Shown here piece by piece: positions 1-64,000 of a stretch of 64,000 nt of DNA. Source of the DNA: Sipunculus nudus. Its lineage: Eukaryota; Annelida; Sipuncula; Golfingiida; Sipunculidae. Under the pieces are notes generated by a model, which worked only from the letters and a program-made list of their open reading frames with translations, was not told where the DNA came from and searched no databases. Location of the stretch: the NCBI GenBank assembly GCA_026874595.1, contig CM049313.1, positions 17,171,508 through 17,235,507 of the forward strand, written 5' to 3'. Numbering within the stretch: position 1 is the stretch's first letter; every line of letters starts with the position of its first letter. The position numbers and the translations under genes were made by a program.

Positions 1-1534
1 GCCTTGTAAGGCCACCTGTGTATGACAACAACTTTTAGCAATTCAAGCTGTGTGTGGTCTCGTCACACACAGCTTTCACTTAATTTCCATATTAACGCAA
101 AAAGTGTACAGCTTCAAGTGAGGAACATGAACGTTAGGTTGTTGTTTACTGACATGAAGATCGGAAAAGGCTTCTTTAAATTAGCCATGTTTGAATTAGA
201 ATGGTAAGAATCATTCAGGATTAGAAACATTTGTGATTAATATCATGTGGTAAAATAACATACGTTTCGGCTGTATTAGTATTTTCTTTTCATTTCGCTT
301 CATTTATCTTCTTGGAGGACATCACGGTAAACCTGCAGATGGTCACTGTAGTATGATGCCAGTGTTAATATTTTGCAGGCTGATATGCTGTCGTTTGTCC
401 ACACATGATCCAAAGACTAGTTTAAATGGTATGTTGGTTGATCACTTTGTTGCATAAATTTGTTTTTAATGAAAATGTTGCTTATTGGGTCATTTCCTTT
501 GCTTTGTAAATCAAAACTGATTTTGAAGTTCCCCCCCCCCCAAGGATCCAGGTTTTGCAGTATTTCAAATCTGTAAGTGGCAAATATTTAATTGCTGACA
601 TTTGGACTTTTGTAGTATACAATTTAATTTGTTTTCTGATAAAAGAGGATATAAGCAGCCACAGCTTCAATGTTTGTGACTGAAGGGTGCAGTTTTATTT
701 GTGTTAGGGTAATGTCTGGCAAACAAGGTCACTGCAACTCTGTCATCGTGTTCACAAGTTGTTATGCCTCTGGGACTGAAGCCATATTGAATTTTTGGCT
801 GGTCTGAAATTAAATAGAGACGGAGCCATCCTAGTAAAATTCTCTGATGTTAATACCCGCAGAAGCACCACTCTTTCTTAAAGCAATATCAAGATTCATT
901 TATGCATGATGAATGTATGAATATCGAATAGCCCCTGCTGTGTTATTCTATCTTTGGTATGGAAACTTGTAAGGATACGTCATCTCACTCAACGATACAA
1001 TACGATAAGCAACTACATGCATGCATGAAGAATTAAGTTTCAGGTCCCATGTCCTTTCTTTTCTTTTTTTTTTCAAAATAACTACAAAATTATTTTTGAA
1101 TATCATTGTCTCCTTTAGTTCAAATATTAACTATAAGCCTAAATTTGATAAGTTCTTCTTTCTTCAAATAACGACTATAACATATTGAATTTAAAATACT
1201 CTTCTTTCTTCATATACCTTCTTAAAAAGCCTAAATTTGTGATCTGTATCCAATACCTGCGAGCTTCTGAGACAAAGAACAAGGTTGGCTACAAAATTTA
1301 AGGAACCTCCCTGAATATTCTTGATCCTGCGGCCTTTAGCATATTCAATGGCGTTTTACTCTACATTCGCTCTCCTATTGGTATAAATCAAATGCTTTAG
1401 ATTGTTTACTAAATGTCGGATGTTTTGTAAGATGGTCATACATCCTGGTAATTTCAGACAAAAAATTGACACGGAAAATAATACACGTTGTAAAAAGGGG
1501 TGAAGTACCTTTATGTTGAACGCGACAGAATTAC
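1..1534. other. Intronic sequence of gene 2, no exon recognised
   Basis: AT-rich DNA 3' of the last recognisable exon of gene 2. The next family exon (the rest of the hammerhead subdomain) was not found here on the minus strand and probably lies beyond the window edge. A run of 12 C at about 529-540 is the only low-complexity tract noted. Confidence 0.5.
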
Positions 1535-1715
1535 CTTTGCATTGTATCATGTCGTCCATGTAGACTGCCTCGCCAGTCGCATGTTCAAATGCCGAGTAGT
1601 GCGCTACATCACGACCTACAGCGTCCTCTGGTGGCTGGTCAGGAGAAACATCCTTCCAAACCTGAGTGCTGTTGAGAAGACCAGGTGATAATTCAGGCAC
1701 TTCTGTGGCTTCAAA
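1535..1715 (-). CDS. Gene 2 exon: linker and start of molybdenum domain
   Basis: 181 bp, starting in phase 0 after acceptor ATGCAG and ending in phase 1 before donor GTAATT. It encodes FEATEVPELSPGLL and then QPPEDAVGRDVAHYSAFEHA and TGEAVYMDD. This is the protease-sensitive linker and the first strand of the hammerhead subdomain; XDH has a closely similar EEDMVGRPLPHLAA and SGEAVYCDD. Confidence 0.9.
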
Positions 1716-4700
1716 CTGCATAGACATTAAAACAAATTTCAAATTTAAATTTAAAATTGAACAAAGAATTAAACCAGAGGAGTATTCATTTTGCAAACTA
1801 ATGTTACAGTGTACTGATATCCGTAATTAAACAGGGAAGTAATCAGATAAAAAGTTAAACCCCCTTGTGGAGTAGAAAAAACTACAAACGAAAAGGCACG
1901 CTCTTCACGCCGCGATCTGATAACCATAATTCTGGTATAGGGCCATGAAGCAAACTAATGAAAGCTTGTGCCCCGTATCAGGTGAAAATCCATGACAAAA
2001 GGACTAATATCATGCACAAAATTCAGATTTTGAAATCACCCATATTGGAGATCTATTGGAAAAGAAAATAACAAGGACACAGCAAGATCATTATTAAGCA
2101 ACTAATGATTAAACACCTTCTTGATTAAATTTGTCAGCTCTCTGTTGCCAATTGATAAATAAGAATATCCTATAGTCTATCCGAAACATATTAACTTTTT
2201 TCAAGATATGTAAATCAAAATTACATAACAATTTAACTAAACTATTGACAAAGATGTTTTAGTTAGATATCAAACACAGCTATATTTTACCCACCTGCTT
2301 TATCATGTGTGTGGTCCATTTGTAGAAGAATGCGATTGTAAGTGCACGCTGATAATCAGTGACCCCTGGTGGCAGGTTTAAGCATTTTGTAAATTCTTTC
2401 ACAAGTCCTTCATCCACGTCCCTGTGTTATAAAATAGCATTTTACATAAACACATATACTATTTCTACCTCTATTGCTACTACTACTTCTACTAATACTT
2501 CTAATCTAAAAGTAATACAATTGCATCATTAAGCATAATATGGACACGGTGTTAGGCCTAAAAACGTGAATCTGCACTAATCGTGAAAAATATCCCCAAA
2601 CCGTTAAATATGTCGAAGTGGCATACACCGTGGAATAATAAGCCTCAAAACGTGAAAGGCTTTCTCCAAACTGTTAAACACGAAACGTGATAAAAAAATT
2701 AAAGGAAAACGAATTAACGTTTTGGTCACCGGTAAAGTTTTGTGAAATTTGGATTTTTGCAGGACATTTGCGAGGAAATATCTGGTTTCACGGTTAGTGA
2801 TGCTGTCATTTTTCAAGAAATCACGATTCAAGCCAGCCTCTTATTCGTGAAATTCGAGCCATCCTTTACGCCAAACGTGAAAAAACTGAAACCAGCAAAA
2901 AATCCATGCTTACTTCCAAACATACCGGTCAACTTGCTCTTAACTGTCTGCTGTATACGCAAACAGTTGACTTTCCTTCATTCGAAATTGATGACCTATT
3001 ATGAAATGTTCGTTAAATTGATAGAAATCCTCCTTCCTTTTGCTATTGCTCGTGTTCACATACTTCCTCTAGCCTCCCTTCTTCTTTGCTTATTCTTCCT
3101 CCCTCTAATTCTTCTTTTTTACCTACTTACTCTTTATATTGCTCTGCTGCTTGCTCGTCTTTTCAATACCCTTATTCTTCTCCTTCTTCTTTTGGCACTC
3201 ATCCTACTCTTTTTCTTGTTCTACTCTTGCTTCTTCCTCCTTTAACTGTTCTTCTTCTTTATTCTTGTAATCATTCTTTTCCCTCCTTTTTTTTTTTGCT
3301 TTGCTATTCGGCTTGCACTCGTCATGACCTTGAACTTTTATTTTGCCATGTTTTCTTAATTCTCTACCTCTCATTAAGTTTTTGTTTCATTTTGTTTTAT
3401 TTTCCATACTTTTCTTATTTGTTAATCTTTTTTGAATTGTCTCATGAGTCCTCTTGCTCTTTTCTTTTATTTCTACCTCTTCTTCTTTTCTCTCTTGTTC
3501 ATATTCTTATTTCCCCTCAGGCTTTTTCGTCTTCTTAATCTTCTCACTCTTCTTCTCAAACCTCTTTTCCTTCCTACTCTGCTGCGTTTTCATCCTCTGC
3601 TTCTGCTTATTATTATTCTGCTTTTTTTCTCCTTTCCTTTACTAATTTTCTTTTTCTTCTTTTTATTTTTCGTCTCCGACATCATGTCCTTCTTTTTGTT
3701 CATTAAACTACTCCAAATACTAAAATCCTTCTTCGTCTCTTCTACTTGTTTTACTCATTGTTTCTACTTCCTCTTTACTCCTGTTCTGCTTGCCATTCTT
3801 TAGCTTTTTCGTGTTCTTACAGTTCTTTTACATTTCCTGTCCTCTTGATTGTTATCCTCACTCTTTTAATATATCTTTATTTCCTTTTCTCAACTTTAAA
3901 AAAAAAAATTCTCCTTATTTTTAATTCTGTTACATTTATTTTTCTTCTTGCTCTTTCCGCAACCTTCTACTTCTTACATTTTGTCTCCTTCATCCTCTCA
4001 CTCTGCTTTATAATCATCATCCTCTTACATATTTTATTCCCCTTACTCTTATTCCCCCTATTTTTCTTCTTCTTCTATCTTGTGCTACCTCGCTCTTCTT
4101 ATCAGTCTTCTTAACTTTCTACTTCTTATTCGTGCACTGTTCATCTTCTCTTTGCCTTGACAGCAATTTTATGTGAAAGGTGTTCTGGTGCGACTTTTTT
4201 CTATCGATTTTAATATGTCATAAATATGTCATAAATTAATGATTTGAGAAGTTAAGTCATTCTCAAATGTAGGAAAGTAAACTGTATCCGTATCTGCATT
4301 AGAAGAAAATTAAAAGCAAGGTGCCAGGTTGTAAGCGTGGGTCTTTTTTTGGGTGGTTTCCGCTATTTTATTCACGTTTCGCACAATACGCTCCAGTTTT
4401 ACAATTTAGAGGCCAGCTTTAACCATGATTTCACGAAACATGACAACAGCTCTAACCGTGAATCCAGTATTTTTCCTCGCGAATGGACACATAGTCCTGC
4501 ACAAACCGTGATTTCACAAAACGTTACCGATGACAAAAACGTGAATTCCTTTTGTTTTTTTTTTCCACGTTTTGTGTTTAACGGTTTAACGGTTATCAAA
4601 GTACCCCACCTCATGATTATAATAGAGTAAATAGAGTACTCTTCAAAATAACATGATTCTTCTTCATTTAATTAATGACAGACATTTCAAACTACACTAC

Positions 4701-5464
4701 TCTGATCAAATACTTGCGCATTGAAGCAATAATTAACTCCACTTATGAGAGGCGCCCAGGTTTCCAGTGAGCAGATCCTTTATTCAAGTAAATATCACTT
4801 ACCAGACAGTGGGTCAGTTATTATGCTTGAAATAATTCAATTTTACGACATTTAGATTTTTATCAAAGCAAGGATCAAATTAATTTTGACATAACTGTTG
4901 ATCTGATGATTAAGCTCCTGTTCCATCCGCTCCTCCGTACAAGAGGCAGCATGAAAACGTCAAGAATTACGATATATGGGGTGTCTGGATAAGTTTTGCT
5001 TATTTATGGGTAAAATCTATTTTCAGGTAATATTTGGCGGGAATGAGGTCATATTGCTTGATGTAATTTTAGGGTCGAGAGGAATCATCACCAAGTCTCT
5101 CTGGTTTCGGAAAGGAATATTCCAGCTCCAAGTATTCAAAACATGCCCTGTAAAAGAACGAAGGAAATCGATCTTCGGTGAGAAAGTAATGCCCCTATTT
5201 GTTCTAGATTTTATCCTTCAGTCTTTTACTATTTCGACTGCCTAATAATATATACGATTGCAAGAAGATAAATCACAGAACAAACCTATTGAGGAGATGT
5301 TTGAGTTCCTCTTCCATTAGAACCGGCACTTTCCCGGTACCAATAACAACACGGAGACTGGTCAACTTCCGTTCGTCAGTGATTCGTGCCCGCACCGCCA
5401 AGTTGACCACAGAGGTATCAAATGTCCCTCTGTCAGAGTGCTTGAAGTACCACATATCGACGTC
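1535..5464 (-). CDS. Gene 2: XDH/aldehyde oxidase family protein, partial (three exons)
   Basis: Three minus-strand exons (5286-5464, 2295-2421, 1535-1715) join in one open frame of about 162 codons with GT...AG introns and matching phases. They encode the C-terminal FAD subdomain, the linker, and the start of the molybdenum half of an XDH/AO protein. Diagnostic stretches are TSLRVVIGTG, the YQRALTIAFFYKW motif (XDH has a similar FRRTLTLSFFFKF) and PPEDAVGR followed by ATGEAVYMDD. In the family these enzymes are cytosolic homodimers carrying two 2Fe-2S clusters, FAD and molybdopterin, and they hydroxylate purines or aldehydes. The 3' exons lie off the low-coordinate edge. No 2Fe-2S or early FAD exon was found upstream, so the gene may have very long introns or lack its 5' part. 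XDH versus AO cannot be decided from this portion. Confidence 0.88.
2295..2421 (-). CDS. Gene 2 exon: end of FAD domain
   Basis: 127 bp between acceptor ACACAG and donor GTGGGT. It completes the Arg codon split by the preceding intron and ends in phase 0. It encodes DVDEGLVKEFTKCLNLPPG and then VTDYQRALTIAFFYKWTTHM, the last helices of the FAD domain. Intron 2422-5285 carries the fold-back and pyrimidine-rich structure. Confidence 0.9.
2670..2897 (+). repeat. Left arm of fold-back inverted repeat
   Basis: This segment is similar to the reverse complement of 4353-4590. Both arms share, in the same order, TTAAACACGAAACGTG, ACGTTTTGGTC (ACGTTTTTGTC in the other arm), GGTAAAGTTTTGTGAAAT, TGCAGGACAT and TTCACGGTTAG. 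The arms flank a pyrimidine-rich spacer. It lies in an intron of gene 2. A fold-back transposon or an inverted insertion of a dispersed repeat are both possible. Confidence 0.8.
3027..4160 (+). repeat. Pyrimidine-rich tract, about 1.1 kb
   Basis: The plus strand is almost entirely C and T, with many CTT/TTC runs, for more than 1 kb; the gene 2 transcript would be purine-rich here. Overlapping open frames rich in Leu, Phe and Ser follow from this composition and are not called as genes. Confidence 0.9.
4353..4590 (-). repeat. Right arm of fold-back inverted repeat
   Basis: Inverted counterpart of 2670-2897 on the far side of the pyrimidine-rich spacer. The inner edge has GGTTTCCGC and the outer edge TGTTTAACGG. 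The divergence between the arms suggests an old insertion. Confidence 0.8.
5286..5464 (-). CDS. Gene 2 exon: C-terminal FAD subdomain
   Basis: 179 bp between acceptor CTTACAG and donor GTTTGT, with frame continuing into the exon at 2295-2421. It encodes MWYFKHSDRGTFDTSVVN, LAVRARITDERK and TSLRVVIGTGKVPVLMEEEL. This matches the family region where XDH has FSAFKQASRREDDIAKV followed by a glycine-containing strand. Confidence 0.85.
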
Positions 5465-8400
5465 CTGTAAGATTAGAGTGAGGGGATAACACATCGCAAA
5501 CGAAATGTTTTTAACTTATAAGATTCTCTCATAGTGCCAGAAAGATGGTTTCTCAATCACTGCGTGCAGCAATTTTTACCTGCTGAATTATACTATTTAT
5601 TTTGATTTTCAGTAGAAATTTATCGATTTAAGCGGACATTTCTATTAAGAATGTAGAATAATAAACTTTTGATAAACCTTTCATTAAAGTTAAGAATTAT
5701 TCAGATGTGGCTCTGAATGCAGCATGATCTTTTTTTTAATAAGCGTATTGTTTGCATGATTGAAGAAGTGGAAAGACGGGACTTCACACAGATTAAGAAT
5801 GTAATGTCAGCTTAGGCCATCGTGGATGATAATGAATAAAAGTTATAGATATAGCAGTAACTGAGTGGCCTAATTCAGGTTTACAATATGATTTTCATAC
5901 ATTTATGTTAACTCAGCTAAAGCCACATCAGCCGAATGATTAAAAGAGCATATTTAGTCAACCCTGATTTTAGCGTATGGCATGGTGATTAGATCAGTTC
6001 TTAAAAAATGAGGTAGTTTTGTATTTACCAAGCTGGTTGGTAAATTGTATTGTTTTCTGTTAGCGATGTTACTCAAAATACTATTTTTTTTTAAATTTGT
6101 TTAGGGTAAGCGTAGCACCAAAGAGAATTTCATAAAATGTTAAACATATTCTGAATATGTTAATTATATTTTAAATAGATTCCTAGCCATTTATAGATAG
6201 AGCAGTTTTTTATTCCGTCCTATTGTCAGGTCAGGGTACCTGCTAATGTTATTAAACTATTAAGATTTTCAAAAAAATAGGAAGAATAAATCTCATAATT
6301 TTACATGTTGGTGAAGGTTGAAGGTTTCATAAGATTGTACAATATTTCTACTCTACCTTCAAATTTAAGGCAGTGAAGGGTTTTATTCAGTGTAAACCTT
6401 ACTGAACGCATACCTAAATCAAGCGTTTTAAGAACACCAGATGAGAAAATGCTATACAAAATTAATTATTATTTTTATCATTATTTTTATCATTGTTAAT
6501 GTTGTCATCAGGATATTAAAATAAATTTTACTTATTAAAATACAGTTCGTATACTTGTCTGCTATGGAAAAGCTCTACCTATGCCTTATTATCAATACGA
6601 GCAATGATTATCTTAACTTGATGTTTGAGGAAATATAATGCCCCCACAAAAACAACTCTAATATCATACAATAGTAGTTTACCCTGGTACGGCTTGAGGT
6701 AGCAAGCTTCATCCACATAAGCTAAAGAATTCACAAGCCCGATTTTATATGCTCTGAATGTATCAACTGTAATATCAAAGGCATCATATCTAGGTAATAG
6801 GTGGGAAGCTAAACTAATCCCGTACATTTGCTTTAAATCAGTATCCAATACTTAAACCTTTTAATTGAATACATCTATTGCATTCTCACCCGTGCTGCGC
6901 TTTTCAGATCAAGATTTTATGTGTATTAAACTTGGTAGTAACAAGGACCCAAGTACCATCCTCTAATCTGTCACTGGATATACTGGAACGACATTTACAG
7001 GTTAAGAAACGTTTGAATACTAATTTCCAGGAGCGGTTTGAAAATCCAGCAGGTGGTTTCTTATGCCTTGTCTAAATCTAGATTACCAAGGCGGTCCATT
7101 ATATTCTGTAACTTTAATTACTAGATGTCTCAGACATAATTTTTCAATAGGTCGGTTTACTAAATTAATTTACTATCACCAAATGAATTCACTTCCACCA
7201 ATATATGTTGGATCCGATTCAAGTGGAATACACTTTGTACAAAATATGCCGAGAATCAAGTTTTAGCATTTTGGGCGAAGGATATTTTATAAGAATATAG
7301 GTAAATAGTTAAAAGAAACTATTCCCTATTTATCGTTCAGATATTTATAATTAATTCGTATTATTTTCCTAGCACTGCTTTTCAATTTCCTCAACCAATT
7401 CCATCAAACTTTAGAGGAACCTCCATTAATTTCTATCGACACAATTTTTTTTCAAATTGACACACAGACATCCATATATGTCAAATGTGATCATTTTTAA
7501 ATATACACAATATTCATCATATTTACACGTATTATCTGAGTTCATTGTGTAAATATTTAATGGAAAATGTCAAGTGTTAACTGCAGACAGAAAATAGCCC
7601 ATGTTATTTTCTGCATCTTCTCATAAATCGTATAAATTTGATCACCAAACTTATTTGTAAGTGAAAGAGAAGGATGTCAAGGTTATGCAAGAATGCATTG
7701 ATCTTCAGTTGATCCTTTGGATATAAGATTTCTCAGGAGAGGTCAATAGCAACATCAGTCCTTTCTGCTCTTGTTCTACAGATGCATTGGGGAAACATAA
7801 AGGAGAGCGTCTTTTTCTATGTTACTTTAATTCTTTCTGATCAGCTAAGCTTAACAGGTTCCTTCCTAATCATGAAATCAGAATGACCCCATGCTGTCAG
7901 TGGCAATCCATTGTCAAGTTGTCAGAGAAGGTAGTAAACCAGGCTGTATTTAAATGGGTATAGTTCCAATAAGGTTTCTATCCACATTTCGAATTCTGGC
8001 CCCAACATCTCCATTATTTATGAAGTCTTTTAATGCGACTATTTTACATCAGGGAGAAAAGCTAACACGACAAACAGGTTATATGTTTGTAGGGAACGGT
8101 CTTGTTTTGGGTAACCCCATGTGTAAGTGAATGATAAATCAAAGATAGACTGACAGGCCACAAAGAAAGCAATTACGGATATTCCCACGGGGATGTGCTT
8201 TATACCCTTTCTGCATCAAGTCCATGAAGCGGTGACATCATATGGCATCAGTAAAATAATACATTGTCATGCACTGTTACAGCTCGTCAGGCAATAAGTG
8301 TCATTGTATGCCACTCGAGGGCATTTCTGGTCAGGCAAACATAAGAAGACTTTCTTAATGTCTCGTTTTTCTCCAGTACCCATGTTTATTTTTATGGCTT

Positions 8401-8477
8401 TGTGAGAACCACGATTACGGAGGGAGGAAACGATCAAGTAGAAAAGGTATCATAAGGGTTTTGGGCCCAAGAACACG

Positions 8478-8479
<2 letters not shown>
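5465..8479. other. Non-coding AT-rich DNA
   Basis: No recognisable exon, RNA gene or clear repeat. If gene 2 is complete, its next upstream FAD exon should lie in or beyond this stretch, but none was recognised. An 89-residue minus-strand frame at 6579-6848 has no family signature. Confidence 0.4.

Positions 8480-8536
<57 letters not shown>
8480..8536. repeat. (AT)n microsatellite
   Basis: Uninterrupted TA dinucleotides over about 57 bp. Confidence 0.98.
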
Positions 8537-8537
<1 letters not shown>

Positions 8538-10560
8538 CATTTTCTCCAAGGAAATACTTGTAAGGAATATAGACCTTTCTGGTTCATTATATGTACTTCA
8601 ATTTCGATTATTATGTAAAAAGTCTATTGAGGTGACATTTAATACAACAAATGCGTTGGCTAAATTAACAGCTCTACATGAACGGCTGTAAGCAATTGTA
8701 TATAAAATGAACTGACAAAGAAATTCTTAATGTACATTTTATAAATTACCATGCAGGTGAATTTCATAAAATTCAAAATATTGTCATGAATTATTTGTGT
8801 ATAACGATTCTTATTTATTAATTCATACTAAAATCATTAACACTGTGCTGGTTTAACAACTTTTGAATGCACTATTATTTATAATATTAGGCCAAGCTTA
8901 AAATAAGTTAATGATGGAATTATATATATTTTCAAAAGTGCATAGCCAAAAGACGACACATCGAAGTCCTATGGCCGCAGGTCACCTGGAAAATGAAAAC
9001 AGAGATGATACAGTCTTTAACAAAATTTTCATTTTTAATAAATACAATAGCTCCGACTGGAATCAAGGACTTGTATTATAATATTATGGCTCAGCACGGA
9101 AAAGTGTTACTTTATGATTAAATTAAATCATAAAAGATATATTTTTATCTGCAATAATATATGTATTATCTCATGTCATTAGTTTATTTGGGCTAATAGT
9201 AATGTTCCCTAGAAAACCATATCCATCAAGCAGGATTAATATGTCAAGTTCACCTGTTTTATACGTTGTTATGGTTCTGCTTATAAGGAAACATAATACA
9301 CGCGTGCTGTTAACCAAAACAAGAATGCGTGACCGATATTGTGCATAGGCAACGCTCCAAAACAAAGGAAAGAAACATGGGAGAAGAGGCACGGAAGAAA
9401 GACCCATTGGAAGCTTCAAATATGTTGATTTGTGAAGTTGCGCGGTATTGCCATCAGGTACTGCGCGCTATGTTTTGTTTAGTGGAACTGATGATGCCTC
9501 GTGCAAGCTTTATTCCACTTGCGACAGGAATAAACAAACGTTTTAGAAGAAAATATTGAGAGACACCGTTTTATTTTGACGAGAATACACTATACACTAC
9601 ATTTTATGTATTTTTATATACCTGGTGGCGAATAGCTCCTTTTAAAAACAGAGTCATGACAGAGGTTAGTTATTTGCAGGACAGGCAATCACTCAATGGT
9701 GAAGATTTTAATTCCTTCTATTTGTTCGATTTTCCCAGAGAGAATAATTACTTTTGTCTTCCTAAATCTCCATGTGGGTATAGCAATAATGCTTTCAAGG
9801 CCTCTGCATAATGTGATTTAACAGAAGCCAGAAAACGTATAAAGTATAATTGATCCATACAGTGGAGATTAAAAAGACCGACCACCTCATCCAAGCTGCA
9901 GTCAGACGGAGAGAAATGGAAAATAACCTGGTTCTTTAAGCCCTGTAGAGTTTACACGTCTGTATCAATATTCCAGTTGAACACTAATATTCCCGGTGGG
10001 GCTAATGTCCTACGGAAACGCAGGTATAATTTTAAAACAAACTGACGGTGTAAGTAAAGGCACAAGTGTCGGATACATAAACACCGCAGCTGTTACCCTT
10101 ATATCGCTTGAAACTGATATTTTCATCATTTATCCAACTGGAATTATTTAATTTATACACTATCGAGCAGCCACGACGGGGAAGAAATGTTAATCGAGTA
10201 CTTAGGTTAACGCCCCATGGTCCTATATTTGTTAGCAATGAATACACCACACAGCGGGAAATAAAACCGGACTAACGAGCCTGCTTTGAGTCAAGAGTAA
10301 TACAGAAACCTGCACTGGTTATGCACTCTATTAAAATGTCATAAAAAATTAGACAGTGATAAATTAAGAGATTTTTCGTGTTTTCCAGTGCATGTTTTAC
10401 TGGCTCCTGGTCCTTGAGACATCTCGGTAGGCGCTGTCAGGATCATCGGGGCCACAAGAGGGCACTCCAGCGGCAAAGTTTATATTTATTCAAAATTTTA
10501 TTAGCTGCTCCTTTCTTGAAGGAATATCGCTGCCTAAAATAAAACAAAGAGAATGACATA
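8537..10560. other. Non-coding DNA, nothing recognised
   Basis: AT-rich sequence with only short spurious open frames. No motif or repeat was identified. Confidence 0.4.
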
Positions 10561-10564
10561 TTTT

Positions 10565-10785
10565 GTATTTTATTTTTGGAGATAACCGCCTACATTTTTA
10601 TATATGTTATAGGTACGGGTGTGTGTGCTATGTCATGTCTTAGAGAGAATTTTGAAATTTTCGAAAATTCGGCACGCATAAAATTTCGAACCATGTGTGC
10701 CACTCGCGCCAACCATGCGTGAACACTTCGGGAACTCGACACGAACACTGCCGATGGTGCGTGTCAAAGTGTGCCAATGAAGGTG
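10565..10785 (+). repeat. Dispersed repeat fragments
   Basis: Two pieces lie side by side. About 10575-10600 (GGAGATAACCGCCTACATTTTT) matches the tail of the SINE at 16385. About 10640-10785 (AATTCGGCACGCATAAAATTTCG, then GTGCGTGTCAAAGTGTGCC) is a diverged single copy of the tandem repeat at 13767-14430. Confidence 0.6.
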
Positions 10786-11148
10786 AGGGAATAACATCTC
10801 CACTATATCGTCGAGCAGGTCGGGTGTAATTCCCAGGTAATTTCTGTAGCCTATTGGATCTTTCTTGTGGAGATCTGTAAATAGCTGATCATAATGACGG
10901 AAATTATGTCATCTGGCCAACCATTCTCTAACGCACACTATCTTGCTTTACTTGATCTAGATGGGGTTGTCTCTTCATCATTCTCATGCTTTCCGCTGGC
11001 TGCCTTTTCTCCAGCTCTTCAAGAAGTAATATTCCTACAGCTACCAGATATAGGCACCTTCTATGTTATGCAATAGCAGTGTCTCTGACATTCTGCATCA
11101 TGTATCGTCCAAAGTTAGACGAGGAATAAAGCTAGGTGTAAAACCTAC

Positions 11149-11150
<2 letters not shown>

Positions 11151-11205
<55 letters not shown>
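11151..11205. repeat. (AT)n microsatellite abutting an LTR
   Basis: TA dinucleotide tract that ends exactly where the LTR begins (TGTTACG at 11206). Confidence 0.97.
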
Positions 11206-11209
<4 letters not shown>

Positions 11210-11947
11210 ACGTAACCTAATAACAACAGATCACGTAATCGCTGCGAGCAGAAATTTTGTTATAGAGATAAAAAAAATATCAGATAACGCAACACTAGGC
11301 AGCGTGAAATTTCTAGTGGAAAGGATAAAGAAGTCAGTGGGTTTTTGTTAACAAATAATTATAATTTATTCTTAGAACAATCCTTACATTACAATACACT
11401 AAATCAATACAGTAACACAGTATAATAATAAAAATGTACAGTACCAGTATGTCCGGATCCTAGGCTTTGATTCTGGATACCACCACTGCTAAGCTCAACA
11501 AGAGTCCTTTAAAACCAATAATCCACGTAAATAGTAATAAATTAAAGGCAAACTGGAGACAGTCCGTATTAAATCTGTATTTAGTCCGTTAAATATCTGA
11601 CACCACTGCAATTATCGGTAAGGTCCCAATACTGATGAAAAGGTACCACTCATAGTGATCGCTGGTATTTTCCTTTCTGCCGGCTCTAAACACAGCCCCT
11701 AATTTATAGCTTCACACCCGAAAATTCTAGAAATGGAAAATTCCAAAGAACAATACACACGCACATGACCAGTCCTGAAACATCTTGAACAAAGACCGCT
11801 CCGTCTCTACGCTTCAGACCCCACACGCGAGCAAGCGCCTAACAAGCGAGGTTCCCATAGCAACGAACCATGCCTGCGCTACACAAATCAGAATGTCAAC
11901 AGACACATGCAACACTCCTGCGCACAATAAAACAGACACCTGTAACA
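11206..11947 (-). mobile_element. 3' LTR of a Ty3/Gypsy-type retrotransposon
   Basis: A 742 bp LTR bounded by TGTTAC...TGTAACA as read on the plus strand, so TGTTACAGG starts it on the minus strand. It is similar over much of its length, in opposite orientation, to the solo LTR at 31190-32028. Shared blocks include the tract TTTTTGTTAACAAATAA and a promoter-like ATAAATTAGGGGCTGTGTTT. Just inside the element on the minus strand is a purine tract AGGAGGGTGAG (11948-11958), as expected for a polypurine primer next to a 3' LTR. Its outer end meets an AT microsatellite, so no target duplication could be read. Confidence 0.85.
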
Positions 11948-12109
11948 CTCACCCTCCTGTAAGAAAAAAAGAAAGCTTTCTCTACAAAACTTTCCTTTTG
12001 CGATCACAATCACTATTTTTTTTATAATATTTCAAAACCATCTTATTTACAACATTACAAAAACATCTCGTTTAGAATATTTCATAAACATCTCGGTAAG
12101 CAATCACCA

Positions 12110-12345
12110 AGTACACTGTCTTTCCCTTTAATGCGTCTAATTTCAAGATTGTAATCCCGTAAAAACAAACTCCATCTCAACAGTGGAGTAGTTTGTCTGG
12201 TTTGCATTTAACTTTCTTGAAACGTAACAAATTGGATGATCTATGCCATCACTGCCTTCTTGTTACAACACAGCACCAGCAGCAGTACCACTAGCATCTA
12301 CGGGTAACTTAAAGGGTACAGAAAAGTCTGGTGCTGCTAAAAATG
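12110..12345 (-). pseudogene. RNase H domain remnant of Ty3/Gypsy pol
   Basis: The frame encodes LAAPDFSVPFKLPVDASG and TAAGAVL, a stop (12263-12265), then HPICYVSRKLNANQTNYS, and near the end LRDYNLEIRRIKGKDSVLGD. This matches the start of Ty3/Gypsy RNase H (first catalytic Asp in the VDAS motif) and its closing segment. The middle is deleted. Confidence 0.85.
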
Positions 12346-12789
12346 GTGAACTTGCAGAACTGCTTTCAAATTCTTAAATGCATTTTCACACTGAACATTC
12401 CATACGAACTTTTGTTTCTTCTTTAACAAATTAGTTAAAGGTTCAGCTACAGCAGAAACAATTGGACAAAACTTTCTGTAGTATCCAACATTATCAAGAA
12501 AACGCATGATTTGCTTCGTTAGACGAGTCACTAGTGACTCCCAGAGTGTTAATATCTGGACCATTATCCTCATGTGTGTGTGTTTCTTGGCCATAGCTCT
12601 AGTTACAGCACATAAAGGATACAAATCAGGAATTTCCTGATTTTCAGGATCAGTGTCCTGATTAAGTGACGGCTTTTCTGACACTATTGGTACAGGGTGA
12701 ACTTTTTCTCCTGCAACATCATTGTCTAGAAGCAACTGAATTACCTTAAAGGTAAAGTAGTTCTTATGCCCACAGTAATATTCCCACAA
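12337..12789 (-). pseudogene. Protease-RT spacer and RT thumb remnant
   Basis: The frame encodes LLLDNDVAGEKVHPVPIVSE and LYPLCAVTRAMAKK, typical of the segment between protease and reverse transcriptase. It then jumps to IMRFLDNVGYYRKFCPIV and AEPLTNLLKKKQKFVW, the end of reverse transcriptase. The polymerase core with its catalytic aspartates is deleted. Confidence 0.88.
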
Positions 12790-13102
12790 AAATCAAATCT
12801 GATTTTTTTTGTACACTGTGAAGTGGAACTGAAGTGTGCTTATCTGAAAACACACCATTAACAAGTGCATTTGCACCAATCAAAGACCTATTAGAACATG
12901 GTAAAGTGTTTGCTAACATGAGAGTTTGACCTGAACCTGTGTCCCTCAAAATTCTAATAGGGGTAGAATATGTAAAATCACTTGAAAGTGAAACAGAACC
13001 ATCATGTATGAATGGCTCAAACAACTCCATTTCAGAGTCAGGAGAGGAATCTGCTAACTCAGTTTCATCAAACAAAGAACTGACACTGACAGTGTCAGTC
13101 AT
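12764..13102 (-). pseudogene. Aspartic protease remnant of Ty3/Gypsy pol
   Basis: The frame encodes PIRILRDTGSGQTLMLANTL, with the D-T-G active-site triad of retroelement aspartic proteases, followed by LIGANALVNGVFSDKHTSVP. A frameshift near 12789 separates it from the downstream pol piece. Confidence 0.85.
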
Positions 13103-13610
13103 AAACTCTTTTTCAGAGTCACAAAAGGAATCTACATCCTTATTACAATCAAACTCCTCATGTGAGTCAACAGAGGAAGTTTCCTCAGCAGAAACAAATT
13201 TCTGTTTGTCACAAGAGGACCTGGCCTCATTTGAAATACTATGGCAAGAGTGTTAAAGGACTTAGCCTGATTTAGAGGATACTCCTCGCAGGGGTCTTGA
13301 AACGACCTAGCCATATTAAATTCCTTGCAGGAATCAAATGAGGGTTTTACCCCGCAAGCTAAGGATTCTTCTTTGGAGTCAGACGGTTCGTTGGTCTCCG
13401 TAGAATAAAATAAAGGAGTTGAACCCCTAATTTAAATGAAAAGAGCTTGGCTCTTGTACTATGCGATGCATAGTTTTTGAAACAAAACCCGTAAGGTTTA
13501 CCCTCTGGTTTATTTGCAAGTTTCCATCAGCCAGATATTAAATGACCTTCCTTTTTGCTGTAATGGCTTTTTTTTTAACTATCAGGAAAACAAGTACTGG
13601 GTGTTTGCGC

Positions 13611-13751
13611 CTAAAACTTCTTTTGACCATACTGATTTACATTCTTGTTTGTAAAAGACTGGTTTGATTTGCTAGTAAAAGACATTTTGTATCTTAATAA
13701 ATAAGCATCAGCTAATTGAGCAGCAATGTGAAGTGTTTTAAGACTTTTCTC
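13611..13751 (-). pseudogene. Gag fragment of the Ty3/Gypsy element
   Basis: The frame encodes SLKTLHIAAQLADAYLLRYK and MSFTSKSNQSFTNKN. The AAQLAD.YLL pattern is typical of the end of capsid in metazoan Ty3/Gypsy Gag. The fragment stops at the AT tract 13752-13767. Confidence 0.6.
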
Positions 13752-13766
13752 ATATATATATATATA

Positions 13767-14430
13767 TCGGGCCGCCAAGCGGGACAAAAATTGCTCCGAC
13801 GACTTCATGCTACGCAATGCGGAAAGACAGCGGAAAACTCGTACGTGACACTGCGGGACATTGCGGGACATTGCGGCACGGTAGACGTAAACAATGTGCG
13901 AAGTTTACTAAACCTTTTTATAGCTTTAAAAATTTGGTACGCATCAGTTTTTTTACAATGTGTGTGCCAATCGCGTGAACCATGCTCGAACACTGCGCGA
14001 ACAATACTTACCCTATGCGTAAACAAGACGTGCCAATGCGTGTCAATGTGTGCCCATTTTTGGCCGTCCATTGCCTGGACTTATGCGTGTTCAGTGCTCC
14101 GTAGCACCGAATTGGCACGCTTTGCTACAACGTATTGCGCGGCATTGCAGGGACAAAAATCGTGCCATTGTAGAGAGAAGTTTGAAATTTTCAAAATTCG
14201 GCACGCATCAATTTTCGTACAATGTACCAGGCGAACAATACTTAACCTATGCAAAAACAAGAAGTACCATTGCGTGTCAATGTGTGCCCATTTTTGGCCG
14301 GGCATTGCGCAGACTTATGCGTGTACAGTGCGCGAACAGTCCGCAAACACGGCTTTACGCTCCGCTGGGTAGCACCGGAGTAGCACGTCGAATTGCGAGG
14401 CATTGCCGGGACAAAAATGTGCCAGTATCA
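13767..14430 (+). repeat. GC-richer tandem repeat, period about 234 bp
   Basis: GCGTGTCAATGTGTGCCCAT starts at about 14038 and again at 14272. GGGACAAAAAT also recurs near 13789, 14151 and 14409. Many TGCG motifs set its base composition apart from its surroundings. Long overlapping frames on both strands translate the same repeated words and are not credible genes. Confidence 0.75.
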
Positions 14431-16368
14431 AGGTTTAATAGTTTACATCATTCACGAAATGAAATCGAGAGAGATAGTGAAGCTACTCAGCTTTATATGC
14501 AAAGCAAGACATTTGGGTCAGTTCTATTTGTCCAAGCATATCGGTATAATATGGTTGGCTGCTTAACATGTTTTAATGAGTATGATGAGGATAGTTACAT
14601 AAAAAACCGATAATCCGAGTACATAATATATTCTAATTTAAAATTAAATTTATTTGATAAATATGGGTTTGTATAAATCTTAATCTGCTGGGGCTGTTGT
14701 CCTCTAACAAATAAGAATTTAGTTATTATCCAGACTGTGAAAATATATATTTGAAAATATTCTTATGATAATGATGTCAATGCCGATATTTATGCTTTTT
14801 TTATTCTAAATTGGTTATACTTAAATCTAAATCTGTTGATGTTGTGATGTTCTTTCCTGGCATATTAAGACAATTTCTCATGATTAAAAAAAATTTTAAA
14901 TGAATTAATAACAAATTCGTCAATTTTGCCCGAGCTCTGTTCACTCATTGTATTATCTCTTCCGTTTTTATTATTATTAGTATTTTTTTTATTTTGCTCC
15001 TTCCTCATACTTAACCTAAAAGCCAACCACAGTTCTGCAAACAAAACCGATTATATTTCTGGTACACGGGTACATATACCTTACTTTTTACTCGTCGTCT
15101 TGGCCATTCCTTGATCTGTGTATCGCTGACTCTTTTCCAGGCACGATGTAAATTTGAATGTCATGGCAAGGACGAGTTGTAGAGAGACGGACACGAAATC
15201 CATGTTACTATCCCTGGACTAGCTGTAAAGAGACGGACACGTAAACCATGTTTCTGTCACCGGGCTGACCGGCACTGTCTGTTCTCCGTCCTGGCCCACT
15301 CCACAAGATCGATCACCACAGACAGCACACTTCACTACAACGAGAGGGCAGTTCGATTCTTCATACAGATATGTCCCTTTACTGCATGTGTATGGCAAAA
15401 ATGATTGAAAAGGAAATACACAATAATATATTATATCATCATATAGTTATTTGATTTTCTATAAAGGATATATAAGTTGGATGGAAAAAAATATGTATTT
15501 ACACACACACACACACCATCACACACATATGTAAACATTTCACTGATAAGGTTATAAACATTATGGATAACATGACAAATAATGCTAAAATATGTGAATA
15601 TAAATTGATTGAAGGACCACGTAGTATGCTAATCTAGCGTTGAATGAGTAAATGTGTCAGGAACTCGATCGATGAGTACGGTCTCGGTCCACTTTAAAAC
15701 AGTAACTTAGTAAAAAAATTAGGAAGACGAAAAAAGATAGACTCATTCCATCGATTTATTCATGACGAGGTCATGAAAGCTACTTTCCCACTGCAACTTG
15801 AATTGAAAAGTTCAATTTTAAAAACAAATAAAGTCTACCAAAACTCTTAGGACATTGTTCGTACAAATAAAAAACTTTGATAAGAAAAAAGAGCGACCCG
15901 AGCTCATTATATCTTATTAAAGGAACCCATTTTAAGGTTGAAAAGTCGGCGATGGGCCGGGATTGAACAAATTGCGTCTGGTCTCTAGAGACTATAATGG
16001 TTCTTCAATTATTTTTGGCGGCGCGGTCCATAAATCCTAGAATCATTCACGGTATATGCAACCAGACCTTAGCAAAGAAAGCACCTCTGTTCTCGAACTG
16101 AAGGCTGACAGCGCACCAATTTCTAAACATTTATTTAACATTTTCTTCCTTTCAGTTTTCGTCCCATTTTTTTCTAATACTTGCAGAGACAATAACTTTA
16201 ACATGAATTTAACGATTAAATTAAATGTCAGGCAATAACTTTATTCCAAGCTGTACCGCCTTTGTACGCAGAATACATATTTTACATATATGCAATGATA
16301 AAAAATCGGAAATAACATGAAGGCACTTTTTCAAAACACATGGAAGCTTAGTAGTATAATGCAACACC
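14431..16368. other. Non-coding DNA with short simple repeats
   Basis: AT-rich sequence with a short (AC)n run near 15502. Near 15180 and 15228 GAGACGGACACG occurs twice. No gene recognised. Confidence 0.45.
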
Positions 16369-16384
16369 TGGCAAGTCCTGTGTT
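16369..16384. repeat. SINE target-site duplication, left copy
   Basis: TGGCAAGTCCTGTGTT, repeated exactly at 16811-16826 on the other side of the SINE. Confidence 0.93.
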
Positions 16385-16810
16385 TTTTTTATATTTTTTT
16401 TTATGGAGGTAACCGCCTCCATTTTTTAATGCTGTCTTATCTAATTCTTATCCTAAGTATGTACATCTGCAGAGTTTCCATTTCGGTTTGGGACTACTTG
16501 ACAGGGCGGTAGCACTCGCTTCATATCATTTTTATATCCTGGTGTCACCCAGGCCCGGTGACTACCGCACCTGCGGGTCCTGGGTGTATAATCATCCCCA
16601 TTGCTGGGTCATAACACCGAGGAACCCCCCAAAGACACACTCGTATGTGAGTGAAACACGGCTGTGTGGCACAACCTCCCCATTAAGCCTGCAGAGCGCT
16701 CACCCTGTGTGGGGGCCGACCGTGAAAACCTCACCGCCTCGGCTGAGATTCGAACCCACGATCTCCCTGCTTTGAGTCCTGCACTCTACCCCTGAGCCAC
16801 AGAAGCCGGT
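16385..16810 (-). mobile_element. tRNA-derived SINE, full length
   Basis: 426 bp on the minus strand, between perfect 16 bp direct repeats. The minus-strand 5' end is tRNA-like: an A box (TGGCTCAGGGGT, plus 16788-16799) and a B box (GGGTTCGAAT, plus 16748-16757) form a bipartite RNA polymerase III promoter. An unrelated body follows, ending in ATGGAGGCGGTTACCTCCAT and an A-rich tail. The exact duplications imply a fairly recent insertion. Diverged copies lie at 16947-17187 (no head) and 29300-29660. Confidence 0.93.
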
Positions 16811-16826
16811 TGGCAAGTCCTGTGTT
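16811..16826. repeat. SINE target-site duplication, right copy
   Basis: Exact second copy of TGGCAAGTCCTGTGTT, immediately after the tRNA-like end. Confidence 0.93.
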
Positions 16827-16946
16827 AGTACGAGTAAAGAAAAAAAAGAGGATAAGGGATAATAACTTCATTCCTGTCTGCCTCAAAGGCGAACGTGGGC
16901 AATAAATATTTCAGCGAATTTAAATTTAAAATTTTAAATTTTAAGT

Positions 16947-17187
16947 TAATTGCCTCCATAGTTCTAATGCTGACTTATCTAATATCAGCTATCAACTTGA
17001 GCGCCAACATCTACAGAGTTATATTTCGCATTTGGACCTCAAAACACGGTATCACTAGCTTCCTGTCAATTTATATCCAGGTGCCATCGAGGCCCGGTGA
17101 TTAATGCGCCTGCGGCTTTTAGGTGGTTAAACATTCGGGTCATAACACGAAGTAACCAGGCAAAGCCTCGCTTGTTTGTGTGTGAAA
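16947..17187 (-). mobile_element. Truncated SINE copy lacking the tRNA head
   Basis: The body matches the neighbouring SINE (GAGGCCCGGTGATTAATGCG, GGTCATAACACGAAG), but the tRNA-like part is missing, consistent with 5' truncation. Confidence 0.75.
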
Positions 17188-17930
17188 CATATTGATGTAG
17201 AAGTAAATAAACGACTCAGTTGACATTTTAACTTTAGACGTGATACAAGTCATACGGAGGAATGCTTTGCAGTGTTTTCGATCATGTGGCATTTATACTT
17301 TGATAGTCGGTTAAGGCTTTAGATAATTGCATGAATTAACTTTAAACATTTTACGTGCGGGTACAGCTAGTTATATTCAGTTGTGCGAGGCACTACGCGG
17401 TTCAGCTGAATTATGATTTTAAAACCATTGCCTTAATGTTGAAACAGCTGTACCATACCATATAAATAAAAATATAGAAAATAATAAGGAAAGTCCTAAA
17501 CCACGTGAAATTAATTGAAGAAAGTATGACTTAAAAGACAAAGAAGATAAATGAAGGTTAACGTGAGAGAAAAAGGTAAATATCTAAATAAGTTTACGTA
17601 TATTCGTTTTCCTTGTGAGACCAAACATGGACGACATGATCATTTTCTTTGACAATTGGTCCATTAATTAACCATTTATCCTCAGTCATTAATCTTTCCT
17701 TCATAATGCTAAGTAAAAGGGAAACATACTTGATACTAACTGTAGATAAAAAATTGGAAATGGTCGTGTCGTAATTTAATAAAAAGGTAACATTAACATG
17801 TCCTTTTTTAAGTAAGTTTCCTCTAAATCTACGACTAAAAGTGAGTTTATTAGTCGAAGCGGGGAACCAGTGGCTTCAATTTCTTTTTCAAGGAGCGGGG
17901 AGGGGATGACTCGCAGGCACACACTATACT

Positions 17931-17963
<33 letters not shown>

Positions 17964-17986
17964 GTTTATATATATATATATATATA
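17931..17986. repeat. Interrupted (AT)n microsatellite
   Basis: TA dinucleotides with a few interruptions. Confidence 0.9.
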
Positions 17987-18287
17987 TTTTTTAGTGTCTG
18001 TATAGCACATTTTATGCATATAAACTTAATCACATTTCAAATATAATACAATTAACTGAAGGGTTTAAGAAAATATAGTATCATATTTCTAGTATAAGTT
18101 TATTCTTGACCAGGGTGAGATACAACATTTCCCCAAAAAAACACATAAATGGAAGTCCATAATTCTATTTATATTATATATTTCATTTACAATATATAAA
18201 AGTACTCTCCGTATAGGGGGGGGGGGGGGGTGATTACATTGACCATCCCCTCTCCTTTGTCTAAAAGGGGAAGGATATATACCTCAC

Positions 18288-18451
18288 CTCCCTATGTTGA
18301 CGCCGCTGGAGGAGACTATACTCGTAGATAGATTATGTAGAGGACAAGCAGAAAAAGCGTATAGGGAAGAGTTCAACCAAGCAAGGGCATCAGATCTACC
18401 GAATTTGTCCAAAATATCACTTTGACTAACATTATCCAGTGAAGTAGCCAT
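18288..18451 (-). CDS. Possible first coding exon, weakly EB1-like
   Basis: A minus-strand ATG at 18451 opens 54 codons up to a splice-donor-like AGGGAG|GTGAGG. The start reads MATSLDNVSQSDILDKFG and then RSDALAWLNSSL. The last part resembles the opening of the calponin-homology domain of EB1/MAPRE microtubule-end proteins (a pattern like RHDMLAWVNDSL). The similarity then fades; the KIEQLCSGAAY stretch is absent. No partner exon was found. It could be a retro-fragment, an unrelated exon or chance. Confidence 0.22.
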
Positions 18452-18750
18452 GCTTGGTGACTGATCCAAAGGAAGATGAAACGGCAATGGGAGGATTATC
18501 TTAAACATCAAAGAACTAGTGACATTCAGCCACGTCATTTGACAAATATGAGAACTTGGACTGTCATCCTGCGCTATTATGTCTAGCTGAGTCAGGTCAT
18601 TTAGATGTCACGCGGCATGTTCCTAATTACATCTTCAGAAAGACAAAATCATTTAAATATATGCAAAAGTTTACTTTTGTTAATGTTTCTGATACTTAGG
18701 TTAATGTTAATAATTTATCAGTATCAACAGCCTACTAGGCCATTTATGTG

Positions 18751-19197
18751 TTTTACTGGACGTGCTTGATACTTTGTGTCTGTGGCGATGTTAACATGGC
18801 CATTGGTAGATGGAGATGTAACTTAAATACCATAGGTCATACTTCTGTAATAAGGCTGCAGTAATTTGTCTGACACCTTGATACCTTTTCGTAGCATGCA
18901 TTCAGTCCAATTATTAGTAGCGCACAAGCGATTTTCATTGGACATACTGAAATCTGTATTTTTATTCCCAGCATTGTGCAGATATGAATGCATTACAGTA
19001 TTTAATACATGAATTGCTTACGGAAATAAATTTTGCCAAAGGGAATGGTTTTACTGGACGTGCGTGTTACTTTGTGTCTGTGGCGATTTTAACATGGCCA
19101 TTGGTAGATGGGGATGTAACTTAAAACACCCTAGCTCATACTTCTGTAATAATGCTGCAGTAATTTGTCTGACACCTTGATACCTTTTGGAAGCATG
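18751..19197. repeat. Direct duplication, period about 298 bp
   Basis: TTTTACTGGACGTGC, TTTGTGTCTGTGGCGAT, AACATGGCCATTGGTAGATG and GTCTGACACCTTGATACC occur at 18751 and again from 19049. A third partial copy of the intervening segment (GGACATACTGAAATCTG onward) lies at about 20545-20690. Confidence 0.85.
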
Positions 19198-20544
19198 CCT
19201 CTTTTTATCTTCAAAACACAACAAGAAAATTAGTTAAAAGTTAAAGTGGTAGGTTTTAGGTCCCCTGCACAGTAACTGGCATAAGACTTTACACATAAGC
19301 TTACCGGTGGTGGCTTCCTGAGGTGGGGACGATACACAGACGACACTCTGTTATCAATTTATCCTTCTTCTAGGTTGCTTTTGTATGAGCGTTTGTATTC
19401 TCGGGTACAAGGTCTCTGAAGTCACAGCCAGAGGAAGGTACTTCAAAGCAGAAATGTTACATAAAGGTCAACACCTGAATGTTTACACATACAAGCCTGG
19501 ATATTGATTCTGGAAAGGCAAAAATTACTGATGTGTCAAGAGCTAGTTGGTCTTTATGTCAGCCCTTCATATCCGGATTAGCGTCAGTGGGTACAACTTT
19601 CAAAGCTGACAACAAAATGACAAAAAACAATCTTTGTAAACATTAGACCTAACTGACGGGGCGGATTCCTTGGACCGAGATATTTTACATAGCCGATCAT
19701 ATAATTAGTTCATTTTATGACAAACGAAATCATAAATTTTTTTAACGTTTATATAGTGTGTACCCAGGCTTTTCCCACATTTATTGACTTGTAATGCGTG
19801 ACACTTCCCGTGAAGGAACCAAAAAGAGCCATTATAATTGTTATATGATCAATTTGGGTATTTCTCTTACGTGTAACATTGATTGACACACCAACCATTT
19901 GAAGTAAAATCCTGGAAGAAAATGGCTATGGAAGCGTGTTTTACAGAATAGTGGTATTCAGGTGATCATTGAAATTATGTAGGTACTTTTTATTGTATTT
20001 AAAGCAAGACGCTCAATGATATTCGCAGAGAGGGCAAATGATTAACACATCACTTGATACAGCATGGTTCGGAGATAATATGGAATTCGATCATGACAAT
20101 CCATGTATTGCTGTCTGAACAATTGACCCTGACGGCTTTAAAGCCCTAATGTAGTATACGTTATGCCCATCATTCACAAGACCGTTGCCCAGAAGGACGG
20201 ATGCAGGGATTTTCTGTATATTCTCTTCCAGATGAATCCCTGGTGAAATAATCCTAACACTATCAGAGGCTTTGAGCTCGGAAAGGAGATGTAAAGACTC
20301 CATAACCATAAACCAAAGACCACAAACCGGCTGGCATTTACAATTTTCTTATGTCAGCAGATAATGCTTTGCAGGTTCATCGGCCCTGAGGGTGGATATT
20401 ACCGACGCCTGATGAATCATATGTCAGCGCGGGTATTGTATTATAAGGTATACCTATATCTATATGCTGATGTAGCTACGATAACCATACCGAAAGCATT
20501 ACAAGAAACCAAATGATGAGGAATGTAATCAAAAGTTTGGTATT
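19198..20544. other. Non-coding DNA
   Basis: No recognisable gene. A 72-residue minus-strand frame at 20091-20309 shows no family signature. Confidence 0.4.
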
Positions 20545-20690
20545 CAGTCCTAATTTGAGTAGCGCACAATTTTTTTTTTAATTGGACATACTGAAATCTG
20601 TTTTATTATTTCCAGCATTGTGCAGACATGAATGCATTACAGTATTTAATACATGAATTGCTTTTGAAAATAAATTTTGCTGAAAGAGAC
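20545..20690. repeat. Third copy of the 18.9 kb repeat segment
   Basis: GGACATACTGAAATCTG and ATGAATGCATTACAGTATTT match 18940-19030 closely. Confidence 0.8.
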
Positions 20691-20886
20691 TGGTTTGCTT
20701 TCAACCGTCCAGGCAATAACGTAGGTTTTTGCGCCAGTCTTTCTTCTTCCGCTAAATGATACTGTTGTCGCTAGAATTAACACGCAGGACCTCGGCTCAG
20801 TCCGCCCCTTCGTTCAAGCCTTTCGATCAGTTTAGAACCCCCCCCCCCCAACGGAATACCATAATCCTGAACCACCATGCCAGACG

Positions 20887-21237
20887 TTGCCCCTGGATTA
20901 TCTAAAACCCGTCTTGACACTTGTTCCTTTCGTTCAGCTACAGTTTCCGTTTGATCGAAGACTCATTCCTTTGGAAGCCTGTCCTTCCGTTTCGTATTAT
21001 GCCCTCAGTCCTATCCCTGTCGGATCCGTCCTCGATACACCGATTATGAGCATGTGCGGCTTATTGTCATCTGCTGTGTTCGGATCCATTAGTTCAGGAA
21101 TAGGTGTTATATCGAGAGATATCATATATACGCCGGATGTTACAACAGGTGTATGGGCATTACTGATTTTTATTTCAATTTATCACTCAAGATGTAGAAA
21201 AAATGTTAGCTTTCACGTCGATAATATGTACCCGTAG
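20887..21237 (+). other. Unassigned open frame of 116 codons
   Basis: A GC-richer patch (20730-21440) is open on the plus strand from MPLDYLKPVLTLVPFVQLQF onward. No domain recognised, no repeats or splice-linked neighbours seen. It may be a fragment of a mobile element or chance. Confidence 0.15.
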
Positions 21238-23144
21238 ATTCAGTCCGAGTCGTCACCGGCAGGCGTCACTAGTGAGATGAGAAATCTCTATTATACCTAC
21301 GGGGGAGCTAGAGGACAGCCTGACTGACATCATGTCTCGGGGGCGGAGCGGCGATCGATTCAAGGCCAAAGACAGTACAAACCTTATGTGACATGAAGAC
21401 ATATATCGGACTGCAGCGAATATTGATGTTGTTGGCACAGATTCCTATTTTGTAACCACGGCTTACTTACAATCTCCAGTAAATTTGTAAAAAATATGTC
21501 AGTCATAATCATCATATTGTTTGGTTACTGGCTCTTATAACATGCTGGTATCCTTGGGACAAACAGCATGTATGCATTAAAAATAACTCATTTATTAACC
21601 AATTTGGGGCTGCATTAACGAAAATTTGTTACAATTAATGTACTGAACCAAAAAAAAAAAGAAAATAAAAGAACTCCAGTAACGTTAGGAGAGTAAATAT
21701 AAGATAAGCAAGGTACTCTACCAACTGAAGTATCCGATGATAGACATTCCCCAGCGAACATATTTATAAATCTAGAATGAGACCAATACTTACCCCGAGA
21801 AAAAGTATAAAACATTATAAGAACAACATATTCCATACATCTTTATCGATGGCTAAACGCAACTCGGTTCCCCTTTAATCTTTATTAATTTTGCATGGAT
21901 TGAAAAACTATCTATAATCACTAAAACAAGTCACTCTCCATTACTCGAATGATGGCGACTGACGGTCTGTCGATGATGAGGAAACCGAAGGACCCCGAGA
22001 AAACCACCGACAGGGGGTTGGGGGGGGGGGGGGAGACCACAACCCAATCTTATCGAACCCTGCTGACCAATAGAGAGAGCCGAGCGCTGTTACCACTCAA
22101 CTGTCCGCTGTGTCTAGGCCCCCAATGTCAAAAAATGACCTATGCTCTACTTTCTTTAACTTGCAATGTTTTATACTTATAACTTATAAATGTTTGTATC
22201 ATTTTACCTTTACATGGCTAAATGAGCAGGTTGGAGTTTCGATTTTCCAAGTGCGATCGTACTGATCGAGCTCTACCTACTCATTATTGTATTACCAACA
22301 CCTAATAAACCCTCAAACCACATTAACCAAACATAATTTCCACAGCACTCAACATGAAAGTCTGTTGACTGTTGTTCTCCTTGATATCTGACGGGCACAG
22401 CAATGACCTTTTCATCGCAAGTTCAGTGTCCTGCCTGACATTTGCCTTTTTTAGTCTGCTTTCCGTATAAACACCAGTCTTTCATGTATGGTTGACGAAT
22501 ATCATGATTTAGAAAAACGTTTGTATTAGATAACCCTAATTAGCAAAAGGAGAGGGTGAAGATGACATACTAACACCTCCTATCTTAGCTGTTCGAAATA
22601 CCATCACTTAACTGACACGACACCCATCACGTCTGGAAGAAACAGATTCCGCAAGTAACCGGACGCCCTAGACCCCACTTATAAGAACAGGCGTTTTGAA
22701 ATATTTAAATTATTGCAAATGTTTTCTATGTAAATGCAAACGTAATGAATATAAAAAGGCTATACGTTTAAGATAGTCGCACGTGCTTGTGACAATTTAC
22801 GACAGTGATTTTGAAACGTAAATGAGGCCAAGAACATAAAATCAGACGACATATTTGGTCAATTAAAACAATTATCTAAACTTTAATAAATTGCCATGTA
22901 GCAGGTGCGTTATCTAGGTAAAATATATTCCTTCTCTTCACTTGATTTGAATATAATAATTTAAAGAGGTCAAATTGGAAAGGATACATACGTCGAAACC
23001 TAGCCCTTAATATGCTCAACTTAACTTGCTTTCATCATATTTCAGTATTTTTTACATCATATCGCTACTTGAAATTCAAAAAGATCCCAAAGGAAAATGT
23101 TTTAGCCTGGAACATTAAAATGACTTCTGTGAACCAAGCGTATT
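21238..23144. other. Non-coding DNA with a poly(G) run
   Basis: Nothing gene-like apart from short frames. A run of 14 G lies near 22019-22032. Confidence 0.4.
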
Positions 23145-24185
23145 GACCCAGTATCATTGTTTATTGTTTACTGTTGTGACTGATGTGCAAGCCCCAGAGC
23201 AAAACATAAATAAACCGATGATGGACAGTAACTGTATTATATTACATTCAGTCAAGCTTTAGTTTTTGTCAGTTTCCCTTTACGGTTCAGTCCGCAATGT
23301 CACCTCCAGAATCTATGCATGGAACTGGTATTGTTTCTTATTTTAATTTCACTCTTATAGATCTTTTTTTTCTATAAATTATTTGTTTCTTCTTTTATTC
23401 CAGTTAGTTTTCCAGGCCCGATTCTTTTTCATAAATATAGGTGGCAAGACCTTTGTAGAACATAAAACGAGCCAAAATAAAGAAGTAGCGTACGTGTGTT
23501 TGTATATATATAGAAATATTTGAAACAATGTTTTCTTGTTTCAGTTGTTTTGTATATTCTAGATAGAAACTACCATTAATGTTTGCCATACTACAAAACT
23601 CTCTAAAGTGGTCATCTTATTCATATTTAAACAACTGCGTCCATAAGCTGCCCCGACAATGTTCGATAATAAACATTTTCTTTCCCACAATGATGAGTTT
23701 GACAGATCGGAACTTCGGTTCGCGCCAAGGTCACCTTGTGGTTTAAAATAAACCTTTTTAATTAATGGTCACTTTAATTCTAGATTTATACAGGCAGCTG
23801 CCGGAAGGCATTGATTGAATATTTCCGTTTTGCCATGTATCAATTGACGCATTTACATTTCAAGCTGGAGAAAACAGCCAGCCATTTTCCTCCACTAGCT
23901 GACAAGAAGTGTTCATCACGTGTTGATTATTTTCCATTTCGTGAACATCGCCGGGTTCGACGGGGAGTTTAATTAAGTTTTGGTGTACCAGACTAAAATG
24001 TTTCCAACATGATGTCAAATACTTCGTCTGTTGGCAGCAGTAACATATTCACATACATATATTCTTTCAACTGTGTGCGCTTTGTAGAAACTATGTTAGA
24101 CATTAGTTTCCCTATAATGTGTATCTACTCCGCGCTTGCCTATAGGCGAATTCTATATGAAAACACCCCTCTCTCTGATGCCTAT
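23145..24185. repeat. Diverged tandem duplication, copy 1
   Basis: Collinear with 24745-25740. Shared landmarks include TGTGACTGATGTGCAAGCCC (variant in copy 2), GTCAGTTTCCCT, TTTATACAGGCAGC, GCATTGATTGAATATTTC, TGCCATGTATC and GTTCATCACG. Divergence is high. Confidence 0.8.
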
Positions 24186-24744
24186 CGAAAACCTTGTAGT
24201 TTTATAAGTGATAATATTTAAACTCTTTCTGTTTTTTTTTATTCAGATGGAAAGTATAAACATTGATTAATTCTACAAATTCCATAATTTCCTTTTGTTT
24301 AAATTTTTCTGGCTTCTCTCTGATTTGTATTTTATAATATTTTGCATAGTCCAATGGCACAAATACTTTATATTCCAGTATTCTTAACTTGTGTCTAACC
24401 TGTAGTATCAAGGATTAGGGATATCCGTAAACCCAATGGTGTTTACATTCGTTGTACTTTGCCTATTTGTATAAACATTTATTGATCATTTAGGAAAGCC
24501 ATTATACTAGTGTAAAATAAAGAGATCGTGTACAAAAACAGAAATGATAATTTAACTGAACAAAAGTAAAGCAATTTCCATGTGTTATCGGCCTTTGCTT
24601 AATATGAAATAAAATACGTGTTGCAAATTCCATATATACTATTAGGATCTAACTCCAGAGGCAAAGGGATATAAGGCATGAGGTCCTGTAATGAACCAAA
24701 TCCTCAAAGGACCACTAAACGGGCTTATATAGTGAACCAAGAGC

Positions 24745-25740
24745 ATTGAACCTATATCAATGTTCATTGTTTACCACTGTGACTGATCTACAAACCCAGG
24801 AGCAATACGAGAAGAAATGATAATGGCCATCAACTGTATTAAATTACCTTAAGTCAATCTTTGTTTATGTCAGTTTCCCTCCCAGGTTTATCACGTACAA
24901 TCACCTGCAAGACTATGCATGACACCGGTGTCCTTAAGTTTCCGTTTTCGAGTTCTTCGTTTCTATAAATTCATATGTTTCTTAGTTGATACCTTTGATT
25001 TATTTTTCTTGATTCAGTTCATGACCATAGGCTGCATGGCTAGCGCTGACTTTTGTTGCAGATAAGACGAGCCTAAATAGAGAAGGCGGACGTTTATTTT
25101 TCAATTTGAAATTAACGAACTTTTTTGTCGTAAAAGACTTAAATTTAATTCAAATTTTTATACATCCCGGCGGCACCAGTTCTTGTTTTGTTTTTCTTTA
25201 ATTAAAAAAATACCAATAATATCGTTACTCACATTATTGTTCTCTCTTATTTGGTCATCATATTGTAAACAATTAGGTAAAAAAACTAACTGGGTAAGCC
25301 ATGATATTCAACATTTTTTATCTCCCACAGTGAGGATATATTGACAGATCGTGGCATCAACTCACCCCAGGGTTGCTCAGTAGTATAAAACTAACCTTGA
25401 TTATTGGTGGTTGTAACATTGATTTTTCTGTTTGATTTATACAGGCAGCCGTCGGAATGCATTGATTGAATATTTCTCGTTCTGCCATGTATCGATTAAC
25501 GCCCATGTATTCTTAGCTAAGAAAAATGAGCAGCCCTATTTCTTCATACCCTGGCAAGAACCGTTCATCACGGTTTTAATATTTTCCATTTCATGATAAT
25601 CGCCCAGTCAGATGGGGGTTCGATTAAATTTTGCTGTACCGGTCTAATAAGTTCCGAATGTGATGTGTTTGAGACCACTTCCTCTATCCACAACGCGAAT
25701 CACCGAATTCGGCATCGAAACACCCTCTCCCTAATGGATA
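24745..25740. repeat. Diverged tandem duplication, copy 2
   Basis: Second copy of the block at 23145-24185, displaced by about 1.6 kb, in the same orientation, with all landmarks in the same order. Confidence 0.8.
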
Positions 25741-28700
25741 AATAAGCGTGTATAAAACAGAATATGGAACTGTAATATAAAAGTATCCAAAGCCACACTC
25801 AGTGAATCTAAGACGTGGTATGAGCATAGCAAAACATTTGTTTTATCCAATATATTACGGCACTTTTTGATCAGCAGGGAAATGTTAAGGCGCGTCTTTC
25901 ACCTGATTTCCGTCGACGACGTAGATATAACAGGTGAATTAATCACTCACTGGTGTATAGGATACGAGGGGATATATCAAATTTAAATGTGAGATAGCAG
26001 AAGCTACAGTTTTGATGACTCAAACAATTTATGAGCCCTCTTAGGTATTATAAAATGCGGAAAATATATTTTTCTCATGAATCCATCCTGCCACATATGA
26101 TTTTACCCTTATAAGCAGAGTGTTTGCATATACCATACTTCATGTTTTATTTGTCATGTGACAATTATTGAAATATATTCCTCTTTTTTATGTTTTAACT
26201 ATACTTTAACGACGATTTGCATTTTACAATTGGCTTGATAACCTTTCAGATGTAGGCCATATAAAATGTCAATTATGAATTTATGTGGTCATTTACTGGA
26301 ACACATGGCGTGGATAATGACAGAGCTGTGTGTCACCTGACGTGTTGCAATGTAATTACTATTAGATAATACCGAAATGTTCTGTACATGAGGCTAGTTG
26401 CACTTAACGGGTTTAAATATAATTCGCCATAAAACAATGATCAAATGGTAATACCAATAATGATTGAGCATTGAAATTGCGGTTTGCAATTTGCTACGCT
26501 TCTGTTTGTTTTCTCGGCTATTGTCGTTCTGAGTGAATGAGTGTATTTTTTTTCTCCCTTAAAATGTCGCTTCTTGTAAACATTGATGAAATAGGATAGG
26601 GAGGTTAAAGTGAGTATTATGCCATGTATGAAGTGAGTATACGGTTGCAAGCTCCCTGGTGCCTTTCGTAGGAATAGCGTCAATTCGGCAAGTCGCTGTT
26701 GACAAACTATTTTGATTAACTCACAGGCGAAATAGGTAAAGGTGCAATATTAGTCGGAAACATAAAGCTCACCCCTGGGCCTGCTTCCTTATTCATATTG
26801 ATTCAAGAGAAACGAAATGTTGATTATTTATTATTGTTTTAATGATAAGTATAATATAATTCTTGCGTTCATTTAGTCGTTCATCCTATCGGCTTTGTGT
26901 ATCTTTAGTATTAAACCAGCTTTATCACGTCATTGACTAAATATGAAAGTCAGTCGTGGTGGATCGAATCTAGCTGGAATGGGCGTTCTCATTTCTCCAT
27001 AATTGGCGAGGGAATGCATATTCGACAAGGAATAACTATATCTCAAGAACTTTTCCAAAATCAGGGCACCAGGGAAGTATGAAAGTACATCAAGATAGGG
27101 CTATGGAACTCTTTCAGATTATTAATATTTTTTTTCTCATCCACACGTGATATCCGACCGAAACTCACCGACAGAGGAACATGAATTATCAATTCAAAAA
27201 CTGATAAACCAGAGTGAAAAATAAAGCAATTTATTTGTTTTTAATGCAGGTGTAGTTCATTTTATGCAACACTTACGCTAAGTCGACTGGTACAATGCGC
27301 TGGCTTAAACTACTGCACTGTTAGAATCCCGCAAATCCCACACATCATTGCTCACAGTTGGTAATAATACTGCATACTGTGATCTCAGCTGATATTCTTA
27401 TGCTCAAAGCAAATTAGTTTTTTTTTTCTCCCTGTAAGCAATAGACACGTCTGTTTAACAGAAAAGTTTAAAAACCAGCCCACTTCTAGGAAAGCCGAAT
27501 TTCAGGCGGTGAGATAAAGTAGCTCATACACTTGCGATCGTGGTTCCTCATTAATTTAGAAGTATGTTTTTTCTGTTTTTAACAAAGAGCCTGACTGGTA
27601 TTAATTTATCTTTTATTCCCTGGGCGATTAGTTTTGTCATGCCAGTAGTCCATTTTCATCTTTGTTTCAAGTGGTTGGGATGCACGGACCATGAAAAGGT
27701 TTGGACCATAATCCGAAACTGTATAACACGTTCTACTCTAGGGATTAATGTAGAAATAATTACAGTAAATATCTGTTAGTGTCTTTGATCTTCTTCCTAT
27801 AGAGAATAACACCCAGCAGAACAACAGAGAGCTGAGGTCTGAATCCTGGCAGATTAAAGTAATAGAAAAAAATGCTGCTTGTGCGATTTGGTGGTAATGT
27901 CCCTCAATCTCCGGAACAGCATCACCACATAGAAAATACCGGAAATGGTTTAACTATTAACCACACTGTAGATGATTTACACCATCTCTCTTTGAATAGA
28001 TACCGTTTAGGGCTTTCAACCTGATAATAGGTTTTCCTAAGCGAACTTAATTAATTCGTTATTAATCATGCATTTCAGTTAATGAAATTACAAGAAAAGT
28101 TTCCAGGGAAGCACTAGTTAACTAATATAATATTTTAAAGATCGAAACGTTTTAAAAAAAGTCAAATTATTCTACACTGCAGATGCGAAAGATTCTATTT
28201 AAAAGGTTCATAATTATTTTCAATAATCTTTTATTAGCTCATTTTAAGGTTAATACATAATTGTCCCCGGTAAAACCACCCTGGCACATCGGTTTAATAC
28301 TGTTTTATACATTATTATAACTCTGCTACAGCTCACTACGCTTACATTCTTCTGTAGCCTTCATAATCTGTAGCTCCCCTACATGACATAATGTAAAATA
28401 AATAGCGGGAACTCCTCTAGGCATACTCGTTACACATATATAAACATACCTCCTTGCCCTCAAATAACCGTTTATCGTAAACTAAGTAATAGTCACGAAC
28501 TGACGAGCGTCACAGCTGTCAGGTCTGGCCGGAAGGGTCAAATCGAACCCCATCAATGGTATATTATCCTTTCAGAATTATGAAGTGTATACTCTTTACC
28601 TTTCTGCCATGCGTTCCCTATTATAATTATCCAGCAACCCCAAGAATTGCACATGAAGAGCGGAAACGTCCATCGTACAAAATTAGCGGCTTTATGCTCA

Positions 28701-29299
28701 ATGTTATTGATTATTGGATTGCTTTGTGTATTAGCGAGGTGATTGGTTCTGGACTAAATAAACAATAGACACTGCTTAAGGGTTAAGATGTGGCATAACA
28801 CAGAAATGATAGCATGAATATTGAATATTTGTACGACATAATGGTTCAGATATACCAGTTGCTGAAACATATCTCTCCCTATTAAGTATTTTCCTAACAG
28901 TAATTGAGTAACTGTAGCTATGCACTGTGATCAATTCGGAGAACAAATTAGCTAGGAATTAAAGTGTTTGTGTTTTTCCAAATGAAACACGTAAGTGACT
29001 ATATTTTCTGCTTCATTATCTGGGAGGGGTACTTTATAAGTCCCAGGTGGGATCGTGCTATTTAGTCAATAAGAGAAAAGGGACAGACTGAAGCTTTATA
29101 AATCCCCTACAGTGCCTCGACGTCCCATAGCATAGATACCATGGTGGTATTTGTTGTTCTCGTGTTCTTCTGTTACGCAATAAATAGTCTAGAACGTTAA
29201 CCATGTCTATGATGGCACCTTTGGCAATAAACCTCGTGAATAAACGTTACCCTGGTTATTTTATGAATGTACAAATACACTTCTTTTTAAAAAGTTGTT
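25741..29299. other. Non-coding DNA, nothing recognised
   Basis: AT-rich, with isolated short open frames and no motif or repeat structure noticed. Confidence 0.4.
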
Positions 29300-29660
29300 T
29301 CTCTTGAAGGTAACCGCCTCTATTTTTTAATGCTAGCTTTAACAAGTACTATTTACATTTACAGAATTCCATTCCGGTTTAAGACAACGTGGCAGGTTCT
29401 TAAACGCGATTATCCTGGTGTATTGTTCCTGCGGGTGTGTGTCATCCCGATTGCTCTGTCATAACACCGAGGAACCCCCGAAAGGCGCTATCGTTTGTGA
29501 GTGAAACAGGATTGTTAGGAACAGTCACTCTTTTAAACCTGAAGAGCGCTCACCGAGGGTGGGGCCCACGGTAGAAAGTTTCAACGTCTCGGATGAGATT
29601 CGAGCTCATGATCTTCAAGCTTTGAGGCGTGTGCTCTAACCCTAGACCACGGAAGCCGGT
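29300..29660 (-). mobile_element. tRNA-derived SINE, second copy
   Basis: Same family as 16385-16810: tail GGTAACCGCCTCTATTTTTT, body GTCATAACACCGAGGAACCC, and a minus-strand tRNA-like head ending at GGAAGCCGGT. Substitutions in the A and B boxes and no obvious target duplication point to an older insertion. Confidence 0.88.
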
Positions 29661-29699
29661 ATACTAAATATTCACCTAATTCTGTCTAATAATCATCTT

Positions 29700-30066
29700 A
29701 TTATTTTGTGCGCACAACTTATTATTTCGTGCGCACAACTTATTATTTTGTGCGCACAACTTATTATTTCGTGCGCACAACTTATTATTTTGTGCGAACA
29801 TCTTATTATTTTATGCGCACAACTTATTATTTTGTGCGAACATCTTATTATTTTGTGCGCACAACTTATTATTTCGTGCGCACAACTTATTATATTTTGT
29901 GCGCACAACTCATTATTTTGTGCGAACATCTTATTATTTTGTGCGCATGACTTATTATTTCGTGCGCACAACTTACTATTTCTTGCGCAAGACTTATCAT
30001 TTTGTGCACGTGATTTATTATTTCGTGCGCACGACTTAATATTTTGTGCGCACATCTTATTACACA
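29700..30066 (+). repeat. 21 bp palindromic minisatellite, array 1
   Basis: About 17 head-to-tail copies of CTTATTATTTTGTGCGCACAA. Each contains the perfect palindrome TTGTGCGCACAA or a near variant. Because 21 bp is seven codons, several frames stay open on both strands. Confidence 0.96.
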
Positions 30067-30067
30067 C

Positions 30068-30217
30068 GAGTTAATAAGTGGTGGAAACGAGGTATTATGT
30101 GAATTTTGTCCGTCAATGCACAGGCGCATATGGCTCCATCTCACCTTTAAGTTGTAAACATAGGTCTGGAACAATACTATATACATCCAGTGGGGGAATT
30201 CCTGTCACTATTTAATA

Positions 30218-30276
<59 letters not shown>

Positions 30277-30646
30277 CAAAGTCAAAATACACAGCAAAAT
30301 TATCTTGATGTATATCGCAGGTTTGTTTAAATATATATTGCTAAGATAATAATTATTGTCCAGGAGTTCTATAGTAGATAGCTGACACGCCAACATGTTT
30401 CTTGTTTCAAGGCCAGCCACACTTACAGTAGCTGGCCATTCAATTACCAGAATTAAGATCGAGGGCCACGACCGACCGTCTCTTATGAGCATAACGGTAT
30501 ATATGCTGTAAAAGAATTTGTCATACAGACAGACAGATATCTTTTATATATGACCATGCATGTGAGGTCATGGAGATAAATCCAACAATGGAGGTAGCTC
30601 AGGAGAAAAGTGTATATAATTTTAATCAGATCATGAGATGTGGTTA
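30068..30646 (+). repeat. Macro-unit flank, copy A, with (AT)n at 30219-30272
   Basis: Closely similar to 34327-34935, from GAGTTAATAAGTGGTGGAAA through the AT tract, GAGACAAAGTCAAAATACAC and the final ATCATGAGATGTGGTTA. Confidence 0.9.
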
Positions 30647-31189
30647 TGATATTGATATCAAACATTGTAGAATGTTACATTTTGTATCGATGGTGTAAAT
30701 CAAGGTCTCATAAAAATTCAGGGCCAGATGTTTAACATTTTCATTCTTTATCACACAGGCTAAATGTAACTTTGTTTTACTTGTGAAACTAGGTCATTGG
30801 ACTATTAATTGTATCCCTAGACAAAGTCGGGATCTCAGAAATATTTTACGGATCTTTACCAAACTTGACATGTGCATAGATATGGGTGAGAGGACGAAGC
30901 CTATTTAAAATAGGGTCATGACCTTTAGTAGGAGGGTGACCTTGACCTTGATTAGGGTTTTTTTTGGAAAATCACATAAATTCTTAAATATCTCAAGAAT
31001 CAGGCATGGATTGGTCCAAAAATCAACTTGACCGAATCTTTGATAGTGTTGTCATGAACCGGAAACTTGTGGCGCCACCTGTTATCCTTTTCTTTTTTTC
31101 GTGCCGTTTAATACCCCTATCATTTCCACTTAAAAGTAACTGTTACTGTGAGCTAATGGACAGAATTCTTTCATATTATGCATATACAG

Positions 31190-32028
31190 TGTTACAGGTG
31201 CCCTTTTTATTGAGCGACACGGGCGTAACTCGTGTAGTAGCGCTCTTGTCTGGCCGTGTGTTGCACTCTCGATTTAATCCGTACTGGTTGAACTCTCGTT
31301 TTCATGCTAGCTTGGGGCTTTCTCGCCTGGTTGAGCCGGAGCGAGCTCACGTGTGGACCCTGGTATGTCGAGACAGATTCCTGTAGATGATTCCTGTAAC
31401 GCGTGTTTACTGTGTATTATGTTAGATCCTTTAGACTGTTCGAGAAGTGGAAAATTCTCTGCTTGGGGCGAGAAGTTATAAATAGGGGGCTGTGTTTTAA
31501 AGCAGAGAGAGGTGAGAGAATATTCCAGCGGACACAAACGTGCGTATGTCAGTTTGTGGGACCGGTCCAATTATCAACAGTAATTTCAGGGATTCTACTG
31601 TTACTAACTCTATACAAATTAATGCTGCCTGCCTCAAGCTTACTTTCTTGATTGTGTCAAGAGCTTTACATTGGACTGTTATTCTCCGGGAGAGTTTGTG
31701 TCGGCTTATAAATTTTAAAGGACTTATCGCTGTGGCAGTGGTAGTATCCAGGTACTGGGTACTTTGTTTAGTTTACTGTGTGATTGTATTAATTTGTTGT
31801 TATTCAGCTGTTATACTGTATAATTGTATTGATTTAGTGGATTATAATGTTAGGGCTGTTTTAATAATAAATTATAGTTATTTGTTAACAAAAAAACACT
31901 GACTTCTTTATTCATTCCCCTAGACATTTAACACTGCCTAGTGTTACAGAATCTGATTTTTTTTATCTCCTTGACAAAATTTATGTTCATCACACATGCG
32001 TGATCTGTTGATATTAGGTTCCATAACA
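31190..32028 (+). mobile_element. Solo LTR of a Ty3/Gypsy-type element
   Basis: 839 bp beginning TGTTACAGGTGCC and ending TTCCATAACA, similar in opposite orientation to the LTR at 11206-11947. It splits a repeat unit: the left flank ends TTTCATATTATGCATATACA and the right flank resumes AGACATGGGTTATGG, adjacent in intact units (35501-35560). No internal gag or pol sequence is present, so it probably arose by recombination between two LTRs. The target duplication is not clear. Confidence 0.87.
31477..31486 (+). promoter_or_regulatory. TATA-like box in the solo LTR
   Basis: TATAAATAGG lies mid-LTR and is followed by GGGGCTGTGTTTTA. The corresponding place in the 11.2 kb LTR has the similar ATAAATTAGGGGCTGTGTTT. 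This is where an LTR core promoter would be expected; activity is not shown. Confidence 0.5.
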
Positions 32029-32928
32029 AGAGACATGGGTTATGGAAATGATGTAAAATTAAATTTGGGTCAAGGCCTTCCCATGAGAGTGGCCTTGACC
32101 TTGAATATTGAATCATACATATCTAAAACAAGGGATGCATGGATTGTCCAAAAAACAAATTGACCGAAGATCTTTGATAGTTTTGTCTTCTGTGGAAGAC
32201 AGGTAGCGCCACCTTCTGTCCTTTTCTTGTTTTCGGGCCTTTTAATTCTTATCATTGCCACTTGACAGTACTGTGAGCATTATAACTCTAAAACTAATGG
32301 ACAGATTGGGCTGAAATTGTGCATGTCCATTGGTCTTGGATACCTCCATCTTGTATTCAAAGTACATGTGCTTAGGGTGAAAATTGCTCATATCTCCGTA
32401 GTGGTTCTGAGGAGTGATTTGTCCTATTGCTCTGAAAATGTGCATATCAATAGATCTTGGACTCCTCCATCTTTTTCTCAAGTATGGTTGTGCCATCTGC
32501 AATTTTTTTTTCGTGGCGTCCATCTGTACATGTGCTTTTGGTGAAAATTGCTCATATCTCCGGATTGGTTCAAGGTATTGGTCTGAAATTTGGCATATCC
32601 ATCCATCTTGGAAAGTTTTTTCGTAAATCAGACAGGTGGCGCCACCTACATCCCCGTTTCAGTAAAATAAATTAATGCTCTTTTCTGAGAAGTGACTTGA
32701 CCTATTGGCCTGAAATTATGCATATCCATAGATCTTGGACTTTTCCATCTTGTACTCAAGAATGGTGGCGCCATCTGCAATCGTTTTGGTGTGGCGTTCA
32801 TCTGTACATGTGCTTTGGGTCAAAATTGCTCATATCCCCGGAGTGGTTCAAGGTATAGGTCTGAAATTTGGCATGTTCATCCATCTTGAAAAGTTTTCTC
32901 ATACACGAGACAGGTGGCGCCACCTTCC

Positions 32929-34019
32929 TTACGGAAAACTGGACGGAAGGACAACGGACCAAAACCAAACACTGGATCTCCTCTTAAGTGAAAGTTAACT
33001 AGCAGGATAATCCCAGATGACTTTTCGTTAAAACACATTAATTACCACCTGTAGAAGGTTTCTGGACCGAAATTTCATATATGACCAAATCGACACACAG
33101 CTACTAGGTATTCCCTAATAAATTACACAAATCAACATTATTATGCATGTAAGGATCTATTTCTTTATGTGTAATGGTCTTAGGTTTCAAGGACAACTTA
33201 CTCAATTTGAATGTAAAATGTATGATTCTAACTCAATGCGCAACAAAGCATTGCCTCAGCAAAACCGAAAGTCAACTGATATGAGGAGAATCCTTATAAT
33301 AATATTAATCACAATCTTTCTTCAAGTCAAATATATACATTATCATTTTGGTAGTTGTATTAATGTTCTCATACAATTATATCAGCCAAAACACATATAT
33401 CTCACATAACCATTTAGCGGGGGATTTTGTCCTCTAGGTTAACTGCTAATTGTAGAATAACTTTAGCAGAGAAACACTGTTCTGGTAAACAATTTCAAAA
33501 ACAAGTGGATCATGGGTCAGGATACTGAAGTGCATGATGTTAGTTGAGCCAATGAAATCAAAATGAAATACAGTATTTGTTGACTCGGATTGCGAAATAA
33601 ACAATTATGTGGGAATTATGCAACATATAAATAAACAAGGCATTAAAAACAACATTATAAATGATAATTTGTTAAGAACATACAAAATAGTCTTAATAAA
33701 ATAGCCTAAAATAACTCGGAGGGTCACTGTTTGACCGGGTACAAATCAATATGTATGCGCATATGCCAATTGGCCAAAAGATAGTCCAGTCTTTTAAAGA
33801 AATACTGACGCCGTCGTGATACTCTTAAGGAGTGAGGTCGGTTTACTACACCCTGAGGAACCAATATCCCCAAGTTCCCCAACTGTCTCCGTTTTTGACA
33901 GGCTTTTTTTATATATCCAATGGTAAATATGCATAATTGCTCTATGCCTCTCAGCGAGAACTACAATTTCCTTAAATTTGAAACCTAAATTTAAAGTAAA
34001 ATTACACACACGCACACAC

Positions 34020-34075
<56 letters not shown>

Positions 34076-34205
34076 TAGCCATTTTAATGCCAGATACACA
34101 GCCACATAACCACTTTATCTACAAATGAAGGCAAATACCCACATTTTATATGATACTTGGAAACTTAAGTCGACTGCCCTGTAAGGGACATGAGTAAAAA
34201 AATAT
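32929..34205 (+). repeat. Macro-unit block, copy C, with (AT)n at 34022-34072
   Basis: Matches 37643-38990: TTACGGAAAACTGGACGGAA, CACATTAATTACCACCTGTA, GCTACTAGGTATTCCCTAAT, AAAACACATATATCTCACAT, then the AT tract and AAATGAAGGCAAATACCCAC. Confidence 0.9.
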
Positions 34206-34337
34206 TTATCTCGTGCGCACGACTTACTAACTTGTGCGCACAACTTATTATTTTGTGCGCACGACTTTTAATTTTGTGCGCACGACTTATTATTTTGTGC
34301 GCACGACTTATTTTTTTTGTGCGCACGAGTTAATAAG
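34206..34337 (+). repeat. 21 bp palindromic minisatellite, array 2
   Basis: About six copies of CTTATTATTTTGTGCGCACGA variants, in the same orientation as array 1, preceded by GGACATGAGTAAAAAAATAT. Confidence 0.95.
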
Positions 34338-34509
34338 TGGTGGAAACGAGGTATTATATATATGTCAATTTTTCGTCAAGGCACAGGCGCATATGGCTCT
34401 ATCTCACCTTTAAATTGTAAACATAGTTCTGGAACAATACTATATACAATATCCAGTGTGGGATTTCCTGTCATTATTTAATATATATATATATATATAG
34501 ATATATATA

Positions 34510-34569
<60 letters not shown>

Positions 34570-34935
34570 CAAAGTCAAAATACACCGCAAAATTATCTTG
34601 ATGTACCTCGCAGGTTTGTTAAAATATATATGGCTAAGATAATAATTATTGTCCTGGAGTTCTATAGTAGATAGCTGACACGTCAACATGTTTCATGTTT
34701 CAAGGCCAGCCACACTTACAGTAGCTGGCCATTCAGTTACCAGCATTAAGATCAAGGGCCAAGACCGACCGTCTGTTATCAGCATAACGGTATGCTGTAA
34801 AAGAATTGGTCATACAGACAGACATATATCTTTTATATATGACCATGCATGTGAGGTCATGGAGACATAAATACCACAGTGGAGGTAGCTGAGGAAAAGT
34901 GTATATAAATTTAATCAGATCATGAGATGTGGTTA
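34327..34935 (+). repeat. Macro-unit flank, copy B, with (AT)n at 34480-34564
   Basis: Second copy of 30068-30646. It runs directly into the 326 bp array, whereas copy A has about 230 bp of unrelated DNA in between. Confidence 0.9.
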
Positions 34936-34939
34936 AGGA

Positions 34940-37160
34940 AAGTGACCTTGACCTTGAATAGGTCCATTTTGGTCGAAATTCACACAAAATCATAAATATC
35001 TAAAAAATCTTGCATGGATTGATCCAGAAATCAACTTGACCGAAGATCTTTGATAGTGTTGTCACATCCCTGAAACTGGTGGCGCCACCTATTATCCTTT
35101 TCTTGTTTTCGTGCCGTTTAATACCCCTATCATTGCCACTTAACAGTACTGTGAGCATTATAAGTAAAAAACTAATGGACAGAATTCTTTCATATTATGC
35201 AAATACATAGACATGGGTCATGGAATGATGTATATTAAAATTGGGGTCATGACCTTTCCTATGAGAGTAACTTTGACCTTGAATATTGCCATATTTGGTA
35301 AAAAATCATATAAAATCATAAATATCTCAATAAGGGATGCATGAATTGGTCTAAAAATCAACTTGACCGAAGATCTTGGATAATGTTGTCAGGTACCGGA
35401 CACTGGTGGCGCCACCTGTTATCCTTTTCTTGTTTCCGTGTCGTTTAATACCCCTATCATTGCCACTTAACAGTACTGTGAGCATTATAAGTCATAAACT
35501 AATAGACAGAATTCTTTCATATTATGCATATACATAGACATGGGTTATGGGATAATGTATATTTAAATTGGGGTCATGATCCTACCTATGAGAGTAGCTT
35601 TGACCTTGAATATTGCCATATTAGGTAAAAATCATATAAAATCATAAATATCTCAATAAGGGATGCATGAATCGGTCTAAAAATCAACTTGACCGAAGAC
35701 CTTGGATAATGTTGTCAGGTACCGGACACTGGTGGCGCCACCTGTTATCCTTTTCTTGTTTTCGTGCCGTTTAATACCCCTATCATTGTCACTTAACAGT
35801 ACTGTGAGCATTATAAGTCATAAACTAATAGACAGAATTCTTTCATATTATGCATATACATAGACATGGGATATGGGAATGATTTATATTTAAATTGGGG
35901 TCATGGCCTTTCCTATCAGAGTGGCCTTGACCTTGAATATTGACATATATGGTGAAAATCACACAAAATCATAAATATCTCAATAAGGGATGCATGGATC
36001 GGTCAAAAAACAAATTGATTGAAGATCTTGGATAGACTGGTACCCTGCTCTATTTAGGCCCTCAAGCCAAGCATAGAGACAGGCGTTCAACGCCATCTTA
36101 GGTACTCCCAGTTGCAACTCCTGACCTACCTGTAGACTGGTTCCAACTCCAGTCTGTACGCTCACACCGATTTTCATGGACGTTCTCGCGATCCTGGCTG
36201 GTTATCCGTGAAGATTACTTACAAAATTACTTTTTTAAGTTATTTAAAGTTTCCAAATATTGAAAAATGAGTTTTTGCACAAAAATTGACTGATGGATGT
36301 ATAGATGATACGTATCATACGAAATACTGAATACTTGATATTCCACTGTACGTGGCATTGGTTTATTATCAATATCTATTAATCTAATCATAAATGTCAC
36401 ACGAAATGTACAACCAACTTTTAAAAACTTCTCTGGGCAAACAAAATGCTTATTTTTATCATATATAAATCAGACTTGAGTTGGAACCAGACTGCCGCGA
36501 GTCCTGAAGATGGCGTTGTACGCCAGTCTCTGTGATTGGCCTAGAGCAGCGCTGCCATAATAGAGCGGGGTACCAGTCTAGATCTTGGATAGCTTTGTCT
36601 TCAGCGGAAGACAGGTGGCGCCACCTTTTATCCTTTCCTTGTTTTCGGGCCTTTTAATTCTCATCCTTGTCACTTGACAGTACTGTGAGCATTATAAGTC
36701 TAAAACTAATGGACAGACTGGGCTGAATTTGAGCATGTCCATTGATCTTGGATACCTCCATCTTGTATTCAATGTACATGTGCTTTGGGTGAAAATTGCT
36801 CAAATCTCCGGAGTGGTTCAAGGTATACGTCTAAAATTTGGCATATCCATCCACCTTGAAAGATTTTCTCATTATCAGACAGGTTGCACCACGTACCTAC
36901 CCGTTTTTGTAGAATAAATTAATGCCCTTTTCTGAGGAGTGAGTTGTCCTATTGGCCTGAAAATGTGTATATCCATAGATCTTGGACTACTCCATCTTGT
37001 GCTCAAGACCGGGCGATATCTGCAATCGTTTTGGTGTGGCGTCCATCTGTACATGTGCTTTGGGTGAAATAACTCATATCTCCGGAATGGTTCATGGTAT
37101 AGGTTTGACATTTGGCAGGTCTATCCATCTTTTCTCATAAACCAGAAAGGTGACGCCTAC
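34940..37160 (+). repeat. 326 bp tandem array of macro-unit 2
   Basis: GGTGGCGCCACC occurs at 35078, 35405, 35731 and 36614. The first three are 327 and 326 bp apart. The last gap becomes exactly 326 bp once the 548 bp TIR element and one 9 bp target duplication are removed. TGACCTTGA recurs at 34949, 35274, 35601 and 35928. A related sub-family continues to about 37160. Confidence 0.92.
36033..36580. mobile_element. Non-autonomous TIR element with 9 bp target duplication
   Basis: 548 bp. The ends TAGACTGGTACCC and GGGTACCAGTCTA are inverted. The similarity continues inward for about 100 bp (GAGACAGGCGTTCAACGCCA against the inverted GAGACTGGCGTACAACGCCA). GATCTTGGA directly flanks both sides (36024-36032, 36581-36589), and the intact host repeat has one copy. 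The 9 bp duplication and long inverted ends fit a Mutator-like MITE (an inference). No transposase is encoded. Confidence 0.88.
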
Positions 37161-37642
37161 TTTCCATAAAATAAATTTTACTCTTTTCTCAAGAGAGATT
37201 CAACATATTGGCCCTCATATTTGGTGAAAAATATTGTTTCTCAAGTTGATAGATTTAAGAAACCATAGTCGCTTGCCAAGTGTCAGTATATGCTGCTGAA
37301 GATGGGGGGCCTATTCTTAAGGGGCGGGGGGAGTCAGGTCCTATTTTAACTGTATGCTCCGTATTTCAACCTATAAATTCAACAAACGATTTCATCTTAT
37401 AACCACTACATATATAGGTGGCTCACCGGCGGAGGTATACATATTTATTGGGTAAATACAGTACTATTGGTTATGACACAGTTTTATGGAGACTTCTAAT
37501 AGGGACTTTAAAGGAGGAACGATATTTCTGTCCAGTGGCTAGCAAGAATAAGGTCGTGGTGACCTTGTTCCTTGTTGTTTAGATATTTCGCAAAGGCACT
37601 TGACAAGTTCGTAACCATAACGGTTACGCTATGTGCCCTGCT
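37161..37642. other. Junction between array and block D
   Basis: Unique-looking sequence with a GGGGCGGGGGG stretch near 37321; no gene recognised. Confidence 0.4.
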
Positions 37643-38829
37643 TACGGAAAACCGGATGGAAGGACAACGGAAAAAACGAACACTGGATCTCATCTTAAAG
37701 GAAGTTAGCTAGCAAAATAATCCCAGATGGCTTTTCGTTAAAACACATTAATTACCACCTGTAGTATGTTTCTGGACCAAGATTTTATATATGACTATAT
37801 CGACATACGGCTACTAGGTATTCCCTAATAAATTACACAAATCAACATTACAACATTAAAACTTATAGTCCAACAAACAGCACCATTGTCCCCTGCACCG
37901 GGGGATGAGTTATGCATGCACTTAATGATTTTCAGATTTTTTAATGATTTTTTAAAATCTAAGTTTAACATCTCATATTCGAAGTCAGATCTCAATTTTT
38001 GTTCTCATATCCACCTGTATTAAGCCTTGCTTTTTTACCTTACGCGTCTCCAAGCCTGATAAGGTTTTGGCCATACGTGGATGATTTTTTTATTTTTTTA
38101 TCAGTTTTTTTTTTAAATATGAGTTGCTATGTCTTTAACAAGTATTGCTCATCCCCAAATCGTATTAAAATAGGAAGGGTATTGTAAGCCTCCTCCATAA
38201 CCTGATAAGTTATTTGGGATCTAACTCTATTCACCAAGACGTGTGTCTTAAGAGTTTCCTTATTTGCTCGGGTTTATATGCATTTTTTGTCAACTTCACA
38301 CTTATACATTTATCAGTTATGTCAATTTTCTCATACAATTATATAAGCCAAAACACATATATCTCACATAATCATTTGGCGGGGGATTTTTCCTCTAGTT
38401 TAACTGCTCATTGTAGAATAATTTCAGCAGAGAAACACTGTTCACTGGTTAACAATTTTGAATGTGGCTCTTGGATATGGACACTGAAGTGCATGATGTT
38501 AGCTGAAATCAAAACGAAATACAGTATTTGTTGACTCGGATAACGAAATAAACAATTATGTGGGAATTACGCAGCATTTAGTACAAGGCATTAAAAACAA
38601 TATTATAAATGATAATTTGTATAGAACATACAAAAAAGTCTTAATAAAATAGCCTACAATAACTCGGAGGGTCAATATCCTCAGAAGATCCCGAACTGTC
38701 TCCTTTTGGACAAGCATTTTTTTTATATCCAATGGTTAACATTCATAATTGCTCTGCCTCTCAGCGAGAACAACAATCTCCTTAAATTTGAAACCTAAAT
38801 TTTAAGTAAAATTACACACACGCACACGC

Positions 38830-38884
<55 letters not shown>

Positions 38885-38990
38885 CCAATTTAATGCCAGA
38901 TACACAGCCACATAGCCATTTTTTTTACAAATGAAGGCAAATACCCACATTTTATATGGTACTTGGAAACTTAAGTCGATTGCTACAGAG
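37643..38990 (+). repeat. Macro-unit block, copy D, with (AT)n at 38831-38881
   Basis: Second copy of 32929-34205 with extra sequence around 37870-38320. Confidence 0.88.
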
Positions 38991-39055
38991 TCATATCCAT
39001 ACGTCTCTGCCATGACGTACACAATTGACACAATCTCCTCACATGACTTGTAAAC

Positions 39056-39385
39056 TTGTGCGCACGAAATAATAAGTTGCGCGCACGAAATGATAAGTTG
39101 AGCGCACAAAATAATAAGTTGAGCGCACAAAATGATAAGTCGTGCGCGCAAAATAATAAGTCGTGCGCACAAAATAATAAGTTGAGCGTACAAAATAATA
39201 AGTCGTGCGCACGAAATAATAAGTTGTGCGCACAAAATAATAAGTCGTGCGCACAAAATAATAAGTTGAGCGCACAAAATAATAAGTCGTGCGCGCAAAA
39301 TAATAAGTCGTGCGCACAAAATAATAAGTTGAGCGCACAAAATAATAAGTCGTGCGCACAAATTAATTAGTCGTGCGCACGAGAT
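39056..39385 (-). repeat. 21 bp palindromic minisatellite, array 3, inverted
   Basis: About 15 copies of the same unit, but on the opposite strand relative to arrays 1 and 2 (AAAATAATAAGTCGTGCGCAC on plus). It ends in GATAAATATTTTTTACTCAT, the reverse complement of the sequence that precedes array 2, so the array and its boundary are inverted together. Confidence 0.93.
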
Positions 39386-39404
39386 AAATATTTTTTACTC
39401 ATGT

Positions 39405-41352
39405 CCCCAACGGGGCTCCGTAGGTGTCGGTCAAGTACCACGCATAATGTTTAACTTGGAAACATACTCGACAGCTTAAAACCGTCGGAGCTCACCGGAC
39501 ATAAACTCTTACCGCTGAAATGATCCTGTCCACTGACGATGTATCGTGATTACAGGAGCATTCATTCACGCTAATTGCCGATCAAAACCGGGGTCGGTTC
39601 CTCAATTGTGACTATTCTTGGACACCCCTGTGGTGGCATTTTGTTTATCTGTTTTCCAGGTCGTGTCAGCTGTGAGTGCCCGCGCTGTTATCGCATGTAA
39701 CTCCGACAAATCAAGTCAACAGCTGATGAAGCGGTGGCCTGGAATAATTCCACGTGAGGCCGCCAGGGGTCGGGGATATCCTTAACTATGATTCATCATG
39801 TAACTGGACTTGTTCTAAGGGAATTTGTATGTGGAGTATACGAATGGATTATTGCTTATCAAACGCATCGTTCGGTCCATGTGGTCAGGCATGAACATGT
39901 GTAATTAATCGTCTTGACATGAGTGTTCCAATGAATGAATTAAGCCTGAAGGTTAAACTCATTTCTCCTTAAAGACAAACTTAAGTTTGAAAAACTTGCG
40001 AGTAAAGACGGTATTTTTAGCCATTTTATCACGCTTTTCCTTGTGCCGTTCAGTCTCATGTTTAAGTATAGGAGCATAGCGAGGGAGGTAAATGATCTAG
40101 GACAAAACTAGAAGGTATTTCTGCCTGTTGCCCTTTAAATAAAAGGCTGCCATAAATATTTGTAATTGAATTAAAATTTTTTATTTCATGTAAACGCGTC
40201 TTTGAAATCGATCTTGTAATACCTAACCCAAGAAAGCGTAATGACAACAATATATAATTCAACAGTTATCCTTTAAACCCCTAATGGCTTAATTGAATCA
40301 TCGTTCGTTGAGAATATATCGAGCTAGTGTTTTTGTATGCTTACATCTACATAGAAAACCAGTTAAATGTGTAGTTTGACGTTACGTGTTATGTCACAAC
40401 CTAGCAAGGAGAAGTATCTGACGCGCATAACAAATATTTGCCTTTAAATTGAACCTGTTTTGCAAGTGGGGGCATAAAAAGGCTCAAATACACAAAGGCT
40501 TGTTCTGTCATACAGAAAACAATATCCAATTACTTTTGTGTGTGGAGACAGATGGAAGGTTACCACAGACTTGTATGCTCACAGCGGCGTTTACCCCTAA
40601 ACCCTCTTGTTAATGAGCACAGTTCCAATGAAGTAAATGATTTATGGACACAAACTATCACCCTTTGTTCCTCGTGGAAAGTAACATATTTCCTCAAAGA
40701 GTCCATTTGTATCATCGACATGTGGAATTTCTTAATTGAAGGAGTCCCATGAAAGTAATAGTTCAAAACAAATGCTTACTGAAGCGCTTGATTAATACTC
40801 TAGAGCGCATTTACATATAAGTTGTGAGGAACTGCATGAACAGAAAAAAAATACTGTGATTTCCCCCATGAACATACCCTCCCAAAAGCATGTTCCAAAG
40901 AATAGAAAGTATTATTTCCACATATAGAATCAGGAGAAGGCCAGAGAAATTGTTACAAATGTATTGATTTATCGGGATTCTGTCTCAAGTCAGTCACAAA
41001 TGTACCGGCACCGAACTGAAATTCCTTCTGGATATGTTGTTAGTTTCAGTTTTGCTCCCTGAGAAGGCATTTCAAATTTCACTGCATTAAAAAATAAAAA
41101 TTAGTTTCAGTCGCACCATCTACCATTTCATCCATTATATTTAAATGAAATATATTCTCTCTCTTTTCCTTCAATACACTGTCGAATATTCGTATCATAC
41201 AAATAACCTTGGTTATGAATAATTCATCGACACCACTCGTAATCCTGCAGTCCGTAATGTATTTCAAAATTAACATGTTAAACAATAAGGTGAAAGCAAC
41301 GAAGCTAGCATTATTAGATTTTGTTTTCGTATGGGTAAAGAAAAAGCCACAG
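39405..41352. other. Intergenic DNA downstream of gene 1
   Basis: A slightly GC-richer patch (39400-39790) and otherwise AT-rich DNA. No exon or RNA gene recognised. Confidence 0.4.
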
Positions 41353-41616
41353 TTAAGCTATGTTTCCACTTGTCCGGACACGGTTACGGTAACGAATATG
41401 GACAAGGATACGGTTGGAACAAAAATATGATAAATTATACGGAGTGTTTCACTTTGTACGGACACGGATACGGATACGTTAAGCGTGTTTCCACTTGTAT
41501 GTTCGCCGTACGGCTAAATTAGTTGTTTCAACAGGTTTAATTGGGCCTGAATACAGTTAAAACAAGTATAATAGGCGTAATTTTAAGATATCACAATATA
41601 TATTCTTGTAAGTTTA

Positions 41617-41667
<51 letters not shown>

Positions 41668-42014
41668 TACATACGCCAGTCTAGAATGAATATAATGCAC
41701 CTCATTGTTTTATGCCCTGAATATGTGTATTATTATGTATACACATATTTGGTCATATATAATGAACAAATATTTTACAAATTATATACATTTGAGAGCA
41801 AATGACTGTAGTTTTTTCTTTAAATGTTACATCACTTTGGTTATATACCTATACGGAGCCGTTGACGGCGCCGGACGGGGAATCGAACAGGGAGAGTTCT
41901 GAAATTATGTATACGACGTCGTATCCGTACATGTGGAAACATTCCTTATATTTTATCATATTTTTGTACCAACCGTGTCCGTATCCGTGTCCGGACAAGT
42001 TGAAACACAGCTAA
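41353..42014. mobile_element. Non-autonomous DNA transposon with long terminal inverted repeats
   Basis: About 662 bp. The left end TTAAGCTATGTTTCCACTTG and the right end (read inverted) TTTAGCTGTGTTTCAACTTG both continue into TCCGGACACGG and then AACAAAAATATGATAAA (ACAAAAATATGATAAAA on the right). Inverted similarity reaches about 100 bp. Tandem CGGATACGG words lie inside the ends and an AT microsatellite (41619-41662) in the middle. TTAA at the left and TAAA at the right may be a decayed TTAA target duplication. No transposase is present. Confidence 0.82.
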
Positions 42015-42412
42015 ACGCTGACTTTCCGGAGGCCACGAGTTATTAGATGTCTAACTTTGTGGCAACGGTTCAGTCTAGTATTGTTTCGCACGGATTAAAG
42101 CGTAACGTACTCAACAGTGAAAAGCCAATACAGAATAATACTTTGAAATTACGACCAACGACCTGACCTTGATAAATTGGTCGCCTTTTTAGTTGGTCGT
42201 CACAGCGAGTGCTCGTCCTTAGCCGAGGTTTTACTGTAAAACGTTATTTTACTGTTACAACGTTCGATTAGAAAGATATAACCCTTCCATATTTGGACCT
42301 GTAAAACTTATGTAAACTATGCATCCTTAAAAATAAGATTTGCCGTGTCTGTCCCGGGGAGTTGAGCCTCCTTTTCTAAAACCCTGTAACTGTCCCTGTG
42401 TCTATGTGTGGT

Positions 42413-42583
42413 TTAATTGGTAGACAGCAGATCACCACAGGCCGCTCGTATCCGTTCGGCTATTGCTGGAGCGTCCAGTCGGAACAGTCCCGTCTGCCTG
42501 GTCTCCTGCCGTGCAGCTCCTATAGCCGACTTCACTGCTGTAAACACGGACTGTGCAGCGAGCATTGGTGGCTCCCCTATACC
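42413..42583 (-). CDS. Gene 1 terminal exon with catalytic Glu
   Basis: 171 bp after acceptor GTTCAG, 56 codons plus TAA (42413-42415). It begins [20 protein letters not shown] and includes [20 protein letters not shown]. The Glu of GEPP is the general base of the family. Sequence is well conserved despite the upstream stop. Confidence 0.95.
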   Translation of the reverse strand, partial: GIGEPPMLAAQSVFTAVKSAIGAARQETRQTGLFRLDAPAIAERIRAACGDLLSTN

Positions 42584-42835
42584 CTGAACAGTTGGAAAAT
42601 TTGAATATATCAATCTCAATATAAATAGATGTGTTGAATATCTGCAAGTAAGCTCATAACCTTAAATTGTGAATGACTAAGACAAAGGTCTATCGGAATA
42701 TAACTAAAACATTGTCATAAATAAGTATCTATTGAAAACCTTATTTTAGGTAAAAAAAAAAATTCATGATCAATAAAAATCACAACTGAATATTACACAC
42801 ACTCATATATATACATATATCTATCTATCTATCTA

Positions 42836-42902
<67 letters not shown>

Positions 42903-43186
42903 GTATATTGTTCAAAGTTGAACGTTTGAGAAAAACGTCACAATGACGTCACCTTTGATGAGTAAACAACGCCAACGTCCGGTCCGTCTTTCAGCATAGT
43001 GACGTTAAACTCCTGCGGGACGTTCCCGGTCGCCGGGATTTAGTAGCTGCCTGCTCCTTTTGTTAACAGCCGTCCCTCATCATCATATCTGATGTGTTCC
43101 AGCATTAGCCGACCGTAGCCCTGAAATAGTTTATTTTTATATTAATGATTCAGATGTTTATAATTATATTATTAGATATATATAAA

Positions 43187-43233
<47 letters not shown>

Positions 43234-43350
43234 CATGCGTATGTAAAACAAGTAAAAGGTCGGCTAAACCTAATGAAAATATACACACAGACATATATAT
43301 ATAGAATTTACGCACATATACGGGTATGGTTTTACTCACATGTTGCCAAT

Positions 43351-43408
<58 letters not shown>

Positions 43409-46400
43409 CATTTTACTACATTATTTTCTGACCTGCAGAAAGCCTCCTTCGATTTGTCCAATGTCAATGCCCGGATTTAAACTTCGACCGACGTCCATCA
43501 CGATGTCCGTACGCAGCACCTGTAAATCAACCAATATGTTGACTTTTTTAAGGATGTCCAGGATATGTGGCATAGTAACACTACCCTTTTAAAGTAATTG
43601 AAAAGTAAAAAAAATAGTACAAAGGGAAATGTTGGTGTCTGTTCTACTTGAGCGCGATAGAAAATAAAGATTCGTATCAGCGGTTTTCAAATAAAATGTG
43701 TTTAAATGTTGTTTCAATTGAATAATTTGTAATTTCTCTGAAAGTAAATGTGAATTATGCTTAAAATCAAGAACAACAACCCCTTCCGATGTTTAACACC
43801 GCTATTTTGGTTCTGCGAGTAAGTGAACAGGACCAACGTTTGTCTTTTTACAATATCAGGGCCGTGTGATCAGTTATCCGATTGTACGCATGAGCGACAG
43901 ATCTTAAACTAGAAGTAGTCCAAAGATGAAAATAAACGGTTGTAAACACCTTTCTCAAGCCTGAAAGTAACGGAATACGAAGCTGTGTTCGCGCTATGTT
44001 TATGTTGGCGCCAGTGATCATACCCGGTCCACTTTTTAACACTCGTGTCCTGGAGTAAGGCAACGGTTTAAGTACATTTTGACAGGTAACATTTTATTTT
44101 AAAGAGATGCTATTTGTCGTGTTAATTCAATATGCTTTGTACATGATTAGGTCATTCAATGGTGTTCTTGAATATCGAGAACTAATGTTATAGAAAATGT
44201 GGACGATTTAAGAAGATATATGAATGATACAAAAGTTAAAAAAAACCATGTTTTTGTTACCTAGAGGTTAACTAGAAAGTTTGATAAAATCGTAGAAATA
44301 TTTCAAGAAAATCTATGAAAAATAATCAAACATCATGAAACGTGCAATTATCGGTTTTAAGACAGCCCATAAAAATCTTGACGGCTCACATGTTAATACT
44401 TAGGTTGTAAAACGCGCGTGAGGTATCACTTAATTGGTTTGGCTACACCGCCCTGAGGGACCTAGAGTAATAGGATTATGAACCTGTGTGTGCTTATGCA
44501 GGCATGATTTATCATTACACGCTCAGCACCTTGTCTTAACAACTATCGGTATTATATATGGTCGATTGTTTTGTCATTTAACTCATCAGTAGATCGTAGA
44601 TCAGTCTACGTTAAAGTTCGATTTCTAAGCATTTCTATGCCTCTGATATAAAGATTATCCTTAAGTTTTAAAATATTTGTCAATTTTAGGATAACGAAAC
44701 TTTGACACACTTCTGCGTTTGTCACGTGTGTTACGGGACTTACTTGATGTGCCCCCGTAAGACAGTCAATCTGAACCTCTGAGCAGCTCACCCTGTATGA
44801 AAAGTATTCATGCATGCGGCCTTGTTTTGTCTTGATGTCATAGTTGATCCGAGGGTATCTGTAGACAGAGTTGATCAAGCATATACATCATCGCATATCA
44901 TAAAGTCTAAATTTGATCAAGCATATATATCATCACATATCATTGTACAAAGTTGATCAAATATATATACAATGAAATATCATGACGACTAAAGTTGATC
45001 AAGTATATATATATATCATCATATATCATGACGTCTTCAGATTATCAAGTATATATATCATCACATATTATGATATCTTATTTTGGTCAATCACGCATAT
45101 CACCACATATCATGTTCGTATCTGACCGTTTCAGTAACGCTGTCTATACATATAGTAAACAGCATATTGATAAGCAGTTAAAATTCACTAGGCGATAAAC
45201 AGGATTTCTTATAAATAAACGATATAAAATTAGGTGGGCTTGTCTGTAAATACCAAATTTTTTAAACATTGTTTTATACATCATATACATACATTATACA
45301 TAATTATGAATTGTTGCAATTACTATTATTTTTTTCATCTTAGTATCATCTCAAGAAATATATATTCATGCGATTGAATAATTACAGGTTCCATAAACCT
45401 TCGATACATACGTATAAAGAGCAGTTGCAGAGAGTGATACGCTGTCAAGATATGCGCCCAATACCTGAAACAAGAAAATTATAAAAGTATTATATAAACA
45501 TTTTATTTAAAAATATTTATATCATAGTAAGCATTTTGTGTGTTTGATAATTTAACGCTAGAATGATTTAGAGTTTGGTAATCCCTCAAAGACTCGGTAA
45601 CCCTTTTACATCATATCGAAAAATAAATTGTTGTTAGATGTACACCAAGATGACCACCAAAAGCATACTGGGAACTTAATTAGTAACACAAATAACTCCT
45701 CACGTAGGGGCAATAAACCGCGATCGCCCAACGGTCATATACCTGCTCCTCAATGCATCAGGTCTCGGGGACGTCCTTATCGAACGCAAGTTTTATCAAT
45801 AGTTAACGACGTAAAGTTGATAAACCGATTATTTCACAAAGAATTATAAGTTCCTGTAATAAGACAAAATTTATCTTGCATATCATTACAAACTTATCAG
45901 TGCCATTCCACTGCACACCTTCTTACTCGACAGTATTGCCTTAACGCCACTTAATAATGATGATTATTTAGGTGTTACTTTAAATATTTGATACATTAAT
46001 AATAAGATTATAAGCAGCCTTTCAATTTCTATTTTACCAAAGGTAAGCAATATGTATTGTATACATGTCGTATAGTTTAAATGTTTACATTCTATGGGTT
46101 GACCATGGAATGTGTACATTTTATGGACCACTGTTATAAAATGTGTGCGTTCCATGGGTTAAGCCATAGAATGTGTACATTCATAGATAAAAACGACAGG
46201 ATATAGGCAGGGCATACCTAAAGGAGCATGTGGCTCGTGTTGCTAATTAAGAATGTCACTTCTTAAAGGCACAAAACACATTCATGTAAAACACTGAAAC
46301 AGGATTCACGACAAGGTGAACATGTTATGTATACCCTGCACCAGTCGGGACAATCCGACTCAGTAGACACTGACAATTGGGCTGGTAAGCCTAGTTGTGT

Positions 46401-47481
46401 CATGGTGGAAGCAATTTTGAGAAATGCATTGCAGTAGTTTTCGATCATGTTGCTTCCTATTGTGGTTAATAGTCCGTAATCTTAACATTAGGCTACGAAT
46501 GATGCATGAGAATAAATGTGAACTCACAACCTAAACTGAAACATCGTCTACATGGTAACGATTTATTTACTGTATCGCGTACAAGTTGATTGCGTCCAGT
46601 AACCTCTGCGAGCCATGCTTGTATCCATGCGGCCAGTAATTCAGCACACATGGGGGGGGGGGGGGGGGGGTTTACCAATATGCTGAGGTAAAACTGAACC
46701 ATTCTCGCTCATGTTTGGTGTTGTTAGAAAGTATACTAAAAAGGCAAACGATTAGTTTGTTCTTTGTCAATTGACAGTGTACCTGTAGGCCAAGAGGCGT
46801 TGTCAGAAATGACAAGAATATTTGCATCCTCATGAGGCTTAAACTGCGTTTCTCGCTCCAGGAGGTAACAGCACTCTTAGAGCAAGTAAGCTGGTCGTAG
46901 CCCCTATGATGTTAGAGGTCCGGAATGGCGCTAACCCTGCACAAGAGTTTGATATTTTTGTAAATTCCAATAAAGTAATAATAAAATGTGTAGATGTTAT
47001 GCAAATAAAAAAATATATGAAAGAAATCTGTTTCAAAACTTTTTCTCAACAAGAGTATTAATATTAGGATATGCCATGGAATTTAGTCATTCAATGATTT
47101 TGACCACAACATGTATACATTCAACATATAATCCGTAGAATGTACACATTCAATAATTTGGCGATTGAATGTTTAAATTCTACCTTTTGAGTCATTCTAT
47201 AGGATTTTTTAAAATCTATACGACATGTATATTTATGTGTCATCTTTTCTCAACCTTGGAAATAATAATGTGTTTTTCAGTGTCAATTCAAACGTTACTC
47301 TTCAACAGTATTGATAAGCTAATGAGCGTAGGTGTTAGGGTTTGGTATGGATCGGCCTATTCAGGGACAATACGTGATGCGATAAACTTAAAGCTGTACC
47401 AAGCACGTAGTGACGATACGTTTATTTTTCTTTGTCTATAATTTTCTGGTTAAAACCTCTGTAGATAAAGTGTTGCGTAAG

Positions 47482-47531
<50 letters not shown>

Positions 47532-47676
47532 TATATATATACACATATATATGTGTGTGTGTGTGTTTATTCAATTTCAAATGATGGACCAACTCTTCCG
47601 TTTCATAAATCCATGTTTGTTGCTTGCCGGAATCAAAGATTTCGGCAAGCATATTGGTCAGTTGCGTATGTGTGTT

Positions 47677-47707
<31 letters not shown>

Positions 47708-50700
47708 TTGTTTGTCATCACTCTCCTGGCCACAATTTTGCCATAATCACCTTGAAACTTACAGGGATAATGGAAAACAAAATTTCTAGGTGCCCTATTG
47801 TTTTTGGTTAATATAGGTCAACAGTTAAGGTCAAGGTCATCGAAAAACCTCGAAATTTTATTTTCCTCATAACTTGGCCAAAAATGGTCGTATTAACCTC
47901 ATTCTAAGATCATTTTGTTCGTCTTTCCTTTCCCCATATCATGGTATGATCAACTTTTGTTGACTTTGTGTCACCTTGTCAGTATGTCTGTCTGTTCCTC
48001 TGTTGTTGTCAATTTTGACTACGGCCTTGATGTTCTGTCTGACATTTAGTACAGTACAGGCCACAATTTTGCAGCAATCACCTTGAAACTTTCAGAGATG
48101 ATGGAAAATTAAATTTCTAGGTGCCATATTGTTTTTGGTCAAAATAGGACAAAGGTCAAGGTCAAGGTCATCAAAACTTCTCAAAACGGTTTTTTCTTCA
48201 TATCTTTGTGACTATTAGTCGTATCTACTTCAACGATAGCTCATTTTAATCGTCATTCCAAGGCCTGTCATCTGGTGTGTAGCTGACTCAAATTTGCCGT
48301 AACCATGGTTACAAATTTTGGGGGAAAATCATGATATTCGAAAATAAGGGGTCTTATTTTTCTAACTTTGTCAGTTTTAAAGCTAGAGTGATCTAGTTTT
48401 TTGCATCAAGTAGCATTCAACTAGTACTACAAGATTTTATTACAAGTCTTGCAGTATCTCGTAAAATATCTCGTGAATAGAGATATTTCGAGATTTCATT
48501 CATCTTGCTCCAAAGGCCACATTATTGCAGGAATCTTTTTGAAACTGACATATTATAAGTCCTACACTAGTATCTCGAAATTGTTTTTTCATTTTTTGAA
48601 TAGGGCCGCTAGGGGGCGCTGGATGCGAACCTCCCGAACATATCATATTTTGGCCATATCTCCAAAATTATAAGCCTCAATTACATAAACTATAGCTTAT
48701 TTTCTTCCTCTGGGTCTTCTCCATAACCTAGTGTAGTCATCTGGTCACACTTTTGTGACACTTTGTCAGTGTGTCTGTCTGTTTGTCAGTTGTCCTCAAA
48801 TTCGCCTGCTTGCTGTTGCGTCTCACATATAGCATTCTACAGGCCACAGTTTTGAAAGAATCCTTTTGAAACTATAACATCTTAAGTCTTACACTAATAT
48901 CTCGAAACAAATTTTTCATTTTCCGGATATGGCCGCTAGGGGAGCTGAACTCGAACCTCTCCCAACATATCATGCTTTGGCAATATCTCCAAAACTATAA
49001 ACCTCAGTAACATAAACTGTAGCTTTTTTTCTTCCTTTGGGTCTTCTCCATAACCTGGAGTAGTCATCTGGACTCAATCTTGAATCACTTTGTCAGTGTT
49101 TTCGTCTGTTTGTCCGTTATCCTCAAATTCGCCTGCTTGTTGGTTCTTGCGTCTCACATATAGCATTCTATAGGCCACAGTTTTGACGGAATCCTTTTGA
49201 AACTATTACATCTTATGTCTTACACTAATTTCTAAAAATAATTTTTTCATTTTCCTGATATGGCCACTAGTGGGCGCTGCACACGACCCTCACACACATA
49301 CCATTGTATTTGCCATATCTCTACACCCAAAGCCTCAGTTACATAAGCTATAGCTTATTTTCTTCCTTTGAGTCTTCTCCATAACCTGATTAAGGCATAT
49401 GGTTTCAATCTTCTGTCACTTTGTCAGTGTGTCCATCTGTTTGTCCGTTATCCTCAAAGTCGCCTGCTTGCTGGTTCTTACGCCTTAAATATAGCATTCT
49501 ACAGGCCACAGCTTTGACGGAATCCTTTTGAAACTGGGACATCTCATGTCATACACTAATAATTCGAAACGCATTTGTCGTCTTCGGAATATGTCTGCTA
49601 GAGGGCGCTACAGTCGAGCCTCCCAAGTATATCATTAATTCGCCATACCTCCAAAACTATAAATCTAAATTACATAAATTATAACTCATTTTCTTCCTTT
49701 GAATCTTCTCAATCACCAGGTTATGTCATCTGGTGTCAATCTTGTCTCACAAAGTCAGCATGTCTGTCTGTTCGTCTTTTGTTGTCAGCTTTGTCTGCTT
49801 GCCTGTTCTTTTGTCTCATATGACATTCTACGGGCCACATATTCTCAGCAATGTCCCTGAGAGTCATTCCATTAATAGAAAACCGACAATTAGTTCTGTC
49901 TGTCCGTCTGTGTTTCACTTCCGATTTCCGGCAAGCGTTCGACCTATGGTCGTCTAGTTTGCATATTATTGGGAAGATTATAGGTCAAATTTTATATTTG
50001 ATGTTATTACAGAGTTTCCCTGTATTCCTCGTAATGTGAATTTCCTTAATCACATTTCCTCTCGTAAATTAGAATTTGATTTCCCCACGGCTTTCACTTG
50101 TTGTCATATATGTAGTCAAAAATGTGCATTTGAAAAATTGCCTCGCTTACATGTAAAACAATCAGAGATAAAAAAATAATTAATTGAAATACATGCCTTG
50201 CTGTGAGCACAAAATCGAAAAATATGCAATACATATTTTCATGGTAGAAATATATTATATGAGCATCGTCCACTAACGAGGACCGTTTGCAATATCCATC
50301 TATCACCGCCCACACAGACCGTCTTGTCATGGAAGCACCGAAAAGTGTACAATACTATATACATCCGTCTTGCAGCTGATCAAACGACAATCATGTGATC
50401 TTATTGAAGTCTTAAAAGACCAACATAAGAAACAAAAGCAGCTTAACCTTGATAAATAGTTCATATTAGAGTTTAGGTTAGGGTTGAAGATCTCTATTTG
50501 TAAGCAGTCATTGTGTCTCATCGATACTACGATACAGCATGCAAAGCGTATCGGTACCCGTATCGATGTGGTGTATCGATACGCATCGATATATTGAGTA
50601 GGTGTATAAACAGATTTTTTTTCTCACCAGAAAAGCAAGTTACTAGTGGTGACACCTACCCACTGTTCCCAGGCCCCGTCGGGATTTGCCTTCCTGTAGG

Positions 50701-53033
50701 GCTCGAGTCGCTGTTTGATTTTCTCACATGCTAACTGAAATAATTAAAAAAAGTATACAAAAGTCCGTGTCACACACCAGAAAAAAGCTGATGTACGGCA
50801 CTGAGGAACCAAACGCATGAAGTTGGAGGGGCGATTAATCTAAATTGAACAGATAAGATAAAATACTTGATATGTTGGAAACTTGCAAAAAGGAAAGCAT
50901 AATAAATCATGATGAGGCATAAATTATCAATTAAACACAATCACTGATAAGTTATGAATTCATGTTTTCATTTTATTATCATAAGTAGTGATTTGTTAAG
51001 ATATAGGAAGGAGCAGCACCTAGCAATATCAATATCGAGATATTTCATACAATTATCAGTCAAAAATGGGAGAGACATTAAATTAGCACAAGGAGTCATA
51101 TATTTTTGTATTGAACAGACAATTTATACGGATGTTATCCAGAATAAAGTTATGTCATATGAAAAATAAAGAATCAGTGAGAAAAGTAATATATATCTTT
51201 AGCCATATTCCTCTGAAGACGAAAACCTACTTTAACAGCCATGCCATTGACGTCTGATCCACGACTGCCGTTTGTATTGGGAGCGTTAGGCTTGGCACTG
51301 GTACTTGTTTCGCTCAGGTGGATTTTCTCACAAGGAATACCCAGAACCCTGCTTGCTACCTGGAATCAGTCGGACGTATCACATGAATAATGTTATTTTA
51401 AGGCACTGGATATTACGTCAGGCTGTCAAGTGATTGTGAAGGCGATAAGTACGAGGGTAGATACTCGAAACATAATCAACGGTCGGTTGAATAAACGCAT
51501 GATAAAAGGATTTAAAGTACTTTTAGAAGAGAAGTATAACAATCGACTTGAATTATAATTCTTCAGGCAAACCTTACCTGTATCATTTTAACATTTAAGC
51601 CTTGTCCCATTTCTGTACCTCCATGAGTGATCAATACAGATCCGTCACTGGCGTACACATGCACTAAAGCACCCGCCTAAAAGACAATCACTTGAATAGC
51701 TGTTAAAAGTGTAAATGTGTAACAATAGTCATATATCTAGTACTCTTGTTAGTAAACCGGTATTTCCGCTAGCGGAAAAAAGAAGTAAAGGTTCAACTCA
51801 AAATGTAAGGAAAACTCAAGACCACCACAAATAGTGCGTGATAAGTCCGTGATAAATCTTTTTACTGCTGGACTCATTTAATAGCCTATGCGCGAATTTT
51901 GCTTATAATTTAATTCAGGTGAGAAACTGTATTGGATAATATTCATATTAGGTTTAATAAAAAAAAATTAGATTTGTGGTACGCAATCACGGCACCACCA
52001 ATGCCTGGTGACCTTTGACCGCATTAAATATGCAGGGACTTTGTTGGAAATCAAACTTAGGCGAGTTTAGCCATTGTAATGTAGTTTTGGTGAGTTTCTT
52101 GAAAATCCATCAAAGCCCCTATAAGTTAACAGACTATGATAAAAGGTAACAGATAAGCGGACGGCCAGACGGCCTTCGGATGGACAGACGGACGGACCAT
52201 GGATGTACCATAATACGTCCTGTCATGGGCGGGCGTATAAAAATGTTTCCATACCGTTTAAATATGAAAAAATGACATTGAACTGTATGCCCCACCTTGC
52301 CCTGGGGAAAGGGAGATCAGTAAAATATTTTAAGGAAATTTTCAAAATATGTTTTTAACTCTTCATCGTGTAAACTTTGAAAATTTGGCTCTGTTAATAT
52401 CTCACTTACTTCGTGTATTATTTTACTTTCTAGAGTGTTCGTACATAGGAGCGACAAACCAACTGAAACATGCAATAAACAGGACAATTTGCACGCCGAA
52501 CATTACTGTAGTTATATTGTTTTATTATAAATAACCTCTAGTAGAGATGTGAACCGGACCGGTGCGTTCTACAATTTTGGCTTGGACCGGACCGCTTACA
52601 CGATATATCCAGACCAGACCGCTTACCTGATAGACCGGTCAGCACCTCTAAAATCTAGAGTTTTAGCACAATACCTAGGTTCATATTAATAAATGCAATT
52701 ATTTACCTGATTCAGAAAAGGTTTGGGTAATCCAAATGGATAAAAGATAGGCAGCGTGGCAATTCCTCTCTTCTGGTATTTGTTTTTCCTGAAAATAAAA
52801 TTAAGTGAATCAGTGACCAACAGAAACTTCTCGTCTTGGGGCAGAGCTCATGTAAGAGCCCACTTGGGTGTGTGTGTGGGGGGGGGGGGGGGGTGGTTAT
52901 GGTGCAATTTTGAATTGTTTCGAGGTATGAAACATGAAACGTGTAATATTTTCTATTTACAAGACTTTTATTACAGTCGGAAACCCGCAGGATGTCCAGT
53001 AACCAAATCTGCTCCTGTTACCAGTATTAGTAA

Positions 53034-53118
<85 letters not shown>

Positions 53119-56100
53119 AATGGTACACACAGAAAAGTGGATCATTGCCAGTGGGTTTCGAATTCACGATCTTCCGATTTCCGGTGCGGCTGCCTTAGTC
53201 CTCTTGGCCCTGACAGATCCCCAACTTCTGTGTATGTGTACACTTTTATAGGAACCAGCGAAGTTACGTCATGATAGTGACGTCATAGTGTCAGCCACTA
53301 CACGTGTCGGCATGGCGACTTTTGCATGCACCAGGGAGAACTGATGGCTTTTTTTCATGGGTTCGATTCCCACTGGCAGTGAACCACTTTGTTGAAAATT
53401 AGGCTCTTTAATCTTCCGAAATATATTTAAATGTTTCCCTTGAAATGTGACTATTATATATTTTCATTGAAAACATGAGGTGGACACAATTGGTTAGAAC
53501 AGACTATAGTACACGGACCTGTTAAACTGTTCAACTTGTTCAATCCGCTTTACATAATCGCTCTTTTTCAAACATTCCTGCCAGCATTTCTGCAGGCTGC
53601 AGCCTTCCACCCTTTGGCCCGTCACCATCATCTCTCCGTCCTTGTGAAAGTTCATCTCTTGTACCTGAAAACACCATGACAACCGATGAAAAAAAAACAC
53701 TTTCGTCCGTATTTCTAATTTAAATGTTATATTTATATACATTCAAATTGTCATATAACAATAAAATACGCTTATTAAAATTGACCTCGTATCGATTTTG
53801 ATTAAACAATAATTGTTAAAAGATAATGCGCACATTATAGTGATGACTCCACTAATATACCTAAGTCAATAATATAGCTTCATTGAAGACGGGGTGGCTA
53901 AATATACAGGTCTATAAGATAGCTTCATTGAATTTGGCGTGAGTCTGGTATATATCTATTATTTCATGTACTTCCACGTATATTACCTGATGCAAGGGAA
54001 GGCCCAGAAAGCTGGCCACGCTCGCTATAACATTTTCCGACAAGAACAAAGCCTGCGGGGAGCCAAACCCACGGAACGCTGTGGCGCTGGGGAGGTTGGT
54101 ACGGCACGCCCGGCAGGACACTCTCATGTTGGGGACGGAGTACACGTTACCACCGAGTTCTGCGATATGATTTGCCACCTGGAAGAATATAAAGGATATA
54201 GACAGTCCATCAGGATCCATTTTGTATCAGAGAAACCCTGAGGAAGGCATAGTCCAGAACTGTACGCTGACGGGCACGAACGTTAAACATCCCTTTTTCC
54301 TGCCGTCAGATCAAGCCGGAAGGCTTGTCCCTGTTGAAAGCGCAAATGGAAGCTCTACCAACGGCAAGTATTAAGATAGATAGGGCCGGATCTAGGATTT
54401 GGGAAAAGGGGGTTGGGGCCGGGGGGGGGGGGGGGGGGAACCCAGGAGGACTTATGATAAAGCCTAAAAGGTTTCCAGGTCCGGAAATTGGTGGGGGGTC
54501 CAGGCCGCAAAAATTTGTCTGAACCTTTAAAACAAAGGTTAAAGCGGCTGAAAAAGAGGGGCCCGGACCTCCTGCCCCCCCTCCCCCCCGTTGATCCGCT
54601 TCTGATAGCGTCAGATATCTTATGATTGTCCTTCGACAAAATATCCCCGAACTTAACACGAACAGGCCTTCCCGCTTGATCTGACTGCTGGAAGGACGGA
54701 ATGTTTCATCTTCTTGCTGGAAGATGACGCGTAGAGGCTTTTGGAGCGATGTTTGTAAAGGCCAATCAGCTTCTAGTTCTGGACCAGGAAAGACATGGAA
54801 TGTATCTTGACGTGAAAGCTCTGGTATTTCTGGCATGGGAGATGCTGATTGTCCCTTATATGTGACATGACTTTGCGGTTACAACCTTTTAAATTGTTCT
54901 TGTCTTGTAAACCCTTTGTTACATATTTAAATCAAGTTTAAAGGATACTGGTATACGTGTTTAATGTAAACACATAATTTCAGATAAATGCATAAAACCA
55001 CTCTTGAGAATTGCTGACAAATAATACTCGAAGAAGGCAAGAAAGAATCATGGGGATACATATTTTACGAATGATTAATAAGAGAAAGAAACTTAGGAAA
55101 TTGTAATATTTAAAAAATGTACTAATAAATTAACCAATATGGCGTAAAAGTTTCATCTGAGATAATGAACCAAAAATCTGCTTATGCACTGACTAAAATA
55201 TTGTTTAGGAGATGCATAGATTACAAGAAAACCGCCAAAATAGCTTATACTGAGTTAAACAGTTAAAAAGTTATACTGTTATTAAATATCAATGATATAG
55301 GGCATAAACTGTGGAAAGACGCAGAATTCTGAAGATTGCGCAACTAGTCTAGGTAAAGCTGACGGAGATCTCAGAACAGCATTAAGCTAGCCTAGCCGAT
55401 CCAAGGAAACCATAGCGCCAAAGGAAACCAAAGTAAATGTTCAAGGTGCAGACTATCCTCTGTGGAAGGGTCATGCTGTAACCCTATAGAACAGAAAACG
55501 TTTTCTTTGGTTTCTAATTCATATCACATTCTCTAGCACAACGTTCCTATTCTTTCCACATTTCCTACATAAAAATGAAACATGAAAAAAAATCAAATAT
55601 CTTAAGCTTCCAGCCGATTAATCATTTCATATATGTGCAAGGTAACAATAGCATAGGAGACATGACTCCTTGCCGTGCTCAATTTCTGGTTTAGTATTCG
55701 TCAGACTCCATCCCATTTAGCTATATATATCAATAAGCCCGAATAGCCTTAAATTTTTGAATATTATGTCCAACTGTGTTTATCTCCAGTATTATTGATG
55801 AGTACAAAATAATAATGTACATTGCTGTTAACTACCAGTGATATGGAGTTACATTTGCGTGACGACGGAGAAACATTTGTAGGTGGCACTACCACTCATG
55901 CGTATGAGATAACGTTATTTAAGTTCTATGGACAGGATAAGCTAGAGAGAGAGAGAGAGAGAGAATGAGCGAGAAATGAGAGAGAGAGAGAGAGAGTGAG
56001 AGAGAGAGAGAGATAATAAAGAGAGAGGGATGTAATGATTAATAGCTTAGCTTGTTTAGTGTACAGGGAAATGGTACCGGAGTCTTGTTACCGCCGATAG

Positions 56101-59100
56101 TAATCGAACAAATGAAATTCCGATTGCTAATTTACTCCTTACCGAAGCCGATTGTCAGTCATTATTTCAAGAGATAGCAGTAAATGCAGGTAAACTGACA
56201 TTCAATTGTGAATGCTATATAAAAAGGGCATGTCATATTATCACCACTTATAAAAAAGCTGGAAGCCGGTATTAAAAGAGTAGAAGGTTTGATGAAGTTC
56301 AGAATCGCAGTGTGGACCATTATAAGAGATATTGTTTTGGAATATTCTGAGCAAAGGCCGTTCCTGACTTTATTCACGAATCTGTTGAAATAAAATAAGT
56401 GGTGATCGGGAAGATTGTTTTCCCCTTGATCCACGACTCTTTCATTATAATGAACTGTTGTTTGAAAGCTTTGAGCTTATCAGAGGCGGATATAGGATAT
56501 AGCCAAAGGGGTCCAACCTAGGAGGACTAATCACAAAACCTAAAAAAGGTCCTTAGGTCAGGGGAGGGGAGGGGTCCAGGCGGCAAAAATTGCTCTGAGA
56601 CCATTAACCAATAACGCTCAGCTGAATTCAGGGGAAATTAAACAATGGGCGACATAACTCCAAGTGGTGTCCTATATAAAGGGAGAAATGCATAGATTAA
56701 AAAAATCTAGGTGGCGCCACCATTCTTCAGGAACTAATGAAACCCTCCATGACTAATATGCATGCAAAAAATCATGGCGATCAATGCATTAGTTATTCAT
56801 ATACTGGAATTTTTGTATCAAATTTTTAATTATTCAAGGGGGGTAAATTTGAGCCTCATATCCGAAGGATATGGGAAACAGAGACCTTATATTAGGTTTC
56901 ATGAAGACTTTTCATGGACCTCCTTGGATATCAAATTAGAAGATTCTAGGTCAAACATAGATGATCTTTTTCTTGTAAAAAGATGACTGCTTCATTTGAA
57001 GGTCTCAAAAATATCGAAAAAATACAGGAGGCGCCACCCCTTCTACAGGTTCTGATGAAACACTCCATGATAAATATGCATGCAAAGAAGAACAGCAATC
57101 AATGCATCAGTTATTCAGATATTGGAATTTTTTATAAAGTTTTTAGTTATTCGAGGGGGGGGGGGGGGTAATATATGAGCCTCATAGCTGAAGGAAATGG
57201 GTAACAGAGACCTAATTTCACGCCTCGGTGAAATTTTAAATGGACCTCCTTGAATGTCAAGGTCAAACAGAGACGAGTTGTACAATGTCAACGGATGAGC
57301 GCTTCATTTGAAGGTGTCAAAAAGAGAGAAAGAATGCGTAAAAATTCTAAAAAAAAAATCAGGAGGCGCCATCAGTCTACAGGAACTGATAAAACACTCC
57401 ATGATCAATATGCATGCAAAGAATCAGGGCAATCAATGCATTAATAATTCAAATACAGGAGCCTCACATTTTAAATTATTCGGGGGGGGGGGGGGTTAAC
57501 AGATATAGATAACAGACACCTAATTCCAGGTTTCTATGAAGACTTATGGACCTCTTAATTTAGAAGATAAGTTATAAGATTCTAGGTCAAAAAGTGATGA
57601 TTAGTGCTTTTTATTTATTTGGGGAGTATTTTCGAGCAAAATAGCTTAAGGGGTATCGGTAACAGGAACTTTGCAGTAATAATTCAGAAAGGAGTGACAA
57701 TTTTGAAATTATGTATATACAAAAATACATTTTCACTGAAAGCCTTAATTTATACATCATATTTTTTTCATTATATATCAGTACATTGATTTAGGGGAGT
57801 AACTATCCAATATTAAAACCATTGACTTCATGGGAGCGGCGACTCTTTAAATTATTGTTTTGCAGCTTCAGAATTTCCAGCCGCATTATATATCACTGTG
57901 GCGCAAATATCCACTACTGTTTATAGGTCCACAATATGCTTGCAAGGCCATTTGTTATTATATAATTCCAATATAAAATGTAAATTCACACTTGGTACGA
58001 TGAACCTAATGTTCTATGCCTGGCACACAATAACATTTAATAAGAGAACTATGCATTTGTTATATAATTATCCGCCAGATCGCAGCGCCTGTCTATGGTG
58101 TTGAATCATAGCAACTCTAAAACATACCGAGTGGACCCATTTTATAAGACACCATGGTCCACATCACGAAGCCAGAGGCGTAAGACATTGTTTAAAATCA
58201 TTTACCGATAATATTTAAATAATTTCTATCAATTAAGTATTGACGGACTTACATAATCAGAGACATCTTCTGTGTGGCCGCCATTTAGGTACATGGTCAA
58301 ACTCCAGGCATGGATACGTCCGTCTTGCATGAATCCAACCTGGTGGGAAAAAGATACATTTCCGGCTCAAATTAGTAATGAAATTAATAGTTAAAGTAAA
58401 ACGAACTTTTCTAAATAGCAATTTGGTGCCAGCTGGCGTGCCAGGTTGGATCCCAGGCAAAGGTATGAGACTGGGATGTAGTGACCCATCCAAAGACGGT
58501 GGTCTTCTCCGGGCCCTCGGTTTTTCTCCATCCCCACAGACTAACCGAACGCCATCATCCGAGCCATGGAGAGTGCCCCCATGACTTTCTTAACTGTGTG
58601 TAAATCAATGAAAAATAGATAACTTTATATTTATAAAAGTTACAGGTATTTTGTATAAATATGTTATATCATTTCAATATGAGATTATTTCATAATTAAA
58701 AAGAGTTATTCTAAACTGCTAGTTTTCTGGACAGACAAGCTGTTACTTGATTATTTTCATTATATTTGAATTTTTGCCACCGTTATTGCCTGTTGTTACT
58801 TACTTTGTATCTTCCTAACATGCCGTGACTTTTCCCTGTTAGACGCATGTCTTCCTCCTGATCCAGGACACACCGCACAGGTTTGTTGTACCTTAAAATA
58901 GATAAAATACCGTAAATGTCGTAATAAGCGCCCCTTGTCGTAATATGGGCCCTTATGAAGATGCGGTTCCTGACAAACAATTGTCAACAATGCAAAACGG
59001 ACATTATTTCTCATCATAAATGGTCACATAAATACTACACTGTTGATCGAATAAATTTTACGAGCACATGAGTCGGTTTTGACATATCTGGATGACGGAA

Positions 59101-62100
59101 CTTTCACATCATTCCTTGGTTAATAAGCCAAAGTAGGGCAAATCTTGGCTCTGAGGTGGCGCTCATTAATAGATAAAAATAAATATATAAATACATACCT
59201 TATTATCCTGGCTTTCGCTGATGATACCTTCATCCGAGAAGAATAATTTTAAGGACTATTATATAGTTTTTATAACTTAACCTTGCTGCAATTAAAAACA
59301 AATGTGCAAATGCTGACAAAAATATATTTTCCCTTATGATATAATAGAATTAAAAAAAATAAGGTTCTGAAGACCGTGCTATTACTTACTTCATGGCTGC
59401 TAAGCTTGCAGGGCCTATCACCATGTAAGACTGGTACTGCTTGCCTCCAAAACTTCCACCTGTTAAATATACGATACATGACGAAAACTAAGTATTTACA
59501 TATTTAAATTAAAGTGAACCTGCGGAATCTGGCTCTATTCTTCTAAGCTAATATTTAAGATTTTTAATCAGGTCTATTTTTATACCACAGGTGAGCTGAT
59601 TCTCCGTCTAGTCTGCTGTGATAATGAGTACATACCTATATGCAAAAAAATACAACAAAACCACCCCGGCACACAGATAACTATCTTCACATCAAATGTT
59701 TTATACGTTGTAAATGTTAACCGTGTGAGCAAACACAGTGACCTGTGTCTGCTTACAGTAACATCACTGAGGCCAGAGGACAACTTCCAAAGAAAGAGAA
59801 GAAATTAAAGGAGAGACACATCAGAGACACCATTTGAAAGGTTGAAAAAAATATCACTTGTGCAATTGCGTGGTACCACTACCAGGGGGCGTGTATGCTA
59901 CATTTATCTTTTGCACCCTTGATCGCGCCCAATGCAAGTTTTGTTTCCACTCGGACACAGGGGTATATTAGCAGATAATGATATTTTCAGACAGGTACAC
60001 ACTGTATATTATGTACATTTAACATACCTAGGTTGTTAACATATTCCTGTAAGGCAAGTAAATGAGTAAGAATCTTACGATACATACCCACATGTTTAAT
60101 TTTTATCACAATCCTGTTTACTGGCACTCCAAGCACGTCAGCAACAATTCTCTGTAAAAAATATAATATAATGTCCAGTTAATATTGTATTTAGACTAAG
60201 TTAAAATAGACATCAATTCCGAATATACTTATGCAGGGACGAAGGAAAACAATGCTTTAAGGACCCAAAGTCTTTAACTCAGGCTATTCACCTGCCTTTT
60301 CTATAAAAGCTTTGTGAATTAAAGCCTACTCTGCGTATTAATGATCTCCATTTAATTCCTGTCAAAACCTTATAATGCTTCCTAAATGGACGTATCACCT
60401 TGTTTATCTACAAGCCGTTCGTAAACACGCACATGTTGACAAAAGATACAAATTCAAGCTAAGGTGGTTGGTTGCATATATTCAGAAATTCAAAGTCTCT
60501 TGTTGCAAAACCTCTTTGAAAAATTGGGTTTGTGTGACTTGTCTTCAGATGTCCTTGTTCAATTGTATTTTGTGGACGTTACAAACAGGTGGATATGAGC
60601 AAAAACGACAGCCTGTGTGCGGTTGGATCAGCGTTTCTGGCCTACTTTGTAAAAGGTTCAAAGAATGTACTTTAGTTAATAGACGTACGATATTCAACTA
60701 GACCGGAAATCACTTATGTTCAAAAACACCTGTGACTAGGAGGTTACATTTTGATCTTTGTATGTTTGATTGAGGTTTTTTTTAAGTGTCAGAACTAAAG
60801 TCTTGGTTGGGCCGTTACAATAGTCTGGTTCATTTCCGCAAGACCACCTGTTTTTTGCTATGAAGTTTATATTCGTTACATTCCAAGGGTAAAGCATGTT
60901 AATGTGTGGTAGAAAATTTAAGGGCCTAGTTATCAATATGATAAATACCTTCTAGAAGAAACATAATTATTTTACATATGATATATCAGTCTAAATGTTA
61001 CAACATATTGGGCCCTTCAAAGACGATTAAGGTTAAATAAATGGTCCCATGCACAACTGCATCAATTGACAGCCGCTGATTGGATTGTCATGTTACCCTT
61101 TAAAAAATATAACCAACTAAAACAAAGATGGCACACCTGATCTGTGAGACCTTAATAAAGAGTAAAAGAAGTCGCAAAACATAAATTGAATTGTCTTATT
61201 ATTCCTTAACTTAAAAATTCAGAAAGCTCAATATGGAAGTTAAGAAAACTTTAAGAAATTTATCTTCAAAAACAGAGTTTACAAAGCTTGATGGAACATT
61301 ATATAGGTTAGGCTGGCCGAGTCGATGCTATGGTTAAGGCCTTATTCCTCCCACTAACAGAGCCATCATGCTCTTACTGTGTTGCTAAGCACAGGAACTG
61401 CCAATTCGCGGCGAATTAAATACCTAAATTAAGAGTTTGCACTGATTAACGTCCTTCCGTACATGGAATCACGTTTTACTTTCCTCAGCAAACGTTAATA
61501 TTAAAGCCCAGGCGGGTATGAATAGCCAGCTTAGTTATACCTTTTAGTTTTCAGATTTTACCAACCTGCATATAATCCGGACTCTGAGTAGCACAGTGTA
61601 CCACCATCTCATTCTTCTCACCTCCGGGAACAGCCAGAGCTGCCAGAGGTTCCATGTAGAAGTGTTCCTGAGGACCCATCTCAAGCTCCCCCTCCAGAAC
61701 GTGGTCTGCCTCCGTCATCCCCGCATCCACATCACCCATCTCAAATACATTCGGGGGCGCGAGGAATGACTCGGCTGCTACGGCGTCCTGTATCAGATAA
61801 AAAACGATGGAACGGTGTTTTTCTATAGATTAATATTATGAAAGTTTTAGGTGTTTTTTTTTTAATTATTATATGATATTAAAAGGTAAAAAACCGCTGT
61901 GGTACCTTGTACGAGAATTATAAAACTGCGATACAATTATCTAACGACTTGTTAAGAATCCTCCAGTATAAAAGAACGTAACACCGCCAAATGCAAAGAA
62001 AATGCTGGAAGCTGCTTTTATTCAGGTGAGGAATTGGACACAAGCCGTAAGTTGAATGGCAGTGTTCTTAGATTTTTGAATGCAGAGGGTTAACAATAGA

Positions 62101-64000
62101 ATATCTTAAACGTAAAGGTCTAAATGTAAAAGATGGAATACATGCTTAAAGGCTTGTATTGTTCAGTTTATAGGGTTTTTTTGAAGATGTGTAAATTAAT
62201 GTAAACCATGAAGACATCTTTATAGGCACTTAATAGTTGATACAGGACTAATTTTTTGTACGGCCTCATAAATGCCCGTTTTTTTCCATTGAGTTGTCGG
62301 AAACGATGTCGAGTGTGTCACTGGCGGCCCAAATTTTGCCTACACATCTTGAGAAATTTGACATAATTTATGAAATTTCGCAAAATTTACCACAGCGCCA
62401 TCAACCGACACTACAACATTCTACCAAGGGAAGACACGGTACATTGAAAACACAATGGCACTAATTTCCGTTTTTATTTGGGTTTTGAAATGTCGGAAAC
62501 TATGACATTTATGTCGAAGGGATATTATTTTCCATATAATCCCTTAAATCTGGAGAAATAAGTCTTTTTTATTAGGAAATTCTGGGAGGGTAAGGTTACC
62601 CAGAGTATTCTGCCCTTGAACTCGGCCAATGCAAAAACCCGTCCCTGACAAGCCAGCCGAGTGGCTCAGACCTGTTCCACCGTAAAACCGGGTAATATGG
62701 CAGGAATACAAAATTTCTTACCTTAGTGGTTAAAATTGCGGGAACAATATCTTCATATTCAATCTGAACTTTCTCTGATGCTTGTTTGGCCTTGTCTCTT
62801 GACTCGGCTACAATCACTCCAATCGGATGTCCGACACAAGTTACCTACACGGATAAGACAAAAGTCTGCTAGGTTTTTATAATATCTTCATATTGTAATC
62901 TGACTTATAGGTGCTGAATAAAATTTTTCCCACACAAACCTATATTCTCAAAATAAAAAGTCAATTTTATTATTGTGTCGGTCCGGCTGATGACCCGAAT
63001 ACAGGAAGGAATATTCACAAATGTAGAGAAACATTTGCACGATTGAATATGGGAATATGGGCCGAATAAGTGAATGAAAACATCTAGGTAACTTATGTAC
63101 CAATGAACCTGGGAATAAGGGTCATTAATTGAATGAAAACACTAGTTGCGGAATACCCTATCATTAGGGTAGCATGTATTCCTGAGAAATCATATTCCTA
63201 GTGTTAAGTTGTATCAGTTGGATCCCGTGATTTAGTGTATGTTATTAAATGCTTAGGAAAATCAAGCCATCTACACCATACTTTATATATCTAACTAACA
63301 CAATTAATCCTTCTCTCCTTCGGGTCATAAAATGTGCAGTTAGGCTGCGTTCATATGATATATACAGAGCCTGGGAGATGACATTGTCAAAATATTTATT
63401 AATCCGTTGGCACATTTACTAATCCGTGTGCATGAAAAACTGAACCGAGTCTATCCAAGATGGCAGACCTATAGGAAAATATATACAGGAACTATGTAGG
63501 AGTCCGTGCGCATGGATTAATAAATATTTTTACCATGTCGTCTCCTAGAATCCGGGTAAATATGCGATAAGTGATGTTCGTTCCTTATTATTTTGGTCCA
63601 ATTATTTTTTCTTATTTATTTGGCCCCTTGGAAATAAGATTGAACCGGTGATGTCAAAAGACGTTAGATCAAGCTGAGGGTAAAATATGATAACCGGGTC
63701 CCTATGATAAATATAAAATGCGATAAGCGTATCTCATTCCGCATATGAACAAATAATGAAATAAATGGTCCAAGATAAAATATATTGTTTCTGCCTACAG
63801 CCTACCCCAGATCTTATACCGGGTTCTAGAAAGGCAGCCTTATGCAGACACGTTTGTTACCTTGTCTGTTGCAAATAAGGTATCCGATTTCAGTATAGAG
63901 AAGTTGTTTGATCCAGGTATATCTTTATGTGTGAGAAAATCAACAACTCCCGAGACATCCAGGGCGGCTGACGGGTCAATGCTAAGTATCCGAGCGTGAG
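42413..64000 (-). CDS. Gene 1: XDH/aldehyde oxidase-like molybdo-flavoenzyme, 5' partial, with in-frame stop
   Basis: Eighteen minus-strand exons join in one frame with GT...AG introns throughout. They cover about 702 codons, from the hammerhead subdomain through the molybdenum domain to the C-terminus, the length expected for this half of a roughly 1,330-residue family protein. The molybdopterin- and substrate-site motifs are PQEHFYMEP (Gln equivalent to bovine XDH Gln767), [20 protein letters not shown] (Arg912 and Phe914 kept), [10 protein letters not shown] and GIGEPPM (catalytic Glu1261). XDH Glu802 is replaced by Gln, and the Arg880 position appears to be His (alignment less certain). 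This argues against classical xanthine dehydrogenase and for an aldehyde-oxidase-like or divergent activity. Codon 27 of the penultimate exon is TAA. Unless this is a sequencing error, the protein loses its last 85 residues including the catalytic Glu. No canonical AATAAA was noticed in the roughly 500 bases after the normal stop. Confidence 0.93.
42811..42899. repeat. (TCTA)n followed by (TA)n
   Basis: A compound microsatellite in the last intron of gene 1, ending 53 bp before the 42953 exon edge. Confidence 0.97.
42953..43120 (-). CDS. Gene 1 penultimate exon, contains in-frame TAA
   Basis: 168 bp between acceptor ATTTCAG and donor GTGACG. It encodes [20 protein letters not shown] and KGAGSY, then the stop, then [20 protein letters not shown] and [11 protein letters not shown] has TYKIPAFGSIP here, so the stop replaces the conserved Lys. 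Confidence 0.95.
43040..43042 (-). other. In-frame TAA stop at the conserved Lys of gene 1
   Basis: The minus-strand codons read AGC TAC TAA ATC CCG. One change in the first base (AAA to TAA) would explain it. The exon on both sides, its splice sites and all other exons remain open. Confidence 0.93.
43188..43229. repeat. (AT)n microsatellite, intronic
   Basis: TA dinucleotides in the intron between exons 43433-43519 and 42953-43120. Confidence 0.95.
43354..43404. repeat. (AT)n microsatellite, intronic
   Basis: A second TA tract in the same intron, 28 bp from the exon edge at 43433. Confidence 0.95.
43433..43519 (-). CDS. Gene 1 exon: [11 protein letters not shown]
   Basis: 87 bp, phase 0 at both ends. 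It encodes [20 protein letters not shown] and GQIEGGFLQ, one of the best-conserved segments of the molybdenum domain ([23 protein letters not shown]). Donor GTCAGA is a weak form. Confidence 0.95.
44744..44858 (-). CDS. Gene 1 exon: [17 protein letters not shown]
   Basis: 115 bp completing a split Thr codon. It encodes [20 protein letters not shown] and [18 protein letters not shown], matching the family pattern [20 protein letters not shown]. Confidence 0.95.
44870..45115 (+). repeat. Intronic tandem repeat, unit about 52 bp
   Basis: About five diverged copies of a unit with GTTGATCAAG, then CATATATATCATCACATATC and a variable spacer. It starts within 15 bp of the acceptor side of exon 44744-44858. 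Confidence 0.85.
45412..45464 (-). CDS. Gene 1 exon: [17 protein letters not shown]
   Basis: 53 bp, 17 codons plus two bases, after acceptor TTTCAG and before donor GTATGT. XDH has AAYMDTVSLSATGFY at this place. Confidence 0.93.
46061..47230. mobile_element. Candidate TIR element with perfect 15 bp ends
   Basis: ATACATGTCGTATAG at 46061-46075 is exactly inverted at 47216-47230. Internal words of the type GAATGTGTACATTC (near-palindromic) recur at both ends. No coding capacity. It lies in the intron 45465-50659 of gene 1. A poly(G) run (about 46651-46670) is inside. Confidence 0.5.
47485..47570. repeat. (AT)n and (GT)n compound microsatellite
   Basis: TA, CA/TA and TG dinucleotide tracts in succession. 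Confidence 0.95.
47660..49880 (+). repeat. About 330 bp tandem array in a gene 1 intron
   Basis: GGCCACA recurs at 47728, 48059, 48515, 48842, 49173, 49504 and 49833; apart from one 456 bp interval the spacings are 327-331 bp. Other phased words are TTTGTCAGTGTGTCTGTCTG and a CTAGGGGGCGCTG-like core (48604, 48931, 49262, 49593). The first units carry TCAAGGTCA. About seven diverged units; no credible coding. Confidence 0.93.
50515..50605. repeat. Cluster of ATCGATAC / CGTATCG words
   Basis: ATCGATACTACGATAC, GCGTATCGGTACCCGTATCG and GTATCGATACGCATCGATAT lie within 90 bp next to an exon. They look like the end of a small dispersed repeat; identity unknown. Confidence 0.45.
50660..50734 (-). 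CDS. Gene 1 exon: [20 protein letters not shown]
   Basis: 75 bp, phase 0. It ends AWEQW before donor GTAGGT. XDH has [20 protein letters not shown]. Confidence 0.95.
51231..51359 (-). CDS. Gene 1 exon: [20 protein letters not shown]
   Basis: 129 bp, phase 0. It continues [19 protein letters not shown] and MAVK. ETST followed by PN and then DVNG is the conserved substrate-channel segment of the family (ETSTNTVPN and DLNG in XDH). Confidence 0.95.
51578..51676 (-). CDS. Gene 1 exon: [11 protein letters not shown]
   Basis: 99 bp, phase 0. It encodes [20 protein letters not shown] and [23 protein letters not shown] is the family's signature molybdopterin-binding loop. Confidence 0.96.
52542..52650. 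mobile_element. Very short TIR element, hAT-like ends
   Basis: 109 bp. It begins TAGAGATGTGAACCGG and ends CCGGTCAGCACCTCTA, imperfect inverted repeats, with accumulated GGACCGG words inside. The flanking ACCTCTAG and AAATCTAG may be a decayed 8 bp target duplication, as hAT elements make. Confidence 0.5.
52707..52788 (-). CDS. Gene 1 exon: [15 protein letters not shown]
   Basis: 82 bp that completes the Arg split after the exon at 53519-53664. It encodes [20 protein letters not shown] and PKPFLNQ (XDH: KKRGLCIIPTKFGISF and PFLNQ). Confidence 0.94.
53035..53114. repeat. (AT)n followed by (GA)n, intronic
   Basis: A TA tract of about 54 bp passes directly into a GA tract of about 26 bp. A run of 14 G lies nearby at about 52879-52892. 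Confidence 0.97.
53115..53400. mobile_element. Two inverted SINE-like pieces with B-box motifs
   Basis: On the minus strand, GTGAATTCGAAACCCACTGG (plus 53149-53168) resembles a tRNA T-arm followed by CAATGATCCACTTTT. On the plus strand, ATGGGTTCGATTCCCACTGG (53358-53377) is followed by CAGTGAACCACTTT. The two are in opposite orientation and share the downstream words, so they look like two copies of one tRNA-derived SINE. Confidence 0.5.
53519..53664 (-). CDS. Gene 1 exon: [20 protein letters not shown]
   Basis: 146 bp. It begins [15 protein letters not shown] and ends EQVEQFN plus a split Arg. XDH has NLYKEGDLTHFNQKLEGFTL and PRCWEECL. Donor GTCCGT is unusual but the frame requires it. Confidence 0.93.
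53987..54178 (-). CDS. Gene 1 exon: [16 protein letters not shown]
   Basis: 192 bp, phase 0. It encodes [39 protein letters not shown] and [20 protein letters not shown]. Arg912 and Phe914 of XDH are kept. In place of the MERALFHMDN helix, which holds Arg880, the protein has a divergent segment with His. Confidence 0.96.
54306..54836. repeat. Intronic dispersed repeat bounded by 30 bp inverted segments
   Basis: 54306-54335 is inverted at 54655-54684 (26 of 30 bases by eye). Between them is a G-rich repeat (a GATCTAGGATTTGGGAAAAG start, an 18 G run, CCCAGGAGGACTTATGATAA) that also occurs at 56480-56640. A 176-codon minus-strand frame runs through it, but most of it is low-complexity. Confidence 0.6.
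54840..55940. other. Intron DNA, nothing recognised
   Basis: AT-rich part of the large intron between the exons at 58253 and 54178. Confidence 0.45.
55944..56028. repeat. (GA)n microsatellite
   Basis: Interrupted GA repeats over about 85 bp. Confidence 0.97.
56480..56640. repeat. Second copy of the G-rich dispersed repeat
   Basis: GAGGCGGATATAGGATATAG, CCTAGGAGGACTAATCACAA and GGTCCAGGCGGCAAAAATTG parallel 54380-54530. Confidence 0.75.
56700..57510 (+). repeat. About 317-335 bp tandem array with GGCGCCA cores
   Basis: GGCGCCACC or GGCGCCATC at 56713, 57030 and 57365, each followed by an ACAGGAACTGATGAAACACT-like block and ATATGCATGCAAAGAA. Each unit also has a G run at the same place (6 G, then about 14, then about 14). 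Confidence 0.9.
58253..58339 (-). CDS. Gene 1 exon: [12 protein letters not shown]
   Basis: 87 bp, phase 0. It encodes [20 protein letters not shown] and GHTEDVSDY, matching family KVGFMKTGTVVALEVDHFSN and GNTQDLS. Confidence 0.95.
58804..58891 (-). CDS. Gene 1 exon: [14 protein letters not shown]
   Basis: 88 bp completing a split Lys. It encodes [20 protein letters not shown] and SHGMLGRYK (XDH: [20 protein letters not shown] and HPFLARYK). Confidence 0.96.
59390..59459 (-). CDS. Gene 1 exon: [10 protein letters not shown]
   Basis: 70 bp. It encodes [20 protein letters not shown] and AAMK. XDH has GGGFGGKETR here; its Glu (bovine 802, purine binding) is replaced by Gln. Confidence 0.96.
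60088..60151 (-). CDS. Gene 1 exon: [16 protein letters not shown]
   Basis: 64 bp. It encodes [20 protein letters not shown] and VG; XDH has AKMLGVPANRIVVRVKRMGG. Confidence 0.95.
60152..61565. other. Intron of gene 1
   Basis: AT-rich sequence without recognisable repeats or coding. A 108-codon plus-strand frame at 60375-60701 has no family signature. Confidence 0.5.
61566..61787 (-). CDS. Gene 1 exon: PQEHFYMEP
   Basis: 222 bp, phase 0. It encodes [60 protein letters not shown] and [10 protein letters not shown]. The Gln of QEHFY corresponds to bovine XDH Gln767, which contacts the molybdenum oxo ligand. Confidence 0.97.
61788..62721. other. Intron of gene 1
   Basis: No recognisable element. 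Confidence 0.5.
62722..62844 (-). CDS. Gene 1 exon: [14 protein letters not shown]
   Basis: 123 bp, phase 0 at both ends. It encodes [40 protein letters not shown] and K; XDH has VTCVGHIIGAVVADTPEH. The start choice at GTA follows acceptor GTGTAG. Confidence 0.96.
62845..63860. other. Intron of gene 1
   Basis: No recognisable coding. Short near-repeats such as GTGCATG.A.TAATAAATATTT at about 63430 and 63505 are the only structure noted. Confidence 0.45.
63861..64000 (-). CDS. Gene 1 exon, hammerhead subdomain, runs off the window
   Basis: At least 140 bp, ending at donor GTAACA. It encodes [40 protein letters not shown] and LFATDK; XDH has AKIKSIDTSEAKKVPGFVCF and DDVPGSN. The rest of the gene (2Fe-2S and FAD domains) must lie at higher coordinates. 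Confidence 0.96.

Follow-up and report, generated by a model that had tools for sequence, protein, structure and literature searches.

An in-frame stop codon in one member of a tandem XDH/AO-family gene array of Sipunculus nudus probably marks a young pseudogene or null allele

A 64,000-nucleotide stretch of the Sipunculus nudus genome (the window; C8:17171508-17235507, in an assembly of 1.43 Gb and 153 contigs) carries on its minus strand a gene of the XDH/AO family, here called W, whose penultimate coding exon is interrupted by a stop codon. Has W lost its function, or is the stop an error of the assembly, or is it spliced around or read through? Re-reading the assembled sequence gave TTA on the plus strand at window positions 43040-43042 (C8:17214547-17214549), that is, TAA on the coding strand, confirming the in-frame stop that an earlier note on this DNA had reported. 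It occupies codon 27 of the exon, where the family has Lys within the motif YKIPA; the alignment places it at Lys1228 in the numbering of the XDH chains, and the flanking peptide matches those chains on both sides.

The stop is the sole lesion among the 31 exons of W that were found. Seventeen coding exons lie complete within the window, all on the minus strand: Ea (62722-62844), Eb (61566-61787), Ec (60088-60151), Ed (59390-59459), Ee (58804-58891), Ef (58253-58339), Eg (53987-54178, with the motif TAFRGFG), Eh (53519-53664), Ei (52707-52788), Ej (51578-51676), Ek (51231-51359), El (50660-50734), Em (45412-45464), En (44744-44858), Eo (43433-43519), the penultimate Ep (42953-43120; 168 nt, phase 0/0, AG/GT boundaries) and the last, Eq (42413-42583), which bears the Glu of the GEPP motif as well as the natural TAA terminator. 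Joined, they give 657 codons without a frameshift, and all internal boundaries are AG/GT, so the kept frame and splice sites described previously are borne out. Exon 15 (63861-64000) is cut by the window end, with 36 nt more beyond it. The count of 18 exons in frame given in the earlier note thus stands, as 17 complete and one cut, but these are not the whole gene: 13 more lie outside the window, up to C8:17263938, all of them open and with AG/GT boundaries. Exon 14 of W was compared from an inner start, and the sequence is open further left to an AG. 'Intact' here refers to the 31 exons found; the start exon and those that fall between 8 and 9 or between 11 and 13 are not among them, and further lesions could hide in parts of the 5' half. 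One candidate exon match (seed 12) was dropped for want of plausible exon boundaries. A second set of exons for the Mo-cofactor domain was sought in the window; a single set was found, and remains at 1548-2426 proved to be exons of a neighbouring gene copy.

An all-against-all comparison of the open reading frames in the window returned mostly repeats. One intron of W contains a 1.9-kb stretch with 331-bp units (window 48059-49960) that is absent from the corresponding intron of the neighbouring copy A; a 95.6% copy of the stretch lies at C8:17261954-17263859. Elsewhere in the window, three arrays whose 21-bp unit contains the palindrome GTGCGCAC (29697-30062, 34213-34336 and 39058-39387) sit inside larger direct repeats, about 29.7-34 kb versus 34-39 kb.

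The assignment to the XDH/AO family of molybdo-flavoproteins follows from the domains found in W and their sequence along the protein: 2Fe-2S, then FAD, then Mo-cofactor. A Pfam search with three joined pieces of W gave Fer2 (3.8e-08), Fer2_2 (3.9e-31), MoCoBD_1 (4.2e-78) and MoCoBD_2 (9.3e-86). The FAD_binding_5 domain (PF00941) appeared twice, at 5.9e-07 (29.9 bits, just over the cut-off of 27) and at 1.4e-05 (25.4 bits, below it), and Ald_Xan_dh_C stayed below its cut-off on the part given (3.5e-06; 27.7 versus 31.3). By score W resembles XDH more than AOX3 (416.7 versus 347.8 bits, with a query in which a few residues had been filled in after the family pattern); the matched chains are bovine XDH and mouse AOX3. 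Glu802 is the substrate residue of xanthine dehydrogenase, and at its position all four copies of the array described below have Gln, W reading GGSFGGKQ in exon Ed versus GGGFGGKE. At the Arg880 position W appears to have His. The FAD motif has diverged in W and in the copies B and C (GGSLMCRKVD-like), in exons that are still open and have a dN/dS of 0.24-0.33. Given this motif and the Gln at the Glu802 position, the likeness to XDH need not extend to the substrate of W. Another XDH-like sequence in the assembly is of a different kind: a 72.5-kb contig (C116:50001-60000) encodes a bacterial-type xanthine dehydrogenase in one frame of 1301 codons, and is probably a bacterial contaminant or associate.

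What would the stop do to W? As the earlier note had it, 85 codons lie between the premature stop and the natural TAA, and the Glu of the GEPP motif, residue 1261 in XDH chain numbering, is encoded downstream in the last exon; we take this position to be the catalytic base of the Mo-cofactor domain. Any protein made from W would lack these 85 residues and, with them, presumably its activity. The transcript may itself be short-lived. By the usual rule, nonsense-mediated decay affects transcripts in which the stop precedes the last exon junction by more than about 50-55 nt; in W the distance is 87 nt, and decay of the transcript would therefore be expected.

The Lys that W has lost is kept in the other copies read. 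A disabling change in a pseudogene should be absent from relatives, and the homologous exon reads Lys in all ten of the other copies in this genome in which it was read: in A, B and C of the same array, and at all seven of the further loci (C3/C14) that held the exon among the 11 given, the exon not being shown at the other four. This agrees with the family Lys claimed from the sequence beforehand, and none of the other copies read shares the stop of W. A more distant copy of the same subfamily (C3:66837701-66840200) has a different lesion in the homologous exon, a TAG 12 codons upstream of the site in W.

W does not stand alone. Across the 312 kb read around it, which contain no N, four copies follow each other in tandem (A, W, B and C), and their 17 Mo-domain exons align gap-free and keep AG/GT; five of the exon matches in B and C were 1-2 bases too short at first and were completed. 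Three of the four copies are broken. Copy A has a TGA in its version of exon Ee and is truncated at the 5' end, where exons 1-11 gave no match with E below 1e-3; its exon 13 (2316-2426) and part of its exon 14 (1548-1652), both on the minus strand, lie inside the window. The same TGA is common to three extra partial blocks of exons Ea-Eg that belong to A, one of them without Ef and one with Eb interrupted. Copy B has a TAG in its version of exon Ea and a 1-bp insertion, hence a frameshift, in FeS exon 4, and C shows no stop or frameshift in its 31 exons found.

Parts of the array have been amplified. To the left of the window, C8:17147285-17171501 holds the three extra, partly incomplete copies of the Ea-Eg block of A at ~99% identity, together with two extra copies of exon 15. 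Outside the window at C8:17250243-17252057, tandem repeats of ~89 bp directly upstream of the real exon resemble FeS exon 4 and encode QCGFCSPG-like peptides; similar repeats occur in B and C, and the repeat array apparently grew from an exon.

These surroundings bear on one way of dismissing the stop, namely that it is a sequencing or assembly error, that the true base gives Lys and that W is functional. A single substitution is all that such an error would have to supply, and the constraint otherwise visible on W is what a functional gene would show. Set against this, the lesion is a substitution and involves no indel, the 312 kb around it are free of N, and the lesions of the neighbours show that decay in the array is real. 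A DNA search of the whole assembly, which scores the best candidates only, listed 10 matches; W itself was followed by A at 97%, and a second near-identical copy of W was not among them. The assembly error that had been offered as an alternative is accordingly quite unlikely. With neighbouring paralogues in a tandem array the stop becomes far less surprising, and in this setting a fixed pseudogene or a segregating null allele is likelier than an assembly error. In principle, the 2.8% difference between their introns would allow A to be the other haplotype of W, misplaced in tandem; its own stop, its amplified block and the lack of exons 1-11 all speak against this.

If the stop is real, splicing might still remove it, and two routes would do so, both keeping the frame and the exon with the GEPP motif: use of an internal CAG/GAG acceptor, with the junction at 43013/43012 and GAG (43010-43012, minus strand) as the first codon, or skipping of the whole 168-nt exon Ep. 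The substitution even creates a branch-point-like CTACTAA. The internal acceptor itself is weak, however: it has no pyrimidine tract and scores 0.07. The model was built from 103 real acceptors, whose median score is 10.5 and of which two score as low; the exon's own acceptor, kept out of the model, reaches 7.16. Of 272 AGs inside exons of W and C, 52 equal or exceed the internal acceptor, so the site proposed for a bypass looks like any ordinary exonic AG. Its use in phase was correctly predicted to keep the frame, with a loss of 36 codons (108 nt) where about 37 had been stated. Either product would be missing part of the Mo-cofactor domain, 36 residues through the internal acceptor or 56 through the exon skip, and we consider rescue by splicing very unlikely.

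Tolerance of the stop at the level of translation, either by readthrough or recoding of the TAA or because the short protein functions, is harder still to credit and can be regarded as extremely unlikely. The rest of W is intact in the exons found, as a gene in use would be. Against this stand the loss of the Glu1261 position, the relatives, which read Lys at the site, and the natural terminator, which is TAA in all four copies. TAA-A is not known to be a readthrough context.

How long ago, then, was W broken? Between W and A, 31 of 1962 coding positions differ once stops are disregarded, with a dN of 0.010, a dS of 0.037 and a ratio of 0.27; in the alignable parts of the introns the count is 418 of 14986 (2.8%). 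Polarised by B and C, the W branch has 6 nonsynonymous changes, 5 synonymous changes and 1 stop, and the A branch 7, 6 and 1, respectively; 7 further W-A changes are unpolarised, 6 of them synonymous. Neutrality of W over the whole time after the split would predict ~21 nonsynonymous changes, giving P = 1.1e-4 for six or fewer, or P = 3.5e-4 for seven or fewer when the unpolarised one is counted on the W branch. Assuming a ratio of 0.25 before the loss and equal halves of the W-A divergence, the neutral part of the W branch has an upper bound of 0.42, or 0.50 with the unpolarised change. These substitution counts indicate that selection maintained W over about half or more of the period after its split from A, and thus that the stop is recent. 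Constraint is still visible on the W branch, as expected of a recent loss; a relaxation of it is not yet measurable, and the case for loss of function is therefore made by the stop itself. There are nevertheless hints of loosened constraint in a Val to Lys and a Gly to Arg change in W, at residues common to A, B and C, and 2 of the 6 nonsynonymous changes share one codon. Gene conversion between the copies could distort this dating; the identity of W to A drops to 86-93% towards the 5' side.

Taken together, W is very probably a pseudogene or null allele of recent origin, and the array one that evolves by birth and death. This is the alternative that the earlier note had phrased as a very recent pseudogene or null allele and that fits a stop private to W, decaying neighbours and constraint until fairly recently. 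A single first-position substitution would have turned a Lys codon into TAA and so recently inactivated W, and redundancy with the other copies may have permitted the loss; A and B carry unrelated lesions of their own, and C shows none in the exons found. The array could instead be losing XDH/AO-like enzymes under selection and not drift, in which case the nonsense changes in W, A, B and the C3 copy, independent of each other and in otherwise intact copies, would be segregating nulls and C would have been kept on C8; this we consider unlikely. Within 312 kb the array has one copy without a lesion in the exons found, one with a single recent stop, one with two lesions and one that is both truncated and amplified. 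Such events are well known; the locus illustrates them cleanly and is a useful warning for annotation, and it calls for no new mechanism.

Several known systems invite comparison. With bovine XDH and mouse AOX3, W has in common the domains of the family, with a strong match to XDH and a weaker one to AOX3, and it differs from both in its premature stop, the Gln at the Glu802 position and the diverged FAD motif. In mammalian AOX clusters, tandem aldehyde oxidase paralogues have been lost one by one in some lineages. The array described here resembles them in the one-by-one loss of tandem copies, in a different animal and with several copies at different stages of decay in one array. The portion of PMC6147048 consulted contains nothing on the loss of copies in animals. 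According to a survey of human polymorphic pseudogenes (PMC11576641), many of the genes that are disrupted in some people and not in others belong to multigene families, and drug metabolism is named among the most affected systems. W, known from one assembly, resembles those genes in carrying a probable loss-of-function change within a family whose copies are presumably redundant.
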